Source: an uncultured Psychroserpens sp.
GTDB lineage: Bacteria; Bacteroidota; Bacteroidia; Flavobacteriales; Flavobacteriaceae
Direction: 5' to 3'
Length of the DNA stretch: 64,000 nt
Assembly: GCF_947492715.1 (NCBI RefSeq)
Contig: NZ_CANLNS010000003.1
Coordinates: 248,001 to 312,000, forward strand
The translations under genes and the position numbers were made by a program. Below, one piece after another: positions 1 through 64,000 of this stretch. Position 1 is the first letter of the stretch, and every line of letters begins with the position of its first letter. A model generated the notes under the pieces. The model was not told the DNA's origin, searched no databases, and saw only the letters and a list, made by a program, of their open reading frames with translations.

Positions 1-1251
1 AAAGCCTTTAGAATCGTATAATGGTTTTTTAGACTCCCCATTTTTAGTGATTTTAGTGGACACAAATTGAACCCAACATGCTTCATTGCAGCCCATTTCT
101 GTAATACTAGTAAGTGGTACAGATATTTTGGCAAGTCCTCCAGATCCAATATGAGGTTTTGGAGTGCCCCAATTCGCATTATCACGTCGTATGGCACCTC
201 CTGTAACATCTTTAGGAAAAGGCATAGATTCTGGAATACAAGGATCTTTTATAGTAAAATCCACAATTTCAAAAATATCTTGAGGTCTTACCTGTGTTGC
301 GCCTTCGCCAGCGGGTTGAAAATTTTCTTTATATATTCCTTTTTTTATGGTCTCACAATCAAAATTGAACGTGGCAAAAGGAGCTTTGTTTTTAACAATA
401 AGAATCGTGATGTTTTTAGCTTTCGACCTTAGTGTTCGCTCTTTTTTCGGCTTTAATTTTTTACCACTTCCTTCTGCCTCCTCACCACTGTCATTATAGG
501 CAAATATTTTAATGCCTTTCATGTGTCCTTTAAAGACAATTCTAGTAATGCAACAACTATCTTCACTAACACCATACTCTTCTTCAGGGATTTCAGGAAC
601 CTCTTGAAACATGATGTTTTTGGAAATTTCAGAATAGGCAATATTGCCTGGTGTCATTCCATATTTATAGACTGGGAGTTGTAAGCTATTAATACCATTA
701 GATTGCAAACTTACCGATGTGCCATCATCTGAAATTTCTGGAAGTTCTTCAAAATAAACATAGAGGCTATCGGCTTCAATGCCACCTTCAATAAATTTTG
801 AAGGCTGTAAAGTTTGATTCATGAAATGTATTTCTGTTTCAGGACTAAGGTTGACACCAGCAATAATTAATTCTGCAGGCTCTCCAGTCTCGATATCGTC
901 TTCAATAAAATCGGCATAAATTAGTGACGGCCTTTTTCCGCTTAAGACATCCTCCATAAACTGAATGTCATCTTGATTAATTTTGCCGTCTCTATTTACA
1001 TCTAATTCGGGATAATGAGGTATTGTTTCGTCAAAGGCAGATTGAATGATAATTAAGTCTTCTTTATTTACATTTCCATCGTCGTTTAGATCACCACCAT
1101 AACCAAATTCGTAGTCTTCAATGGGTGGCATTTCTTCTGGTGTAATATCTAAGCCACCTTTGGGATTGGTGCTAGTTGAGTCTTTACAAGATGCAACTAA
1201 TAACAGTAAGCCAAGCAATCCTAATAAAATAATGTGTATTGTATTTCTCAT
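1..1251 (-). CDS. Lipoprotein with dockerin-like calcium-binding loops (partial, 3' end beyond the window)
   Basis: An open frame runs without a stop from an ATG at 1251 to the left edge, at least 417 codons. The start MRNTIHIILLGLLGLLLLVA followed by SCKDS is a lipoprotein signal peptide with the lipobox Cys near residue 22, so the protein is probably anchored to a membrane outside the cytoplasm. Residues about 48-85 hold two EF-hand/dockerin-type loops, DLNDDGNVNKED and DVNRDGKINQDD, with Asp/Asn at the calcium-binding places. The rest looks like beta-sandwich sequence with several cysteines. The gene is divergent from the TPR regulator to its right. The loops recall those at the end of the giant protein at 3543-13979, which suggests a shared binding theme, but this is inference. 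No enzyme domain is recognised. Confidence 0.8.
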   Translation of the reverse strand, partial: MRNTIHIILLGLLGLLLLVASCKDSTSTNPKGGLDITPEEMPPIEDYEFGYGGDLNDDGNVNKEDLIIIQSAFDETIPHYPELDVNRDGKINQDDIQFMEDVLSGKRPSLIYADFIEDDIETGEPAELIIAGVNLSPETEIHFMNQTLQPSKFIEGGIEADSLYVYFEELPEISDDGTSVSLQSNGINSLQLPVYKYGMTPGNIAYSEISKNIMFQEVPEIPEEEYGVSEDSCCITRIVFKGHMKGIKIFAYNDSGEEAEGSGKKLKPKKERTLRSKAKNITILIVKNKAPFATFNFDCETIKKGIYKENFQPAGEGATQVRPQDIFEIVDFTIKDPCIPESMPFPKDVTGGAIRRDNANWGTPKPHIGSGGLAKISVPLTSITEMGCNEACWVQFVSTKITKNGESKKPLYDSKGF

Positions 1252-1509
1252 AACATAAAAGGTTTAGTGTCATGGAATTTATAGATGTATAAAGAGCGGA
1301 GATATTAAAGATACTAAAAATCAACGACTTAGAAAATGTGAATGTCATTTTTATTTTATGCTGTTCGTTGCCATTTAGTTGTACGCATTCTAGACTTAAT
1401 CAAACAAAAGTTAAACCATTTTAATCTAGGGTTGTTAGATTTAAACCTATGTTTTGAGATATTATATAAGGAAGATTCCCTTTTTTTAAGTTCATCAGTT
1501 TTGTTTAAC

Positions 1510-1517
1510 TATCTTTG
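1510..1517 (+). promoter_or_regulatory. -7 promoter element TATCTTTG
   Basis: TATCTTTG fits the Bacteroidota -7 consensus TAnnTTTG. No clear -33 TTG is seen at the usual distance. It overlaps the first in-frame TTG (1515) of the TPR regulator, so transcription would begin near 1524 and translation must start further down. The rest of the 1252-1565 gap shows no credible gene. Confidence 0.45.
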
Positions 1518-1565
1518 GATGGAATTGATAAAATTGCCTCTACATTGATTTTAGATTGTTCTAAT

Positions 1566-3212
1566 TTGGTTAAGTTTTTGACAGGCTTTAGCAAACATTG
1601 TGTTTGCTTTCTTGTTATGTCTGTCTTCACGATTACATTAAATGCGCAAAATGATAGCCTCGAAGTTGAGAGACTCTATAAACTTGGGATTGACAGTTTA
1701 AGAGTGAAAACACAAAAATCAATACACAATTTTGAGAAAGCCATACAAATTATTAATGACAGTATTTTAACTAAAGAAACCGATAACAACTATTTTTTAT
1801 TAAAAAAAGCGTTAATACTAGATGAGTTAAGTCATTATTATCGAAAAGATACTGATGATGTACCTAGTTTAAAAGCCATACAAGAAAGTTTAAAAATAAA
1901 AGAAAGTATCGGAGAGACCTATACACTATCTAGCACATATCGAATTCTAGGTAGACTATATCGTTATAAAAAGGATAGTATTAAGGCATTAGAATATTAT
2001 AAAAAGGCCTTAGCTCAGTCTAAAATGTATGGGAATGATAAAGAACGTGTACAAACATTAAGTGCTTTAAGTGGATACTATCTTACTTATAAAGATATAG
2101 AAAAGAGTGAAATGTATGCGCAACAGGCACTTAAGTATGGTGATTCAATTGGGTATAACAAAGGCAAATCTTTAGCATTTCTCAATTTTTCCAATATAGA
2201 AAAACGAAAGAAAAATTACGAATCGGCTATTTCATATTCAAATAAAAATATAGAACTATGTGAAAAGACTAATGATAGAATTAGCATAGAAAGGAATTAT
2301 AAAGTATTGGGTTATTGTTATAGGAAAATGGGACAACCTGAGAAAGCTGTTTTTTATTATAAGAAGTCGCTCGACTTATTAATAGATATAGGTATCGAAG
2401 GTTCAATAGCTAACCGTTGCCTAGCTTTAAGTAACGCTTATACAGATTTGGGAAATCATGAACGTGCATTTGCATTCTACAGAGGGTATAAGCGCCAGCA
2501 GATAAAGGACATGAATATAAAAAGCATTAAAGAGTTTGCTGAGCTAGAAGCTAAATACACTTATGAACGCCAAAAGACGATAGATAGTATTCGATTGGTA
2601 GAAGAGCAGAAAATTAATGAAGAGCATCTTCTTCAACAAGCATCGACCAGATTTTGGAAAATTACTGCTATCATTGTTGGTGTGTTTGGATTGATTATAG
2701 CTGGTATCGTTTTTGTTTCGAGAAAACGAAAAGAACAAATTCGACTTGGTCAACTTAAAAATGAAATGCTACAAAAAGAAGTAGATTATAAACAAAAAGA
2801 CATTTCAGATTTTGCATTAAATATCTCAAGAAACCGTAAATGGAGAGAAGAGTTATTAGCGTATATTAAAAAAATAAAAAAATCGGGTTCCTTCAAAGAT
2901 GACTCAAATTTTAAAGATTTGGAAAAGGCTGTTTTAGAAAGAGAGATCGTGGATAATAATATGGTAGATATTCAAAGTAAAGTAGATGTTCTCAACACAG
3001 CTTTTTATGAAAAACTACATGAAAAATTCCCTACACTTACAAAAACAGAAGCAAAGATTTGTTCTCTTATTCGACTGAATATTGACAATAATGAAATTGC
3101 CTTACTTCAAAATGTAGCCCTCGAATCGGTTTACAGAAGCAGATCAAGGCTTAGAAAAAAGCTAAATTTATCTTCAAAAGATGATCTCAATACGTTTTTA
3201 AATCAATTTTAG
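1566..3212 (+). CDS. TPR-repeat membrane regulator with C-terminal LuxR-type HTH
   Basis: This is a membrane-bound one-protein regulator of a kind common in Bacteroidota. After a signal-like N-terminus ending in TLNAQ come about six TPR repeats (roughly residues 60-320, with pairs such as SIKALEYYKKAL and EKAVFYYKKSLDLL), a single membrane segment (FWKITAIIVGVFGLIIAGI), a coiled-coil linker, and a C-terminal helix-turn-helix (LTKTEAKICSLIRLNIDNNE then SVYRSRSRLRKKL) like the LuxR/GerE fold without a receiver domain. The TPR part should lie in the periplasm and the HTH in the cytoplasm. The TTG at 1566 is chosen because it begins a good signal peptide and lies below the -7 element at 1510; TTG 1515 and ATG 1617 are alternatives. 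Its target is unknown; the neighbouring giant surface protein is a reasonable guess. Confidence 0.8.
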   Translation: MVKFLTGFSKHCVCFLVMSVFTITLNAQNDSLEVERLYKLGIDSLRVKTQKSIHNFEKAIQIINDSILTKETDNNYFLLKKALILDELSHYYRKDTDDVPSLKAIQESLKIKESIGETYTLSSTYRILGRLYRYKKDSIKALEYYKKALAQSKMYGNDKERVQTLSALSGYYLTYKDIEKSEMYAQQALKYGDSIGYNKGKSLAFLNFSNIEKRKKNYESAISYSNKNIELCEKTNDRISIERNYKVLGYCYRKMGQPEKAVFYYKKSLDLLIDIGIEGSIANRCLALSNAYTDLGNHERAFAFYRGYKRQQIKDMNIKSIKEFAELEAKYTYERQKTIDSIRLVEEQKINEEHLLQQASTRFWKITAIIVGVFGLIIAGIVFVSRKRKEQIRLGQLKNEMLQKEVDYKQKDISDFALNISRNRKWREELLAYIKKIKKSGSFKDDSNFKDLEKAVLEREIVDNNMVDIQSKVDVLNTAFYEKLHEKFPTLTKTEAKICSLIRLNIDNNEIALLQNVALESVYRSRSRLRKKLNLSSKDDLNTFLNQF

Positions 3213-3232
3213 TCTTAAACTTCTAAAAAACT

Positions 3233-3250
3233 ATTAATCAGTTGATTAAT
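3233..3250. repeat. Inverted repeat ATTAATCA-gt-TGATTAAT
   Basis: Two perfect 8-bp arms separated by 2 bp lie 21 bp after the stop of the TPR regulator and 16 bp before the TTGTACAT array. It may be an operator or the base of a weak terminator; no T-tract follows directly. Confidence 0.4.
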
Positions 3251-3266
3251 ATTTATTATTTTTTGT

Positions 3267-3317
3267 TTGTACATGATTTGTACATGAGCTTTTTTAGCTT
3301 GTACATCATTTGTACAT
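3267..3317. promoter_or_regulatory. Array of four TTGTACAT boxes, helical spacing
   Basis: TTGTACAT occurs at 3267-3274, 3278-3285, 3299-3306 and 3310-3317. Each contains the palindrome TGTACA. The starts are 11, 21 and 11 bp apart, close to whole helical turns, so a bound dimer would meet all four on one DNA face. The array lies between the TPR regulator and the giant repeat gene, about 230 bp before the latter. A regulatory role is inferred from spacing only. Confidence 0.4.
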
Positions 3318-3386
3318 GACATTTCTTTTCCTCTAGATGTTCTAGTAAATAGTTTTGAAGTAAACAATTCAAAGTGCATCGAACGA

Positions 3387-3527
3387 ATGTCAATAAGGCA
3401 ATTCTTTATTAACCTTTTCATGAAAGATCAAAAGATCATTGAAAAAGAGAATGAGCGTCTCAGGGCTGAGTTATCTGCACTAGAAAAGTTAAAAAAGAAA
3501 TTAAAAGGAACGTATTCCAAAAACTAA
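3387..3527 (+). CDS. Possible 46-residue coiled-coil peptide
   Basis: An ATG at 3387 opens a 46-codon frame whose second half (from Met12) is a strongly charged heptad-like helix, with EKENERLRAELSALEKLKKK as its core. It stops 15 bp before the ATG of the giant secreted protein, so it could be translated from the same message. The helix resembles the end of IS3-type transposase OrfA proteins, so a dead transposase tail is an alternative. I do not recognise a family. The remainder of the 3213-3542 gap is described under the inverted repeat and box array. Confidence 0.3.
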   Translation: MSIRQFFINLFMKDQKIIEKENERLRAELSALEKLKKKLKGTYSKN

Positions 3528-3542
3528 AACAACCTCTTTATC

Positions 3543-6500
3543 ATGAAATCCCCTTTACATTGCAATTTTCTATATTTATTTTTCTGTATTTCAATTAATG
3601 CATGGAGTTTTCAAAATGTTAGTGATTCTTCCATTTTAGAGTTCAACAACTCGGCTAAAAAAATTGAACCTATTAAAGACAGGAACAGTATTGAAGTAGA
3701 CCACTATGGCAATTTAGTTTATACCGATATTGTTGGTGTTGACGATGATATCCGTATAACTATTGAAGGTCTTAATTATCGCCTAAGTAATTCGGCGGCC
3801 ACATTAGTTGCAGGTAGAGGAATAAAACAAGACGGACATGATGTCTTAGTACCAATTACTCTGGTCACAGGTGAGATCAAAATCAATACCAAAGGAGGTG
3901 ATGATACCTTTACTGTAGATTTTTCTAAAGGTGATTTCAAGATTCCAATACAATATGATGGAGGAGGTCAAAATACAGTATCTGGAGATGATATGGTGTT
4001 GCTTAGTTCAGATGATAAAATTTATGATAGTGTTGAACACACGTTCATTAATGATAATGATGGTCTTATTGATATCACTGGCAATAGCAATATTAGTTAT
4101 ATAGGTCTTGAGCCTATTACGGATAACTTAAATGTTGATGATCGGGTTTTCACATTTACAGGAAATCTAGCAAATACGGAACAAATTTCTTTGGAAGCCG
4201 GTGGTACTTTAGGAAACCTTATAGATTCCAATTATGGGGAGTCAGTAGATTTTGTGCGTCCTAATAATTCATTAACAATAAATACTTCTGGGTTTGGTGA
4301 TGATATTTTAGATATAAAAGGATTGGCAATTGGTAACTACGACCTAACGGTTAATGGAGGTGACGGCGATGAAATACGTTTTTCTAATAATGCAATTAAT
4401 CTCGGTGGTGGAAGCCTAAATTTGACCAGCCATGAGATTCATTTTTTAAGAAATGTTTTTGCAAACACAATTACAACTACAAGCGGAAGTGTTACGGCAA
4501 TTGAATCTGCTACGGTCAAGGCAACTAACGGAAGTTTATCAATGACTGCTGGAACAGTAGTTCCTCCTATTGATGGAATTAATACTGACACTGGCGGATT
4601 ATATATGAATTTTGGGACAATTGAAACAACAGGAACGCATGATATCAACATTAACGCAACTACATATTCAGCTATAAACATAATCAACCAAACTTCATTA
4701 ATTGGCTTTAGTATGGAAGATAGTAGCATTATTACCCGATTTGGTGATATTACTATTACGGGGAATGGTGTAGATAATGGATTGGCCGATTTTAGTGGAG
4801 TTCGCATGGGGAACAACACAGTTATTCAAAGTCTTGCTGCAGATATTACGATTAATGGTACTGGCAGAAATAGTGTGAATAATACTAATATTGGAGTCTC
4901 AATGGTGTCTGGGAATATTCGAACCAGCACTTTAGGCATTATAGATATTACAGGTGTAGGTTATTTAGGGATTGATATAAAAGGTACTATTGGAAACAAC
5001 AGTGGATTAAATGTATCTCTACAAGGAACCAGTGGAGCAATGAATGTTCCCGCAATAAACATATCATCTACTAGTGCAATATTGGCGGCTAATAATAACA
5101 TTAATTTAACTGCCAATACTGGTTATATCAATACTCCAAGTGGAGTAGCTACGCAATCACAATTAAATGGAATTAATACCATTATTAATGGTGTTTTGGC
5201 GCCAGGTCAATCTCCAGGACAATTCATCATGAACACAGATTTGAGAATGGATTCTGGTGATGTTTTGGAAATAGAAATAGATGATTTTACAACAGCTGGT
5301 ACTGATTATGATCAGTTACAGGTGAATCGTTCTGTAGTTTTAAATAATGCGACGCTCAATTTTGTTGACAATAGTGGGAGTTTCCCTGAAGAAGTTGTCT
5401 CCTTGACAATTATTGACAACGATGGAACCGATCAGGTATCTGGAACTTTTAATGGCTTAGCTCAAGGAGCTTCCATTGCTGGCAATGGAAAAACTTGGTA
5501 CATATTCTATAATCAAGGTGATGGTAATGATGTGGTATTAACTTCAGCATCAGGAATTCCACATGTGACTGTAAATCAAGGAAATATGCTATTTACGGGT
5601 ATAACATCTGAGGATGATAACCTAACAATCATTGTAGATGGAGCAAATTATCGAATCAGTGATTCTGGTAAGCCAGTAATTGCTGGAGCTGGTACTATTC
5701 AAGATGGAAATGACACCTTGGTGCCCATCTCTTCTATAACAGGAAGTATTAATGTTAACACAGAAACAGGAAATGATCATTTAACTATCGATGTAAGTGG
5801 AGGTGATTTTGTTGATGCTATTAATTTTGATGGAGGGACTAATTCAGACGGCTTATCGCTATCTGGAATTTCAACATATAATGATGTTACCCATACCGTT
5901 AGTAGCAATGGTGATGGAACTATCTTAATCACTGGAAACAGTATTATTTCTCACACAAACTTAGAACAGTCAATAGTAGATAACTTAGATGTTGATAATC
6001 GAGTTTTTACACTGAATTCAAATAATAGTAAGGTATTTGCTCCTTTAGGTACCTTAGAGAATCAGGTCGCTGTTGCTGGAGTGATAACAATAGATTACAA
6101 TAATCCCAATAATACTTTAACTATAAATGGATCTGGAATAAGTCAGAATTTTTGTGTGATCAGTGGATTTGCGACTGGGTTTGATGCCAATGTAAACATT
6201 TCCAGAAATGATGATACTATAGATTTCCAAGGGATGGATGTTGGAACAGGTAGTGTTTTTGTTGTTTCTAAAGTTATTTTGGTTAGGGGTGATGTCTCTA
6301 CGGAAGGCGCAATACAACTTGTAAGTTTTGATCAGGTTTATATAGAAGGTGGTAGTGTTACATCATCTGCTGGAGAGAATATTAATATTTTTGGTGGAAC
6401 AACTCCTACACCAGGTGCTGCCTTTTCTGGTTTAAGTGTTATTCAGTCAACCATCCAAACTACTGGAGCGGGAGCAATTCAGCTTGTTGGTCTTGCGTTT

Positions 6501-9500
6501 AGCGATAATGCAAGTTCATCCTCAAAAGAAGGTATAACAACATATCAAGCTAATATAATAAGTGATACAGGAGATATTTCTATTTCAGGAACAGGACCTA
6601 ACATGGGAACTGATAGTAGTATAGGAATAAACATGTCTACTTCAACAAATATCCAAAGTAATGGAGGACATATTAATATTACTGGTACTGGAGGAAATAG
6701 TAGTGGTGATGATAACAAAGGTGTCATTATTTTTGATACCGCATTAATTGCAACCGCAGGAGCTGGAACGATTACCATTGAAGGGACTGGAGGTACAGGT
6801 ACAGACACTAATTATGGTGTAGAAATGCAGGCAAACGCTATTGTTAGAACTGAAAACGGGGATGTTTCTATTACTGGAAGTAGTATAGATGCTATAGGAT
6901 CTGACCAAACAGGGATGATTATTGAAGGTGTAGTAAATACTACAGGTACTGGAAATATTTCGGTTACAGGAACTAGCAGCACAGCAAACGATTCATCTAT
7001 AAATCTAGCATCTAGTGGAGCTCAGCTTCTTGCAGGTGGAAACTTATTAATCACAGGGAATCAAGGACCCATTAATACACCTAATGGTATTACAAGTCAG
7101 ACTCAATTTAGTGCAATACATACAACTATCGATGGAGTTTTAGCTCCTGGGCAATCTCCAGGGCAATTAACTGTTGTTGGAAATCTAACTATGAATTCTA
7201 GTGATACACTAGAAATGGAAGTGATTGATTTTAATACTGCAGGAATTGATTTTGATCAAATAATGGTAAACGGAACAGTGAATATAAATGGAGTTGATTT
7301 CAACCTATTGGACACATCTGCTAGTTTTTCTAGCCCAGAAACTCTCATTTTAATAAGTAATGACGGAACTGATGCAATAAATGGAACATTCAACGGACTT
7401 CCTCAAGGAACCTCCATTGCAGGCAATGAAAAAATTTGGAAGATTTACTACGATCAAGGAGATGGAAATGACGTTGTATTAATTTCATCTCCAAATCCGA
7501 ATGTCATTGTGGATGGCTCTGGAAATTTGGTTTATACAGGAATGAATTTAGATGATGATAATCTCACTATTATAGTAGAAAATGCACATTATCGCATTAG
7601 CGACTCAGGAAAGCCGTTAATTGCTGGAGCTGGAACAACTCAAGATGGAAATGATGTCTTAATACCAATCGCTTCTATAACTGGAGCAATTAATATTAAT
7701 ACTAACGCCGGGAATGATAGTTTAACTGTCAATTTTAATGGTGGTGATTTTTCAGATGCTATTAATTTTGATGGAGGAGGTAATTCAGACGGTTTATCAC
7801 TATCTGGAGGAGCAACATTTAATACTGTTACTCATACGGTTAATGATGCAGGAGAAGGAACCGTAGATATTTCTGGAAATGGTACAATTACATATATAGA
7901 GCTAGAACAAACAATAGTTGATGACCTAAATGTTAATGATAGAGTTTTTACGCTAAATTTAAGTGATTTTACAGAATATGAGCCTACAGGAAGTTTAGAG
8001 AATCAAGTCTCTGTTTCTGGAGTGATAACGATTGATTATAACAACCCCAATAATTCTTTAACCTTAAACGGGGCTGGAACAGGTCAAGGGTTTAATCAAA
8101 TCAAAGGGTTTGCTGCTGGGTTTGATGCAGATTTATTCATTAGCAAGTTAGAAGATACCGTACGTTTCGGCGCTCCAGGAGTTGCAGGTACAGGTACAGA
8201 TCTTGAGACAGGAAACTTTGATGTGAGGGCTCTGAATGTTTTAGTTCGAGCAAATGTGACTACAGAAGGGGCAATCGTTCTTGAAAGTATAAATGCAACT
8301 GATGTATCAGAAGGAAATATAACTTCTACAGCAGGAGAAGACATAACTATTTCTGCTGGAACCCAACCTACTGAAACTGCAGCATTTTCAGGATTAGAGA
8401 TTTTTGTATCAACAATCCAGACCACAGGAACGGGAACAATTACGCTTTCCGGTCAAGGATTTATCGATAATACTTTTTCTGGAGTAAGAGGGATCACATT
8501 ATTTGAAACGAATTTAATTACTGATACAGGAGATATTGACATTACAGGAATAAGTGCTACAACAGGATCTAGATTTAATACTGGGATAAATATGTCTATT
8601 TCAACGAATATTCAAAGCAGTGGTGGAAACATCAATATTATAGGAACCGCAGGGAATAGTATAGGTGATCGAAACATAGGAATTGTAATGTATGATGGAA
8701 CAAATATTCAAACCACAGGTACTGGAATTATTACTATTGATGGCACAGGTGGTACTGGTACAGATACCAACTATGGTATAGAAATGCAGATAAATTCGGT
8801 TGTTCAAGCTGAAAATGGTGCTATTTCTATCACAGGAAGTAGTTTAAATACTACAGGTGTTGACCAAATTGGGTTGCTAGTTAATGGTGTGGTCAATACT
8901 ACAGGTAGTGGTGATATTTCTATGACAGGAACCAGTAGTGCAGCAAACTATCCATCAATAAATCTACCGTCATCTGGATCACAATTTAATGCTGGTGGAA
9001 ATTTACTGATAACAGGAAATACTGGACCTATTAATACGCCAAATGGCATTTCTGGTCAGGCTCAATTTAGTGCAATTAATACAACCATCCATGGAATTTT
9101 AGCTCCAGGTCAATCACCTGGGCAATTGACTGTAAATGGAAATTTTGAAATGTCTTCTGGTGATACACTAGAAATGGAAGTAGCTGATTTTAATACCGCT
9201 GGAACAGATTTCGATCAGATAGTGGTTAATGGAACAGTAGATTTAAATGGAGTAACCTTAAATTTAACAGACAGTTCGGGTAGTTTTTCTAGTCCTGAAA
9301 ATCTTATTTTAATTGATAATGATGGTACTGACCCAGTGGTTGGTACATTCAATGGATTATCAAACGGAACTCTTATCGCTGGAAACGGGAAAAACTGGTA
9401 TATCTATTACAACCTAGGAGGTACCAATGATGTTTTATTAAGTACTACTCCTCCAAATATACATATTGATGGTTCAGGAAATCTTGTTTTTCAAGATCCT

Positions 9501-12500
9501 TATTCATTAGATGATAATCTTACAATCATTGTAGACGGAACGAATTATCGCATTAGTGATTCAGTAAAACCTATAATTGCAGGATCAGGAACCACTCAAG
9601 ATGGAAATGATGTTTTAGTCACTATTACCGATGTAACCGGTGATATCAATATTAATACAGGAGAAGGAGACGACTTTCTAAATATAGATTTTGAAGGAGG
9701 TAATATCATGAATGCAATTAACTACGATGGAGAGGTAGGAGTAGATGGAATCTCATTATCAGGAACAAATATCCATGATAATATTGCTCACACCATTACA
9801 GGTAATAAAATAGGCTTTATTGATATTTCAAATAATGGTACTATTAATTATACAGGATTAGAGCACACTATTAGAGATTTTCTTGATGCTAATGATCGCG
9901 TCTTTACCTTTAAAGTTCAAGCCTCTCGTATTATAATACAAGAAGCAGGTGCTGCAAACAATCAAATATTCTACTTAAACGGAACAAAGATAGAGTATAA
10001 AAATCCTCTTAATTCATTAACTATTGATGGTGATTTTGAATTTCAAAATGGCAATTTTGCTACTACTTTTGTCGATATTGAAGCTATGGGTTCTGGGTTT
10101 GATGCAGATTTGATTATTCATAGAGAACATGACAATGTTCGTTTTAATACCGTAAACACAACTAACCTTGGTAGCGGAAACCTAAATGTAACTTCTGGGA
10201 GTCTTGAGTTGTTTTTTCACAATATCACAACCACAGGATCAGTTACTACTACTAGTAAACGTGTAACTAATATTAGAAATGCCACGATTCAGGCTGAAGG
10301 AGATATTTCTATTACCTCTGGAACACTTGTGTTACCAAATAATATTGTCACGTCAGGTTTGACCAGCGCGCACTTAGAGACCACAGGATCTGGAAATATC
10401 ATCATTAACGGAACAGCATATGCGGCTTTTAATATAAACAACACTACATTAGATGGTTTCTATATGATTCAATCTAGTAGTATTTCTACAGATGCAGGTG
10501 ACATTACAATTATAGGAAATGGGGTTGACAACGGAAATGCTAAATTCAGAGGATTGCGTTTACAAGAATCCTCAAATATACAAAGTAATACAGGAGATAT
10601 AACTATTACTGGTACAGGTAGAAACAACAATAATGATTCAAATATTGGTGTTTCAATGCTTGCTGGTACAAACATTCAAACGGCTGGTGAAGGAGCGATC
10701 AATATCACTGGAACAGGATGGATTGGTCTAGAATTAGACGGAATAGTGAGTACAACAGGCACAGGAAATGTTTGGTTACATGGTACGAGTGGAGCAATAA
10801 ATGCTTCAGCAATCAACTTGCCTTCCTCAAACGCACAATTACAATCTGGAGGTTTCTTGTACTTAAATTCTAATGTAGGCCCAGTTAATACACCTGAAGG
10901 TATCACCTCACAGATTCAATTTAATGGACATACAAGCCTTAACGGAGTTTTAGCTCCAGGGCAATCTCCAGGCCAGTTAATTGTGACAGGAAATCTTGCT
11001 ATTGGAACTAGTAATAACACTTTGGAAATGGAGGTGAATGATTTTACTACCGCTGGGATTGATTATGACCAAGTGGTGGTTAATGGTATTGTGAATTTAA
11101 ATGGCGGTACACTGAATTTAATAGATAATTCAGGAAGCTTCAGCAACTTTGAAACTCTTGTCTTGATTGATAATGATGCAACCGATCAAACCATCGGAAT
11201 CTTTAATGGACTGCCTAATGGTGCTCCAATAGCAGGTAATGGAAAGACGTGGTATATCTATTACAATCAAGGTGATGGTAATGATGTAGTGTTAAGCTCA
11301 GAGCTTCTTCCTAATGTGTTAGTAGATGGTTCAGGGAATCTTGTTTTTCAAGATCCTTATCTGGCAAACGATGATCTTACTATTATAGTTGATGGTTTAA
11401 ATTATCGTATTAGTGACTCTTCAAAACTTGTAATTGCAGGTGCGGGAGCCACTCAGGACGGGAACGACGTTTTAGTATCTGTAGCATCAGTAACGGGTAC
11501 TATCAATATCCTTACAGGAGATGGTAACGATAACCTAAATATTAACTTAAGCGGCGGGGGTTTTCAAAATGAATTTTATTTTGATGGGGGCACTCAAAAT
11601 AATGGTATGTCATTATCTGGATCGGGCAATTATGCAAATGTTGTACATACGTTTACAGATACTTACAGAGGAACTATTCAGATACCTGGTAATAGTGAAA
11701 TAAGTTATAATGACTTGAATTTACCTATTACAGATAATTTAGACGTTAATAATAGGACCTTTAATATGGGGCAAGATGATTATATGACTTTATCTGCAGG
11801 AGGCTCTTTAGATAACCAAATCAATGTTTTTTCATCAACAATAGTAGATTTTGGCAATCCTAATAATTCACTAAGTATTAATAATACAGATTCAGGAAAT
11901 AAAACTGTAGTGATGCAAGGACTAGCAGTCGGATTTGATGCAGATTTATCCATTAATGTTCAAGAAGGAAATGATGTTCGCTTTGATACTAATCCTACTA
12001 ATATTGGTAATGGTAATCTAAATTTAGAATCTGGAAGGCTAGTAATAGATAGTGATGGAAGTATTATTACTACAGGTTTAATTGTTACTTCAACAAAAAG
12101 TACAACAACTATCTCTGGAACAATTCAGTCAAACGGAGGAAGTATTACTATAACTGCAGGTACTGAAGTTGTTTCTGGGAGTAATTTCGGAGGTATATAT
12201 ATGTACAACGGTCACGTTGAGACTACAGGGTCGGGAGATATTATACTTGATGGAACGATATATTTAAACATTCCTGCAATTGTTACTATAGATGGATTTT
12301 GGATGACAGAAGATAGCAGCGTTATAACGGATACGGGAAATATTATTATAAGAGGAAACGGCGTAGATAATGGGAATGCTAATTTTAGAGGAGTACGTAT
12401 TGAAGGTACATCAAGCATTCAAAGTAATGCAGGAGATATCAATATTTTTGGTATAGGAAGAAATCAATCTGACCTTGCTAATGTTGGTGCTTGGACAACA

Positions 12501-13979
12501 TCAAATACAACTATTCAAACTGCAGGTACAGGAACCATTAATGTTGAAGGTGTAGGTCATATAGGATTAGAGTTGAATGGAGTGATCAGTACATTAGGTA
12601 CTGGTAATATTTCATTAGAAGGAACAAGCGGTGCAACTAATGTTCCAGCTATAGATTTTGTTTCATCAACTGCACAAGTTCTAGCAGGAGGTAACCTTTC
12701 ACTGATTTCAAATGTAGGATCGATCAATACACCAGTTGGAATTACAGGACAAAATCAGTTCAGTGCAATAACGACCACTATTGATGGCTATTTGGCACCA
12801 GGGCAATCTCCTGGACAATTAAGAGTAAGCGGAGATTTTGAAATGAACTCAGGTGATACTCTGGAAATTGAAATCAATGATTTTACTATTGCTGGAACTG
12901 ATTATGATCAAATAGTAGTCAATGGTATTGTAGATATTGATGGAGCGACTTTAAATGTATTGGATACTTCAGGGATTTTATCTGAAGATCCTGAAACACT
13001 TGTGCTGATTAGTAATGATGGTGTTGATCCAATTGTTGGGGTATTTAACGGATTACCTAATGGGTCTTCGGTAATAGGTAATGGTAAGACATGGTATATT
13101 TATTATAATCAGGGCGATGGTAACGATGTTGTACTGAGTTCTGATAGGATTCCTTTTGAAACTTTAATAAGTCCAAAAATATACTTACAAGGCGCAGCTA
13201 TAAATCCAAATGTTGGACAAGAAAGCTTAATGCGTGATGATTTAAGACTATCAAATTTAATCCCTCAAATGTCGCCTTATGGCGATGGATTAGTAGCAGA
13301 TGCATCTGTGTTTGCGGTTGTAGGCGCAGATGCTATCGTAGACTGGGTTTGGATAGAATTGCGCGATGAAAATAATAGTGCGTTAGTCTTAAGCGGTCAA
13401 TCTGCTTTATTACAACGAGATGGGGATATTGTTAGTTTAGATGGCGTTAATCCTTTAAATATAGACTTAGATTCAGGTAATTATTATGTAGCTGTCAACC
13501 ACCGAAACCATTTAGGTATTATGAGTAGTGCTGCCATTTCTTTAAACAGCACAAATACTCTAGTTGATTTTACAGATGGTAGTATTTCTACCTACGGTAG
13601 CAACGGACAAACAGTTTTAGGCATGCCAATTGGAATTCAAGGCCTTTGGGCAGGTGATACTAATAGTGATGGCATTGTGCAATATTCAGGTGGTATGCCA
13701 GATACACCAGGAGTATTGTCTTATGTGTTGAACGATCCTGCAAACTTCTTAAATCTCCCAACGCATCAAACAAGTGGTTATTCCAATACAGATGTGAATA
13801 TGGATGGTGTCACCCAATATGCAGGAAGTAATTCAGAATTGCCTTTTGTTCTGCAAAATGTACTGAGTTATCCTGCTAATTTCTTAGGATTGAGTACGTG
13901 GCCAATAGAAGAACAGTTGCCAGCAAATTTAGGACGTTATATGCAACTAAGGAATGATTTTGAAAACTCCAAAAACTAA
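3543..13979 (+). CDS. Giant secreted repeat protein, beta-helix adhesin-like, dockerin-like C-terminus
   Basis: A 3478-residue exported protein. Residues 1-23 are a Sec signal peptide. Five tandem units of about 620-650 residues start near residues 48, 673, 1319, 1971 and 2590. Each opens with a GNLVY/F...DDNLTIIVDG..YRISDS block, continues through glycine-, asparagine- and threonine-rich strands typical of a right-handed beta-helix, and ends with a GVLAPGQSPGQL segment like the passenger-associated transport repeat of autotransporters. Residues about 3210-3478 form a known Bacteroidota C-terminal module (VDWVWIELRD, LLQRDGDIVSLDG, VAVNHRNHLGIMS) ending in two calcium-loop-like motifs, DTNSDGIVQYSG and DVNMDGVTQYAG. 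No T9SS sorting domain is visible at its end, so it may be held at the surface by a partner. The next gene, T9SS-sorted, is the best candidate. Adhesion or surface-layer function is inferred. Confidence 0.85.
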   Translation: MKSPLHCNFLYLFFCISINAWSFQNVSDSSILEFNNSAKKIEPIKDRNSIEVDHYGNLVYTDIVGVDDDIRITIEGLNYRLSNSAATLVAGRGIKQDGHDVLVPITLVTGEIKINTKGGDDTFTVDFSKGDFKIPIQYDGGGQNTVSGDDMVLLSSDDKIYDSVEHTFINDNDGLIDITGNSNISYIGLEPITDNLNVDDRVFTFTGNLANTEQISLEAGGTLGNLIDSNYGESVDFVRPNNSLTINTSGFGDDILDIKGLAIGNYDLTVNGGDGDEIRFSNNAINLGGGSLNLTSHEIHFLRNVFANTITTTSGSVTAIESATVKATNGSLSMTAGTVVPPIDGINTDTGGLYMNFGTIETTGTHDININATTYSAINIINQTSLIGFSMEDSSIITRFGDITITGNGVDNGLADFSGVRMGNNTVIQSLAADITINGTGRNSVNNTNIGVSMVSGNIRTSTLGIIDITGVGYLGIDIKGTIGNNSGLNVSLQGTSGAMNVPAINISSTSAILAANNNINLTANTGYINTPSGVATQSQLNGINTIINGVLAPGQSPGQFIMNTDLRMDSGDVLEIEIDDFTTAGTDYDQLQVNRSVVLNNATLNFVDNSGSFPEEVVSLTIIDNDGTDQVSGTFNGLAQGASIAGNGKTWYIFYNQGDGNDVVLTSASGIPHVTVNQGNMLFTGITSEDDNLTIIVDGANYRISDSGKPVIAGAGTIQDGNDTLVPISSITGSINVNTETGNDHLTIDVSGGDFVDAINFDGGTNSDGLSLSGISTYNDVTHTVSSNGDGTILITGNSIISHTNLEQSIVDNLDVDNRVFTLNSNNSKVFAPLGTLENQVAVAGVITIDYNNPNNTLTINGSGISQNFCVISGFATGFDANVNISRNDDTIDFQGMDVGTGSVFVVSKVILVRGDVSTEGAIQLVSFDQVYIEGGSVTSSAGENINIFGGTTPTPGAAFSGLSVIQSTIQTTGAGAIQLVGLAFSDNASSSSKEGITTYQANIISDTGDISISGTGPNMGTDSSIGINMSTSTNIQSNGGHINITGTGGNSSGDDNKGVIIFDTALIATAGAGTITIEGTGGTGTDTNYGVEMQANAIVRTENGDVSITGSSIDAIGSDQTGMIIEGVVNTTGTGNISVTGTSSTANDSSINLASSGAQLLAGGNLLITGNQGPINTPNGITSQTQFSAIHTTIDGVLAPGQSPGQLTVVGNLTMNSSDTLEMEVIDFNTAGIDFDQIMVNGTVNINGVDFNLLDTSASFSSPETLILISNDGTDAINGTFNGLPQGTSIAGNEKIWKIYYDQGDGNDVVLISSPNPNVIVDGSGNLVYTGMNLDDDNLTIIVENAHYRISDSGKPLIAGAGTTQDGNDVLIPIASITGAININTNAGNDSLTVNFNGGDFSDAINFDGGGNSDGLSLSGGATFNTVTHTVNDAGEGTVDISGNGTITYIELEQTIVDDLNVNDRVFTLNLSDFTEYEPTGSLENQVSVSGVITIDYNNPNNSLTLNGAGTGQGFNQIKGFAAGFDADLFISKLEDTVRFGAPGVAGTGTDLETGNFDVRALNVLVRANVTTEGAIVLESINATDVSEGNITSTAGEDITISAGTQPTETAAFSGLEIFVSTIQTTGTGTITLSGQGFIDNTFSGVRGITLFETNLITDTGDIDITGISATTGSRFNTGINMSISTNIQSSGGNINIIGTAGNSIGDRNIGIVMYDGTNIQTTGTGIITIDGTGGTGTDTNYGIEMQINSVVQAENGAISITGSSLNTTGVDQIGLLVNGVVNTTGSGDISMTGTSSAANYPSINLPSSGSQFNAGGNLLITGNTGPINTPNGISGQAQFSAINTTIHGILAPGQSPGQLTVNGNFEMSSGDTLEMEVADFNTAGTDFDQIVVNGTVDLNGVTLNLTDSSGSFSSPENLILIDNDGTDPVVGTFNGLSNGTLIAGNGKNWYIYYNLGGTNDVLLSTTPPNIHIDGSGNLVFQDPYSLDDNLTIIVDGTNYRISDSVKPIIAGSGTTQDGNDVLVTITDVTGDININTGEGDDFLNIDFEGGNIMNAINYDGEVGVDGISLSGTNIHDNIAHTITGNKIGFIDISNNGTINYTGLEHTIRDFLDANDRVFTFKVQASRIIIQEAGAANNQIFYLNGTKIEYKNPLNSLTIDGDFEFQNGNFATTFVDIEAMGSGFDADLIIHREHDNVRFNTVNTTNLGSGNLNVTSGSLELFFHNITTTGSVTTTSKRVTNIRNATIQAEGDISITSGTLVLPNNIVTSGLTSAHLETTGSGNIIINGTAYAAFNINNTTLDGFYMIQSSSISTDAGDITIIGNGVDNGNAKFRGLRLQESSNIQSNTGDITITGTGRNNNNDSNIGVSMLAGTNIQTAGEGAINITGTGWIGLELDGIVSTTGTGNVWLHGTSGAINASAINLPSSNAQLQSGGFLYLNSNVGPVNTPEGITSQIQFNGHTSLNGVLAPGQSPGQLIVTGNLAIGTSNNTLEMEVNDFTTAGIDYDQVVVNGIVNLNGGTLNLIDNSGSFSNFETLVLIDNDATDQTIGIFNGLPNGAPIAGNGKTWYIYYNQGDGNDVVLSSELLPNVLVDGSGNLVFQDPYLANDDLTIIVDGLNYRISDSSKLVIAGAGATQDGNDVLVSVASVTGTINILTGDGNDNLNINLSGGGFQNEFYFDGGTQNNGMSLSGSGNYANVVHTFTDTYRGTIQIPGNSEISYNDLNLPITDNLDVNNRTFNMGQDDYMTLSAGGSLDNQINVFSSTIVDFGNPNNSLSINNTDSGNKTVVMQGLAVGFDADLSINVQEGNDVRFDTNPTNIGNGNLNLESGRLVIDSDGSIITTGLIVTSTKSTTTISGTIQSNGGSITITAGTEVVSGSNFGGIYMYNGHVETTGSGDIILDGTIYLNIPAIVTIDGFWMTEDSSVITDTGNIIIRGNGVDNGNANFRGVRIEGTSSIQSNAGDINIFGIGRNQSDLANVGAWTTSNTTIQTAGTGTINVEGVGHIGLELNGVISTLGTGNISLEGTSGATNVPAIDFVSSTAQVLAGGNLSLISNVGSINTPVGITGQNQFSAITTTIDGYLAPGQSPGQLRVSGDFEMNSGDTLEIEINDFTIAGTDYDQIVVNGIVDIDGATLNVLDTSGILSEDPETLVLISNDGVDPIVGVFNGLPNGSSVIGNGKTWYIYYNQGDGNDVVLSSDRIPFETLISPKIYLQGAAINPNVGQESLMRDDLRLSNLIPQMSPYGDGLVADASVFAVVGADAIVDWVWIELRDENNSALVLSGQSALLQRDGDIVSLDGVNPLNIDLDSGNYYVAVNHRNHLGIMSSAAISLNSTNTLVDFTDGSISTYGSNGQTVLGMPIGIQGLWAGDTNSDGIVQYSGGMPDTPGVLSYVLNDPANFLNLPTHQTSGYSNTDVNMDGVTQYAGSNSELPFVLQNVLSYPANFLGLSTWPIEEQLPANLGRYMQLRNDFENSKN
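3684..13149 (+). repeat. Five long tandem coding repeats, subtypes A-B-B-A-A
   Basis: Unit starts are near 3684, 5559, 7497, 9453 and 11310, with the last ending near 13149. Unit lengths are about 1.84-1.96 kb. Start and end blocks are shared by all units. The middle differs: units 1, 4 and 5 carry a GNGVDNG..F.G.R block followed by ITGTGRN, while units 2 and 3 carry GGTGTDTNYG.EMQ followed by ISITGSS. The arms are diverged, so this is not a recent amplification. Confidence 0.8.
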
Positions 13980-14060
13980 ACCAATGATATCAGAATTAAA
14001 ATATATCGAACTTAAAAAACAATAGCGATTGAACGCAATAACACTTTAAAATTTAAAACA

Positions 14061-14900
14061 ATGAAAACTTTCACCCCTTTACAATTTATAGGATGCATGC
14101 TTATAAGTCTGTTATCTTATACTTCAATAGCACAGAATTATAGTTTTACCTTAGTACAAAACAGCGATTATAATTTTACCATATCGGCTGTGTCACAGTT
14201 TGATTCAGGGAGTTTTCAACCCATTACACAATCTTACGGATTTGTGTTGGTCCTTCCAGATGGTATTTCCATTACTGTAGATAATGTATTACCAACTGGA
14301 GCTAGCGAAACAGTAACCTCAATACCCGGGACGAATGTGGCAGCATTAGACCCAAGTATGTCAGACAAGGATTTATTTTTGATTACAACAGATACGTCTG
14401 GATCACTGTTTAATGCCCATGCAGATGGGACAACAATCCCATTGATAACTATCACAGTAAATGGCAACCCATCAACAGGAGAGATAAGGATCTTAGATAA
14501 TAATTCAATTCTGGCGAGTCATCCTGCCATCAATGGTTCTTTAGATGCCTTTATTCAAGTCGATGTTACCGATGATTCTACTGTAAATTTTAATAATGAG
14601 TTTGATAAACTTAATGGAGATGAAGCTTTTAGTTTTGAGACATTATCTACCGAAACTCCAGAAACTTTTATTGCAGACGTCACATTATTCCCTAATCCAG
14701 CAAAAGACGAGGTTACAATATTGTCAGAGCATACTATTATAAATTATGCCGAAATTTTTAACATCCACGGACAACGTATTATGAAGGTAGATAACCCACT
14801 TAGTGCTATTGATGTTAGTCAATTAGAGTCGGCAGTATATCTCGTAAAAATTTATAGTGAAACAGGCGCGAATAAAACAATAAAACTTATAAAAGAGTAA
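14061..14900 (+). CDS. Secreted protein with possible cohesin-like domain and T9SS type A sorting domain
   Basis: 279 residues. The signal peptide ends near SIAQ (residue 25). Residues about 26-190 are a beta-rich domain (SYGFVLVLPDGISITVDNV, PLITITVNGNPSTGEIRI) whose pattern suggests a cohesin or Ig-like fold, though identity is not certain from sequence alone. The C-terminal 75 residues match the T9SS type A sorting domain: VTLFPNPAKDEVTI, then IFNIHGQRIM, then AVYLVKIYSETG and a terminal KTIKLIKE. The protein should therefore cross the outer membrane by the type IX system and be anchored. It starts 81 bp after the giant gene and is probably co-transcribed with it. Because the giant lacks a sorting domain but ends in dockerin-like loops, this partner may anchor it; that is inference. 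Confidence 0.8.
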   Translation: MKTFTPLQFIGCMLISLLSYTSIAQNYSFTLVQNSDYNFTISAVSQFDSGSFQPITQSYGFVLVLPDGISITVDNVLPTGASETVTSIPGTNVAALDPSMSDKDLFLITTDTSGSLFNAHADGTTIPLITITVNGNPSTGEIRILDNNSILASHPAINGSLDAFIQVDVTDDSTVNFNNEFDKLNGDEAFSFETLSTETPETFIADVTLFPNPAKDEVTILSEHTIINYAEIFNIHGQRIMKVDNPLSAIDVSQLESAVYLVKIYSETGANKTIKLIKE

Positions 14901-14973
14901 GGCGTTTATGATGCGTAATTATTGTTAGCTATTGGCATTATTAAAAAAGGGTAAAAGGACACCATTTGTTCGC

Positions 14974-15079
14974 TTAACTGATGAACGACGGCCTAAATAA
15001 AACAGCCTAATAGAAACTGAAAAGTTTTATAAAGTTTAAGCCAACTAAAGATTGCAGGACTTTTGTTAAATACGCTAGA
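14974..15079 (-). pseudogene. Relic of a LytS-type sensor kinase gene (106 bp)
   Basis: This stretch matches 24737-24846, inside the sensor kinase gene at 23946-25049, with about 90% identity over roughly 100 bp and the same orientation. Shared runs include TAAAACAGCCTAATAGAAAC and GATTGCAGGACTTTTGTTAAA. It corresponds to kinase residues about 68-104 (membrane helices). One-base and longer gaps break the frame, so it is not translated as kinase. Homology stops on both sides. It lies just after the CPBP protease gene and points to a past duplication or recombination between the two signalling loci. Nothing else is seen in 14901-15090. Confidence 0.75.
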
Positions 15080-15090
15080 TAACATTGTTC

Positions 15091-15768
15091 CTAAAACAGG
15101 CTTTCAAAAAATGTTGATATTGGATCCGTCATATCTAAATATAGAAATGTTAATCCGATAGTATCGTGAATACCATGCATAAAAACTAATAGCCACAAAT
15201 TATCCCTGTTTTTTAAATATATTAATGAATATACAAATGCGAATGGGATGATACTTATAACGCCTGAAACACCTTGATAAGAGTGAGATATTCCAAAGTA
15301 TATTGCTAATATTATAGCCGAAATAATCCATGCTTTTTTAGTATTACCTAACAATTCTGCTAACCATTTAAGATAATAACCTCTAAACAGTATTTCCTCG
15401 CCAAAAGCGGCAAAAACCCAAACAATAATTAACGTTATAATATATCCTACTGTATTATGTTTTAGATCTTCTAAAGACGATAAATTTGCTTCTCCTAAGT
15501 AATGGTCTAAAACTAAATTTAACGGTACAAATGCTATGAGTAACAAAACCGAAAAGACAAGTGCCCTTAAAACAGTCTTCATCGTAAGTTTTTTAGAAAA
15601 CCCAAATAGAGACCATTTATAATGACTGGACCAGAGTATTAAAAATGTAATTGCTAGTCCAAAAAAAAAGCTAAAATTTCTGTCAAAGAAGCCTAACAAA
15701 GGAGCAAAAAGCATTACGAGAACTACAATATATGGTTTTGTTAATGCAGTGTATATTTTATTTTTCAT
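15091..15768 (-). CDS. CPBP family intramembrane glutamic endopeptidase (CAAX protease-like)
   Basis: A polytopic membrane protein of about 225 residues with six or more hydrophobic segments. The family motifs are present in order: EEILFRG (EExxxR) at about residue 122, FGISHSYQG (FxxxH), and HGIHDTIG near the C-terminus, where the second Glu and two His would act in catalysis. Members cleave membrane-embedded or prenylated peptides, or serve in bacteriocin maturation and immunity; the substrate here is not known. ATG 15768 is chosen because the upstream TTG at 15792 adds only eight polar residues. It stands alone, divergent from the LytS-LytTR operon. Confidence 0.85.
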   Translation of the reverse strand: MKNKIYTALTKPYIVVLVMLFAPLLGFFDRNFSFFFGLAITFLILWSSHYKWSLFGFSKKLTMKTVLRALVFSVLLLIAFVPLNLVLDHYLGEANLSSLEDLKHNTVGYIITLIIVWVFAAFGEEILFRGYYLKWLAELLGNTKKAWIISAIILAIYFGISHSYQGVSGVISIIPFAFVYSLIYLKNRDNLWLLVFMHGIHDTIGLTFLYLDMTDPISTFFESLF

Positions 15769-15877
15769 CTCATTGAAATTTTGTTCGAGCAAATATGATT
15801 GTAATCAAATAACTTTAAAACTTTTTGGGACATACATAATGAGAAATGAGATAGACAATGATAAATGCATGATAAAG

Positions 15878-15885
15878 TTACTTTG
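15878..15885 (+). promoter_or_regulatory. -7 promoter element TTACTTTG
   Basis: TTACTTTG followed by CA differs by one base from TAnnTTTG and lies about 90 bp before ATG 15972. No -33 TTG is seen at the normal distance. Confidence 0.3.
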
Positions 15886-15971
15886 CACCTTTTTTTTGTT
15901 CGTTTACTATACTTAAACAAGTGTTTGTCACAAGAGCTTTATCACAGAAGAACAATTCGTTATTTTGCGGC

Positions 15972-16796
15972 ATGATTCAATGGATAAATAGATATAAAAA
16001 AGGACTTCTTGTTTTTGGAGGAATTTCCATGTTAATTCCGCTATTTTATATTACATATATAATAGCAACCGCCAAAGAAGATTCTACCCAGGTTTCGGTT
16101 AGTATAGATTCGGTATTTGCCAATATTATATTTGCTTACTATATCATACTAATAGTAGCGCTAATGGCATATGCTTTGTATTCGGTTTTTAAGAATATTA
16201 AAAGCGTCGTTAATTTGAAAAATGAAAAGGCAAAAACAGAATTAAAACTTCTAAGATCGCAAGTTAGCCCTCACTTTTTCTTCAACATGCTTAATAATCT
16301 TTATGGATTAGTGGACATTGACCCCAATAAAACAAAACAGCTTATATTGAAACTGTCAGACATGATGCGTTATAGTATTTATGAAGGACAGAATGATACA
16401 ACAACTATAAAAGAAGAGTTAGATTTTATTTCTGATTATATTGAATTACATAGGATGAGATATCATAAAAGCATAGATGTCGCATTTGAAACAGATGTAA
16501 AAAATTATACAATTGAAATAATGCCTTTATTATTTATTATTTTAGTTGAAAACGCATTTAAACATGGCGTTGAAGCACTACAAAATGACGCGTTTATTAG
16601 AATTAAACTTGTAGCCAATGATGATAAGGTTTTTTTCGAAATCGAAAATAACTTTGATATAATAAATGAAATCGAAAAAGGAATTGGGTTGAAAAACCTA
16701 AAAAGACGTCTGGAATTGGTATGTCCGAAAAAACATAAATTTTCAACCGAAATACTTAAGGATACCTTTCGAGCAACATTAGAAATACAGTTATGA
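15972..16796 (+). CDS. LytS/YehU-type sensor histidine kinase
   Basis: A membrane sensor kinase. Two membrane helices (LLVFGGISMLIPLFYITYII and IIFAYYIILIVALMAYALYS) lead into a coiled coil and the His_kinase domain with the phospho-acceptor motif SPHFFFNMLNNL, followed by an HATPase region with LLFIILVENAFKHG (N box) and GIGLKNLKRRL (G box). It has no large sensor domain, so it probably senses through its membrane part or a partner. ATG 15972 is preferred to GTG 15921, which would add a poor N-terminal extension. The stop overlaps the start of the LytTR regulator by 4 bp (ATGA), so the two are translationally coupled and form a pair. Confidence 0.9.
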   Translation: MIQWINRYKKGLLVFGGISMLIPLFYITYIIATAKEDSTQVSVSIDSVFANIIFAYYIILIVALMAYALYSVFKNIKSVVNLKNEKAKTELKLLRSQVSPHFFFNMLNNLYGLVDIDPNKTKQLILKLSDMMRYSIYEGQNDTTTIKEELDFISDYIELHRMRYHKSIDVAFETDVKNYTIEIMPLLFIILVENAFKHGVEALQNDAFIRIKLVANDDKVFFEIENNFDIINEIEKGIGLKNLKRRLELVCPKKHKFSTEILKDTFRATLEIQL

Positions 16797-17488
16797 CGAC
16801 CTATTTAATTATTGACGACGAGCATGTAGCACATAACATTATAAAAGGCTATGCCGAAATGCTTTCTAATTTTAAATTAGCCAAAAGTTGTTATAATGCT
16901 ATTGAAGCATTAGAATATTTACAATCAAATCATGTCGATTTAATTTTTTTGGATTTAAATATGCCTAAACTTAAAGGCTTCGACTTTCTAAAAACGCTCG
17001 AAAACCCTCCAAAAGTTGTTGTTACAACTGCATATAAAGAATTTGCTTTACAAGGTTTTGAACTTAATGTTATAGATTATTTGCTAAAGCCATTTAGTTT
17101 TGAGCGCTTTGTAAAAGCAATTAATAAAGTTGAAACTAAAGAAGTGAAACAACAAAGCACATCAGAATCGACTATAACCAGACAAAGTGAAAGCATTTTT
17201 GTGAAGTCGAATAAAAAACTAATTCAAGTTAGCTTAAACGACATTCTATTTATAGAAGCTATTGGGAATTATTGCAAAATAATAACGCTAGGTGATGAGA
17301 TACAAGTGCGAGATAGAATTTCCGATTATATAAGTAAACTGCCTACAGATCGCTTCTTTCAAGTTCATAAATCATTTATTATTTCCAAAATTCATATCAA
17401 ATCTATTGAAGGAAATAGAATATGTATTAAGGACTTTATTATTCCAATAGGAAAAGTGTACAAAAGCAATCTTAATAAGCTATTCTGA
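16793..17488 (+). CDS. LytTR family response regulator
   Basis: 231 residues. Residues 1-115 are a receiver domain with the acidic pair in IIDDEH, phospho-acceptor Asp in LIFLDLNMP, Thr/Ser switch region VTTAYKEFA and Lys in LLKPF. Residues about 135-231 form a LytTR DNA-binding domain (ILFIEAIGNYCKI, RDRISDYISKLP, FFQVHKSFIIS). It should bind direct repeats upstream of its targets when phosphorylated by the kinase encoded just before it. The following TPR-AraC gene begins 45 bp later on the same strand and may be part of the operon. Confidence 0.92.
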   Translation: MTTYLIIDDEHVAHNIIKGYAEMLSNFKLAKSCYNAIEALEYLQSNHVDLIFLDLNMPKLKGFDFLKTLENPPKVVVTTAYKEFALQGFELNVIDYLLKPFSFERFVKAINKVETKEVKQQSTSESTITRQSESIFVKSNKKLIQVSLNDILFIEAIGNYCKIITLGDEIQVRDRISDYISKLPTDRFFQVHKSFIISKIHIKSIEGNRICIKDFIIPIGKVYKSNLNKLF

Positions 17489-17532
17489 TTTTGTTAAAAG
17501 ATCTTTATTCTAATGGTTTGTCAAGAGTACCA

Positions 17533-19221
17533 ATGAAAAGAACATCTGTTTTTTTACTGTTTTTGCTGTCTTTTAATTCAGTTTTAAGGGCTCAAAACCA
17601 TGATTCATTAAAAAATGTTGACCAAGCGGGACTATTTAAAATAGTAAATCGTATTTACAATTACGGACTAGAAAAAAAGTTTGATAGTGCCAGACATTTC
17701 TCGAAGAAGGCAATGCTTTTCGCTAAAGCATCTAATGATAGCAGCCTTATTGCTTACGTAGCAATAGCAAACGCCAGAGTACAATTCTGGAAAGCCGATA
17801 TAAACAAAGCCAAAGAACAATTAACATATTATGCAGACAGAACTGTTGTTAGTGACACTACCAAAGTATTAGCGCAACTGTACCTAGGAGAAGTTTATAG
17901 TTATGAAGACGATTATGTTTTGGCATTAAAACATTTTACAAAAGCTGAAAAAATAGCGATTAACCTACCGAATTGGAAAAAAAGAGACACAAGAATTTTT
18001 AGTTGTTATGCTAGTATGGGCAAGTTAAATCAACTATTAAAGAATTATGAGTATGCTGAAAATTACTTTTCTAAGGCGTTGAAATTGACTCCTAATTCTA
18101 AAATGAAAAGTGCGTTGTTGTTTGATATGTCATCATTATACGAGAAGAAAGAGGATTTCAATAAGGCTATTGAGCACGCATTGGGTGCTTTAGGGGAGGC
18201 TGAAATGAACAACTGGAAACTCATGTTGCCAACTTACTACACTGGTCTTAGCAGATACTATTTAAAAAAAAATCATGCAGATAGTGCAATTTATTTTGCG
18301 AAAAAAGGCTTAAAGTATAATGAATATTGCAGACTTGACCAGTTAAATAATAATATTGGCGAAGCATATGTAATACAAGGAAATTATGAAAAAGCTAGTG
18401 AATATTTTAGAACCGCGCTTACATATTCATCCACGCCTAAACAAACTTTAGAAGTTTATAAAAACTTAAGAGAGCTTAACAGACAAACAAAAAAGTATAA
18501 ACTAGCATTGCATTACAATGACTTGCTTTTGAAATTAAAAGATTCGCTAAGCGATTTAAAGGTGAAGCAAGAGATTGTCGAAATAACCGAACAATTTGAA
18601 TCTGACAAAAAACAAGTTAAAATTGACAATCTTAATGAGAAAAATGATCTAAATAAGGTTTTAATAAAAAAACAAAAGCATCAAATTATTTTAGCAGTGC
18701 TCTTATTGGTTTTATTAACGAGTTTAGCAAGTCTGATAATACACTTCTATAAAAAGCAGAATAAAAAGAAACAACAGTTATTCCTTAAAAACCAACAGTT
18801 GGTTAGAAGAATAGAAAATTTAGAAATACAACATAAAAAAAAGAACAATGCTCCACCTTCTGAGATTGCAGACAAATCCAGAATACAACAGTTTATTTAT
18901 GAGTTTATAGAAAACAAAGATTATTTAAGCAAAGAAATAACACTGCAAAAAATGGCGAAAGATGGAGAGACAAATACTACCTATTTATCTAAAATTATAA
19001 ATGAAGAATATGGAAAATCATTTTCGAACTTTATCAATGATTTAAGAATAACTTTTACGCTTAAAAAATTAGAGATTAGTCCTTACTATAGGAAATTAAC
19101 AATTGAAGATATTGCAGAAAAGTCAGGGTTCACTTCTGCGAATTCTTTTTATCGCGCCTTTAAGAAAAAGACAGGAGTAACACCATCGTATTACATCAAG
19201 AGAATCTTAAATAAAAACTAG
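17533..19221 (+). CDS. TPR-repeat membrane protein with C-terminal AraC-type HTH
   Basis: From ATG 17533 the protein has a signal peptide (RTSVFLLFLLSFNSVLRAQ), TPR repeats through about residue 330 (for example YALKHFTKAEKIA-like pairs), one membrane segment (QIILAVLLLVLLTSLASLII), a coiled coil, and a C-terminal AraC DNA-binding domain with both helix-turn-helices; the second carries the signature IEDIAEKSGFTSANSFYRAF followed by KKKTGVTPSYYIK. The TPR part is outside the cytoplasm, the HTH inside. TTG 17491 is an alternative start but lacks a signal. Following a LytS-LytTR pair, it probably works with them and may control the lipoprotein genes downstream. Confidence 0.85.
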   Translation: MKRTSVFLLFLLSFNSVLRAQNHDSLKNVDQAGLFKIVNRIYNYGLEKKFDSARHFSKKAMLFAKASNDSSLIAYVAIANARVQFWKADINKAKEQLTYYADRTVVSDTTKVLAQLYLGEVYSYEDDYVLALKHFTKAEKIAINLPNWKKRDTRIFSCYASMGKLNQLLKNYEYAENYFSKALKLTPNSKMKSALLFDMSSLYEKKEDFNKAIEHALGALGEAEMNNWKLMLPTYYTGLSRYYLKKNHADSAIYFAKKGLKYNEYCRLDQLNNNIGEAYVIQGNYEKASEYFRTALTYSSTPKQTLEVYKNLRELNRQTKKYKLALHYNDLLLKLKDSLSDLKVKQEIVEITEQFESDKKQVKIDNLNEKNDLNKVLIKKQKHQIILAVLLLVLLTSLASLIIHFYKKQNKKKQQLFLKNQQLVRRIENLEIQHKKKNNAPPSEIADKSRIQQFIYEFIENKDYLSKEITLQKMAKDGETNTTYLSKIINEEYGKSFSNFINDLRITFTLKKLEISPYYRKLTIEDIAEKSGFTSANSFYRAFKKKTGVTPSYYIKRILNKN

Positions 19222-19326
19222 GCATAAACGTCATGTTTTACACTACTTTATATGCCCTTTTTCATCGATTTTCTTACAATTTATGAATTGAAATAAACTT
19301 CTTTTTTCCCCTCAAAGTTTTCTAAA

Positions 19327-19334
19327 TAAGTTTG
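19327..19334 (+). promoter_or_regulatory. -7 promoter element TAAGTTTG
   Basis: TAAGTTTG fits TAnnTTTG and lies 44 bp before ATG 19379. A clear -33 TTG is missing. Upstream at 19224-19239 sits a 16-bp string identical to part of the operator region at 54475-54490. Confidence 0.4.
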
Positions 19335-19378
19335 CCCCTCAAAATTGAATTTAAAGATTAACATTAAAAAGAAAAAAA

Positions 19379-20584
19379 ATGAAAAAAATTATGACGATGA
19401 TATTGGTGATTTCCATGTTGTCTTGTGGCGGAAACGATGATATCATTACCCCAAAATCACCTGTTGTTAATGCTATAACAACAGAACCAATTCCTGCTGG
19501 TTCCGAACTTATAATTACAGGAGAATATTTAGATGAGAACTCGGCAATTATTCTCAATGGAGAGGCTATTACTCCAACTTCAATAACAAGCTCTACAATT
19601 ACCATTACAATTCCAGAAAATGCGTCAAGTGGTACTTTAGAGATCGAGTTTCAGCAAGAAGCGTATAATACAGAGGCGTTTTTAAAGATTTTAGATACAG
19701 ATTGGAGTGTCTATGGAGCGTCAAATTACTTTCAAGTTGAATTTGTTTCAAATGATGTCGGTTATGCAAAACGAAGAGAAGCAGATATGCATATTATAGA
19801 TAAAACTATGGATGGCGGAAATACGTGGTTCTCAATATTAGAAGTGCCAGTTCCTAGTTCTCCTATGGAAGTTGCATCATCCAATGTCGCCTATATCAGA
19901 ACAACGTCTAATACGCTTAAGAAAACAGTTGATGGCGGGCTTTCTTGGCAAGATAGTGAGTTGTTAGACTTAAGTTATTTAGTTGAAAAGCTATTTTTTA
20001 AGAATGAATTGGAGGGATTTATTTTAACTCAAAAGTTAGACGAATCATCAATTTTTAAAACTGTTGATGGCGGAGTTACATGGACCGAAATTTTAGTACT
20101 AGATACGCCAACCCATAATATTGAAGTTGTTTATCAAAATGAAGATGTTATTCTACTATTAGATCGTATGAATAATGAGTTCATTACAACTGAAAATGCA
20201 GGAGAAAACTGGTTAATAAGTGACGCTAATATTAGTACTACAGGTCCAATTACTTTTGATTTTACAAATCAAAATGAAGCTTGGTTGTATGTGAGTCCGT
20301 TAATTGATAATCCAGGCGGTTTATTTAAAACAGATAATCAAGGACAAACATGGGAAAATCTTGACATTCCAGAACTCTCAGAAAGTATTATAAAGATTAC
20401 AATTTTAGATGAATTGAGAGGACATGTTCTTACCGATAAAGGAGGAAGTCTCTACACAAATGACGGTGGCGAAACCTGGGCATTGTTTTATTTGGAGACG
20501 GATGACGTTTCGGCTGCAACCTCATTAGGATCTACACTACATGTTGTTAGTGGAGGAGAACTACTAAAGAAAACAATATTATAG
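19379..20584 (+). CDS. Lipoprotein with IPT/TIG domain and Asp-box beta-propeller
   Basis: 401 residues. The lipobox MLSCGG gives a lipid-anchored Cys at residue 16. Residues about 30-105 form an IPT/TIG Ig-like domain (SPVVNAITTEPIPAGSELII, EFLKI-type end). The remainder is a BNR/YCF48-like propeller with Asp-box motifs DGGNTWF, DGGLSWQD, DGGVTWTE, AGENWLIS, QGQTWENL and GGETWALF. Such proteins bind glycans or other proteins; no catalytic residues can be assigned. It leads a run of small exported proteins to 22276 on the same strand. Confidence 0.85.
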   Translation: MKKIMTMILVISMLSCGGNDDIITPKSPVVNAITTEPIPAGSELIITGEYLDENSAIILNGEAITPTSITSSTITITIPENASSGTLEIEFQQEAYNTEAFLKILDTDWSVYGASNYFQVEFVSNDVGYAKRREADMHIIDKTMDGGNTWFSILEVPVPSSPMEVASSNVAYIRTTSNTLKKTVDGGLSWQDSELLDLSYLVEKLFFKNELEGFILTQKLDESSIFKTVDGGVTWTEILVLDTPTHNIEVVYQNEDVILLLDRMNNEFITTENAGENWLISDANISTTGPITFDFTNQNEAWLYVSPLIDNPGGLFKTDNQGQTWENLDIPELSESIIKITILDELRGHVLTDKGGSLYTNDGGETWALFYLETDDVSAATSLGSTLHVVSGGELLKKTIL

Positions 20585-20605
20585 ACTATTTAAAATACAT
20601 AATAA

Positions 20606-21088
20606 ATGCTTACAAAAAGAAGCACTCTACTGTTAGTATGTCTGTTTGTTACAACATTATCTTTTACACAAGGAAAAAGAGGAATTAAAATTTTTAATTC
20701 AAAAACAAACAAAGAGGTTCATATAAAAGAAAATAGGCGTATTAGAGTATTAACTAAAACGGGCCAAAGGATATCTGGAAGATTTGATATCGTTGATGCA
20801 AAAACGATAACTATAAAAGGAAATCAAATCAAACTTTCAGATATAAAAAAACTAAAACGTGATCCATTATTACTTTCAATTTTCTCAAGCTCAATTTTGG
20901 TTTATGGAGGTGTTCTAGCAACAGGAATTGGAGGGCTTGTATATGTGTTTACTGGAGAAGCTCAAGCATTGTGGTTGATAGTGTCCGGTTCGGCCATGAT
21001 CAATATAGGTTTAAAATCACCAAATATATTAGGGGCGTTCAAAACCTCTCAAGATTGGTACTATACTATTACTACAATTGCCAATTAG
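20606..21088 (+). CDS. Exported or membrane protein of unknown function
   Basis: 160 residues. An N-terminal signal (STLLLVCLFVTTLSFTQ) is followed by a basic beta-rich segment (RIRVLTKTGQRISGRFDIVD then KTITIKGNQIKLSDIKKLKR) that looks like a small SH3/LSm-type barrel, then two hydrophobic helices (LLSIFSSSILVYGGVLATGI and LWLIVSGSAMINIGL). No named family is recognised with certainty. It begins 21 bp after the propeller lipoprotein and probably shares its message. Confidence 0.7.
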   Translation: MLTKRSTLLLVCLFVTTLSFTQGKRGIKIFNSKTNKEVHIKENRRIRVLTKTGQRISGRFDIVDAKTITIKGNQIKLSDIKKLKRDPLLLSIFSSSILVYGGVLATGIGGLVYVFTGEAQALWLIVSGSAMINIGLKSPNILGAFKTSQDWYYTITTIAN

Positions 21089-21126
21089 AAATTACAATAA
21101 AGAATGTAAAAACAATTTAAACAGTT

Positions 21127-21654
21127 ATGAAAAGAATACAATTAATTTTAATAGTGACAATGACATTTGTCCTTAATGCTTGCCAATCAGATGATAATAA
21201 TAGTGAACCAATGCATACGGCCGAAGGTATTTGGCGAATGCAGTCATTAGAATTAGGATCGGTGTACGATTTTAATGGTGATGGAATCGCCTCCAATAAC
21301 CTTATATCTGAAACAAATTGCTTACAAAATGAAGTCTATACATTTAATAATAACGGGAATGGAATGTATAATTCTTCGGAAACTTTAGATATAGAGTTAA
21401 CTGTTGATTCTAATTCAAATGAAACAGAATACATAATTGATTGCCTTAATGATGATTCTTTTTCAGAGCCACTTACTTGGTCACAACAAGGCAATTTAGT
21501 TACTCTCATCATAGATGGTGAGCAATTAACAGGTACAATTAATGGTGATATAATGACTTTTGTTTTTGATCAAGTTTATGTTGTTGAAGTATTTGATGGT
21601 ACGGCTATCGAAGAGGTTGAAGAATCTGTGACTCTGGTTTTAAATAGAGAATAG
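21127..21654 (+). CDS. Lipocalin-like lipoprotein
   Basis: 175 residues with lipobox VLNACQ. The mature part has the features of small Bacteroidota lipocalin-like lipoproteins: EGIWRMQSLELG at the start of the barrel, alternating strands such as VYTFNNNGNGMYN and LVTLIIDGEQLTGTI, and a final VTLVLNR strand. The role is unknown; such proteins may bind a small hydrophobic ligand. It is the third gene in the 19379-22276 set. Confidence 0.7.
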   Translation: MKRIQLILIVTMTFVLNACQSDDNNSEPMHTAEGIWRMQSLELGSVYDFNGDGIASNNLISETNCLQNEVYTFNNNGNGMYNSSETLDIELTVDSNSNETEYIIDCLNDDSFSEPLTWSQQGNLVTLIIDGEQLTGTINGDIMTFVFDQVYVVEVFDGTAIEEVEESVTLVLNRE

Positions 21655-21679
21655 TAATCATTAATTAAAGTTATTTAAA

Positions 21680-22276
21680 ATGCTTAGAAATTTAATTTTT
21701 TGCCTAATTATACTAGGAGCGTCACCTTTTCAGTGTAGCTCAGATGAAGATGAACCCGAAATTATTGCAACTGTAAATAAACCTCATTTACTGAACATAG
21801 AAGGCAATCAAAATGTATTTTCTGTAGATGAAGAGATTATTATTAATACCAAAATACCAAATGTTGTAACTAGTGAAAACAATGAAAATCTTACGCTTAC
21901 AGATTACATGGATGAAAGTACAGCATCACTTTCTTATTGGTTATACGTATATAAAGACAGAGCTGATGGCGAACTTCAAGGCATGCCAATAGCATTTGCT
22001 CAAGCCGAAATAGGCGACGTATCCTATGAAGGGTTAGATCATGGCATGTCTATTTCAAATATATTTGTCCAAGAAGAAAATGCTTTTATAAGCCAAGTTA
22101 AATTTAAAGTTTCCGAACTAGGAACTTACTATATTGGAGGTGGATATTATGATGGTTATACAGGTCTACAAAAGGTGAAAATTATTCCATATAACGGAAG
22201 CAATGGACAGGTAAGAGTGTTTACATCTATCGTAGATACAAATGAAAATGGACTGTATGAATTTACTATAGAATAG
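21680..22276 (+). CDS. Putative lipoprotein, unknown function
   Basis: 198 residues. The N-terminus MLRNLIFCLIILGASPFQ then CSSDEDE is a lipoprotein signal. The rest is acidic and beta-rich and gives no known domain. It ends the 19379-22276 series of same-strand genes with short gaps (25 bp from the lipocalin-like gene). Confidence 0.65.
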   Translation: MLRNLIFCLIILGASPFQCSSDEDEPEIIATVNKPHLLNIEGNQNVFSVDEEIIINTKIPNVVTSENNENLTLTDYMDESTASLSYWLYVYKDRADGELQGMPIAFAQAEIGDVSYEGLDHGMSISNIFVQEENAFISQVKFKVSELGTYYIGGGYYDGYTGLQKVKIIPYNGSNGQVRVFTSIVDTNENGLYEFTIE

Positions 22277-22359
22277 GTTTCTAATTTATGATAGACTCCC
22301 ATTGAATGGTACGACAAAATGGTCAAGCAGGTTTTGATAATCAGATTTAAAAGTGAAAA

Positions 22360-23142
22360 ATGAAGTATAAACTCGTGTTATTTTTAACTGTATTGATGTC
22401 TTGTAAAAACAATCAAATAATTGAAAAAGAGACGCTTTTGAATACAGTGCCTATTACAACATCGTCTATAGAAGCAAAAGAGCATTTTATAAAGGCAAGA
22501 TTTTTAGTTCAAAATGGATTAAATAATAACCCCAAAGATCATTATAAAAAGGCGATTGAATTAGACAGTTCATTTGTAAGAATGTATAACTATATATCTA
22601 CCTATTCACCAAATGACTCGATTAGGAAATTGAACCATGAGCTTGCCAAGAAGTATAAACATTTCGCTTCTAAAGAAGAGCAAATGTTAGTTGATGCTAC
22701 AGAATTCAGATTAAACAACCCTAATGATATTAATGAGAAAAAACTATTTGAATTAGCTAAACTATGTTCGGCAGACAAATACCTTCAGCATACTATTAGT
22801 TTTTTACTTTTTAGAAAGAATCCTAGCTTAGCTATTGTCGCGGCAGAAAAGTCTGTTTCACTAGACAATAGCTATGGTTCGGGATATAATATTTTAGGGT
22901 ATGCGTACATAAATAACAACGAATTTGACAAGGCTGAAAAGGCTTTTGATAACTTTATACGATGCGAACCAGAGAATGGGAACCCTTACGATTCTAAAGG
23001 CGATTTAATGCTCTTGCTCGAAAAGTATGATGAAGCGCTAAAATTAAAACAAAAAGCCTACGAATTAAATAAGTCTTTTGATTGGATTCCTGAAGAAATA
23101 GTTGCTATTAAAAATAAAATAAACACATTAAAGCATAACTAA
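22360..23142 (+). CDS. TPR-repeat lipoprotein
   Basis: 260 residues with lipobox LMSCKN. Two or three TPR units are clear in the C-terminal half (SYGSGYNILGYAYINNNEFD with KAEKAFDNFIRC, and DEALKLKQKAYELN); the earlier part has SSIEAKEHFIKAR-type helices. It probably serves as a protein-binding scaffold at the periplasmic side of a membrane. It converges on the LytTR gene at 23182. Confidence 0.75.
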   Translation: MKYKLVLFLTVLMSCKNNQIIEKETLLNTVPITTSSIEAKEHFIKARFLVQNGLNNNPKDHYKKAIELDSSFVRMYNYISTYSPNDSIRKLNHELAKKYKHFASKEEQMLVDATEFRLNNPNDINEKKLFELAKLCSADKYLQHTISFLLFRKNPSLAIVAAEKSVSLDNSYGSGYNILGYAYINNNEFDKAEKAFDNFIRCEPENGNPYDSKGDLMLLLEKYDEALKLKQKAYELNKSFDWIPEEIVAIKNKINTLKHN

Positions 23143-23181
23143 AAACATCTTCATAGGTATGAACAGACGCAATCAAGAGAA

Positions 23182-23946
23182 TTACGGTTGATCTGAAAGA
23201 TATTCAGAAATTTGAGAGCTAAATGATCGTGAAGATAAAACCTCTATGTCATTTTTTAATTCAAATTTGTACACATTGTTGTTGATATAGATACATTTCC
23301 TAATGTAAACTATATTCAAAATTAATGATCTGTGAATTCTCAAAAATTGACTGGGGTCCAATTGACTATATAAGGCGTTCATAGTCTCTCGATACAAATG
23401 AGATTTTTCGCTTGTAATGAGTTGAATATAATTCCCATCGCTTTTAAAATATATCACATCGTCAATATTAATAATGGTTTCTCTTCCTTTGGAAGACAAC
23501 GATATTTGGTTTATAAATGGGCTAGATTCTTGTTGTAGACTTGATAAAAGACGCTTTATTTGCTCTTCCAATTTTGAAGATTTATTCGTTTTTTGAATCT
23601 CTAAAATACGATGTATTGCAATGGCCAAACGTTCTTCGTCAAAAGGTTTTAATAAGTAATCTACAGCGTTGATCTTAAATGCTTTTATAGCGTAAGAGTC
23701 ATATGCCGTTGTGAAAATAACATATGGTTTTTTTTGAATTGTATTGTAAACGGTAAAACCATCGATGTCTGGCATTTGTATGTCTAAGAAAATCAAATCG
23801 GGCTCTTTTAGACTTATTTTTTCTAATGCTTCTTGACCATTTTTGCATTCACCAATAACTAATATAGAATCGAAAGGTTCTAATAATTTTAGTAAGCGCT
23901 GTCTTGCTAAAAATTCGTCATCTATGATAAGGCATCTTAATTTCAT
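23182..23946 (-). CDS. LytTR family response regulator
   Basis: 254 residues. The receiver domain has IIDDEF, phospho-acceptor LIFLDIQMP, TTAYDSYAIKAF and LLKPF; the LytTR domain covers about residues 150-250 (VIYFKSDGNYIQLI, FLRIHRSLILNIVYI). The start codon overlaps the stop of the kinase gene by one base (TAATG), so this is a coupled pair. It resembles the regulator at 16793-17488 in layout and is probably a paralogue. Confidence 0.92.
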   Translation of the reverse strand: MKLRCLIIDDEFLARQRLLKLLEPFDSILVIGECKNGQEALEKISLKEPDLIFLDIQMPDIDGFTVYNTIQKKPYVIFTTAYDSYAIKAFKINAVDYLLKPFDEERLAIAIHRILEIQKTNKSSKLEEQIKRLLSSLQQESSPFINQISLSSKGRETIINIDDVIYFKSDGNYIQLITSEKSHLYRETMNALYSQLDPSQFLRIHRSLILNIVYIRKCIYINNNVYKFELKNDIEVLSSRSFSSQISEYLSDQP

Positions 23947-25049
23947 TATTCAATAATTGGTAAAACAATTTTAGCATTATACAATTCTGGAGTTTTGAAA
24001 TCGGCTTTAAACCAAAACCGATTCCCATAAAACTGCTGAAGTCTATTTTTAATATTTAATAAGCCTGTACCTGTTCCTTCAGGTTTTATTTGATTCTTAT
24101 TATTAAACGTATTCGATATTTCAAGTGTTAAAGCATTTTCTTGCATTATGTCGTTATGATTCAATTCAATGTTTATTTTGATTTCACCATTATTTACTGT
24201 TGGTATAATCCCGTATTTAACTGCGTTTTCTACTAAGGGTTGAAAGATCATATTGGGAATTTTTAAGTGCAATGCTTCTTGTGAAATATTATATGTTATC
24301 GTTACACGATCTTTATAACGCACTTGCTCCAAATCTAAGTAGTCTTTTATAAAGTTAAGCTCGTCTTTTACAGTAACCATTTGTTCGGCGTCATATTCTA
24401 ATATATGCCTTAATAACATGCCTAGTTTGCTTAACATCTTTTGAGCATTTTTGGTGTCAATATCAATCATTGCTGCAATTGAATGTAAGGTGTTAAACAA
24501 AAAGTGTGGCTGCAATTGCATACGTAAAGCATTTAACTGCGATGCGATTAGTGCTTTTTGATTTACAATAAATTTCTTTTGATAATCGAAAGCTAGAAAA
24601 ACAGCAATGATGACTAGAAGTTCAATAAAACTTGAAAAACTACCAATAACAAGAACGACCATACTATTATGTCCCAAAAAAGATTTTAAGTAACCACTAT
24701 TTGCGAAATTGATAAGATCGTCCAGTCTAGAGGCAATTAACTGATGAACGATAGCCAAAATAAAACAGCCTAATAGAAACTGAAAAACTTTATAAAGTTT
24801 AAAGCGAACTAAAGATTGCAGGACTTTTGTTAAAGAATAGGCTAGAGGTGTTAAAATAATCCAAAGTAAATAACTAATACTTATTTTTAGTGTGACCAAT
24901 AACCAACTAAATGAATAATTATAGTCGTTTATTAAGTGATTAGTATAGGCTTTTAGGATAAAAAATAAACTAATTAATAAACTCGCCCATACGATTTTAT
25001 TGAAACGCACAGGTAAATTTGAATAGTATGAGTAAATCTTTCTTATCAT
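23946..25049 (-). CDS. LytS-type sensor histidine kinase, four-helix membrane domain
   Basis: 367 residues. Four hydrophobic segments in the first 160 residues form a membrane sensor, followed by the His_kinase motif QLQPHFLFNTLHSI, an N box MIFQPLVENAVKYG, and a G box GTGTGLLNIKNRL. It pairs with the LytTR gene directly behind it. Part of its membrane region (24737-24846) has a broken copy at 14974-15079, so the locus has taken part in a duplication. Its signal is unknown. Confidence 0.92.
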   Translation of the reverse strand: MIRKIYSYYSNLPVRFNKIVWASLLISLFFILKAYTNHLINDYNYSFSWLLVTLKISISYLLWIILTPLAYSLTKVLQSLVRFKLYKVFQFLLGCFILAIVHQLIASRLDDLINFANSGYLKSFLGHNSMVVLVIGSFSSFIELLVIIAVFLAFDYQKKFIVNQKALIASQLNALRMQLQPHFLFNTLHSIAAMIDIDTKNAQKMLSKLGMLLRHILEYDAEQMVTVKDELNFIKDYLDLEQVRYKDRVTITYNISQEALHLKIPNMIFQPLVENAVKYGIIPTVNNGEIKINIELNHNDIMQENALTLEISNTFNNKNQIKPEGTGTGLLNIKNRLQQFYGNRFWFKADFKTPELYNAKIVLPIIE

Positions 25050-25130
25050 TATTGTTTAACCAAAGGTCACCTCTTTTTAAATGCTAACATTTAATATCTT
25101 TATCTAATATGTCTAATTAAATACGTCCTT

Positions 25131-25604
25131 ATGAAATTACATAACTTTTATTTGTTTTTAGTCGCTACAATTTTCTTTCTAGGTTGCAAGACTGATAAAA
25201 CGAATTCAAATGATACAGATTCAAATATAACAGATACCAAATTAAAAGACATAAGTGAATTATCATATATTGAGATTTATCGTACACTGTTTGTTGATGG
25301 TAATGGAGGCTTTGATGCTCATGGTGATTTGTATGGACAAGATGCTATTTCCTATTTATCTTTTTCCGAAGAACCTGATTCATGCGGAAACATCATGTAT
25401 TTACTTAATACGTCTAAAGATAGCATAACATTAGCTTTAAAATCGAGTTTCAATTTCCCAGGCAATCCTAACAAAGAAATGCTTAGAGCTTACAAAATAC
25501 CACCTAATAAAAAAATCTCTGTAGGTAACTCTAAGTTATGTTATAATGGAAAAGACTATAACATTAAAAAAGAAATCACCTCTGCAGGCTTTAATAAAAA
25601 TTAA
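25131..25604 (+). CDS. Small lipoprotein, unknown function
   Basis: 157 residues. The signal MKLHNFYLFLVATIFFLG then CKTDKTN is a lipoprotein signal. Residues after a Ser/Thr/Asp linker hold two cysteines (DSCGN and KLCYNG) that could form a disulfide. No family is recognised. It is divergent from the sensor kinase. Confidence 0.65.
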   Translation: MKLHNFYLFLVATIFFLGCKTDKTNSNDTDSNITDTKLKDISELSYIEIYRTLFVDGNGGFDAHGDLYGQDAISYLSFSEEPDSCGNIMYLLNTSKDSITLALKSSFNFPGNPNKEMLRAYKIPPNKKISVGNSKLCYNGKDYNIKKEITSAGFNKN

Positions 25605-25676
25605 ACTTCGTACAAATTTATGTGCTTCTTAAGCATTAATAAAAGGTAATGTGTTGTTTCGTTTACGTTGTGATGG

Positions 25677-25753
25677 TTGGTTAATTCGTATGATAATTTG
25701 TGGTTTTAAATAGGTTAAATCCATTTATAAACCATCTACCACAAAACTAACCA
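25677..25753. repeat. Imperfect long inverted repeat before the 25826 operon
   Basis: TTTGTGGT (25697-25704) pairs with ACCACAAA (25738-25745), and further out TTGGTTA (25677-25683) pairs with TAACCA (25748-25753). It lies in the 221-bp gap before the operon at 25826. It could be an operator pair or an RNA hairpin if transcription reads through. Confidence 0.35.
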
Positions 25754-25791
25754 GCTAGCACAATTTACTTTTAATCAAGGTAGACCCTATC

Positions 25792-25799
25792 TAATTTTG
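25792..25799 (+). promoter_or_regulatory. -7 promoter element TAATTTTG
   Basis: A full match to TAnnTTTG, 26 bp before ATG 25826. No proper -33 TTG lies upstream, which may mean an activator is needed. Confidence 0.45.
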
Positions 25800-25825
25800 T
25801 CTCAATAATTTAAATCAATTAAGAG

Positions 25826-26875
25826 ATGAAAAAACTACAATCAAAAATAGGATTACTACTAGTTACGCTAGTATTTACAGCAGTATCATTTGCACAAAAC
25901 GTGACCTTGCCCAGAGTGAGTCAACAAGGATCAATTACACAACGTTTAGGCTTGTCTGACGTAACGATAAACTACCATAGCCCGAGTGTGCAAGGACGAC
26001 AAGTTTTTGGTGGCATTGTTCCTTATGGTCAAATTTGGAGGGCAGGAGCTAATGAAAATACAACCATTCAATTCACACATGATGCTACGATTGAAGGCAA
26101 AAAAATTGCAGCAGGAACGTATGGATTATATATGTTGCCAGATAGCGATGGGGACGTTAAACTTCTTTTTTCAAAATTTTCAAAATCTTGGGGAAGCAAT
26201 CCACCAGACGAAAAAGATTTAGCTTTAATGGTTACAGTAAAATCTAAAACAATTCCTTTTCAAGAATGGTTGAGTTACAATTTTATAGACCGTGGAAGTA
26301 AAAGTCTTACGGCAGCCTTGCAATGGGAAAAAACACAAATTCCCTTTACTATTGAATTTGATGTAAAGACCATAATGGTTGATAATTTCCGTCAAGAGCT
26401 TAAAGGTGTCGCAGGTTTTGGATGGAGAGGTCATATGCAAGCAGCTTCGTATTGTGCGCAAAATAATATCAATTTAGAGGAAGCTATGGTATGGATAGAA
26501 AAATCTATTGCAAACAGTAAAGGCTTCAGTAACCTTGCTGTAAAAGCACAATTATTGGCCAATAAAGGACAACTTGAAGAAGCCGAAAAAATAATGGATG
26601 AAGCCATTCCTACTGGTAGTCCAAACCAATTAAACAATTATGGTTATCAATTATTGGGTTTAGGAAAAACAAAAAAAGCTATAGAAGTATTTACATTAAA
26701 TGTAGAGCGCAATGAAAACCATCCATTTATTTGGGGCTTTTTAGATAGCCTAGGGGAAGCACATTTAAAGGACGGAAATAAAAAATTGGCCTTAAAATAT
26801 TATAAAATGGCAAAAACAAAGGCGCCACAAAATCAGCACGCTTATTTAGATGGTGTTATTGCAGGAATTAAATAA
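25826..26875 (+). CDS. DUF2911 protein with C-terminal TPR repeats
   Basis: 349 residues, signal peptide ending SFAQ. Residues about 25-175 form a DUF2911 domain (RLGLSDVTINYHSPSVQGRQ, PYGQIWRAGANENT, AAGTYGLYMLP are typical). The rest carries TPR units (NQLNNYGYQLLGLGKTKKAI, KDGNKKLALKYYKMAKTKAP). The domain is common in Bacteroidota, exported, and has no known activity. It opens a tight operon of five genes, with 3 bp before the next. Confidence 0.9.
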   Translation: MKKLQSKIGLLLVTLVFTAVSFAQNVTLPRVSQQGSITQRLGLSDVTINYHSPSVQGRQVFGGIVPYGQIWRAGANENTTIQFTHDATIEGKKIAAGTYGLYMLPDSDGDVKLLFSKFSKSWGSNPPDEKDLALMVTVKSKTIPFQEWLSYNFIDRGSKSLTAALQWEKTQIPFTIEFDVKTIMVDNFRQELKGVAGFGWRGHMQAASYCAQNNINLEEAMVWIEKSIANSKGFSNLAVKAQLLANKGQLEEAEKIMDEAIPTGSPNQLNNYGYQLLGLGKTKKAIEVFTLNVERNENHPFIWGFLDSLGEAHLKDGNKKLALKYYKMAKTKAPQNQHAYLDGVIAGIK

Positions 26876-26878
26876 AAA

Positions 26879-27565
26879 ATGAGCGACATGAAAAAACTTA
26901 AAACAATTTTAACGCTATTAGTATTGATAACTCTTGGTTTCAATTGTAAAAACGTTGCAGCCCAGCAAACATTGGAGACATTTTTGTACGAGGGTGAGAA
27001 GTTAAACTACACGATTCTTTTACCATTAGATTATGATGCAACCAAAACCTATCCTGTAATGGTAGGGCCTTCAGATACCGAATCTGCAGATGATCAAAGT
27101 TTTTATTGGAGAGGAACTAAAGACAGTCAAGGCTGGATACTTATTGGTTATAAAGTATACAACGCTACAAATAGACTTGGAGAGGTAAAGGCTTTATTCG
27201 AACATTTAAAATCGAAATATCATGTAGAAGGCAATAAGTTCCATACGGTTTGTTTTAGTGCAAACAGTGCCAGTATTTTTGATTTAGTTATGGAAATGCC
27301 CGAATATTTTGCTGGAATAACAGGAATGGCAGGAAACCCTAATAACGGTAATAAAGAAAAATTGAAACAGTTAAAAGGTGTCAAAGTGCAATTTGTAGTA
27401 GGAGATAAAGACCCATACTGGATGCGGTCTGCCAAGCGAAGCCACCAGCTTTTGTTAGATTTTGGAATAGACAGTAGAATAGAAATCATCAAAAATGGCG
27501 AGCATGTTATGAAGCCTCTTGTTGGAAAGGGGTTTTTAGATAGAGCCGAACGATTGAGACATTAG
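26879..27565 (+). CDS. Exported alpha/beta-hydrolase-like protein
   Basis: 228 residues. The signal peptide ends near VAAQ. The fold of an alpha/beta hydrolase is suggested by YTILLPLDYDATKTYPVMVG, the nucleophile elbow CFSANSAS, acid VVGDKDPYW and base GEHVM. The elbow is Ser-Ala-Asn-Ser rather than GxSxG, which is unusual but leaves Ser, Asp and His in order. It may act as an esterase or peptidase, or be non-catalytic. ATG 26888 is an equal alternative start. Second gene of the 25826-29624 operon. Confidence 0.75.
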   Translation: MSDMKKLKTILTLLVLITLGFNCKNVAAQQTLETFLYEGEKLNYTILLPLDYDATKTYPVMVGPSDTESADDQSFYWRGTKDSQGWILIGYKVYNATNRLGEVKALFEHLKSKYHVEGNKFHTVCFSANSASIFDLVMEMPEYFAGITGMAGNPNNGNKEKLKQLKGVKVQFVVGDKDPYWMRSAKRSHQLLLDFGIDSRIEIIKNGEHVMKPLVGKGFLDRAERLRH

Positions 27566-27568
27566 GTT

Positions 27569-28366
27569 ATGAAAAAGGCATTTTATTTTTTTACGACATG
27601 CATTGTTTTAATGTTCTTTGCGTTTGGTTTTCAGTCTTTTGAAAATGTCAAACAAGCGCAGCAAACACCTAAAACTAAAAGCTTTGATCTCGCTGAAAAC
27701 GTTAAAATTAAAATGATTTGGGTTGCGCCAGGAACCTTTAAAATGGGAAGCCCAGATGATGAGTTAGGACGTACAGGAGCAAGAGAAAAACAGCATAAAG
27801 TAACTATAAGTGAAGGGTATTGGTTGGCCGAGACAGAATTAACACAACGGCAGTGGGAAAAAATAATGGAGCATAATCCAAGCTTTAATAAAGGTGATAA
27901 TCTGCCAGTTGATCAAGTGTCCTATAAAGATATTCAGCAGTTTCTAACAAAAATTAATAGTAAAGGAGGTCGGTTTAGATTACCTACAGAAGCCGAATGG
28001 GAGTATGCTTGTAGAGCAGATTCAGAAAAACCATATGCCACAGAACATAAAGATAACATGGTTTGGCATATTGGTAATTCTGGGAGGCAATCGCATCCCG
28101 TAGCTCAAAAAAGAGCCAATGCATGGGGCTTTTATGATATGCAAGGCAATATATTAGAATGGTGTTCAGACTGGTTTCAAGAAGATTATTCGAATGATAA
28201 TCTCGATCCTAAAGGACCAGATAAAGGCATGTATCGCGTACAACGTGGTGGTCAATTTACGGGTCGTACTAAGCATACCAGAGCAGCAGATAGACAAAGA
28301 GCTTTGCCCGAAGCCCGAGATTTTTTTGTGGGTTTTCGTTTAGCACATAGCACATTAGAAAATTAA
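27569..28366 (+). CDS. Formylglycine-generating-enzyme (SUMF1)-like protein
   Basis: 265 residues with an N-terminal signal anchor. The SUMF1 fold is plain: IKMIWVAPGTFKMGSP, LAETELTQRQWEKIM, RLPTEAEWEYACRA, WGFYDMQGNILEWCSDWF, RVQRGGQF and a final FFVGFRLA. Family members oxidise a sulfatase Cys to formylglycine or have other roles such as sugar binding. The copper-binding Cys pair of the classic enzyme is not obvious here, and no sulfatase gene lies nearby, so another role is likely. It starts 3 bp after the hydrolase-like gene. Confidence 0.88.
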   Translation: MKKAFYFFTTCIVLMFFAFGFQSFENVKQAQQTPKTKSFDLAENVKIKMIWVAPGTFKMGSPDDELGRTGAREKQHKVTISEGYWLAETELTQRQWEKIMEHNPSFNKGDNLPVDQVSYKDIQQFLTKINSKGGRFRLPTEAEWEYACRADSEKPYATEHKDNMVWHIGNSGRQSHPVAQKRANAWGFYDMQGNILEWCSDWFQEDYSNDNLDPKGPDKGMYRVQRGGQFTGRTKHTRAADRQRALPEARDFFVGFRLAHSTLEN

Positions 28367-28380
28367 AATTAGCATTGAAC

Positions 28381-28719
28381 ATGAAAAAACGATTGTATTT
28401 AGTTCTCGCCATTGTAGGATTCATATGGCCTTCAATTTTAGTAGTGATAGAATCTGTTGAAACAGGGAATATTTTACTTTATACAGATTTTTCAGCAACG
28501 TTTAACGGTATGTTTGGAAATCGGATTTCTACTATATTTTCAATTGACCTTCTCTATGCAGTATGCGTGTTCTTTATTTGGTCATATAATGAAGCTAGAA
28601 AGTATAAAATAAAACAAGTATATCTGGTTTGGATACTTACCATGCTTTTTGGTTTGGCAGGCGGGTTTCCTTTATTTCTCTATTTTAGAGAAAAGCAATT
28701 AACACCTCAAACACATTAA
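28381..28719 (+). CDS. DUF2834-like small membrane protein
   Basis: About 113 residues with three membrane helices (LVLAIVGFIWPSILVVIE, IFSIDLLYAVCVFFIWSY, VYLVWILTMLFGLAGGFPLF). The pattern agrees with the DUF2834 family. Start ATG 28381 is chosen over the TTG six bases before. Function unknown; fourth gene of the operon. Confidence 0.75.
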   Translation: MKKRLYLVLAIVGFIWPSILVVIESVETGNILLYTDFSATFNGMFGNRISTIFSIDLLYAVCVFFIWSYNEARKYKIKQVYLVWILTMLFGLAGGFPLFLYFREKQLTPQTH

Positions 28720-28724
28720 TATAA

Positions 28725-29624
28725 ATGAAGTTATTCAATACAATAATTACGGTTCAGAAGTTCTCTATCGCACTATTAATGGCGCTTTGGGTTACAAATA
28801 TCAAAGCACAAACCTATCGTATTTTATATACAAAACAGATTAACAATTCTGATAACATCTGTCTTATAGATACCAATGGAAATACAAAACAAATTACAAA
28901 TCATTCAAGAAAAGACAGTAGTCCGATAGTATCTCCCGACGGAAACTTTATAGTATTTACATCCGAGCGTGTTGGGTGGTGGAAAATATGGACTTTAGAC
29001 CTCAAAAAAAACGAGTACAAACAACTAACAACTGCCAGCAGTGCAGCCTATAGCCCTTCATGGTCGCCAAATGGGAATCATATTTTGTTCGTGTCCTCAC
29101 AAACTGGGAATAGCGAAGTTTTTGTGATGGATAAGCATGGGAAAAACAAAAAAAATATCACTAACAATGAAGTTTCAGACACCATGCCTTTTTGGGGAAT
29201 GGATAATATGATATATTATTCTTCTGAAATTAACGGAACTTATCAAATAGTAAGAATGTCTCCAAATGGAGATAACAAAGAAGTACTCACTAAAGATAAA
29301 GGTGATAAATTAATGCCACAATTATCAAATGATGGTAAGACAATATTGTATTATGGCAATGCAGATGGAAATTTTGAAATCTATACAACCAATATTGCTA
29401 ATACTTCAAAAACACGTCTTACCAATCACCCTTTAATAGATATGAGGCCTAGATGGTCATCAGATGATAAGAAAATAGTTTTTGAACGCGGTAATAAAGG
29501 TGATAATCATCATGTGTTTATTATGGATGCTAATGGTAAAAATGTGAAACAATTAACGTTTTCCAATTACAATTATGCGCCATCGTTCGTTCCAAATACT
29601 GTTGACATATGGAAAGAAAAATAG
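28725..29624 (+). CDS. Exported TolB-like (PD40) beta-propeller protein
   Basis: 299 residues, signal peptide ending NIKAQ. Five or six PD40 repeats are visible: DSSPIVSPDGNFIVFTSER, YSPSWSPNGNHILFVSS, MPQLSNDGKTILYYGNADG, MRPRWSSDDKKIVFERGN. The fold is that of TolB and related propellers, which bind proteins in the periplasm. There is no peptidase domain, unlike dipeptidyl peptidases. Last gene of the operon. Confidence 0.85.
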   Translation: MKLFNTIITVQKFSIALLMALWVTNIKAQTYRILYTKQINNSDNICLIDTNGNTKQITNHSRKDSSPIVSPDGNFIVFTSERVGWWKIWTLDLKKNEYKQLTTASSAAYSPSWSPNGNHILFVSSQTGNSEVFVMDKHGKNKKNITNNEVSDTMPFWGMDNMIYYSSEINGTYQIVRMSPNGDNKEVLTKDKGDKLMPQLSNDGKTILYYGNADGNFEIYTTNIANTSKTRLTNHPLIDMRPRWSSDDKKIVFERGNKGDNHHVFIMDANGKNVKQLTFSNYNYAPSFVPNTVDIWKEK

Positions 29625-29640
29625 TTTAGCAAAAAAACAA

Positions 29641-29671
29641 AACCCTTGTATTTACAGTAAATACAAGGGTT
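29641..29671 (-). terminator. Rho-independent terminator, strongest for the minus strand
   Basis: A perfect 14-bp stem (AACCCTTGTATTTA and its complement) with a 3-nt loop. On the minus strand it is followed by a T-rich run (complement of the A-tract at 29631-29640), so it ends transcripts from the SDR gene at 29775; it may also stop the operon arriving from the left. Confidence 0.8.
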
Positions 29672-29774
29672 AATTGTGGAGTCAACGGGACAAAAGTCGA
29701 ACTATTTTGATAAGGATTTAGAGAGAATAATTAGTAATAAATAAATTAAAAGACTAAGTTGCTTATTACTTCTA

Positions 29775-30359
29775 TTACATATTCCAAAGTTTAAATACAT
29801 TACCAGTTAGCTTCCCTTCAACACTTTTTACAAATTCATTTGCAACCATTTCTGCTGTAACTTTACCGTGCTCAGCAATATCAACGACAGGAGCTGCACT
29901 TACCACATTTAACCGCACGTCATTTTGTAAGTAAGGAGCCATTACTTCTCCAAAATTATCTATAAAGGCATTAAATGGACTTGTCGCCATACTATAAGAA
30001 TTTGGATAATGATTTAAATAACCGCTGCTTAAAGTGAAAGAGCCTCCATAATTAATATATCTCAAACCTTCAAATACTAATCTTAGCTGACCTAGTAGCT
30101 TTCTCTCAATTCCTGATTGAAAATGTATTAAGTTCAAATCTTTGACATCTACAAAATCAGAATCTCTACCTGCTACACAACAAAGAGCATCAAAAGAACC
30201 TATTTGTTTGTACATATTCCTAACTGATTGCTCATCTGTATAATCTGCTTTTATATCCCCAGAACTTCTACCTACTTTAACAACTTCATGTTTTTCTGAT
30301 ACTTGTTTCACTATTTCCGAGCCAATTCTTCCATTAGCTCCAAATACTACTACTTTCAT
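29775..30359 (-). CDS. Short SDR-family NAD(P)-dependent oxidoreductase
   Basis: 194 residues. The N-terminus has a Rossmann nucleotide-binding loop FGANGRIG, and the active-site Ser lies in SFTLSSGYL. The usual YxxxK is not intact: after the Tyr in NSYSMATSPFNAF the fifth residue is Thr. This matches a short atypical SDR group. Substrate unknown. It is the last gene of the minus-strand set 30926-29775, 12 bp after the ABM-domain gene. Confidence 0.8.
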   Translation of the reverse strand: MKVVVFGANGRIGSEIVKQVSEKHEVVKVGRSSGDIKADYTDEQSVRNMYKQIGSFDALCCVAGRDSDFVDVKDLNLIHFQSGIERKLLGQLRLVFEGLRYINYGGSFTLSSGYLNHYPNSYSMATSPFNAFIDNFGEVMAPYLQNDVRLNVVSAAPVVDIAEHGKVTAEMVANEFVKSVEGKLTGNVFKLWNM

Positions 30360-30371
30360 AATTTTTTAATT

Positions 30372-30926
30372 TTATTTATATAACCACGTACCAAACCATT
30401 TGGTAAGTGTTGGCATTACTGGATAGTTCATTAAACTAGAAATAACAATTACTTCAAAAAATAAAGCCAGTTCAAACGGTAATTTTTCAAATCCAGGAAT
30501 CAACCAATTAAATAGCTTTCCTATAATGATTATCAATGGGTAAACTGCTATAATACCCATTAATACTTTTTTATAAAATGGAGGTTGTTTTATAATTGTT
30601 TCTTTTACATCGAAGAAGAACTCCATGCCTTGATGAAGACTAACTTTTGGTGGTGCCATTGTATATAACTCTACTTCCTTTAAATATTTTTTCAATGCTT
30701 CGGAATTAAGCCAATACTGTAAATTTTCTTTTGAATCAAATTGGAAAACAGTGAAATACTCATTCTCAACTCCTTTAATCTTTTTAGAGGATACACTAAT
30801 AAATCCGTCAAATTTCCTCAGGTCTGAAATTATTCTTTCTTGCCAATTTTCAAATTCAGCTTGATAATTCAATTTTATTTTGTCAGACACAACAACTGAC
30901 ACTATATCTCTTTGAGTTTCCATCAT
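30372..30926 (-). CDS. Antibiotic biosynthesis monooxygenase (ABM)-domain membrane protein
   Basis: 184 residues. Residues about 8-95 look like a dimeric alpha-beta barrel of the ABM type (VSVVVSDKIKLNYQAEFENW, FDGFISVSSKKI, EYFTVFQFDSKENLQYWL). The C-terminal half has two membrane helices (VLMGIIAVYPLIIIIGKLF and LALFFEVIVISSLMNYPVM), a known fusion of unknown role. Its start overlaps the stop of the porin gene by 4 bp, showing coupling. Confidence 0.8.
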   Translation of the reverse strand: MMETQRDIVSVVVSDKIKLNYQAEFENWQERIISDLRKFDGFISVSSKKIKGVENEYFTVFQFDSKENLQYWLNSEALKKYLKEVELYTMAPPKVSLHQGMEFFFDVKETIIKQPPFYKKVLMGIIAVYPLIIIIGKLFNWLIPGFEKLPFELALFFEVIVISSLMNYPVMPTLTKWFGTWLYK

Positions 30927-32374
30927 ATTTTGTATGAAGCAGTAATTGCTATATAAGTTAATTCACTACCGTTTTGCTCTTTAATAAATTTACCAGGAAT
31001 TAGATATGAGAACTTACCATCAAAACTTAGGTTTCGATTTAGAGCCCAATACACATTTAATCCAGGATTATGCCCAATAAATTTGCCGTTATTGCTGGCA
31101 CCTGTAAAAAGTAAAAACCCAGCAGGAGCATATACGCCGTCATTTGAGCTCGCTCTCCAAAGAAAATCCCAATCCATCTCTATACTTATTTGTTTTGTGA
31201 AACTTAATTTGAATGATGGGTGAATATCTAATAGATTGGCTGGGGCTATGGTTGCACTTTGTCCAAAGTAAGTGGGGTTTGTAAATAAAGAATTGAAAGT
31301 GTTAAGTTTACCATCATTGGCATTCTTATCTCCCATTATATAATCCAGCTTAATCCCTAATACAGGATCATATTTCTTTTCAGGAAAAGTGTAGTGGTAA
31401 TCTAATTCAATAGCAAATGAGGAAATCCTTTTATGTCCAAAGCTACCAAACTGATACATTAATTCTGTATTATAGAAAAACCGCCTTCCATTTTTACCTG
31501 ACATCCTAAACCCGATCGTATGCCTGATTTCTTCTGCTGTACCTATTTCGTACACATTTTGTTCTCTATATAGCCCTAAGTAATATAAATCGGTAAAACC
31601 ATTCCCGTTTTTAATAAAGAACTTACTATATAGTCCCCAAAACCCCATTGCTTTATTTCTAGTATCATTAAATACATCAACATTAGGCAAAACTTCTTTT
31701 CCATAAAATGCATCAATAGAGGTTCTATTCTTTTTAAATCTTAAACGGGCAGCATCAAAACTTAAACGAATATTAGGCCCTTCTCGCATTCCCACAAGTC
31801 TGGATATACCATAGCTCATTTCCTGTCTTCCCAATCGCAGTGAGAACAACGAACCATTTATATTTACTTTTGACTCGACAAATAACTGATGCAATGTTAA
31901 AGGATCTTCTTGTGTGAATATGTTTCCTTCTTTAGATAAGAACCCATTATAGAACTCACTAAAAACCCTAAAGTTTTTAGTAATCTTTATGGACGCATGT
32001 AGTGCTATTCTGTGTGAATAATAACCATCACTTTTATTTGATTTCTTTAGAAATTGATGATTGAAATATTCAAATCTTGGTCGATATTGTCCTCCAAAGG
32101 ATAACCAGATATTTTTTTTACGATTTAATGGTACAAACTTAATCGGATCAAACTTGTCTTTTACTACATAAACAGTATCTGAGTTTTGATGTTTTAAGTA
32201 AGCATAATCCTCTTCTGCTCTAAAAAAACTAATAGACGGTGTATTTAGACTATCTTGCTTTACACTTTGTGCTTGTAAAGCAGATAGCCCTATTAAATAC
32301 ATCGTTATTATCAAGTTTCTTTTCACCTGACAAAGCACGATGCCACTATCAATAACGTTTTTAATTGCGTTCAT
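30923..32374 (-). CDS. Alginate-export-family outer membrane porin
   Basis: 483 residues. A signal peptide is seen best from the GTG at 32323 (KRNLIITMYLIGLSALQAQ); ATG 32374 is the longer alternative. The mature protein has amphipathic strands ending in aromatic residues and a final ITASYKI strand, and phrases of the alginate-export family (WLSFGGQYRPRFEYF, SLRLGRQEMSYGISRLVG, RLSFDAARLRF). It probably forms a beta-barrel for a small or sugar-acid substrate. The solute-binding protein gene just upstream may serve the same substrate. Confidence 0.82.
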   Translation of the reverse strand: MNAIKNVIDSGIVLCQVKRNLIITMYLIGLSALQAQSVKQDSLNTPSISFFRAEEDYAYLKHQNSDTVYVVKDKFDPIKFVPLNRKKNIWLSFGGQYRPRFEYFNHQFLKKSNKSDGYYSHRIALHASIKITKNFRVFSEFYNGFLSKEGNIFTQEDPLTLHQLFVESKVNINGSLFSLRLGRQEMSYGISRLVGMREGPNIRLSFDAARLRFKKNRTSIDAFYGKEVLPNVDVFNDTRNKAMGFWGLYSKFFIKNGNGFTDLYYLGLYREQNVYEIGTAEEIRHTIGFRMSGKNGRRFFYNTELMYQFGSFGHKRISSFAIELDYHYTFPEKKYDPVLGIKLDYIMGDKNANDGKLNTFNSLFTNPTYFGQSATIAPANLLDIHPSFKLSFTKQISIEMDWDFLWRASSNDGVYAPAGFLLFTGASNNGKFIGHNPGLNVYWALNRNLSFDGKFSYLIPGKFIKEQNGSELTYIAITASYKI

Positions 32375-32401
32375 ATCATGTCAGATGATTAGTGATAAGT
32401 C

Positions 32402-33511
32402 TTAGTTCTTTCTTTCAGGTTTTTCTGTGTAATCCATCTCCAGCGGTGCGGGACCTTCATATGGACCCACTAACTGCTCTATTTGTAGTCGGAAACGTTC
32501 AACCAAATCGCGCTTCAACATAAAGCGATGAAAATCTGCAGGTGATGTATTATAGTGCAGATGAGATTTGTAACCACCAGGTGATTCAATATCCATACGT
32601 GCTGGAAACTGTAACCACTTACCTTGAAATTCATCAGAGAGCATCCAATTTAGATAAAGCTTGGCCGCTGCTTTGTTCTTTGCATCGGTTGGAATAGCTG
32701 CAACTTGAAACCATGTTAAGAAATAATCTTCTTTTGGCAAAACAAGGCGAGTGTCGCTACCTTTCCATGGCACAAATGCCCATGACGTTGTAAAACTTGC
32801 GCCATACCAACCATTGTTAATAGCGACATAAGGCATAGATGTTCCACGCACCCAAGTTGGATTGGTAGCAACTAGTTTTTCCAAATACTCCCAGCCATAT
32901 TTCTCTTTCAAGTTCCAGAACTGGTACAAGACAGCATCGTCAGTATGCGGATAGACTAAGATTACCTTTCCCTTCAACGCTGGATCGAGGTAATCCAAAG
33001 CATCTCGTGGGGCTTTGTCTTTATCGATTATTTTATTGTTAAATACATTGGTGAACGCTACACCGAATAGACCAACCCAATGTCCGTGTGGATCTTTATA
33101 ATCAGGATAAATTTTCTCCCAATTCTTTGGCCTGTAGGACTCCAACAAATCGCGCTCAGTGTAGTAGTCGAAGTCGTGCAATGTTTGTAATTGTATGATA
33201 TCAGGGACATTGGCTTTACTGTCTTCTTTACGAGCATTGTCATAACGTGATGCGTGATAAAAACTTAAATCGACACTGTGTGTAAGTTTAATTTTTGGAA
33301 AACGTTTTTTGAACATGTCCAAGTAATAGTCAGCTTGATCGTCCTTGTCGCCACCTGCTCGAATTACAAGCTCACCGCCATCTTTAATAGCATCAGCATA
33401 GAGTTCTTCTAATGATTTTGTTTCGATTTCTGCGTATTTTGTAACGCTCTGTGAAAACACTGCTGTACTCATAACAACAAATGCAATAATACTTGTGATA
33501 AATTGTTTCAT
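32402..33511 (-). CDS. Orphan ABC transporter substrate-binding protein (iron/spermidine type)
   Basis: 369 residues with signal peptide ending AVFSQ. Residues 40 onward show the two-lobed periplasmic binding fold of the family 1 / Fbp-PotD group: GELVIRAGGDKDDQADYYLD, VPDIIQLQTLHDFDYY, GLFGVAFTNVFNNKII, KGKVILVYPHTDDAVLYQF, AAAKLYLNWMLSDEFQGKW. No permease or ATPase gene is nearby. Base composition looks a little richer in G+C than its neighbours by eye, which could mean acquisition. In Bacteroidota it may pass its ligand to another carrier. Confidence 0.85.
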   Translation of the reverse strand: MKQFITSIIAFVVMSTAVFSQSVTKYAEIETKSLEELYADAIKDGGELVIRAGGDKDDQADYYLDMFKKRFPKIKLTHSVDLSFYHASRYDNARKEDSKANVPDIIQLQTLHDFDYYTERDLLESYRPKNWEKIYPDYKDPHGHWVGLFGVAFTNVFNNKIIDKDKAPRDALDYLDPALKGKVILVYPHTDDAVLYQFWNLKEKYGWEYLEKLVATNPTWVRGTSMPYVAINNGWYGASFTTSWAFVPWKGSDTRLVLPKEDYFLTWFQVAAIPTDAKNKAAAKLYLNWMLSDEFQGKWLQFPARMDIESPGGYKSHLHYNTSPADFHRFMLKRDLVERFRLQIEQLVGPYEGPAPLEMDYTEKPERKN

Positions 33512-33549
33512 GATTTCTATTTTTTTTAAACTGTTATTCCTTGTTTTAT

Positions 33550-34134
33550 TCAGATCTGGTTTGTTACCAGCTTGTATGAAGCCATTGCAATCATTTTTAT
33601 AGCTTCTAGTTCTTCTTTATTTCTTGGTGCATAGACCATAATATGCCCATAATCATTATTTGGGTAAATTCTATAATTTAAAGGATGATACTCTCCCCAG
33701 CCTTTTTCTATTACCGTTTCACAATCTTTTCTTCTAAGAGAAAGGTGATGACTTCCGCCACCATAGATGTCTAAAGGGTGGATATGTGTAAACTCTCGAC
33801 CTGTTTTGAGGACATCAAAATTAGCGTTCGGATAATCGTCTTTAATCCATGCTGCTCTTGCCCCTCTTACCGATATTACAGTCGGGCGTTCTTCAATTAG
33901 TTCTAATGAGAATAGCCATTCTGCTAACTCATTAAATAGCTCTACACTTGAATTATCGGTGTGTTGAAGGTGAGGGATGTCTGGTCCTGTTTGGGGTCTT
34001 TCTCCTTTTCTTTGTGTTAAGTTTTCTAAACCATTTATTGTTTCCATATTATTAATCTTTTTATTCTCGTTTTGTTGCCCGCATGCAATTAGAAAGCAGA
34101 AAGAGATTAGAATTATGAATAGAGTTTTCATCAT
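33550..34134 (-). CDS. DUF5519 (luciferase-domain) lipoprotein
   Basis: 194 residues. The signal ends at the lipobox IACGQ. The mature part has the DUF5519 pattern: GARAAWIKDDYPNANFDV, then GREFTHIHPLDIYGGGSHHL, then VIEKGWGEYHP. The His-rich HIHP and SHH strings could bind metal. Function is unknown in spite of the family name. It lies between the MoaF-like gene and the solute-binding protein, same strand, with 22 and 38 bp gaps. Confidence 0.75.
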   Translation of the reverse strand: MMKTLFIILISFCFLIACGQQNENKKINNMETINGLENLTQRKGERPQTGPDIPHLQHTDNSSVELFNELAEWLFSLELIEERPTVISVRGARAAWIKDDYPNANFDVLKTGREFTHIHPLDIYGGGSHHLSLRRKDCETVIEKGWGEYHPLNYRIYPNNDYGHIMVYAPRNKEELEAIKMIAMASYKLVTNQI

Positions 34135-34156
34135 TATCTAGTTAGAATTTTATGGT

Positions 34157-34495
34157 TTATTGTATACTATCAATTACTCCAATAAGCGGATGCCATTCCC
34201 TGTCATTAGAAACAAAACCATAGACCCTGTTTTCCTTTAGGTTTAATGTTACTGTTACTGTCCAACCGATAGATTCTAGCCAAGAAAGTGTACATACATC
34301 TTCATTTACTTCTAAAACACAATATTCTTTATCAATTACCTCTTGACCCTTTTCAGCCCCTTCAAGACCTTTCCAATGGATATGGCCATTCGTCAATAGA
34401 GAAATCTCATACTTTCCATCTTTGAACGTTCCTTTAGTCCATGTCCAAGTGATGGTTTTTCCTTTTAAAATAGAAGTAGATTCTTGCCCTTTCAT
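34157..34495 (-). CDS. MoaF-like calycin-fold protein
   Basis: 112 residues, no signal peptide. Alternating strands such as KTITWTWTKGTFKDGKYEI, GHIHWKGLEGAEKG and TVTVTLNLKENRVYGFVS suggest the small beta-barrel of MoaF-related proteins and phenolic acid decarboxylase relatives. Role unknown. It is the first gene after the operator at 34544-34563 and heads the minus-strand set 34495-29775. Confidence 0.6.
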   Translation of the reverse strand: MKGQESTSILKGKTITWTWTKGTFKDGKYEISLLTNGHIHWKGLEGAEKGQEVIDKEYCVLEVNEDVCTLSWLESIGWTVTVTLNLKENRVYGFVSNDREWHPLIGVIDSIQ

Positions 34496-34516
34496 TTTAT
34501 TCCTGTTTTACAAGAA

Positions 34517-34524
34517 CAAAATTA
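34517..34524 (-). promoter_or_regulatory. -7 promoter element TAATTTTG for the 34495 operon
   Basis: On the minus strand TAATTTTG matches TAnnTTTG exactly. The predicted start of transcription is near 34510, 15 nt before the MoaF-like ATG, and the palindrome at 34544-34563 is then centred about 43 bp upstream. Confidence 0.55.
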
Positions 34525-34543
34525 TAGCGTAGACTACCCTAAA

Positions 34544-34563
34544 AAGTTAATGTAGATTAACTT
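34544..34563. promoter_or_regulatory. Crp/Fnr-type operator, 8-bp arms with 4-bp spacer
   Basis: AAGTTAAT-GTAG-ATTAACTT is a perfect inverted repeat with the arm and spacer layout used by Crp/Fnr dimers. It lies between the Crp/Fnr-family gene (34674-35258) and the operon starting at 34495, in the place expected of a class II activator site. The neighbouring regulator is the obvious candidate to bind it. Confidence 0.6.
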
Positions 34564-34673
34564 CGTATTATGAAGGCACAGTAAGTGGCGAAAGTATATA
34601 AGGAGTACTAGAGAAAGAGAGGTGAAGAATTGAGCGTTGTGTTTAATGGAAATCACTCATGGAAATCGAACAA

Positions 34674-35258
34674 TTATTTTTTATTCTGCAAGTATTTAGT
34701 TCTCATTTTACTAAAAAATTGAGGAGTAACACCAAGGTATGATGCAATATATTTTTGCGATACTCGATGTTCTATTCCAGGAAACTTTAATAATAATTGC
34801 TCATAATTAAAAATGGCTGGCTTAGATACATAATGTAGCATTCTTAACTTTAAAGCCTTAAAAGCATTACGCACTAACTTTACTTCAGTAAATGCATATT
34901 TTTCGTTATTCTCATAAAAATTTTCCAAAACTTCGTTCCTTATTCTGAACAATTTTGTGGGTTCTATACTTTGGATGTAAACACCTTCAAGATTATAATG
35001 CTTTCCACCACCTGCCCAGTACTTTTCAGCAATAAAATTCAATACTACTTTATTGCCATTGTAGTCATACGTATAATTAATGAGCATGCCTTCAATAACA
35101 AGATAAGTGTATTTAGATAATTGTGCATTCTTTTGTAGAAGTTGATTTTTGTCAATTTCAATGTATTCGTAATGCTTTATAATCTCATCAATTTCTTCAG
35201 GTGTAAAAGTTTTGTATTTTTTATAGTAATCAAATAGAAATTGCTTCTGAAAATTCAT
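34674..35258 (-). CDS. Crp/Fnr family transcriptional regulator
   Basis: 194 residues. The N-terminal cyclic-nucleotide-binding-like barrel covers about residues 20-115 (QLLQKNAQLSKYTYLVIEGM, YNGNKVVLNFIAEKYWAGGG), then a dimer helix and a C-terminal helix-turn-helix with HRVSQKYIASYLGVTPQFFS. The Arg and Glu pair that binds cAMP in E. coli Crp is not evident. It has no Cys cluster like Fnr. The barrel ligand is unknown. It likely controls the downstream operon through the palindrome at 34544. Confidence 0.88.
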   Translation of the reverse strand: MNFQKQFLFDYYKKYKTFTPEEIDEIIKHYEYIEIDKNQLLQKNAQLSKYTYLVIEGMLINYTYDYNGNKVVLNFIAEKYWAGGGKHYNLEGVYIQSIEPTKLFRIRNEVLENFYENNEKYAFTEVKLVRNAFKALKLRMLHYVSKPAIFNYEQLLLKFPGIEHRVSQKYIASYLGVTPQFFSKMRTKYLQNKK

Positions 35259-35585
35259 GATGATTAATCTTTTAAGGGTATTTTATTTATAGTAAAGGAC
35301 ACTTAAACAAAAATACAGAATTAGTATGAGTAAATATTTTAGCTGCTCAAGAAGAATAGCCTATTTAATAAAAGCAATAAATAATTTTGTATAAAATTGT
35401 TAATCAATGAAGATGAATTCGGTTCAAAAATTTCTAGCTGATGAGATTAATAAAACCTCGTTGTTGGAGTAATGGATAGTGTCATACTGTATCTATAAAA
35501 ATTGTATATTAAACCTACTATTGCATTTGGTTTAATGAGTAAAGGAAAAAAAGTTTAATAAAAGAGATACGCTAAATATTTATAC
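35259..35585. other. Intergenic stretch between divergent genes
   Basis: 327 bp, A+T-rich. It must hold promoters for the Crp/Fnr gene (a TATTTTTG on the minus strand at 35315-35308) and for the TerB-like gene. A 21-codon frame at 35407-35472 is present but has nothing to support it. Confidence 0.4.
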
Positions 35586-35996
35586 ATGAGTACAAAGAGT
35601 AAATATTATGAGGCCTATGCTGCAGTAATGAAGATTACACTTAGAGATGGCGATGCCTCAGAGGAGGAAAAAAGCTTCCTTCAAGTTTTTGGAAAGAAAA
35701 TAGGAATTACGTCTTCAGAGTATTTTGACATTTCGGAAAATTACATGAGTCATAAAATAGTTGCGCCTTACACTTATGAAGAACGAATGGAGGCATTGTA
35801 CAAAATCGTTGAGATAATTTATTCAGAAAAGACGATGATGAAAAGTACACGCATCACATGGTTAGAACGAATGGCTATTGCTATAGGATTTGATCCGAGT
35901 TACGCTAAAGAGATTATTACCAAATCATTAGAGCTATTTAGAGAGTGTTGCGATTTAGAATTCTATAAAACTGAAATCAAAAAAATAGGTGAATGA
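35586..35996 (+). CDS. TerB-like helical protein (paralogue 1)
   Basis: 136 residues, all-helical. The pattern YYEAYAAVMKITLRDGDASE with EEKSFLQVFGKKIGI, then EALYKIVEIIYSEK and WLERMAIAIGFDPSYAKEII, is that of TerB-like domains, whose acid residues (RDGDASEEE) can bind calcium. It is clearly related to the protein at 37203-37628, which lies on the other side of the adenylate cyclase. No tellurite operon is present, so a role in tellurite resistance should not be assumed. Confidence 0.7.
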   Translation: MSTKSKYYEAYAAVMKITLRDGDASEEEKSFLQVFGKKIGITSSEYFDISENYMSHKIVAPYTYEERMEALYKIVEIIYSEKTMMKSTRITWLERMAIAIGFDPSYAKEIITKSLELFRECCDLEFYKTEIKKIGE

Positions 35997-36014
35997 TATT
36001 ATTGATCAAAAAGA

Positions 36015-37064
36015 TTATTTTATTTTTTTTACAGAGTACATTTTAACTTTTTTATTTTTCCCTTTAAGTAATATATCATCTTCGTAGGTGATTTTTAAGT
36101 TTTTGTCTTCTTGAATTTGGTCTAATACCTCTTTCGAAATTATCATTTCGGCATCTAAACGATTACATTCTCCCTCTAATCTGGAAGTTGTATTAATTGT
36201 ATCACCATGATATGCTATTTCACGCTTAAAAACTCCTACCTCAGTAAGCATGATTTTTCCAGCATTAAGGCCAGCTTTAAACTCTGGAATAACACCATAG
36301 GTTTTCAAATAATAAGATTTCCTTTTGAGTAATGATTCTTTGAATGCAAAAAAAGATTCAATACAATTGTTGTTTTTTATTCCAGTATTCATATTCCAGG
36401 TCAAGACCGCTTCATCTCCAACATATTGATATATTGTTGCTTTGTATTTATCGACAATAGCTAAATCGTAAAAACAATCTTGTATGAGCTTGCTGTATTT
36501 TACATGCCCCAATTTTTCTGCGTAAGTGGTAGAACTTTTTAAGTCTAAAAACATAAAGATTTTCATACGTTCCCTAGGCGTATAGAACTTACCTGTCATC
36601 ATTTTTAAAAGATTCCCTTTTCCCAAGGTTAAATCTATATAGGTGACTAGGTTAATGGTAAAATTAACAATTAAGGCATATACAAAGGCAATCCAAAGTC
36701 CTTCTAAATTGTTTAGAAACTCAATTATTGATCTACTTTTTTCTACTATGGTAAAAATCTTGAAGCTATAGAAAATAACAAACACCAAAAGTACAGCCGT
36801 AATAATTTGTAAGATTAGTGAATAGAGTTGTAATTTGATGAAAGACACCCTGTGTTTTACATATCGGTCAACTAAAAATTGGAGACTTCCAAATACAATG
36901 GCTTGTAAAAACCAAGTGATAAAAAAAGTTATAGTTTGATTAACTATATTTAGGTTAAGTACGTTATTCGTTTCTGGATTGAACTTTTGAATCATTAACC
37001 AAATAATGCTTGCAAGAAACCATCCAATAAAATAATTTTTAATAGTACTGGAATATGTTTTCAT
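36015..37064 (-). CDS. Membrane adenylate cyclase, class III
   Basis: 349 residues. Four or five membrane helices fill residues 1-165, followed by a class III cyclase domain. Both metal-binding Asp are present (FMFLDLKSST and QYVGDEAVLTW), as are the transition-state Asn and Arg (INTTSRLEGECN). The base-specifying positions are Lys (EFKAGLNAG) and Asp (YHGDTIN), which point to ATP and so to cAMP. The catalytic domain would face the cytoplasm. It is flanked by two TerB-like paralogues on the opposite strand. Confidence 0.88.
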   Translation of the reverse strand: MKTYSSTIKNYFIGWFLASIIWLMIQKFNPETNNVLNLNIVNQTITFFITWFLQAIVFGSLQFLVDRYVKHRVSFIKLQLYSLILQIITAVLLVFVIFYSFKIFTIVEKSRSIIEFLNNLEGLWIAFVYALIVNFTINLVTYIDLTLGKGNLLKMMTGKFYTPRERMKIFMFLDLKSSTTYAEKLGHVKYSKLIQDCFYDLAIVDKYKATIYQYVGDEAVLTWNMNTGIKNNNCIESFFAFKESLLKRKSYYLKTYGVIPEFKAGLNAGKIMLTEVGVFKREIAYHGDTINTTSRLEGECNRLDAEMIISKEVLDQIQEDKNLKITYEDDILLKGKNKKVKMYSVKKIK

Positions 37065-37202
37065 ACATTATAATTAGTGAGGAATAACTTTATGTGCATC
37101 TAAATTAATGAATAAAATTGTTATGAAATAATTAGAAACGATTAGTTGAATTAAATTTTTAAAATATCTTATCTTTATCTTATAAATATTTAAACTTAAC
37201 TT

Positions 37203-37628
37203 ATGAGTTCACAAAATGCACATTTTAAAAGTCAATATCATGATGCCTTTGCAGCTATAATGAAGATTACATATAGAGATGGAAATGCTTCAGAAACGGA
37301 ACAATTATTTCTTAAGCATTTATCTAATAAATTAGGAATATCTGAAAATGAGTATGATACCATAAACAATACTTATATGAACTATGATATTGTTGCACCA
37401 TATTTACATCAACAGAGAGTAGAACATTTTTATAAAGTTGTAGAGGTTGTTTATTCAGATAAATATATTGATGGAGACAAACAAACAAAATGGTTAACAA
37501 GAATGGCTACAGCAATGGGGTTTGACCCGAGTAATGTTAAGTATATTGTAGCAAAATCATTGGATCTATTTAATGATAATTGTGATTTTGAAAGCTATAA
37601 AGAAGGTATAGATAATATGATGATATGA
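37203..37628 (+). CDS. TerB-like helical protein (paralogue 2)
   Basis: 141 residues, with the same layout as the protein at 35586: YHDAFAAIMKITYRDGNASE, then FYKVVEVVYSDKY and WLTRMATAMGFDPSNVKYIV. Roughly half the aligned positions agree by eye. The two genes embrace the convergent/divergent cyclase gene, so the arrangement probably came from duplication. It ends at a strong terminator. Confidence 0.7.
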   Translation: MSSQNAHFKSQYHDAFAAIMKITYRDGNASETEQLFLKHLSNKLGISENEYDTINNTYMNYDIVAPYLHQQRVEHFYKVVEVVYSDKYIDGDKQTKWLTRMATAMGFDPSNVKYIVAKSLDLFNDNCDFESYKEGIDNMMI

Positions 37629-37637
37629 TTATTATAT

Positions 37638-37671
37638 AAAAAAAACCTAAACTATAATTTAGGTTTTTTTT
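37638..37671. terminator. Bidirectional rho-independent terminator
   Basis: A 14-bp stem made of A8-CCTAAA and TTTAGG-T8 around a 6-nt loop, with T-tracts on both strands. It lies between the converging TerB-like gene and the universal stress protein gene and should stop both. Confidence 0.85.
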
Positions 37672-37693
37672 TATAATTCAAATTTGATTCTAT

Positions 37694-38524
37694 TTATAAT
37701 TTAAAAGTAATTACAGGAAGCACTGCATGATTTACAACATCTTCAGAGATGCTTCCTCCAAAAAAGTGACTTAAACCTGTTCTACCATGAGTTGTCATAG
37801 CTAATAAATGAGCTCCAGTTTTTTTAGAGTGATTTAAAACACCATCTTCAATTGAATAATCAGAAGTATATTTAATGCTTTCTTTCCAGTTTTTAGCATC
37901 AGCTTTTTCCAAGAATTGATTCGCTTTAGTTTCAATTTCATCAGTGCTTTGGAAACCATTGTGAGGTGTATTCACGTGCAGTAATGTAACATTGTTACCT
38001 AAAACATTTAATAAATTACTCGCTTTCTGAAACGCAGGAATACTATCTTCTGAAAAATCAGTAGCTAAAACAATATTGTCAAAATCTACGTTTGTATTCT
38101 TAGATTTAACAACCAAAACAGGAGTATCACTATGCCTTACAACCTTTTCAGTATTAGAACCTGTGAAGATCCCATCATGATCACTATGACCTCTAGAACC
38201 CATTACAATCAAGTCAGCACCTTCTTGTTTAGCAACAGTATCTACTTCTTTAAATACTTTATGATGTTTGATCATTGGAACAACATCAATACCGCTTAAA
38301 TAATCTTTATCAAGGAAACTTTCAAAAGTTTTGTTTGCTGATGCTAACATAAATAACATTTCTTCTTGTCTGTCAGAGCTAGATTCAGAAAATATAGATT
38401 CTGATAATTCCAACATATTCATTACGATAAGTTGTGCGTTATGCTTTCTTGCTAATGCTGCAGCTGTTTCTAGAGCATATTCTGAATGCTTTGAAAAGTC
38501 CACAGGTAGGATGATTTTATTCAT
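37694..38524 (-). CDS. Universal stress protein, tandem UspA domains
   Basis: 276 residues made of two UspA domains (about 1-140 and 146-276). Each begins with a hydrophobic strand and Asp (IILPVDFSKHSEYAL; IVLATDFSEDSIPAF) and ends with the nucleotide loop (VMGSRGHSDHDGIFTGSN; AMTTHGRTGLSHFFGGSI), G-2x-G-9x-G(S/T)-like, so ATP binding is likely. These proteins help cells through energy and oxygen stress in a cytoplasmic role. Confidence 0.93.
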   Translation of the reverse strand: MNKIILPVDFSKHSEYALETAAALARKHNAQLIVMNMLELSESIFSESSSDRQEEMLFMLASANKTFESFLDKDYLSGIDVVPMIKHHKVFKEVDTVAKQEGADLIVMGSRGHSDHDGIFTGSNTEKVVRHSDTPVLVVKSKNTNVDFDNIVLATDFSEDSIPAFQKASNLLNVLGNNVTLLHVNTPHNGFQSTDEIETKANQFLEKADAKNWKESIKYTSDYSIEDGVLNHSKKTGAHLLAMTTHGRTGLSHFFGGSISEDVVNHAVLPVITFKL

Positions 38525-38580
38525 AGTGTTTTGGTTTTATTAAATGTAAAAGTATGAAAAAAATGAACATTCATAATAAT

Positions 38581-39597
38581 TCAATTATTCTTTAGAGTCA
38601 TAATTTTACCTGCCCTTAAAATGGTAACTTCAAATTTTGGATCTACTGCTAAACTTTTTGCAAATTCAGCTAATTTCACAAGTGATTCATCTGTCAATTC
38701 AAATTTAATGTCGTTAAATGCTAAGATGATATCACCTCCAACAATAAGTTTTTTATTATTAATTACAAGCTCGGTATCACCACCTTTAATTCCCATTTCA
38801 CCAAATATGGATAAAGTTACAACGCGTTGAACAAGTAAGCCACTATTTTGTGGTAAGTTGAAAATTTTTGCCTCATTGGCTGTTAAAGAATATAAATCAG
38901 CACCTAACCAAGGCATTTTATTATTCAATAGAAGATTGGCGGCCAGATTAGAACTACTTGCATACCCAATACCATCAAACCCTCCCGTTTTTGACTTGAT
39001 GTGACTTACGATTCCAATTACTTCACCTTCTAAATTAAACATCGGACCTCCTGAGTTACCTTGATTTATAGCAGCATCTGTTTGAATAAATTCTGTGTTT
39101 GTAAATGGGTTTTTCCCTAGATTTTGTCTTTTGAAAGCACTAATGTACCCAGATGATAATGAAAAGCCAACACCAAGAGGAACACCTATTACAAATATTT
39201 GTTGACCAATTTTCATTTTGTCAGAATCTCCAAATGAAACAGTAACCGCATTTATTTTTGGTCTAAATAATTCGATTAATGCGATATCGGCACTTTCATA
39301 TGAGGATACCACTTTTGCTGGTATTGTTTCTCCATCTGAAAATTTTACGACTAAAGATTCTGGCACTGTAACAACATGAGCAGCAGTAACTATTAATTTA
39401 TTAGAAATCATAAAACCAGAACCCAAACCATTTGTACTTACCTTCTGCGAATTATTGGTTTGGTTAGTTGTGATGGTTTTTTCTTGAGTTAAAATTGCGA
39501 CTACTGCAGGACTTACTCGTTCGTAAATTTTTGAAAGGTCTTGAGCATTGAGCACAAAACTGAAGAAAAAAGTGATGATAATCAATTTGCTTTTCAT
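38581..39597 (-). CDS. HtrA/DegP-like S1C serine protease
   Basis: 338 residues, signal peptide ending VLNAQ. The trypsin-like domain has His in VTAAHVV, Asp in SADIALIEL and Ser in INQGNSGGPM. A single PDZ-like region follows (LVQRVVTLSIFGEMGIKGGD, GGDIILAFNDIKFE). It is shorter than DegP with two PDZ domains and resembles DegS-type proteins. It should act in the periplasm on damaged or regulatory proteins. Confidence 0.88.
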   Translation of the reverse strand: MKSKLIIITFFFSFVLNAQDLSKIYERVSPAVVAILTQEKTITTNQTNNSQKVSTNGLGSGFMISNKLIVTAAHVVTVPESLVVKFSDGETIPAKVVSSYESADIALIELFRPKINAVTVSFGDSDKMKIGQQIFVIGVPLGVGFSLSSGYISAFKRQNLGKNPFTNTEFIQTDAAINQGNSGGPMFNLEGEVIGIVSHIKSKTGGFDGIGYASSSNLAANLLLNNKMPWLGADLYSLTANEAKIFNLPQNSGLLVQRVVTLSIFGEMGIKGGDTELVINNKKLIVGGDIILAFNDIKFELTDESLVKLAEFAKSLAVDPKFEVTILRAGKIMTLKNN

Positions 39598-39708
39598 AGG
39601 AAAATAAAATGTGTTTTGATAGAAAATGAATATCTTTATATAGGTCTAAGTTAGGCTATTTTTAGTATAACTGAACTGAAATATTCATTTTTAATTTCTA
39701 ATTACGTT

Positions 39709-40359
39709 ATGAAAATTTTATCCATAAAAAGTGGTTTTATTATCTTTTCTATTTCTTTTTTGATTTTTAGTTGCGCTCCAAGACTGTCATCTAGTTTTGT
39801 AAAAGAAGGGTATACAGATAAAGCATATTCTAAAATAGCAGTTATTGGGATAAGTAATGATTTGACACCTAGATTAGCGTTCGAAAGAACAGCTGTTAGT
39901 TTATTTAAAGACAATGGCATTAATGCGGTTCATGGTATAGACATGTTTCCTCAAAATATGAGTAAGGAAGATCAACAACCAGCAAACCTGATGAAAATAA
40001 TTAAGGATAATAATTTGGATGGTATTATTACCATGAGCTTAATTGATACGAATGATGGTCATCGCTACCAACAAGGTAATAGTTACTCTGTGCCTGCTGG
40101 TTACTATAGAGTTGGAAGACATATTTATACACGTTATATTACCGTTAATGAACCAGGATATTATGTGCCTACAAAATCATATGTTATTGAAGCTGTTTTA
40201 TATAACTTAAAAGGGAAATTGGTAGAAGGGAAGGAAACTTGGGTTTGGACAGGTGAATCTGCTTTGGTTAATCCTTCTTCGTTGCAATCTGCTGCGCTAA
40301 CCTTTTCACGAGAAATGGTTGGACAGATTATTAAAGATGAAATAATTATTCCAAAATAA
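39709..40359 (+). CDS. Putative lipoprotein, unknown function
   Basis: 216 residues, lipobox IFSCAP. The mature part begins with SKIAVIGISNDLTPRLAFER and has a helical and beta region (LDGIITMSLIDTNDGHRYQQ). The shape recalls DUF4136-like envelope lipoproteins, but this is weak. It converges on the barrel protein at 40368. Confidence 0.6.
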   Translation: MKILSIKSGFIIFSISFLIFSCAPRLSSSFVKEGYTDKAYSKIAVIGISNDLTPRLAFERTAVSLFKDNGINAVHGIDMFPQNMSKEDQQPANLMKIIKDNNLDGIITMSLIDTNDGHRYQQGNSYSVPAGYYRVGRHIYTRYITVNEPGYYVPTKSYVIEAVLYNLKGKLVEGKETWVWTGESALVNPSSLQSAALTFSREMVGQIIKDEIIIPK

Positions 40360-40367
40360 TTTTCTCA

Positions 40368-41096
40368 TTAGAAAGCATAGCCTAGTTTTATTCCATAGCG
40401 CCAAGCAGGAAGCGTAATTTTAGTTTCTTGATTACCATTAACTCTAAAATCGGGATCAATAAAATCTATGATGCCTATATCTTGCAATGCTTCTGATAAA
40501 TCATCGTAAAATGCTTGAGGTACAGCACTTATTTCTGTTAAGGTAATTCTATTAGTACTAAATCCAGGGCCTGCAAAAATTAAGTCAATAAAAAAACCTT
40601 TTTTTAGCTGCCATTTATATCCAAGTTCTATTCCAAAAACAGAAGATTTTAAGTTTGCATCAATTAAAATTTCACTGACTTCATCATTTCTAGATCTATA
40701 TACGCCTCCTAAATCTGCACTTGCGTCTTGATATTTAAAATAAGCACCTAAATACAAACCATTGAGACCTGATTTACGTTTTTGAAAATACCATCGAAAT
40801 TCAGGAATAATCTTAAACCCTGAAAAATTCAAGTCATTAGAATCAAAGCGATCAAAACTTATTTGAGTAACCTCAAATACGCCAGAAGACCCTTTATATC
40901 CAAAAGACACACCCAAAGATGTATTAGCTCCTATGCCACGTTCATAATTTGCTTGAAATGTTCCGAAAAGTGGAAGTATTGGATCAACGCTTATATAGTT
41001 TTTTACAATGTCTAAATCTTCATCTTGAGCAAAACTACTATGTGAAATCAGGATTAAAGCGGAAGTGAGTAAATAAATATATGTATTAGGTTTCAT
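40368..41096 (-). CDS. Outer membrane beta-barrel protein, DUF3575-like
   Basis: 242 residues with signal peptide ending SSFAQ. It has regular amphipathic strands with aromatic girdles (FKIIPEFRWYFQKRKSG, GLYLGAYFKYQ, VFGIELGYKWQLKKGFF) and ends in IKLGYAF, as expected for a barrel assembled by BamA. Resembles DUF3575 proteins. Function unknown. Confidence 0.7.
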   Translation of the reverse strand: MKPNTYIYLLTSALILISHSSFAQDEDLDIVKNYISVDPILPLFGTFQANYERGIGANTSLGVSFGYKGSSGVFEVTQISFDRFDSNDLNFSGFKIIPEFRWYFQKRKSGLNGLYLGAYFKYQDASADLGGVYRSRNDEVSEILIDANLKSSVFGIELGYKWQLKKGFFIDLIFAGPGFSTNRITLTEISAVPQAFYDDLSEALQDIGIIDFIDPDFRVNGNQETKITLPAWRYGIKLGYAF

Positions 41097-41177
41097 TTTT
41101 ATAAGGTTTGACGACAGTGCTTTAGGTGTTGGTTTTTCTGAACAAAAATTGAGTGATATAGTTATGAGTTAGACAAG

Positions 41178-42998
41178 TTAAGCTTTTTCCATCTTAGGAA
41201 GCATGACTTCATTTTTTTCATGATAATGTTCCATGTTTGATAGAATTTTGGTTAATAATTGGAGAACATCACCCATATAAGGTCCTTTGTTTAACATAAT
41301 ACATTCAGCTTGAAGTGAGTATACTGCATCAGTGATTTCTGACCTAGATGGTAATCCTTTTTTTGCGAAGTTTTCTAATACTTGCGTTGCCCAAACTACT
41401 GGGATATGAGCAGCACTACATAGTGCTAATATTTCCTCTTGAATTCTACCAATATTTTCCCAGCCAGTTTCAACGGCCAAATCTCCTCTTGCGATCATAA
41501 CGCCAATTTGTTTCACCTTCATGGCAGTTAATAATATCTCTACAAGATTATCAAAGGCAAACCGCGTTTCAATTTTTAAGATAATGCTTAAAGAATTAGT
41601 GGCATTCCATTTTTCTAATTCCACAAGTAATTCTTCAACGTCTTCTTTAGAATTGACGAAAGAAAAATTAACGACATCAGCATTCTTAGCTACAAACTCT
41701 AAATCAATCTTATCTTTTTCTGTCAAACCACTAATACCAAGATTAGTTGTTGGAAAGTTCATTCCTTTTTCGGCTTTTAACTTAGAGCCTGTATCTTTTG
41801 CTCTTGTAATCTGTATTTCCATACGGTCATCAAGAATCGTATCTATGCGGCCTTCAATTTTGCCATCATCAAATAGAATGATGTCACCTTCTTTGATACG
41901 ATTAAACACTTCTGGAGTTTGACAAGAGATATGAGCATTTTCGATTAACTTTCCTTCATCGTCATATACAGCAGGATTACCAAGAACGTTTTCTTTTGTA
42001 ATGATAAGACTATCATTTGTCTTTAATAATATGTGTTGCTCAATTGAAGGTAATTCTCCAACAGGAGTATCCAACATGCCAGATCTATTACAACAAATTA
42101 ATGTTCCTGTTTCTATGTATAACGTTTCGTAACAATGAACAGTTGCCTTATTTTTTGATGCTTCTATGACTTTGAGTTCTCTATGCTTGCCTCTCGAATC
42201 TTTTAAAAATAAAACATCATCCTTCTCTAACTTATTTAGCCATTCTTCGGAAATAGGTAATGAGTTGTACTCTGAATTTTCCATTATGATCGGAATGAGT
42301 TCAATTATAGCAGGATTAGTTATTTTGCCTGATCCATCTCTTTTAGGTGAGAATTTTTTGATTTTTGGACCAGGAGTAATATGGCCAGTTCTAATTTTTG
42401 GCCCTGCTAAGTCCATTGTTATTTTTATGGTTTTACCATGAGCTTTAGATGCCTTTTTTATATTGTTTATAATTTTTTGCCAAACTTCTGGTCCGTCATG
42501 CGCACAATTAATTCTAGCGCAGTTCATTCCTAAATCAACCATTTTATGAACCATATCATAATCATAGGCAGCCTGCGTTGGCTGAGTTACCATTATTCTG
42601 ACGCGTCTCCCTTTAGACCGAAATCCTAAAAGTTCTTTTGAATGCTTGTTTAATAAACGTTTTCCATTTTTAATTGATAATCCAGGTTTAATTGTATTTG
42701 GCGGTTGCTCATCCAATAGTTTATAGAGAACAAATCTAGTTTTTATCAAACTAGACATAATATGCCCTTCTGCTTTTGCTAATCGCGAAAGACCTAAATT
42801 CTGCAATTTTTTTTGAAGGGATCTTAAATCTACTTTCCTAAGACTGTTGTAATGGACTAAATTTCTGGCACTCTCTAAATAGTAGACGTGAGCAGATTTA
42901 AAAGGATCTTTAAAGCGCTGTTCTTCATGAATAAGAGTTTGAATAAGAGATTCAATTTGTACTATAAGTTTGTTTATCTTATTAGGATTAACGTTCAT
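41178..42998 (-). CDS. Atypical pyruvate kinase with N-terminal extension and no C-terminal domain
   Basis: 606 residues. About 130 N-terminal residues are helical and not part of normal pyruvate kinase. The barrel follows with MVTQPTQAAYDYDMVHKMVD, MDLAGPKIRTG, the catalytic Lys-Glu in ILKIETR (near 472), MIARGDLAVE (near 503) and ATQVLENF (near 536). The usual MLSGETA is replaced by MLNKGPY and the protein ends soon after, so the allosteric C-terminal domain is absent. Catalytic residues look intact. It would convert phosphoenolpyruvate and ADP to pyruvate and ATP, or a related reaction. It follows the CoA-transferase gene by 21 bp. Confidence 0.8.
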   Translation of the reverse strand: MNVNPNKINKLIVQIESLIQTLIHEEQRFKDPFKSAHVYYLESARNLVHYNSLRKVDLRSLQKKLQNLGLSRLAKAEGHIMSSLIKTRFVLYKLLDEQPPNTIKPGLSIKNGKRLLNKHSKELLGFRSKGRRVRIMVTQPTQAAYDYDMVHKMVDLGMNCARINCAHDGPEVWQKIINNIKKASKAHGKTIKITMDLAGPKIRTGHITPGPKIKKFSPKRDGSGKITNPAIIELIPIIMENSEYNSLPISEEWLNKLEKDDVLFLKDSRGKHRELKVIEASKNKATVHCYETLYIETGTLICCNRSGMLDTPVGELPSIEQHILLKTNDSLIITKENVLGNPAVYDDEGKLIENAHISCQTPEVFNRIKEGDIILFDDGKIEGRIDTILDDRMEIQITRAKDTGSKLKAEKGMNFPTTNLGISGLTEKDKIDLEFVAKNADVVNFSFVNSKEDVEELLVELEKWNATNSLSIILKIETRFAFDNLVEILLTAMKVKQIGVMIARGDLAVETGWENIGRIQEEILALCSAAHIPVVWATQVLENFAKKGLPSRSEITDAVYSLQAECIMLNKGPYMGDVLQLLTKILSNMEHYHEKNEVMLPKMEKA

Positions 42999-43019
42999 TT
43001 TTTAATTATAAATGTTAAG

Positions 43020-44306
43020 TTATATTAATTTAAATCTATTGTGCATTTCACGATCTAATGTTTCTCTATGGTCTGGATGTGCAATATTAATAAGCGCTTT
43101 AGCCCGTTGTTTTAAACTTCTCCCGAATAAATCTACAACACCATATTCTGTGGCGACATAATGCACGTGAGCTCGAGTTGTTGTTACACCCGCTCCGTGT
43201 TTTAAATATGGTACAATTTTAGAGTCCCCTTTTTTTGTCGTAGAAGGCATTGCTATAATTGCTTTACCATCATTTGATAATGCGGCACCTCGTATAAAAT
43301 CCATTTGCCCACCAACACCAGAATATTGATAAGCACCTATAGTGTCTGCACAAATTTGTCCAGTGAAATCTATTTCAATGGCACTGTTTATAGCTGTTAC
43401 TTTAGGATTCAATTTTATTATCGAAGTATCATTAGTATGAGATGCTTCTTTAAAATGAACCACAGGATTGTCATCTATATAATCATATAGTTTTTGTGAG
43501 CCAACAGCGAACGTAGTTAGTATTTTTCCGGGTTTTACTTTTTTGTCTTCACCAGTTATAATACCTTTTTCTATTAATGGAAGTACGCCATCCGAAAACA
43601 TTTCAGTATGAATACCTAAACGTTTATGGTTCGTTAAATTATTCAATACAGCATTGGGAATATTACCGATACCCATTTGTAGCGTAGCACCATCTTCTAT
43701 CAAATCAGCAACATGTTTGCCTATTTGTGTCTCAATAAATGAAGGCTCAGATATTATGGATTGATGTATAGGTGTATCAACTTCTACGGCATAATTAATA
43801 TTACTAATATGAATAATCCCATCACCATGAGTTCTTGGTACTTTTGGGTTTACTAAAGCGACAACTGTTTTGGCTTTTTCAATTGCTGGAATTGTAATAT
43901 CTACAGAAACCCCTAACGAGCAATACCCATGTTTGTCTGGAGGAGAGACTTGAATGAAAGCAACATCTATGGGCAAGATGTCTCTTCGGAATAACCAATG
44001 AATTTCACTTAAAAAAATAGGAATATAATCACCATTATTTGAGTTAACTCCTTTTCTAACGTTACCACCAACAAAACAACTGCACAGGTTGAAAGATTCA
44101 CTATAAGGGGCTTCCATGTATTTTGCTTCGCCGTCAGTATGAATTTGTAAAATTTCTACATTCTTCAGTTCATTGTAACAATTACATAGTGCATCTATTA
44201 ATAAATTGGGTGTCATAGCTGCTCCTTGAAAAAAAACACGATTTCCAGATTTCACAATGGAAACTGAGGTGTCAATATCAACTATTTTTAATGAATTATA
44301 ACTCAT
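43020..44306 (-). CDS. Acetyl-CoA hydrolase/transferase family protein
   Basis: About 428 residues from ATG 44306 (GTG 44339 would add eleven). It has the two-domain CoA-transferase fold, with the N-terminal glycine-rich part SGNRVFFQGAAMTPNLLIDA, and the catalytic Glu in LGIHTEMFSDGVLPLIEKG. The C-terminal domain has GGQMDFIRGAALSNDGKAI and YVATEYGVVDLFGRSL. Related enzymes move CoA between acetyl-CoA and succinate, propionate or 4-hydroxybutyrate. It heads a two-gene operon with the pyruvate-kinase-like gene, suggesting a role around pyruvate and acetyl-CoA. Confidence 0.9.
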   Translation of the reverse strand: MSYNSLKIVDIDTSVSIVKSGNRVFFQGAAMTPNLLIDALCNCYNELKNVEILQIHTDGEAKYMEAPYSESFNLCSCFVGGNVRKGVNSNNGDYIPIFLSEIHWLFRRDILPIDVAFIQVSPPDKHGYCSLGVSVDITIPAIEKAKTVVALVNPKVPRTHGDGIIHISNINYAVEVDTPIHQSIISEPSFIETQIGKHVADLIEDGATLQMGIGNIPNAVLNNLTNHKRLGIHTEMFSDGVLPLIEKGIITGEDKKVKPGKILTTFAVGSQKLYDYIDDNPVVHFKEASHTNDTSIIKLNPKVTAINSAIEIDFTGQICADTIGAYQYSGVGGQMDFIRGAALSNDGKAIIAMPSTTKKGDSKIVPYLKHGAGVTTTRAHVHYVATEYGVVDLFGRSLKQRAKALINIAHPDHRETLDREMHNRFKLI

Positions 44307-44471
44307 AGGAATATTTTTTAAAACGATAATTGAAACCACTTTTCTTAATTAGAGAATTAAATTTCAATCTTCCTAATTATTCAAAATGATATTAAAATAA
44401 TCTATTCTTTAAATTTACTTTAATATTAACCATTTAGAAAATTGAATCATAATAATTTATTAAATACAAAA

Positions 44472-44497
44472 CTGGCACCAATTAAAATTGATGCCAG
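44472..44497 (-). terminator. Rho-independent terminator after the HAF-repeat gene
   Basis: Arms CTGGCACCAAT and ATTGATGCCAG flank TAAA. The one mismatch becomes a G-U pair in minus-strand RNA, and a T-rich run follows on that strand. It lies about 50 bp after the stop at 44548. Confidence 0.7.
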
Positions 44498-44547
44498 CTC
44501 AAATAAATTAAAGGGATTATCTATAATTTATAAAAAAAATTAGAGAG

Positions 44548-45849
44548 TTAGAGTTTGCTAAATTGCTTTATGTAGACGTTCTTTCCACTTTGAATGCGTA
44601 TAAAGTATAATCCAGTTGAGAGTGAAGATACATTGATGTTTTGAAGCGTATCAAACTCATTTATTTTTTGACCTGTTACAGAAAGTATACTTACGGTATC
44701 TATTTTTATACCTTCTGGGTTTAGAAAAGTCAAAACGTTTGTTACTGGGTTTGGATAAAATGAAAAACTATCAAATACATGATCTTCAACTCCAAGTAGA
44801 GGTAATCTAAAAATAAATCCACTTCCGTTATTTGTCACTCCAACTATGGTAGAGCCATCATCAGACAACCCTAAAGGTAGTGCTAAAATTGCACCCTGAA
44901 CATCTATATCTAATGAAATAGCATAATCGGTAAGGTCCACCAATCCTTCACTTTCTGTATGTATAAAACCTCTTCCGAAAGCTGCTGGTCCTGGCCATTG
45001 TCTGTAATAACCAACTGCTATTTCACCATCGGATGATAAGCCAGTTGTGGTTCCTCTCCATCCATTTACTGGAGAAGGCCCAATATTAATAATTCCTGTT
45101 GATTGGCTCCATTTCCAAGCCTGAAAATTATTTGCAGATCCTTGTCCACCGCCACCTGCCCAAAGACCATCATCAGACAAAGTGCCTACCTCAGCAGCAG
45201 GGTCATTATTAGAATGGGTTAATAAGGTCTGAACGCCATTGGTCCATATAGCGCCTTGCCGAATTCCATCTGAATTATCTTGCCATCCACCAATTACGCT
45301 ACCATCATTATTGACGGCATTCGCTCTTGTACTTTGACCAGATACTGTACTTCCAAGATCTTCTATGCCACTAACCTCAGTCCATTTTATGGCATGTGCC
45401 GATCCAGCATTGACCCAACCTAATCCAACAATTGTGGATCCATCTGATGAGATTGCCCAGGCAGAACTTGCAGAACCTTGAGACGAGGAACCTAAAGAAC
45501 CGTGTGATGTCCACGTCTGATTTGTTATATCATACGAGCTTAGTTCTCCAAGATTATTACTTGGATTAATACGAGTAGCTGCAACTAAAGATCCATTTCC
45601 ATTAATTTTAGTTTGCCCACCATAAAATGATGGTTCTACACCTCCAATAAAGGTAACGCCATTAGCTTCAGTCCATATAAAATTTTCCATATTGTTATGC
45701 CCTACAGCAATGGAGCCATCGTTGCTAACATCTGTTAATATTAATCCAGGCTCAAGAATAATTAACTGTGCGCTACAGTTGTTCGAATACATAAATAGAA
45801 TTATGATAAAAGTTACAATTCTACTAATGACAAGTATGTTTCTTTTCAT
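44548..45849 (-). CDS. T9SS-sorted protein with HAF repeats
   Basis: 433 residues. The signal peptide ends NCSAQ. The main part is a propeller of HAF-type repeats with recurring DGS.I.G.. and IWT/KWT pairs (VSNDGSIAVGHNNMENFIWT, ISSDGSTIVGLGW, LSDDGSTIVGVTN). The C-terminal 75 residues are a T9SS type A sorting domain: FSFYPNPVTNVLTF, VSILSVTGQKINEF, NVSSLSTGLYFIRIQSGK and KQFSKL. Sorting domain and terminal residues are almost identical to those of the gene at 45957. It should be secreted and anchored on the surface. Confidence 0.85.
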   Translation of the reverse strand: MKRNILVISRIVTFIIILFMYSNNCSAQLIILEPGLILTDVSNDGSIAVGHNNMENFIWTEANGVTFIGGVEPSFYGGQTKINGNGSLVAATRINPSNNLGELSSYDITNQTWTSHGSLGSSSQGSASSAWAISSDGSTIVGLGWVNAGSAHAIKWTEVSGIEDLGSTVSGQSTRANAVNNDGSVIGGWQDNSDGIRQGAIWTNGVQTLLTHSNNDPAAEVGTLSDDGLWAGGGGQGSANNFQAWKWSQSTGIINIGPSPVNGWRGTTTGLSSDGEIAVGYYRQWPGPAAFGRGFIHTESEGLVDLTDYAISLDIDVQGAILALPLGLSDDGSTIVGVTNNGSGFIFRLPLLGVEDHVFDSFSFYPNPVTNVLTFLNPEGIKIDTVSILSVTGQKINEFDTLQNINVSSLSTGLYFIRIQSGKNVYIKQFSKL

Positions 45850-45956
45850 TTAAATAAGATTTAGTAGTTAAAAAAATAAGGTGCTAATCAATTATACAAT
45901 TAGTTCCAAATGAAATAAGAATATGATTGTCTATACTTTTATATAGAAGGTTAAGA

Positions 45957-48281
45957 TTAGAGTTTGCTAAGTCTTTTTATCCAAACCGTTTTTCCGCTTT
46001 GGATACGTACAAAGTATAACCCAGTTGATAGGGAAGACACGTTTATATTTTGAAGTGTGTTATAGTCATTGACTTTTTGACCTGTTGCTGAAAATATACT
46101 CACGTTATCAATATTTAAATGTTCTGGGATTTGAATATTTAAAATGTTTTTTGCAGGATTTGGATACATTTTAATATCTAATTCACTGTATTCATGATCT
46201 GGAGTTGATAAGGTATTTGTATCAATATTATAGGTCATAATTCCAAGATCGGGAGTTGCTATATATACCACAATAGAATTGTTATCAAAAATAAAGTCCA
46301 TACTCTGAGAACCGACATTTTCAATGGCTTGAACAGGAATTTCAATCCATGTGTCCGCATTATCTAAACTAACTAAAACTTGCGCTTCAGTTGTTGGGGA
46401 TGAATATATTGAAGCGGCAAGATGATTAGTGCCAGAATATTTAATAGAAGTAACATTATCACCTGAGTAAACTTGTGTCCAGTTTTCAGCATAGTCGGTT
46501 GTTTTATATATACCTTGAGTTGTTGCAATTACGATTTCTTGGTTATTATTTGGATTTTGTTTAATATCTAAAATAGCATCACTATTTGGTGTTAAAGAAA
46601 TTCCGTCGCTCTTCAATTCCCAAGTAATACCATTGTCTGAAGATTTGTAAAAGTTTGTACTCACTGAAACGAATACAGTATTAGGATTCTGGCTATCAAA
46701 AGCTGTTGACCAATGTAATCCACTTTCAGGAAGTGTAATTTGTGTAGGTGTAGGACTCATTGGATCTGAAAAATCAATTTTATAGGTTCCTGAGTTTTGA
46801 AAAGACGCCCAAACAATATTATTATTAGATGGATCTGTAGTAGTACTAAGGAGATTGTCAAATTGTACACCGTAAATAGGAAATGGATTTGCTCCAAATT
46901 CATTACTCACATTGAGTAATGTATTGCCAAAGCCACCACTTGTAAAACTATATACTCTTCCCTCCATAGTTCTATCTATAAAATACGTATTTCCATTACC
47001 AATATTTCCAATGTTAATTGGTATGATATTATGTGCTGTTTCTAAATTTGTAGTCATGTCTTTATGTACTAAACCACCTTGTACACCATAATATAAATTT
47101 TCAGATCCAATTTCAGAGACTGCTACTTTATTAGAAAGAAAGAAAGGATTCTCTAATTTTTCTAAAGTGACACCACCATCAGTCGATTTAAAGGGATGAT
47201 AGTTAGCATTGACCATCAATTCATTGCTATTGAAAGGATTGAAGGACACATTAAGTCCATAAAAATAAGAGTCTGGGTTCTCAGTGAAGTCATCATTGAG
47301 CGGGTAAACATGGTTAGTCCATGTTGCACCTCCATCATTTGATATAATCATTTCATTGGTGTCTAGTACGATTATCTTATTGCTATCGGTTGGATCATAT
47401 TCTATTCGGGTGATGTCGTCCTCAGCCCAGTCATATAGATTGGTCCATGTTATTGTCATAGGTTGCCAAGTGTCACCATTATCTAAAGAATGGTATAAGT
47501 TCTGATCTCCACCACCAAACGATGAAGAAGTTCCTAATAACATTTCAGATGCATTTTGAGGATTAAAAGTAATTGGACTCAATACAATACCTGTTAATTT
47601 TTCAGTCCATGTTCCACCAGCATCATTTGATACAAATAAGCCACCATCAACTCCATTTGGGCCATAAGTTCTCGAAATATATAAACTGTCAGGATTATTT
47701 GGGTTAATAGCAACATTATTAACAAATACAGAATCATAATTAGTATTAAAATATATTTCAGACCAAGTATTTCCAGCGTTAGTAGTGTAAAACACTTTTA
47801 CATAATTTATGTTTTGATAATTAAACCCTTGAGCAAACAAGATAATGTTTGGGTCTTGATTATAAATATCATAGGATGTAACCCATTGTTGATCTGATAG
47901 ACCAGGGTTAGGTGCTGTAATCTGTTGTGATATATTTTGAGTGTTTAAATCAAAAAAATAAATAGTATTATTTGCGTTCTGACCAGAGTTTTTAATAATA
48001 AAACTAAGGGTGTCGTTCTCCATTAATCTTAAGTCACTAATTTGAGTACCACTCTCAGGAAACGAATACATGATTTCCCAATTAATACCATTGTCAATAG
48101 ACTTCATTAGATGGTTTCCAAGTGTAACTGCATATAATGTATTTTCTGTATTAAGGTCATAGGTTACATCGTCTAACCTTCCGTATGTGGTGCTTCCTTC
48201 ATAGCTAATTTGAGCAAATGAGCTATAAGTGCAGCTAATAATTAATATTAGTGTAAATAATGATTGTAAAGTTGTTTTCAT
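45957..48281 (-). CDS. T9SS-sorted sortilin/VPS10-like beta-propeller protein
   Basis: About 774 residues from ATG 48281, with signal peptide KTTLQSLFTLILIISCTYSS then FAQ. Many Asp-box motifs mark a large BNR/sortilin propeller: SIDNGINWEIMY, TTNAGNTWSEIY, SNDAGGTWTEKL, SLDNGDTWQPM, SNDGGATWTNHV, SSDNGITWELKS. The C-terminal part is a T9SS sorting domain (IKMYPNPAKNILNI, VSIFSATGQKVNDY, NVSSLSTGLYFVRIQSGK). It is probably a surface-exposed binding protein. The upstream TTG at 48305 is a less likely start. Confidence 0.85.
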   Translation of the reverse strand: MKTTLQSLFTLILIISCTYSSFAQISYEGSTTYGRLDDVTYDLNTENTLYAVTLGNHLMKSIDNGINWEIMYSFPESGTQISDLRLMENDTLSFIIKNSGQNANNTIYFFDLNTQNISQQITAPNPGLSDQQWVTSYDIYNQDPNIILFAQGFNYQNINYVKVFYTTNAGNTWSEIYFNTNYDSVFVNNVAINPNNPDSLYISRTYGPNGVDGGLFVSNDAGGTWTEKLTGIVLSPITFNPQNASEMLLGTSSSFGGGDQNLYHSLDNGDTWQPMTITWTNLYDWAEDDITRIEYDPTDSNKIIVLDTNEMIISNDGGATWTNHVYPLNDDFTENPDSYFYGLNVSFNPFNSNELMVNANYHPFKSTDGGVTLEKLENPFFLSNKVAVSEIGSENLYYGVQGGLVHKDMTTNLETAHNIIPINIGNIGNGNTYFIDRTMEGRVYSFTSGGFGNTLLNVSNEFGANPFPIYGVQFDNLLSTTTDPSNNNIVWASFQNSGTYKIDFSDPMSPTPTQITLPESGLHWSTAFDSQNPNTVFVSVSTNFYKSSDNGITWELKSDGISLTPNSDAILDIKQNPNNNQEIVIATTQGIYKTTDYAENWTQVYSGDNVTSIKYSGTNHLAASIYSSPTTEAQVLVSLDNADTWIEIPVQAIENVGSQSMDFIFDNNSIVVYIATPDLGIMTYNIDTNTLSTPDHEYSELDIKMYPNPAKNILNIQIPEHLNIDNVSIFSATGQKVNDYNTLQNINVSSLSTGLYFVRIQSGKTVWIKRLSKL

Positions 48282-48385
48282 GGTAATTAATTTAGATTTT
48301 GACAAATCTTTCTAAAAACCAAAATATCTAGCAAAAATGTAGACCGAAATAGTGTGACATTTTATTAGAATAACGTGACAATACT

Positions 48386-49981
48386 TTATAGGGAAGCTAA
48401 ATAGTGGTAGAGATCGTTACTTTCACCTAATCCAAGTTTTTTTGAAATACGCTCTTTTCGTTTTCTACAAGCTTCGGGAGTGATATTAAAAACTGTAGCA
48501 ATCTCTTTTGGAGAAAGGTCCATATATACATAAGAAATGAACCGAATATCATTAGCATTAATTGAAGTATGCTTTCTTTTAAGGTTACTTAAAAATCCTT
48601 GGTTCACTTCTTCAAAATGCTTAATAAAGCTGTCCCATTCTTCATCTGTTTTTAAGTAGCTCTTTAGGTTTTTAATATGCTGTTTAATCGTTGAAGAATG
48701 TTCCAAGGTATTGTTTGCTTCTAATTCAGAAATAATAGTTGTAACAAGCTTATTTCTATCTGATAAGAAAAGCGCCTTTGCCGAGAGTTTTCTGTTTTTG
48801 GACTCAATTTCGCTTTTTAGTTGCTTTTCGAGTAATAAATTTTCATTTTTTTCTTTCTCTAATTCTAAAGTCAGAATTTCTTGATTTCTTTTTTCAAGAA
48901 TTTTACGCTGTTTATTTTTTAAAACTTGGTTTCTTAAAGCCCAAATAATTAGAAGGAACAATAATAAAGCTGCGCCCAAAATTGTATAGAAGGTCTTTCT
49001 CTCTTTTTTAATTTCTTGTTGCTGATCACTTAGCTCTTTTTTGTAATTTTCAATTTCAAATTTTTCTTTACTTCTTTCAAATAATTGACCATCATTTATG
49101 GTATTTAATTTCTCTTTAGCAATAATCAATGAATCTTTTATATTTAAAGCTGCCATATAGGATTCATTTTTGGTTAGCAAATTAGAAAGTTGTTCGAAAG
49201 CATTTATTTTACTTTCTAAAGTGATACTAGCTTCCACAGACATTTCGGCATAAGTAATAGCATCTTCTATATGGTTTTCCTTTGCAAAAGCCCTAGAAAT
49301 CAATAATAATAAATTGTTTTTAAGTTCAGAATTAGTAACATCATTTAATTGTGGTAGTAATTCAAAAGCTAATTTTTTTGAACTTTCAGTATTATCTCTT
49401 AATAAATAATTCTCTACTAACAAGGCTTTAGCTTCTAATAAAAAATCAGGAGATTCTTGGGACAAATTAATGGCTTCATCTAAAAATGATCTCGCTTTAG
49501 ATAATTCATTTTTTTTGTTTGCAACAGAGGCTAGATTAATAGCATAAATACTTAAATTAACAGCTGCATTATTTTTTTTAGCGATGTCATATGCCTTGAG
49601 AAAATACTCTTCAGATTTATCGAACTTTTCTTCCTTAGAATAGAGAATTGCAATATTATTTAGAACAATCATTTCTTGCTGAGGTTCTAAGTCTTTAATT
49701 GCAATGGTATATGCTTCCAAATAATATTCTAGAGCCTTGCCATAATCGAGCATATTATAATAATTGGCACCAATATTATTAATGGCTAGAAATTGTTGTT
49801 CGTACCATTGATTTTTAATTGCCAATTCTTTGGCTTGGTTGAGTAGTTCAAGAGATTTTGAGTAATCCTTTTCTACCATAGCATTTACGCCATCTTTAAT
49901 AATTAGATTGGCTTCTTCTTGCGCCTTTAAACTTATTATCGCTGAAGATAAAGTAAATACTAAAAAAAGATAGAACCTCAT
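48386..49981 (-). CDS. TPR-repeat membrane regulator with LuxR-type HTH
   Basis: About 531 residues. Signal peptide (RFYLFLVFTLSSAIISLKAQ), five or more TPR repeats (YGKALEYYLEAYTIAIKD, FDKSEEYFLKAYDIAKKN), one membrane helix (TFYTILGAALLLFLLIIWAL), a long coiled coil, and a C-terminal HTH (NANDIRFISYVYMDLSPKEI with TPEACRKRKERISKKL). It has the same design as the regulator at 1566-3212. It lies just upstream of the T9SS propeller genes on the same strand and may control them. ATG 49993 adds four residues and is equally possible. Confidence 0.82.
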   Translation of the reverse strand: MRFYLFLVFTLSSAIISLKAQEEANLIIKDGVNAMVEKDYSKSLELLNQAKELAIKNQWYEQQFLAINNIGANYYNMLDYGKALEYYLEAYTIAIKDLEPQQEMIVLNNIAILYSKEEKFDKSEEYFLKAYDIAKKNNAAVNLSIYAINLASVANKKNELSKARSFLDEAINLSQESPDFLLEAKALLVENYLLRDNTESSKKLAFELLPQLNDVTNSELKNNLLLLISRAFAKENHIEDAITYAEMSVEASITLESKINAFEQLSNLLTKNESYMAALNIKDSLIIAKEKLNTINDGQLFERSKEKFEIENYKKELSDQQQEIKKERKTFYTILGAALLLFLLIIWALRNQVLKNKQRKILEKRNQEILTLELEKEKNENLLLEKQLKSEIESKNRKLSAKALFLSDRNKLVTTIISELEANNTLEHSSTIKQHIKNLKSYLKTDEEWDSFIKHFEEVNQGFLSNLKRKHTSINANDIRFISYVYMDLSPKEIATVFNITPEACRKRKERISKKLGLGESNDLYHYLASL

Positions 49982-50056
49982 AATGAATGTCATAGAAATG
50001 TTAATCAGAGATTAAAAACAAAGTTACATCTTTATTAATATAGTTTTTGAAAGTTT

Positions 50057-51196
50057 TTAAAAGGCAAAGCGAATCCCAACACCATAAATATTTTGACTTC
50101 TATCTTCGCCTGAGCTATTTTTACTAAAATCCTGTTTAGTACTGATAAAAATATGGCTTGATTTTTTGAAATTATACCCTATCTCTGTGATCCCAAATTT
50201 AGTATCGAAATCACCTAAATTTTGTCCTGAGTCTGGTTTTAATGAACTAAATCCAGCTGCTACATGCCATCTCATATTAGTAGAAAACTTATAACGTGAA
50301 TAAAACTCTATGCCTTTACTGTCGTAGAACATATCTCCTGTTCTATGATGGTTCTTAAAGATACCATAAGACAAGGCTACTCTAAAACGATTTTTTTCAA
50401 AAGAAGCCGCAGTAATAAAGGCTTCATCATCTACTTTTGCTTGGTTGGGTTCAGGGTCTTCTACACCGTCATTTACTTTGTTATAAGCTATACCTATAGC
50501 AAACCCCTTTATTTTGTAATTGGCTCCAAATCCATAGGTGTCAATACTTTCACTATTTTCAGAAATGTTTCGAGTTTGTGCTTGCGCAGCAAGACTCAAC
50601 CCCTCTTTTTTATAGTTTAGTTGTAATACTTGATTTGCTCTACCTGTTCCAGAAATGCCACCATCAGAGATGTTCCATACACCTAATCCAGTTCCACCAA
50701 AAGCTAGAAAATTATCCAATTCACTTGCAGCTAGGCTATAATATATAGAATTGTTTTTTCCAAAAATAAGAGAGAACTCTTTATAAGAAACCCCTGCATA
50801 ACCAATTCTTGTAAAAACGGCATCTCCCACTTGAGCTATACCTTCATCTGCATCAACAGCAAATTGGACAGTGTCATCTCTAGAGGTTAAATTCAATCCA
50901 AATTCGACACGCCCAATAATATTAAAATTATCATCTTCATTTTGGGAGAGTCGATGATTAAATTTTAAACCTATTCGTGGTGCATTATTTGAAACTCCTA
51001 TCTCACCTTCATCCGCAAAACCAGCACCTAGTCTTATACTTCCGTAAGGTGTTACTCGAGAGGTTATTTCTTCTATCCAATTTGTATTAGTTTCAGTTTC
51101 TTTTTTATTATTTTCTTGCCCATATGTATGACAAGGAATGGAACATAACACCAACAATAATGTCATTTTCGTGAATATGTTAAAATGAGTTTTCAT
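50057..51196 (-). CDS. Gram-negative-porin-type outer membrane protein
   Basis: 379 residues, signal peptide ending HTYGQ. The mature protein has the layout of 16-stranded general porins: VTPYGSIRLGAGFADEGEIG at the first strand, RIGYAGVSYKEFSLIFGKNN, and a final GVGIRFAF strand. It lies 23 bp after the aspartase gene and probably shares the dcu-aspA message, so it may let C4-dicarboxylates or aspartate through the outer membrane; this is inference. Confidence 0.82.
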   Translation of the reverse strand: MKTHFNIFTKMTLLLVLCSIPCHTYGQENNKKETETNTNWIEEITSRVTPYGSIRLGAGFADEGEIGVSNNAPRIGLKFNHRLSQNEDDNFNIIGRVEFGLNLTSRDDTVQFAVDADEGIAQVGDAVFTRIGYAGVSYKEFSLIFGKNNSIYYSLAASELDNFLAFGGTGLGVWNISDGGISGTGRANQVLQLNYKKEGLSLAAQAQTRNISENSESIDTYGFGANYKIKGFAIGIAYNKVNDGVEDPEPNQAKVDDEAFITAASFEKNRFRVALSYGIFKNHHRTGDMFYDSKGIEFYSRYKFSTNMRWHVAAGFSSLKPDSGQNLGDFDTKFGITEIGYNFKKSSHIFISTKQDFSKNSSGEDRSQNIYGVGIRFAF

Positions 51197-51219
51197 TTCG
51201 ATAATTTTTGATTAACAAA

Positions 51220-52638
51220 TTATTTATGTAATGCTGCCGTGTATTTAGGATTCATTAAATTATCTACACTTAAGATTTCATCTAACTTTTCTTCAGAAAG
51301 TAATTCTTTCTCAAGCACTAATTCACGAATTGTTTTACCAGTTTCTACAGCTTCTTTGCCTAAAATATCACCCATATGATGACCTATATATGGATTCAAA
51401 AATGTAATTATACCTACTGAATTAAACACCATTTGTTTGGTATGCTCTTCATTTGCAGTTATTCCATCTACACATTTTTCAGCAAGTGTAATGCAAGCAT
51501 TTGATAGTAATTCTACAGACTCAAACATGCATTGTGCAATTACTGGTTCCATAACATTCAATTGTAATTGTCCAGCTTCTGCAGCAAAAGAAATTGTGAC
51601 ATCATTACCAATAATTTTAAAACAAACTTGATTAACAACTTCAGGTATTACCGGATTTACTTTGGCAGGCATAATTGAAGAACCTGCTTGCATTTCTGGT
51701 AGATTGATTTCATTGAACCCACAACGTGGTCCTGAAGATAATAATCTTAAATCGTTACAAATCTTAGATAGCTTAACACTGGTACGTTTTAATGCTCCAG
51801 AAATCATAACATAAGCACCACAATCTGAAGTGGCTTCAATTAAATTTTCTGCAGGAACAAAACTTGCCTTAGTGTATTGTTGTAAATATCCTATAGATAA
51901 TTGTGTAAAGCCATCTGGTGCATTTACACCTGTACCAATAGCAGTTGCGCCTAAATTAACTTCTAAAATAAGATCACGACAGTGTTTTAGATTCTTTGTT
52001 TCTTCTTTTAAATTTGCAGACCAAGCCCCAAATTCGTCACCTAAAGACATTGGTACAGCATCTTGTAATTGTGTTCTTCCCATTTTAAGAACTTTCTTGA
52101 ATTCTGCGGCTTTTTTATCTAAACTCGATGTTAAAAGGTTAATACGTTCTAACAACTGATTCATATAATAATAAACAGCAACTCTAAAGCCTGTTGGATA
52201 TGCATCATTTGTAGATTGAGACTTATTTACATGGTCGTTAGGATGTAAAATGTCATAACTTCCTTTTTCATGACCATTTAGTTCAAGACCTACATTTGCA
52301 ATAACTTCATTAGCATTCATATTTACTGAAGTTCCAGCACCTCCTTGAAATACATCTGAAGGGAAAAATTGTGCATATTTTCTTAAGTTATCAAGTATGT
52401 GATCACAAGCTTGAATAATCATATCTGCCTTGTCTGATGGAATAGTTCCAATTTCTTTATTAGCAGCTGCGCATGCTTTTTTGGTTAGAACTAGGCCTTT
52501 AACAAAAATTGGAAAATCACCAATTTTAGAGCCAGAAATTTTAAAGTTGTTAATTGCCCTTTGCGTATGAACACCATAATATAATTCGTCATAAATTTCT
52601 AAGTCTCCTAAAAGGTCTGTTTCTTTTCTTGTTTTCAT
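51220..52638 (-). CDS. aspA: Aspartate ammonia-lyase (aspartase)
   Basis: 472 residues, full length. It converts L-aspartate to fumarate and ammonia in the cytoplasm. The superfamily signature [15 protein letters not shown] is present at about residue 318, along with [29 protein letters not shown] and [15 protein letters not shown], which build the active site. The aspartase assignment over fumarase C rests on the overall sequence and on the Dcu gene upstream. The product fumarate would feed the fumarate reductase/succinate dehydrogenase complex encoded at 54526-57856. Confidence 0.93.
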
Positions 52639-52664
52639 GATGTTTTGTTTTTTGTGATGATTGT

Positions 52665-53966
52665 TTATAAAATTAAACCTCCTAATATAAATCCGAAGAT
52701 GACACTAGATACTATTGTGACGACGCCAGGTATTATGAATGAGTGGTTAAATACATACTTACCTATTTTTGTGGTTCCAGTATCATCCATTTCAACTGCG
52801 GCTAATAGTGTAGGATAAGTTGGTAATACGAATAATGCACTTACTGCTGCAAAAGAAGCAATAGCAGCTATAGGGCTAACCCCTAAAGCTAAAGCTGCAG
52901 GCATTAACGCGGTTGTTGTTGCGGCTTGCGAGTATAATAACATACTAGCAAAGAATAAAACAACAGCCAACATCCAAGAATATTCGTTTAAAACACCACC
53001 AGCTGCGCTCTTAATTTCTTCTATATGATTGCTAACAAAAGTATCACCTAACCAAGCCACACCAAGAACACAAATAGCAGCACTCATACCTGATTTAAAA
53101 GTAGACATACTTGTAATGTCATTCATTTTTATTTTGCAAACTAAAGCGATTACTGTTGCAGCTAATAGCATTACAGCCATAATAGCTTCGTTTCTACCAA
53201 TCATAGGGTTCTCTATAAGACCAACTTTTTTAGAAATCATACTTGCATATGTAACAATTAATATAATTGCTACTAAAAAAATGCCGACAGACCGTTTTGC
53301 TTCTTTTGAGTCTTTATAGTTTTCTTGACTTTTCGCTTTTACTAATCCAGCAGCAACACGTCTTTGATACTCTGGGTCTTCGGCTAATGGTTTTCCTAAT
53401 TTGTTAGCAACTATTGCACCTACTAAACATGCCAAGATTGTAGATGGAATTGCTACAGCGAGTAGTTGTAAGTATGAAACGCCCAAAGGTTCTAAAAAAC
53501 TAGCAAATATGACAACTGCCGCTGAAATGGGTGAAGCTGTGATCGCAATTTGAGATGCCACAACAGAAATACTTAAAGGTTTTGATGGTCTCACACCACC
53601 TTCTTTTGCAACCTCTGTAATTACAGGAAGTGCTGCGTAAGCAGTATGCCCCGTTCCCGCTAATAAAGTCATCCAGTACGTAACAGTAGGCGCAATAAAC
53701 GTAACGCGCTTAGGGTTTTTGCGCAATATTTTTTCAGATAAATGAACTAAATAATCCAGTCCACCAGCTTTTTGCATCGCTGCTATCGCAGAGATGACTG
53801 CCATAATAATTAATATAACATCTACAGGTACGGAGCCTGCTTTTAATCCAAAGATAAGTGTGAGTACAACAACACCAGCACCACCAGCATACCCAATACC
53901 AATGCCTCCCATTTTAGATCCCAGGAAGATAAAAAAGAGAACGACTAATAATTCTATCCAAATCAT
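52665..53966 (-). CDS. Anaerobic C4-dicarboxylate transporter of the Dcu family
   Basis: 433 residues with 10-12 membrane helices. Typical family blocks include [56 protein letters not shown] and [18 protein letters not shown]. DcuA/DcuB carriers exchange fumarate, aspartate or malate for succinate across the inner membrane. DcuA versus DcuB cannot be told from sequence alone. The aspartase gene follows by 26 bp, which suggests aspartate uptake. Confidence 0.92.
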
Positions 53967-53982
53967 AATTATCTGTTTTTAA

Positions 53983-54402
53983 TTAGTTATCATTTATTTT
54001 TTTTGTGATCGCTTTTAGTATGGCATTCCAACCAGCTTTGTGAAGCTTTAACTGATCACTATCAAGAATCTCTTTAACATCTTCATTTAATAACTTTACT
54101 TGTTTTTGGATTTCCGATTTTATCTGTTTTTTTGATAATTTAATATTCGGATTATCCAAACGCTTCATTTTGTAAGCATGATACTTTACTACATTATGAT
54201 AAACGACTCTTGTGTCACCCTCAAGTTTCATTCTGTCCATAAGGTCTTCATACCACAAAGCCTGTATTTCTTCATTGTCTGATAAAAAAACATCTACTCT
54301 GTATTCTAGACGTTCTTTTTGTTCTTCAGTTAATTCTTGTGCTATAACAGTTTGAAAACAAAAACAACTGATTACGATGATAAAAATTTTCTTTAAATCC
54401 AT
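53983..54402 (-). CDS. Small exported helical protein, unknown function
   Basis: 139 residues, signal peptide ending TVIAQ. The mature part is highly charged and helical (LTEEQKERLEYRVDVFLSDN, KKQIKSEIQKQVKLLNEDVK). No known family. It is the first gene after the Crp/Fnr-like promoter at 54440-54485, 16 bp before the Dcu gene, so it should be expressed with aspartate metabolism. Confidence 0.7.
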   Translation of the reverse strand: MDLKKIFIIVISCFCFQTVIAQELTEEQKERLEYRVDVFLSDNEEIQALWYEDLMDRMKLEGDTRVVYHNVVKYHAYKMKRLDNPNIKLSKKQIKSEIQKQVKLLNEDVKEILDSDQLKLHKAGWNAILKAITKKINDN

Positions 54403-54439
54403 TAGATTAAAAATTGATTACTATTTATTTAATTACTCT

Positions 54440-54485
54440 TGCAAAGTTCAAAATAGACTTTACTATTAATGATGATAAACGTCAT
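54440..54485 (-). promoter_or_regulatory. Promoter with Crp/Fnr-like operator for the dcu-aspA operon
   Basis: On the plus strand TGCAAAGTTC (54440-54449), 22 bp, then the palindrome ATGATAAACGTCAT (54472-54485). Read on the minus strand this is the operator followed by GAACTTTGCA, a -7-like region. The start of transcription would be near 54436, 34 nt before ATG 54402, and the operator centre about 42 bp upstream, the class II activator place. The layout is the same as at 58075-58120. Confidence 0.55.
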
Positions 54486-54525
54486 GTTTTCAAAACTTTA
54501 ACATTATTTTGCAGTCAGATATTCA

Positions 54526-55269
54526 TTACCCAAAAATCCTAGACTTTGTAACTCTAGCATTCATTTCGGCAATATTAATTATTGAAATACCTTCAGGACA
54601 TTCTACTTCACATGCACCAGTAAAGGTACAACTTCCGAAGCCTTCAATTTCCATTTGAAATGTCATTTCTGCCACACGTTTATGTTCTTCTGCTTTACCT
54701 TGAGGCAATGTATTTAAATGATTTATTTTTGCTGAAGTAAATAACGCAGCAGATGAATTTTTACAAGTTGCTACACAAGCGCCACAACCAATACAGGCTG
54801 CTGCATCCATTGCTCTACCTGATATTTCTTTTGGTATTGGAATTGCATTTGCTTCTGGTGCTGTTCCTGTTTTTGCACTTATAAAAGCGCCCTGTTCAAT
54901 AATTCTATCTAATGAAGAACGGTCTACTACTAAATCTTTAATTACTGGAAATGACGCTGCTCTCCATGGTTCAACAACAATAGTATCTCCATCATTAAAA
55001 CTACGCATGTGTAATTGACAGGTAGTTATATTATCATGAGGGCCATGAGCACGACCATTAATAAATACTCCGCATTGTCCACAAATACCTTCTCGGCAAT
55101 CATATTCAAAAGCTATTACTTTCTCATCTTTAAGAACAAGCAATTCATTTAAATGATCTAGAGCTTCTAAAAAAGACATCTCTTCAGTTAAACCATCTAC
55201 TTCATAATCTCTTATGGCTCCTTTATCTTTAGGACCTTCCTGCCTCCAAATTTTAAATGTTACTTTCAT
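54526..55269 (-). CDS. sdhB: Succinate dehydrogenase/fumarate reductase iron-sulfur subunit
   Basis: 247 residues. It passes electrons between the flavin and the haem subunit. The 2Fe-2S cluster is bound by CREGICGQCGVFINGRAHG, the 4Fe-4S cluster by ACIGCGACVATCKN and the 3Fe-4S cluster by CTFTGACEVECPEGI. It ends the CAB operon, 6 bp after the flavoprotein gene. The sequence type is that of the Bacteroidota diheme enzymes that can work in either direction. Confidence 0.95.
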   Translation of the reverse strand: MKVTFKIWRQEGPKDKGAIRDYEVDGLTEEMSFLEALDHLNELLVLKDEKVIAFEYDCREGICGQCGVFINGRAHGPHDNITTCQLHMRSFNDGDTIVVEPWRAASFPVIKDLVVDRSSLDRIIEQGAFISAKTGTAPEANAIPIPKEISGRAMDAAACIGCGACVATCKNSSAALFTSAKINHLNTLPQGKAEEHKRVAEMTFQMEIEGFGSCTFTGACEVECPEGISIINIAEMNARVTKSRIFG

Positions 55270-55275
55270 AGTATT

Positions 55276-57186
55276 TTACTTATAGCTTCTCACAGAAGGT
55301 TTAACAAATTCAAATTCTAATTCTTCCTTGTGTAAATTGAAATTACCATTATCATATTCCCAAGCTGAAACATAACTATAGTCTTTATCTACACGTACAG
55401 CTTCACCATCTTCAGTTTGAAACTCTTCTCTAAAGTGTGCACCACATGATTCTTCACGTTCTAAAGCGTCTGTACACATTAAAATTCCTAACTCAATGAA
55501 ATCGGCCAAGCGTAATGCTTTTTCAAGTTCAGTATTCATTTCCTTATCATGACCTGTAACTTTCACATCACTCCAAAATTGATCTCTAATTGTTTTGATT
55601 TGAGTGATTGCTTTTTCTAATCCAGATTTATTTCGGCTCATGGCACATTCTTGCCACATGACTTTGCCTAGCTCTCTATGAAAATGATCGACTGTCTTTG
55701 TTCCATTTATAGTTAGAATTTGTTCTATATGCGCTTTGGTTTCTTTTTCTGATTTTTCAAATTCTGGATGATCTGTAGTTGGGTGATCTGTTTTTATTTC
55801 GGAAGCTAAGTAATTGTTAATTGTATTTGGTAATATAAAATAACCGTCAACACTTGCTTGTAATAATGAGTTAGCACCTAATCTATTTGCGCCATGATCA
55901 GAAAAATTACATTCTCCAATGGCATATAATCCAGGAATGGTTGTCATTAATTCGTAATCTACCCATAGTCCACCCATTGAGAAATGCGCTGCAGGTGAGA
56001 TTTGCATTGGCTCTTTATAAGCGTTTATTCCTGTTATTTTTTCATACATGGTAAATAGGTTACCATAACGATCTTTTATAGTTTCTAACCCGAATTTTTC
56101 AATAGCATGTTTAAAATCTAGATACACTGCGTTTTTTAGTTTTCCCACGCCAAAACCAGCATCTATACGCTCTTTTGCTGCGCGTGATGCAATATCACGA
56201 GGTGCAAGATTTCCATAACTTGGATAACGTCGCTCTAAGTAATAATCGCGTTGATCTTCAGGTATTTCGTTTGCTTTTCGTAAGTCATCCTTTTGTTTTG
56301 GAACCCAAATACGCCCATCGTTACGAAGTGATTCAGACATCAAAGTAAGTTTGGATTGGGCTTCGCTAGATTGCGGCAATGCTGTGGGATGAATTTGAGT
56401 AAAACTTGGCGCTCCAAATAATGCGCCTTTTTTATGTGCTTTCCATAATGCACTTCCATTGCAACCAATAGCTAAAGTTGATAGTCTAAATACACGGGAA
56501 TAGCCTCCTGTTGCTAGCACAACAGCATCAGCAGCAAAACGTTTTAACTCTCCAGTGACTAAATCCCTCACAATAATACCTTTTGCTTTTCCGTCAATAA
56601 CAACTAAGTCTAACATTTCACTTCGCGGAAACATTTCCACTTTTTTAGCACGAACCATTTTATATAATTGAGAATAAGCCGCTAAAAGCAATTGTTGTCC
56701 TGTTTGCCCACGAGCATAAAACGTACGTTGGACTTGTACACCACCAAAACTCCGATTGACCAAGGTGCCTCCATATTCTCTTGCAAAAGGCACACCTTGC
56801 TGTACAAAATGGTCAATGAGTGGAGCAGATAATTCTGCTAATCGATAAGTGTTGGCTTCACGTGACCTAAAGTCACCACCTTTTAATGTGTCGTAAAACA
56901 TACGATACACACTATCGCCATCATGTTGATAGTTCTTAGCTGCATTTATTCCGCCTTGAGCTGCTACAGAATGGGCGCGTCTGGCAGAATCTTGATAACA
57001 GAAGCACTTCACATCATAACCTAATTCAGCTAGAGTAGACGCTGCTCCAGCACCAGATAACCCAGAACCAACAACAATGATATTGAGTTTTTTCTTGTTC
57101 GCAGGATTTATTAATCGGGACTTAACTTGGTAGTTACGCCATTTATCTTCGAGTTTTCCTTCTGGAATTTTTGAATCTAATGTCAT
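55276..57186 (-). CDS. sdhA: Succinate dehydrogenase/fumarate reductase flavoprotein subunit
   Basis: 636 residues. FAD-binding [17 protein letters not shown] near residue 42, the covalent-FAD His in [18 protein letters not shown], and catalytic region blocks [19 protein letters not shown] and [18 protein letters not shown]. It oxidises succinate or reduces fumarate at the inner face of the cytoplasmic membrane. Closest in form to the B. fragilis and epsilonproteobacterial type flavoproteins. Second gene of the CAB operon, 7 bp after sdhC. Confidence 0.95.
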
Positions 57187-57193
57187 CTTCTAG

Positions 57194-57856
57194 TTATTTG
57201 AAATAAACGATAAAAGGAATAATCCCAAAACCGACACCCATTATAATTGCATATATCAAGGATATTTTTGCTAAAATTTTTAAGCCCTTCTTATGATAAA
57301 ACCCTAAGGTTTTGAAGGCGCTTTTTAAGCCGTGATGTAAATGTAATGCCAGAGGAATAGAAATTAAGGTATAGAAAATCACAAAATAGATGTTTTGAAA
57401 TAAGCTATATGTCACTTCATAAACATCTTTATTACCCATGTGATCTAACCGAACGTCTTCACCCATACCGAGTTTAATTCGTGCCCAGAAATTTGCTAAA
57501 TGCACAATAATAAAGAGTAATATTAGTGTACCGATCAATCCCATGTTTTGAGATGTCCAGGTACTATTCTCGTTTGAGTGATTGACAACATATTTTTGGG
57601 GCTTAGCTTTGCGATTTCTAAGCGTTATTAATAAAGCATAAAATGCGTGAAGGATAATAGATACATATAAAACGTAAGCTATGATTTTAATTAAAGGACT
57701 TTCTCTTAAAGTTGTTGAATAAGAATTATATAGATCTCTGGCAATATCCTCTGGTAATAGTAAAATACAATTTGCCGAGAGATGCACAATCAAAAACACA
57801 CACAGAAAAAGACCTGTCGCAGCAATAATTGTTTTTCTAAAAAAGAGTGGATTCAT
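57194..57856 (-). CDS. sdhC: Succinate dehydrogenase/fumarate reductase diheme cytochrome b subunit
   Basis: 220 residues with five membrane helices. Haem-ligand His candidates sit in FLIVHLSANCILL, SIILHAFYALL, FIIVHLANFWAR and ALHLHHGLKSAFK, as in diheme type B cytochromes. It anchors the complex and reacts with menaquinone. Such diheme subunits allow fumarate reduction or proton-potential-driven succinate oxidation. A 34-residue membrane peptide frame lies just upstream, within the presumed leader. Confidence 0.93.
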   Translation of the reverse strand: MNPLFFRKTIIAATGLFLCVFLIVHLSANCILLLPEDIARDLYNSYSTTLRESPLIKIIAYVLYVSIILHAFYALLITLRNRKAKPQKYVVNHSNENSTWTSQNMGLIGTLILLFIIVHLANFWARIKLGMGEDVRLDHMGNKDVYEVTYSLFQNIYFVIFYTLISIPLALHLHHGLKSAFKTLGFYHKKGLKILAKISLIYAIIMGVGFGIIPFIVYFK

Positions 57857-57929
57857 CGAAGTTAATTTTGATTGATTGGATACTTCTTCTAAATCTTAGA
57901 ATATTACCTACTAATTTAGTGAAAAAACA

Positions 57930-58034
57930 TTACTTCTTTAAGTCTTTATTTACTTTTATTAATCCATATAAACCAATACTAACTAATGGTGTTATAAGGA
58001 TTAATAATTTCAAACAAATTTGTAAAATTTCCAT
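57930..58034 (-). CDS. Candidate 34-residue membrane microprotein before sdhC
   Basis: ATG at 58034 opens a 34-codon frame: a short polar start (MEILQIC), one hydrophobic stretch (LKLLILITPLVSIGLYGLI) and a basic tail KVNKDLKK. This is the layout of single-helix accessory peptides such as CydX. It begins about 36 nt after the predicted transcription start and ends 73 bp before sdhC. No strong ribosome site is seen, which is normal in this phylum. An accessory role with the Sdh complex is inference. Confidence 0.5.
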   Translation of the reverse strand: MEILQICLKLLILITPLVSIGLYGLIKVNKDLKK

Positions 58035-58074
58035 TATTTTATATTTAAATAAAACGGCTTCTTATAATATCTTA

Positions 58075-58120
58075 TGCAAAGTTCGTATGATAAAACCTTG
58101 GAGGATATGATAAAAATCAT
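58075..58120 (-). promoter_or_regulatory. Promoter with Crp/Fnr-like operator for the sdhCAB operon
   Basis: On the plus strand TGCAAAGTTC (58075-58084), 22 bp, then the perfect palindrome ATGAT-AAAA-ATCAT (58107-58120). On the minus strand GAACTTTGCA lies at the -7 place, giving a start of transcription near 58071 with the operator centred about 42 bp upstream. The same order and spacing occur at 54440-54485. The rest of the 57857-58267 gap holds the microprotein frame and A+T-rich leader; nothing else is seen in 58121-58267. Confidence 0.6.
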
Positions 58121-58267
58121 TTTTCTATAAAATTTAAATTCTTCAAAATATATGCTTTATTTGGCGTTAAATTGCTCTATCAGTAGTTAATAATAATTTC
58201 ATTAGAAATATTGATAAAGAAAACGAATCAAAGAGAAGTACAAAGAATTTTAAAATGAATACTTACA

Positions 58268-61200
58268 TCAAGATTTTTTGAACGCTTTCTTTCTAAAATA
58301 CGCTAAAACCGAAACAATAATCACTATCGCAATTAGCACATAAATAAATTTAGGTACAGGAACTGGGTCACCAGCTGCATAACTATGTAAACCAGATAGG
58401 TAATAGTTTACACCAAAAGATGTCATAATAATAGAACCAAACGCAAATACGCTTGCAACATTTAATACATAACGGCTTTTTAATGCTGGAATAAAACGCA
58501 AATGCAAAACTATGGCATACACAATTATACTAATAAGTGCCCAAGTTTCTTTTGGATCCCAAGCCCAATAACGCCCCCAACTTTCATTAGCCCAAATGCC
58601 TCCTAAAAATGTGCCTACTGCTAAAACAAATAAGCCAATCGTCATTGAAATTTCGTTGATATACGTCAATTCTTTAATGCGAATATTAATAACTTCTTTT
58701 GTTTTTTCTGTTCTAAAAATAAAAAGTAATAAGGCCATAAATCCTAAAACAGCAGATAAGGCTAAAGGCGCATAACTACTCACAATTGTTGCTACATGCA
58801 CTTTTAACCAAAATGATTTTAAGACAGGCATTAAGTTGGTAATCTCTGGACTTAGCCAATCCAAATAGCTTACAAATAAAAGCGCTCCAGAAAACAAAGT
58901 AGACAACGGTAACGCAAAATCAGATTTTCTGAACGTTAAGAACCCACAGAGCAGTAAAACCCAAGCCACAAAAACAAGCATTTCATAACCATTACTCCAA
59001 GGGGCATGTTGTGCAACATACCAACGCAAAATGATATTTCCTGTGAATATGATAAAACTAATAAGAGTTAATATTATGAAGGTGTTCCAAACAAATTCGA
59101 TTCCCTTTTTCTGACTAAAAATTTTGATGATTGATAGTACTAAAAGAATGGCTCCTAAAGTAAAGAACACTTGAAAAAGCCAGAAATTTAGATTGAGTTG
59201 ATTGTACCATAATTCGGCTTCAATACGTTTTCTATTCGGAATAATGTCTTTTCCTAAAACATCTTGGAACGTTTTAATATAGCTTAGTTTTTCGCTAGCA
59301 TCTATCCAGTTTTTGTCGTTAACATCTTTAAAATAATTCGGAATGATTTGTTGAGCGAATTGTCCATCTTCCTCTGGAAAATCCTTAAAGTGATGTGTTT
59401 GACTATGCCATGTATTATTATCATCATTACTATTTGGAAACACTTTTAAGTAGTTGCCAGAAAAGACATTAAACAAAATATTAAAACGCTCGTCAACTTT
59501 AATAACCTCTTTATCAAATTCACTTCGTTCGGCAGGTTTCTTTTTATTCGCTTGTTCAACGACCTTACCTAATATGTATTTTCCTTTGTCATCTAATAAC
59601 CCAATAAAGGATACTAATCCATCTTCACTTATATCTAAACCTTTAAAGAGCTCTCCTCCTTTTTGAGCATCAACTTTTATAATCGGAATAAATTGCCAAA
59701 CATTTGCAGAAGACTGCATCGCCAAAAATGCTTGATTAGCATCTAATCGAACACTTTTTCCTTCTTTAGTGAATTTGAAGTAGGGCTTGCGAGAGAGCTT
59801 TCTTAAAAATTCGGAAGCTAGCGTATTCAAAGGTTTTATACGTCCATCTAAATCTTGTACCATTAAGCGGCCAAATAATTCAGCATGTTGCTTATCAACA
59901 GTTTGTTGATTTATGATTTCAATAGTAACTTCTGGAATTTCAGGTTTTTCAGTTTGAGAAAGCGCAACATTTGAAATACTTAAAATGAATAGAAGTAGAG
60001 AGGCGCTTTTCAATTTTTTTAACTTCTTATTGATTAAAGTGAACCTTGATGTTTTTCCGAAGAGCGTAAAAAACATGCCTATCATCATTAAAAAGTACCC
60101 TAAATACGTCACATTTGTACCTATGGCGTCATGGTTCACAGCTAATACAGTTCCTAATTCATCAGTGTCATAACTCGCTTGAAAAAAACGATAACCTTTA
60201 TAGTCCAAAACGTTATTCATGAATATACGATGCGGTGTTTCAGTATTATTATCGATCACTTTGACCTCACTCGCATAAGCAGACGGACTTGTAGAACCAG
60301 GGTAACGTTCCAATTGAAAATCGTCTAAATGAATAGAAAAGGGCGTGATTACAGGTTCAGCGCCATAAGACAATGAGATTTTTATGTTATCTATATCGAC
60401 ATCATGCGTTGTTGGTAGAAAACCTTGTCTGTATAATAAGGTCGACTCTTTCTCCGTATCATTTACGTTTACATTTACAACTAAGGCATCGTCTTTTAAC
60501 TCATCGTTATCTTTTGGCTTTTCAGCCTCGCTAACCAAACCAATCGTTGCTTTTGGATGGTAGGATAATGGTACAAAAGACGCATCACCATCGCGATACA
60601 ATGTTCGTAATGACATGGTGTGCAAACTGTCTTTTTTGATAGTGCTTGCGGTTTCGGTTGCCATGACAAAAGAGCTTAAGTTTCTAGGTGAAAGCATACT
60701 AAATACACCGTCTTTTTCTATGATATTTATAACATCGGGTGCATCAACTTCAAAACCAACTTTATGCTGATGTTGCCCAATAGCTTCAATTTCACCTTTT
60801 TCTAGAAAGACCGTTTCTCTTCCATTTCCTGCCGAAACCACCATTTGAAGCATGGGCTTTCCGTTAGGTTGGTTTTCTTTTATTTGCGGAATAGCATCCG
60901 CTATAAAATCTTTGTACGACACAGCAACAGATTTATTATTAAACTCTGTTTGAATACTAAAATCATTATCACTTAAAGTCGAAAAACTCAGTCGCTTTTT
61001 TACTGATTTTGTTGTGTTTCCATCAGTAAGGTGCACATGGAGGAAATTGGCATCAGAAATAATAACATTTGAGGAAGCCCCTTCTCGAATACGCATAATA
61101 CCACCGTAAGAATTGTAACGTGTAATACTGGCTCCAATAAGAATGATAACGAAGGCAAGGTGAAACGTTAATAAGGGCCATTTCTCTAAGCGCCAAAGTT

Positions 61201-61405
61201 TGTACTTATATATGTTCATTATGAAACAAACACCTAAACCAGCCATAACTAATTCAAACCACCAAGCATCATAAATTAATTTCCAAGCGGTTGCAGTACC
61301 AAAATCATTTTCTACGAATGTTGCTACAGCCATCGCTATTGCAAACGTAAAAAGTAATACAATAGCCAGAATTGGTGAGGCAAGCAGTCGAAAGAGTTTA
61401 TTCAT
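58268..61405 (-). CDS. ccsBA: Cytochrome c biogenesis protein, fused CcsBA (ResB-ResC)
   Basis: 1045 residues. The N-terminal ResB/CcsB part has membrane helices (LLASPILAIVLLFTFAIAMA, FELVMAGLGVCFIMNIYKY) and a large periplasmic domain. The C-terminal CcsA part has the haem-handling WWD motif (SWGRYWAWDPKETWALI) and flanking His residues. The fusion carries haem across the membrane and attaches it to CxxCH motifs. It lies after nrfA in the same direction, past a terminator-like hairpin, and would mature the multihaem NrfA and NrfH. Confidence 0.92.
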   Translation of the reverse strand: MNKLFRLLASPILAIVLLFTFAIAMAVATFVENDFGTATAWKLIYDAWWFELVMAGLGVCFIMNIYKYKLWRLEKWPLLTFHLAFVIILIGASITRYNSYGGIMRIREGASSNVIISDANFLHVHLTDGNTTKSVKKRLSFSTLSDNDFSIQTEFNNKSVAVSYKDFIADAIPQIKENQPNGKPMLQMVVSAGNGRETVFLEKGEIEAIGQHQHKVGFEVDAPDVINIIEKDGVFSMLSPRNLSSFVMATETASTIKKDSLHTMSLRTLYRDGDASFVPLSYHPKATIGLVSEAEKPKDNDELKDDALVVNVNVNDTEKESTLLYRQGFLPTTHDVDIDNIKISLSYGAEPVITPFSIHLDDFQLERYPGSTSPSAYASEVKVIDNNTETPHRIFMNNVLDYKGYRFFQASYDTDELGTVLAVNHDAIGTNVTYLGYFLMMIGMFFTLFGKTSRFTLINKKLKKLKSASLLLFILSISNVALSQTEKPEIPEVTIEIINQQTVDKQHAELFGRLMVQDLDGRIKPLNTLASEFLRKLSRKPYFKFTKEGKSVRLDANQAFLAMQSSANVWQFIPIIKVDAQKGGELFKGLDISEDGLVSFIGLLDDKGKYILGKVVEQANKKKPAERSEFDKEVIKVDERFNILFNVFSGNYLKVFPNSNDDNNTWHSQTHHFKDFPEEDGQFAQQIIPNYFKDVNDKNWIDASEKLSYIKTFQDVLGKDIIPNRKRIEAELWYNQLNLNFWLFQVFFTLGAILLVLSIIKIFSQKKGIEFVWNTFIILTLISFIIFTGNIILRWYVAQHAPWSNGYEMLVFVAWVLLLCGFLTFRKSDFALPLSTLFSGALLFVSYLDWLSPEITNLMPVLKSFWLKVHVATIVSSYAPLALSAVLGFMALLLFIFRTEKTKEVINIRIKELTYINEISMTIGLFVLAVGTFLGGIWANESWGRYWAWDPKETWALISIIVYAIVLHLRFIPALKSRYVLNVASVFAFGSIIMTSFGVNYYLSGLHSYAAGDPVPVPKFIYVLIAIVIIVSVLAYFRKKAFKKS

Positions 61406-61420
61406 TTAAGTTAGTTTAAA

Positions 61421-61456
61421 AAAAATACCTTCTCATAAGTATAGAAAGGTATTTTT
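61421..61456 (-). terminator. Terminator-like hairpin between nrfA and ccsBA
   Basis: Arms AAAAATACCTT and AAGGTATTTTT enclose a 14-nt loop, with a T-tract on the minus strand after the stem. It may end nrfHA transcripts while allowing some read-through into ccsBA. Confidence 0.65.
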
Positions 61457-61477
61457 ACAATAAGAGATTTGTTTTAG

Positions 61478-62977
61478 TTAATTAGTAGCTGTTACTACAT
61501 TTTTAGTTTGATAAGTTGCTTCACGCGCTTTTGCTTCTTCAAGCCATTTTGGCAATAGGTTCTTTTTAAATGTGTCTTTTTCAGCTCTTAATTTTTCGAT
61601 ATCTAACCCAATAAATTCTTGTGCCTTTTCTTTGGTGCTAATATCTGGCATCTCAATTGGTTTATTATGACCAAGACTTGCTAACATTCGTGCGAGTTTT
61701 ACACGAGCTTCTTGTGCGATGACTAATCCGCTTCCAATAACGCGAGCAGTTTCAACTGGTGAATGAAAAGAGGCTCCATGTGCTGCAGCTGAGTAATCCC
61801 AACGCCATTGCGCATGACGAATATCAGTCAAGATCGGTTTCATTTGTGTTTCTGTCGCACCTAATTCCCAACATTTAGCGGCCTCTAAATGAGCACTCAC
61901 CAATAAGTTTTCTAATTTAATACGATTTTCAGATGCTTTGCGCTGTCTTTCATAGACGTTTGCAATAAGATTTTTTGATTCTTCTCTATGACATACTTGA
62001 CAAGCATTAGATGTGTTATTTAAAGGGGATTGAATATGATGATCTGTAAATTTCTGACCGCCTTCACTTTTATAAGGCATATGACAATCTGCACAAGATA
62101 CTCCTCTGTCTGCGTGGACTCCTGTTACGAAGGTTTCATAACCTGGATGTTGAGCTTTGAGCATTGGTGTTTTACTTATTTTGTGTGTCCAATCAGAAAA
62201 CTCTATGTTGTCATAATAGTTCTCCATTGCTTCAACAGTGAAGCCATCTTTCCAAGGGAATTTTAGATACGGTACACCTTCTTTACCTGGGAGCTTTTTA
62301 TCAAAGTAGTATTCGACATGACACTGTGCGCAAACTAGAGAACGCATTTCATTGTGTGTCGCTTGATTGATGTCTTTTCCCATAGCATCAAAGGCTTCAA
62401 CTAAGGCAGGACGCGTAATGCGTAATTTCATACTGTTAGGATCGTGACAATCTGCACAACCAATAGGGTTTACAACTTGTTCTCCTTTATCTGCCCATTT
62501 TCCACTATAAAATTCTGCAATTCCAATCTCATTCATCAAACGTGGCACATCAGGACTTTTACACGTCCAACATGTAGCAGGCATTGGACCATCTCCTTTG
62601 CCTTCTGGACCTCCAGTTCTTAACGTGTTATGAATATCATCAATAGCATAGGCATGACCACGACCTTGGTTATAATCTTTAGAAAACCCATAACCTGCAA
62701 ACAAAATGACTAAGCGGGGATCTTCTTCAAGGACATCCCGCATACGAGAACCGCCTTGATAGGAAGCAAATGATGTGTCTAATGTTTGTAATGAGGATTG
62801 ATATTCTAGTGGGAAATTTTCGCCCCAAACCTCATTTCTAGGCTCATTTTCAGCAATGTTTACTTTAGGAACATATTGATACTTGGCCTCTGATTTTCTA
62901 TTGACAATACTTGAAGCCAAAAGCCCAAGTAAGAAAACGACAATAATGGTTACAATGAATAATACTTTATTTTTCAT
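61478..62977 (-). CDS. nrfA: Ammonia-forming cytochrome c nitrite reductase, catalytic subunit
   Basis: 499 residues. It reduces nitrite to ammonia with six electrons in the periplasm. The active-site haem is bound by CWTCK near residue 137, with the diagnostic Lys. Four normal motifs follow: CADCH, CAQCH, CADCH and CQVCH. The N-terminus is an uncleaved or cleaved signal anchor (VLFIVTIIVVFLLGLLASS). The gene follows nrfH by 14 bp. The protein length and five haem sites agree with complete NrfA. Confidence 0.96.
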   Translation of the reverse strand: MKNKVLFIVTIIVVFLLGLLASSIVNRKSEAKYQYVPKVNIAENEPRNEVWGENFPLEYQSSLQTLDTSFASYQGGSRMRDVLEEDPRLVILFAGYGFSKDYNQGRGHAYAIDDIHNTLRTGGPEGKGDGPMPATCWTCKSPDVPRLMNEIGIAEFYSGKWADKGEQVVNPIGCADCHDPNSMKLRITRPALVEAFDAMGKDINQATHNEMRSLVCAQCHVEYYFDKKLPGKEGVPYLKFPWKDGFTVEAMENYYDNIEFSDWTHKISKTPMLKAQHPGYETFVTGVHADRGVSCADCHMPYKSEGGQKFTDHHIQSPLNNTSNACQVCHREESKNLIANVYERQRKASENRIKLENLLVSAHLEAAKCWELGATETQMKPILTDIRHAQWRWDYSAAAHGASFHSPVETARVIGSGLVIAQEARVKLARMLASLGHNKPIEMPDISTKEKAQEFIGLDIEKLRAEKDTFKKNLLPKWLEEAKAREATYQTKNVVTATN

Positions 62978-62991
62978 GTTATAGTGTTTTA

Positions 62992-63588
62992 TTATTCTTT
63001 TTTAAGTTGTTCTTCCATCCAAGACGGAATGACGATTTCTTCTTGATCTGTTGGTAAAGGCGCTAGGTTAAACTTTATTGTAGTTAGACCATGTACTTTA
63101 CCATGCGGAATCATTTTATGACAACTCCAGCATTGGCGACCCGTTCTATTTTCATTATGACCTTCTAACCAACCATCATATTTGGCTTGTGTGACTTGTT
63201 GAACATGGCAACGAATGCAATTGTTTTGAACAACTTCTTGAGACGCTTCTTTCATTTCAATAACATCAGGCTCTGCTCTTGCTGTAAAAACTGAGGCGTG
63301 ATATAAGCCGTCTTTGGCTTTGAAATAATACTTATTGATGACGTTATCATGAGGCACATGGCAATCATTGCAATTTGCCCATTCGCGGTGTGAACTATGC
63401 ATCCAGCTATTATAAACGGATGTCATAACATGGCAATTAACACAAGCCTGAGGGTCATCTGATAAATAGGAGGCTATTTTAGATTCTCTTGCCATAAATA
63501 AACCCAAACCAATAACGACAGCAATAAAGAACATAGCTGTTTTTCTCCATTTAGAGTTTTTTGGCAAGATGTTGAACTTAAATATCAA
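62992..63588 (-). CDS. nrfH: Cytochrome c nitrite reductase small subunit, quinol dehydrogenase
   Basis: 198 residues. A single N-terminal membrane helix (TAMFFIAVVIGLGLFMA) is followed by four CxxCH haem sites: CVNCH, CNDCH, CIRCH and CWSCH. It passes electrons from menaquinol to NrfA. The only start keeping the basic pre-helix segment LPKNSKWRK is TTG at 63588 (or nearby TTG); the next ATG would cut into the helix. It leads the nrfHA pair. Confidence 0.93.
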   Translation of the reverse strand: MIFKFNILPKNSKWRKTAMFFIAVVIGLGLFMARESKIASYLSDDPQACVNCHVMTSVYNSWMHSSHREWANCNDCHVPHDNVINKYYFKAKDGLYHASVFTARAEPDVIEMKEASQEVVQNNCIRCHVQQVTQAKYDGWLEGHNENRTGRQCWSCHKMIPHGKVHGLTTIKFNLAPLPTDQEEIVIPSWMEEQLKKE

Positions 63589-63633
63589 TCCTATTGTTTT
63601 ATTGCATTGTTAAGTAATGTCGGTGTAACTTTT

Positions 63634-63653
63634 AATTGAACCCAAGCTCAATT
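63634..63653. promoter_or_regulatory. Inverted repeat AATTGA-N8-TCAATT upstream of nrfH
   Basis: A 6-bp-arm palindrome with an 8-bp spacer, 46-65 bp before the nrfH start. It recalls the FNR box TTGAT-N4-ATCAA, but the spacing of TTGA to TCAA is 8, not 6, so binding by an FNR-type protein is uncertain. Confidence 0.3.
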
Positions 63654-64000
63654 ATTAGCATTGCTATTTCGTATTCTGTTTTTTATTGAGCTCATACCTT
63701 ATGAAGCAATAATTGTGAATAACCAACGTTTAAAGATACATTTTTCAATAGAATTTTAGTGTAAATGAGATCTTTTTCTAAAATATTTACCAACGGTTTT
63801 GTATGTGGAAAGTTGAGTTGGCTGGAATTAAATTAGTAAAGGAAAATGAGCATGAATCAGCTAAAGGATTTTCCGAGTACACAAAACGAGCAATTAAATT
63901 TATACCTTGTTGTTTGGAGTTTTGTTTTAACTCTTTTTTTGTTTTGATGAGCTTAGACATTTGTTTATTTAATATCACTTGACTGTTTATTTGCTTAGTA
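63654..64000. other. Intergenic stretch at the right edge
   Basis: About 350 bp, A+T-rich. Short open frames on both strands between about 63787 and 63981 overlap each other and show no known domain, so none is called a gene. The stretch may hold promoters for nrfHA and for a gene beyond the edge. Confidence 0.4.

Follow-up and report, generated by a model that had tools for sequence, protein, structure and literature searches.

At class II promoters of Escherichia coli, FNR binds a symmetrical 14-bp site with TTGAT arms and an N4 center, placed at -41.5 and combined with a TATAAT box. FNR proper has three N-terminal cysteine ligands and a fourth in the beta-roll. The system described here resembles the FNR regulon in the Crp/Fnr fold of its candidate regulator (FnrC5), in the 14-bp N4 site at -41.5, and in targets of anaerobic respiration, but it has ATGAY arms instead of TTGAT, an E-x-x-I-R recognition helix instead of E-x-x-S-R, a putative third cysteine ligand outside the N-terminal group, and a TAnnTTTG box instead of TATAAT. 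HcpR2, found in Bacteroides among others, is likewise a Crp/Fnr regulator whose palindrome has an N4 center, but the passages of PMC1274295 we draw on give it a different motif, GTAACnnnnGTTAC, and a predicted regulon that in most Bacteroides is hcp alone. Among solved structures the best match of FnrC5 is CrpPg of Porphyromonas gingivalis (PDB 2GAU, 6.6e-26), described in part of PMC12040651 as a cAMP-independent Crp homolog; the alignment starts at FnrC5 residue 35, so the N-terminal cysteine pair is without counterpart there. Predicted MalR-like Crp/Fnr homologs of Flavobacteriales come from the same order and have a dicarboxylate transporter as one predicted target, but differ in that their matrix derives from Bacteroides MalR, their proposed role is carbon sensing, and the transporter is lower in anoxia (PMC8510549, in part). 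The passages of that report at hand give no class II spacing for these homologs.

The window, by which we mean the whole 64,000-nucleotide stretch of DNA analyzed, contains TGCAAAGTTC at 54440-54449 and again at 58075-58084, each time followed by 22 bases and a palindrome (ATGATAAACGTCAT and ATGATAAAAATCAT, respectively; Table 1). Both composites have the same orientation and read out on the minus strand, one toward p139-dcu-aspA-porin (the dcu site) and the other toward the sdh/frdCAB genes (the frd site). On re-reading the sequence, the twofold palindrome-N22-box arrangement with an identical -7 box, as claimed in the original prediction, proved exact. The shared box, GAACTTTG, is one base off TAnnTTTG (G for T), the Bacteroidetes -7 box that spans -12 to -5 according to passages of PMC9723704. 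With this published position the palindrome center falls at -41.5, in agreement with the class II place proposed earlier, and the same value was computed on predicted starts at all nine exact sites of the genome. On predicted starts, the operator position fits a Crp/Fnr class II promoter with its center near -41.5, and the Crp/Fnr-type form ascribed to the operators is also supported.

Table 1. Features of the two window promoters and the genes downstream of them (window coordinates).
Feature	Position	Strand	Evidence
dcu-promoter palindromic operator ATGACGTTTATCAT	54472..54485	-	exact pattern match; matrix 24.4 bits
dcu-promoter -7 box GAACTTTG (TAnnTTTG with one change)	54442..54449	-	predicted start 54437, operator center -41.5; box position from passages of PMC9723704
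p139 (139 aa, looks exported), nearest gene downstream of dcu promoter	53983..54402	-	Pfam / NCBIfam: no match
Dcu-type anaerobic C4-dicarboxylate transporter	52665..53966	-	TIGR00770 626.5 bits, PF03605
aspA, aspartate ammonia-lyase	51220..52638	-	TIGR00839 731.8 bits, above cut-off
porin	50057..51196	-	PF13609
frd-promoter palindromic operator ATGATTTTTATCAT	58107..58120	-	exact pattern match; matrix 22.1 bits
frd-promoter -7 box GAACTTTG	58077..58084	-	predicted start 58072, operator center -41.5
34-codon ORF between frd promoter and frdC	57930..58034	-	L026 copy 88% identical; 38-nt leader
sdhC/frdC, cytochrome b558 subunit	57194..57856	-	TIGR02046
sdhA/frdA, flavoprotein	55276..57186	-	NF005749
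sdhB/frdB, iron-sulfur subunit	54526..55269	-	NF005746

The bare palindrome was rejected as evidence, its two matches in the window being near the chance number (shuffle mean 0.69; 16 of 100 shuffles reach 2) and ATGAY-N4-RTCAT occurring at only 59 places in the whole genome, with 21 for the pattern read backwards. Unlike the bare palindrome, the combination of palindrome, fixed spacing, and -7 box exceeds chance. Within the genome, a palindrome-to-TTTG gap of 26 bp gave nine matches, and gaps of 18-25 bp together gave six (Poisson about 1e-7). Across 199 Flavobacteriaceae genomes there were 999 matches at 26 bp, as against 83 per spacing at 20-25 bp and 72 for the backwards-pattern control; the two family scans found a match in 165 and 168 of the 199 genomes. 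With an excess at a gap of 26 bp in both searches, the scan suggested together with the original prediction shows a motif far from randomly spread. A weight matrix derived from 60 sites outside this genome gave the two window sites the scores in Table 1 and the next best place in the window 11.5 bits, while 60 simulated windows had a maximum of 20.2 bits and a mean of 11.9. Left free in the search pattern, the positions before nnTTTG are mostly T at -12 (0.70) and mostly A at -11 (0.83) in a sample of 30 sites (30 genomes), which fits the TAnnTTTG box of Bacteroidetes housekeeping promoters. The family sites also have T at 0.70 at both -33 and -32, perhaps as part of the operator flank or as what is left of a -33 element. 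Allowing one mismatch yielded 38 sites in the genome, the nine exact ones included, vs 17 for the backwards pattern, so that most single one-mismatch sites are unsure; the likeliest are a Usp site (C4:322878) and that of a pyridine-nucleotide-oxidoreductase gene starting at C1:595936.

Seven further exact sites in the genome precede napDA, a porin gene, hemN, the cbb3 oxidase genes (ccoS-ccoNO), a gene for a ccoI-like ATPase, a peroxiredoxin gene, and a small unassigned operon on contig C10. Leaders at exact sites measure 12-38 nt, and the site of the ccoI-like gene is divergent, lying beside the Crp/Fnr gene fnrC5. For nrfHA, a usual FNR target, matrix and site scans found no site in the window or over the adjoining 12 kb, and no sites were found on scanning loci L080, L081, and L086. 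The low-oxygen theme first seen in the window thus extends to the further targets of the motif, which form a low-oxygen set (nap, hemN, cbb3). Passages of PMC9723704 report that cbb3 oxidase and heme synthesis are induced in F. psychrophilum under oxygen limitation. A globin label considered for the 136-aa C10 protein was rejected, since neither Pfam nor NCBIfam supported it.

The original prediction called for a Crp/Fnr protein coded elsewhere, and FnrC5 (225 aa, G000:C5:167658-168335, outside the window and beside the cbb3 oxidase genes) is our candidate. It belongs to the Crp/Fnr superfamily (PF00027, 71.4 bits; PF13545, 58.3 bits; PF00325, 23.1 bits; each above cut-off), and its best curated match is FNR (NF008365), at 99 bits and far below the NCBIfam cut-off of 228. 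In alignment with solved FNR structures, C4, C7, and C106 of FnrC5 pair with cysteines of FNR, N13 stands at the third position, and the third N-terminal ligand of FNR proper is missing; the helix, E-x-x-I-R, also departs from the V-E-T-I-S-R (E-x-x-S-R) of solved FNR. This E-x-x-I-R helix is kept in 30/30 close and 21/21 distant relatives, and C4, C7, C53, and C106 are invariant in 30/30 close rows and in 20/20 readable distant rows (one row left out). C29 and C59, found in 4/20 and 12/20 distant rows, were rejected as ligands because they are kept in close relatives only. Nor is TTGAT-N4-ATCAA used at 26 orthologous divergent promoters, where a pattern with any first base found A in 22, C in 4, and T in none.

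The gene fnrC5 and the motif also go together on the chromosome. Among 30 close orthologous loci, ccoI stands beside fnrC5 in 27, 26 of those having a site that faces ccoI; among 20 distant loci, ccoI is present in 19, a site at spacing 25-27 occurs in 12, and 8 are without a divergent site. Genomes with an FnrC5 ortholog have a median of 6 sites (n=119) and those without it a median of 1 (n=80), relatedness uncorrected. G205 has an ortholog and zero exact sites; G108 (17 sites) and G056 (11 sites) are site-rich without one, so the motif probably has further readers within the Crp/Fnr family. Of the 13 proteins in the genome with the domain, 12 were read, and E-x-x-I-R is found only in FnrC5 and in a Crp/Fnr protein of contig C10. 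In FnrC5, residue 181 is E and residue 180 is not R (numbering by our own alignment), in agreement with the residue-base correlation given in passages of PMC1274295.

Conservation at the orthologous promoters, offered as a check of the original prediction, turned out otherwise. None of 22 dcu loci elsewhere (18 distinct genomes; four same-contig pairs from two collections, L060/L169, L047/L170, L035/L171, and L039/L172, are included) has a site at spacing 25-27 in the stretch of at most 600 bp that precedes the match start of p139 or dcu, taken here in place of the start codon. Scans of at most 450 bp (91 bp at L027) found five palindromes among 37 frdC loci, with the box at the right distance only in L026, where N22 is kept and the box is the canonical TAACTTTG; by eye, those of L028, L036, and L047 seem to be coding sequence. 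Conservation therefore cannot vouch for the two window sites, which are young, the dcu site being known only here. Dcu itself is present in 2/23 genus members. In the other member that has it, a single promoter precedes frdC and the genes frdCAB-p139-dcu-aspA appear to form one operon; among the genus members and dcu loci compared, ours is the one genome in which two separate promoters were seen. That one promoter arose as a copy of the other is disfavored and independent origin preferred, because outside the 44-bp core no likeness is seen by eye.

We give a probability of roughly 70% to the reading in which an FNR-like activator, most likely FnrC5, acts at low oxygen from the two sites as its class II operators. 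When oxygen is scarce, a cofactor bound by C4, C7, C53, and C106, probably an iron-sulfur cluster, would let the FnrC5 dimer bind ATGAY-N4-RTCAT at -41.5, directly upstream of the -33 region. Bound FnrC5 would then recruit RNA polymerase, with sigma reading TAnnTTTG, and the output would be a high-affinity oxidase, anaerobic heme synthesis, and nitrate reduction. In our strain the regulon would also have captured a fumarate-reduction cluster of patchy distribution (Dcu, aspartase, porin, and FrdCAB), in which fumarate derived from aspartate would feed FrdCAB. Judged from sequence, this promoter design for low-oxygen respiration genes is family-wide, and its regulator is probably an oxygen sensor akin to FNR in which the cysteines are unusually placed. 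More tentatively, and with doubt slightly outweighing belief, we propose a distinct Flavobacteriaceae oxygen sensor that reads ATGAY-N4-RTCAT, with its cluster on the N-terminal C-x2-C, C53 in the strand G-V-F-C, and C106, with near-zero slack in position, and with anaerobic clusters such as Dcu-Frd wired in through a single 14-bp site, which in our genome would have evolved twice independently.

An unlikely alternative, and the one that survives best, keeps the class II operators and assigns them mainly to a different paralogue of the family, for example the C10 Crp/Fnr protein, possibly responding to NO or redox state and not to oxygen. This protein (G000:C10, start taken at 10645; no cysteine pair) has the E-x-x-I-R helix too, and the divergent promoter of its gene holds one exact site, nearly unchanged in G202 and G217; G108 and G113 (8 sites), without FnrC5, have an FNR-like paralogue of another kind that also shows E-x-x-I-R. 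However, residue 180 is V in the C10 protein, as in solved FNR, and T in FnrC5, and the correlation in passages of PMC1274295 links this residue with the base at which the motif departs from the FNR site. The named targets are, moreover, mostly oxygen-type genes, and the number of sites tracks the presence of FnrC5 (again uncorrected for relatedness). We consider it very improbable that the protein uses these sites for repression, whether in air or under other conditions: Crp/Fnr proteins sometimes repress and position alone leaves the sign of the effect unproven, but the lock at -41.5 suits class II activation, whereas repressor sites vary in position. That a relative induces its cbb3 oxidase when oxygen is limited (PMC9723704, in part) also speaks against repression. 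Least probable of all is a chance likeness of two AT-rich promoters, for although 0.69 bare palindromes are expected per window and orthologous genes outside the genus are without conserved sites, both matrix scores exceed the highest null, the spacing is exact across the family, and the L026 frd site keeps N22 with a canonical box.

Activation by FnrC5 at low oxygen would be a mechanism of ordinary type; the regulon is apparently undescribed and the sensor a variant. No paper on such a regulon was among the matches listed in the open-licence PubMed Central literature. Flavobacteriaceae are a major marine group, and low-oxygen sensing in them seems undescribed. The motif at its fixed distance to the -7 box could make low-oxygen genes predictable across genomes of the family, the promoter could be used for testing activators with the unusual Bacteroidetes sigma, and FnrC5 may offer an FNR with a shifted ligand. 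The 34-codon ORF between the frd start and frdC is kept in L026, the one close relative, and is perhaps a small membrane protein and the first gene of the operon; its leader is in line with those at other sites.

Both window promoters carry exactly the sequence named in the original prediction (TGCAAAGTTC, 22 bases, a ATGATAAAnnTCAT-type palindrome), which on the coding strand reads as palindrome, 22 bases, GAACTTTGCA. The genome, from an uncultured Psychroserpens sp., comprises 4.2 Mb in 41 contigs, the window spanning bases 248001-312000 of contig C3, and its nearest named relative by FrdC protein (96% identity) is the uncultured Psychroserpens isolate 2-804-G (locus L026). Sequence models of FrdCAB did not distinguish between the succinate dehydrogenase and fumarate reductase directions. 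We infer that FrdCAB acts as a fumarate reductase because of its partner genes, by which aspartate would be taken up, converted to fumarate by aspartase, and the fumarate reduced by FrdCAB.

The bare palindrome (ATGAY-N4-RTCAT) is no more frequent in the window than expected by chance, with two matches against a mean of 0.69 in shuffled sequences (at least two in 16 of 100 shuffles); its spacing to TTTG exceeds chance. Genome-wide, the palindrome has 59 matches vs 21 for the pattern read backwards. A requirement for TTTG behind the palindrome, at a distance of 18 to 26 bases, left 15 matches: nine at exactly 26 (hereafter exact sites) and six spread over the remaining eight distances (Poisson ~1e-7). 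The six include the dcu palindrome twice, read at a different distance or in the opposite direction. Among 199 evenly drawn Flavobacteriaceae genomes, the 26-base pattern had 999 matches in 165 genomes, vs 499 over the six spacings 20-25 (83 each) and 72 for the backwards 26-base pattern. The scan of genome and family that had been proposed thus revealed a preference for 26 bases and a motif not spread at random. Neither of the first two bases of the -7 box, TAnnTTTG, was demanded, and they were T at 0.70 and A at 0.83 in 30 sites from 30 different genomes. A weight matrix trained on 60 sites from other genomes scored the window sites at 24.4 and 22.1 bits and the third-best place in the window at 11.5, with a maximum of 20.2 and a mean of 11.9 over 60 simulated windows.

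Because TAnnTTTG stands at -12 to -5 in flavobacterial promoters, according to PMC9723704, the palindrome of every exact site (nine in all) is predicted to be centered at -41.5, in keeping with the class II placement proposed for the two window promoters. Their predicted starts are 54437 and 58072. Predicted leaders over the nine sites span 12 to 38 nt, taking hemN to start at the 31st codon of its ORF and the 34-codon ORF to open the frd operon; measured to frdC itself, the leader would be 216 nt. In its probable mode of action, the arrangement resembles a class II promoter of FNR.

Exact sites of the predicted regulon and associated features (unprefixed coordinates are window positions; C, contigs of the same genome; L, loci from other Flavobacteriaceae)
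Feature	Position	Strand	Context
Exact site	C1:381495		before NapD-like protein (26.7 bits, just below Pfam's 28), napA, c-type cytochrome genes
Exact site	C1:389480		before alginate-export-type porin
Exact site (dcu)	54440-54485		before p139, Dcu-type C4-dicarboxylate transporter, aspartase, porin
Exact site (frd)	58075-58120		before cytochrome b, flavoprotein, iron-sulfur subunits of succinate dehydrogenase or fumarate reductase
Exact site	C5:148449		before hemN, Usp gene behind
Exact site	C5:165085		before ccoS and ccoNO, cbb3 oxidase
Exact site	C5:167577		before heavy-metal P-type ATPase of ccoI kind
Exact site	C7:87455		before peroxiredoxin
Exact site	C10:10595		before 93-aa and 136-aa proteins
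93-aa protein	C10:10288-10569	-	divergent from C10 Crp/Fnr gene
136-aa protein	C10:9865-10275	-	divergent from C10 Crp/Fnr gene
p139 (139-aa protein)	53983-54402	-	exported-looking; no family match
34-codon ORF	57930-58034	-	between frd promoter and frdC; perhaps one-helix membrane protein
nrfHA	61478-63588	-	
ccsBA-type gene	58268-61405		adjoins nrfHA
fnrC5	C5:167658-168335		225-aa Crp/Fnr protein
Second FNR-like paralogue	L176 694-1449		behind MFS-like gene
Second FNR-like paralogue	L178 610-1356		
Second FNR-like paralogue	L179 595-1341		

For the hemN, cco, ccoI, peroxiredoxin, nap and C10 sites, close counterparts in sequence were seen by eye in one or more further members of the genus. 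The usual targets of FNR include the reduction of nitrite to ammonia, but no such site accompanies the nitrite reductase genes nrfHA in the window or in the next 12 kb. PMC9723704 describes strong induction of the cbb3 oxidase by oxygen limitation in F. psychrophilum, with haem synthesis induced too. No description of the regulon was found among the open-licence papers listed, subscription papers being outside the scope. Neither of the two proteins behind the C10 site had a family match; the 136-aa protein has a globin-like look by eye.

The original prediction placed the Crp/Fnr regulator outside the window, and the genome offers a candidate, FnrC5. The genome holds 13 matches to the cyclic-nucleotide-binding domain; among the 12 sequences read (all but L023), only FnrC5 and the C10 Crp/Fnr protein have an E-x-x-I-R helix, and each of their genes sits divergently beside an exact site. 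The best curated model for FnrC5 was FNR at 99 bits, well below the cut-off of 228, and its best solved-structure match was 2GAU, followed by FNR structures; 2GAU is CrpPg of P. gingivalis, as stated in PMC12040651. Helix residues 180 and 181 are tied to site bases 3 and 6 by Rodionov and others (PMC1274295); by our alignment, FnrC5 has T at 180 and keeps E181, and the C10 protein has V at 180, as in solved FNR. Each of the 30 close orthologs (72-100% identity, counting FnrC5) has cysteines 4, 7, 29, 53, 59 and 106, whereas distant ones (45-60%) keep only 4, 7, 53 and 106, in all 20 of the readable rows (again counting FnrC5). Three of these, C4, C7 and C106, have FNR counterparts in the alignment, but FnrC5 has an asparagine in place of the third N-terminal FNR cysteine. 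C53 could plausibly replace it as a ligand, since its strand neighbors that of C106 in the cyclic-nucleotide-binding jelly roll.

FnrC5 and the motif are also linked across genomes. ccoI lies beside fnrC5 in 27 of 30 close loci, with a spacing-26 site directed toward it in 26 of these, and the three loci without ccoI have no site either. With the first base left free, 22 of the 26 divergent sites start ATGA, four CTGA and none TTGA. Nineteen of 20 distant loci have ccoI; 12 have a site at spacing 25-27 (eight at exactly 26) and eight have none. Calling orthologs by a best match of at least 43% identity, the median was six sites per genome with an ortholog (n=119) vs one without (n=80; Mann-Whitney 2e-13, uncorrected for relatedness). 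Within the genus, 21 of 23 members have an ortholog, with a mean of 7.3 sites, and the remaining two have 0 and 2; G205 has an ortholog and no sites. Against FnrC5 as the single reader of the motif stand some genomes that lack it and yet are rich in sites: G108 has 17, G056 11, G090 and G069 10 each, and G113 8. G108 and G113 encode another paralogue with E-x-x-I-R; the G108 protein has an N-terminal cysteine group as well, and its gene lies behind an MFS-like gene (score under the Pfam cut-off). Other Flavobacteriaceae have a second FNR-like paralogue of 249-252 aa, in which the N-terminal cysteine group is tighter and the helix reads E-E-Q-V-I-R.

Sampling 198 genomes of the phylum showed the design to be concentrated in Flavobacteriaceae (125 matches over 19 genomes). 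Another family of the same order contributed 3 and 5 matches from two genomes, other orders of the class had 46 in 28 genomes (~1.6 per genome), and there were few outside the class except in family f21, where all three sampled genomes carry exact 26-base sites, 4 to 5 apiece.

Seven of the 199 Flavobacteriaceae genomes have a Dcu match, which in five, our genome among them, reaches at least 87% identity; in the genus, two of 23 genomes have one. In other genera with Dcu and FrdCAB together, dcu-aspA precedes frdCAB, mostly as p139-dcu-aspA-...-frdCAB-porin. The motif did not recur at orthologous dcu promoters: all 22 loci examined lack a site before p139 or dcu. Of the two sites, L026 (the same locus as in G217, by matching coordinates) has the one at frd and lacks a second at dcu. 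L026 has the same gene order, p139 lying ~17 bases behind frdB, and its sole exact site precedes frdC (ATGACAAAAGTCAT, 22 bases, TAACTTTG); in our genome, the second site lies inside a 123-base frdB-p139 gap. With the frd site in both and the dcu site only here, the frd promoter therefore appears to have joined the regulon in this species pair, the second entry at dcu being either gained here or lost in L026. The 34-codon ORF has an 88% identical counterpart in L026, and none of the remaining 36 frd loci gave a convincing match. p139 accompanies dcu-aspA in most loci yet evolves fast (54.5% identity to L026, vs 96% for Dcu). Upstream of p139 in the Aquimarina dcu-frd clusters (L032-L034, L036-L038), the palindrome is absent and a common block, TTACTTCACTTAAATGATTAGAAATTTAATCTTAATATC, is present, perhaps the site of another regulator; variants of it occur in L031, L040 and L061.
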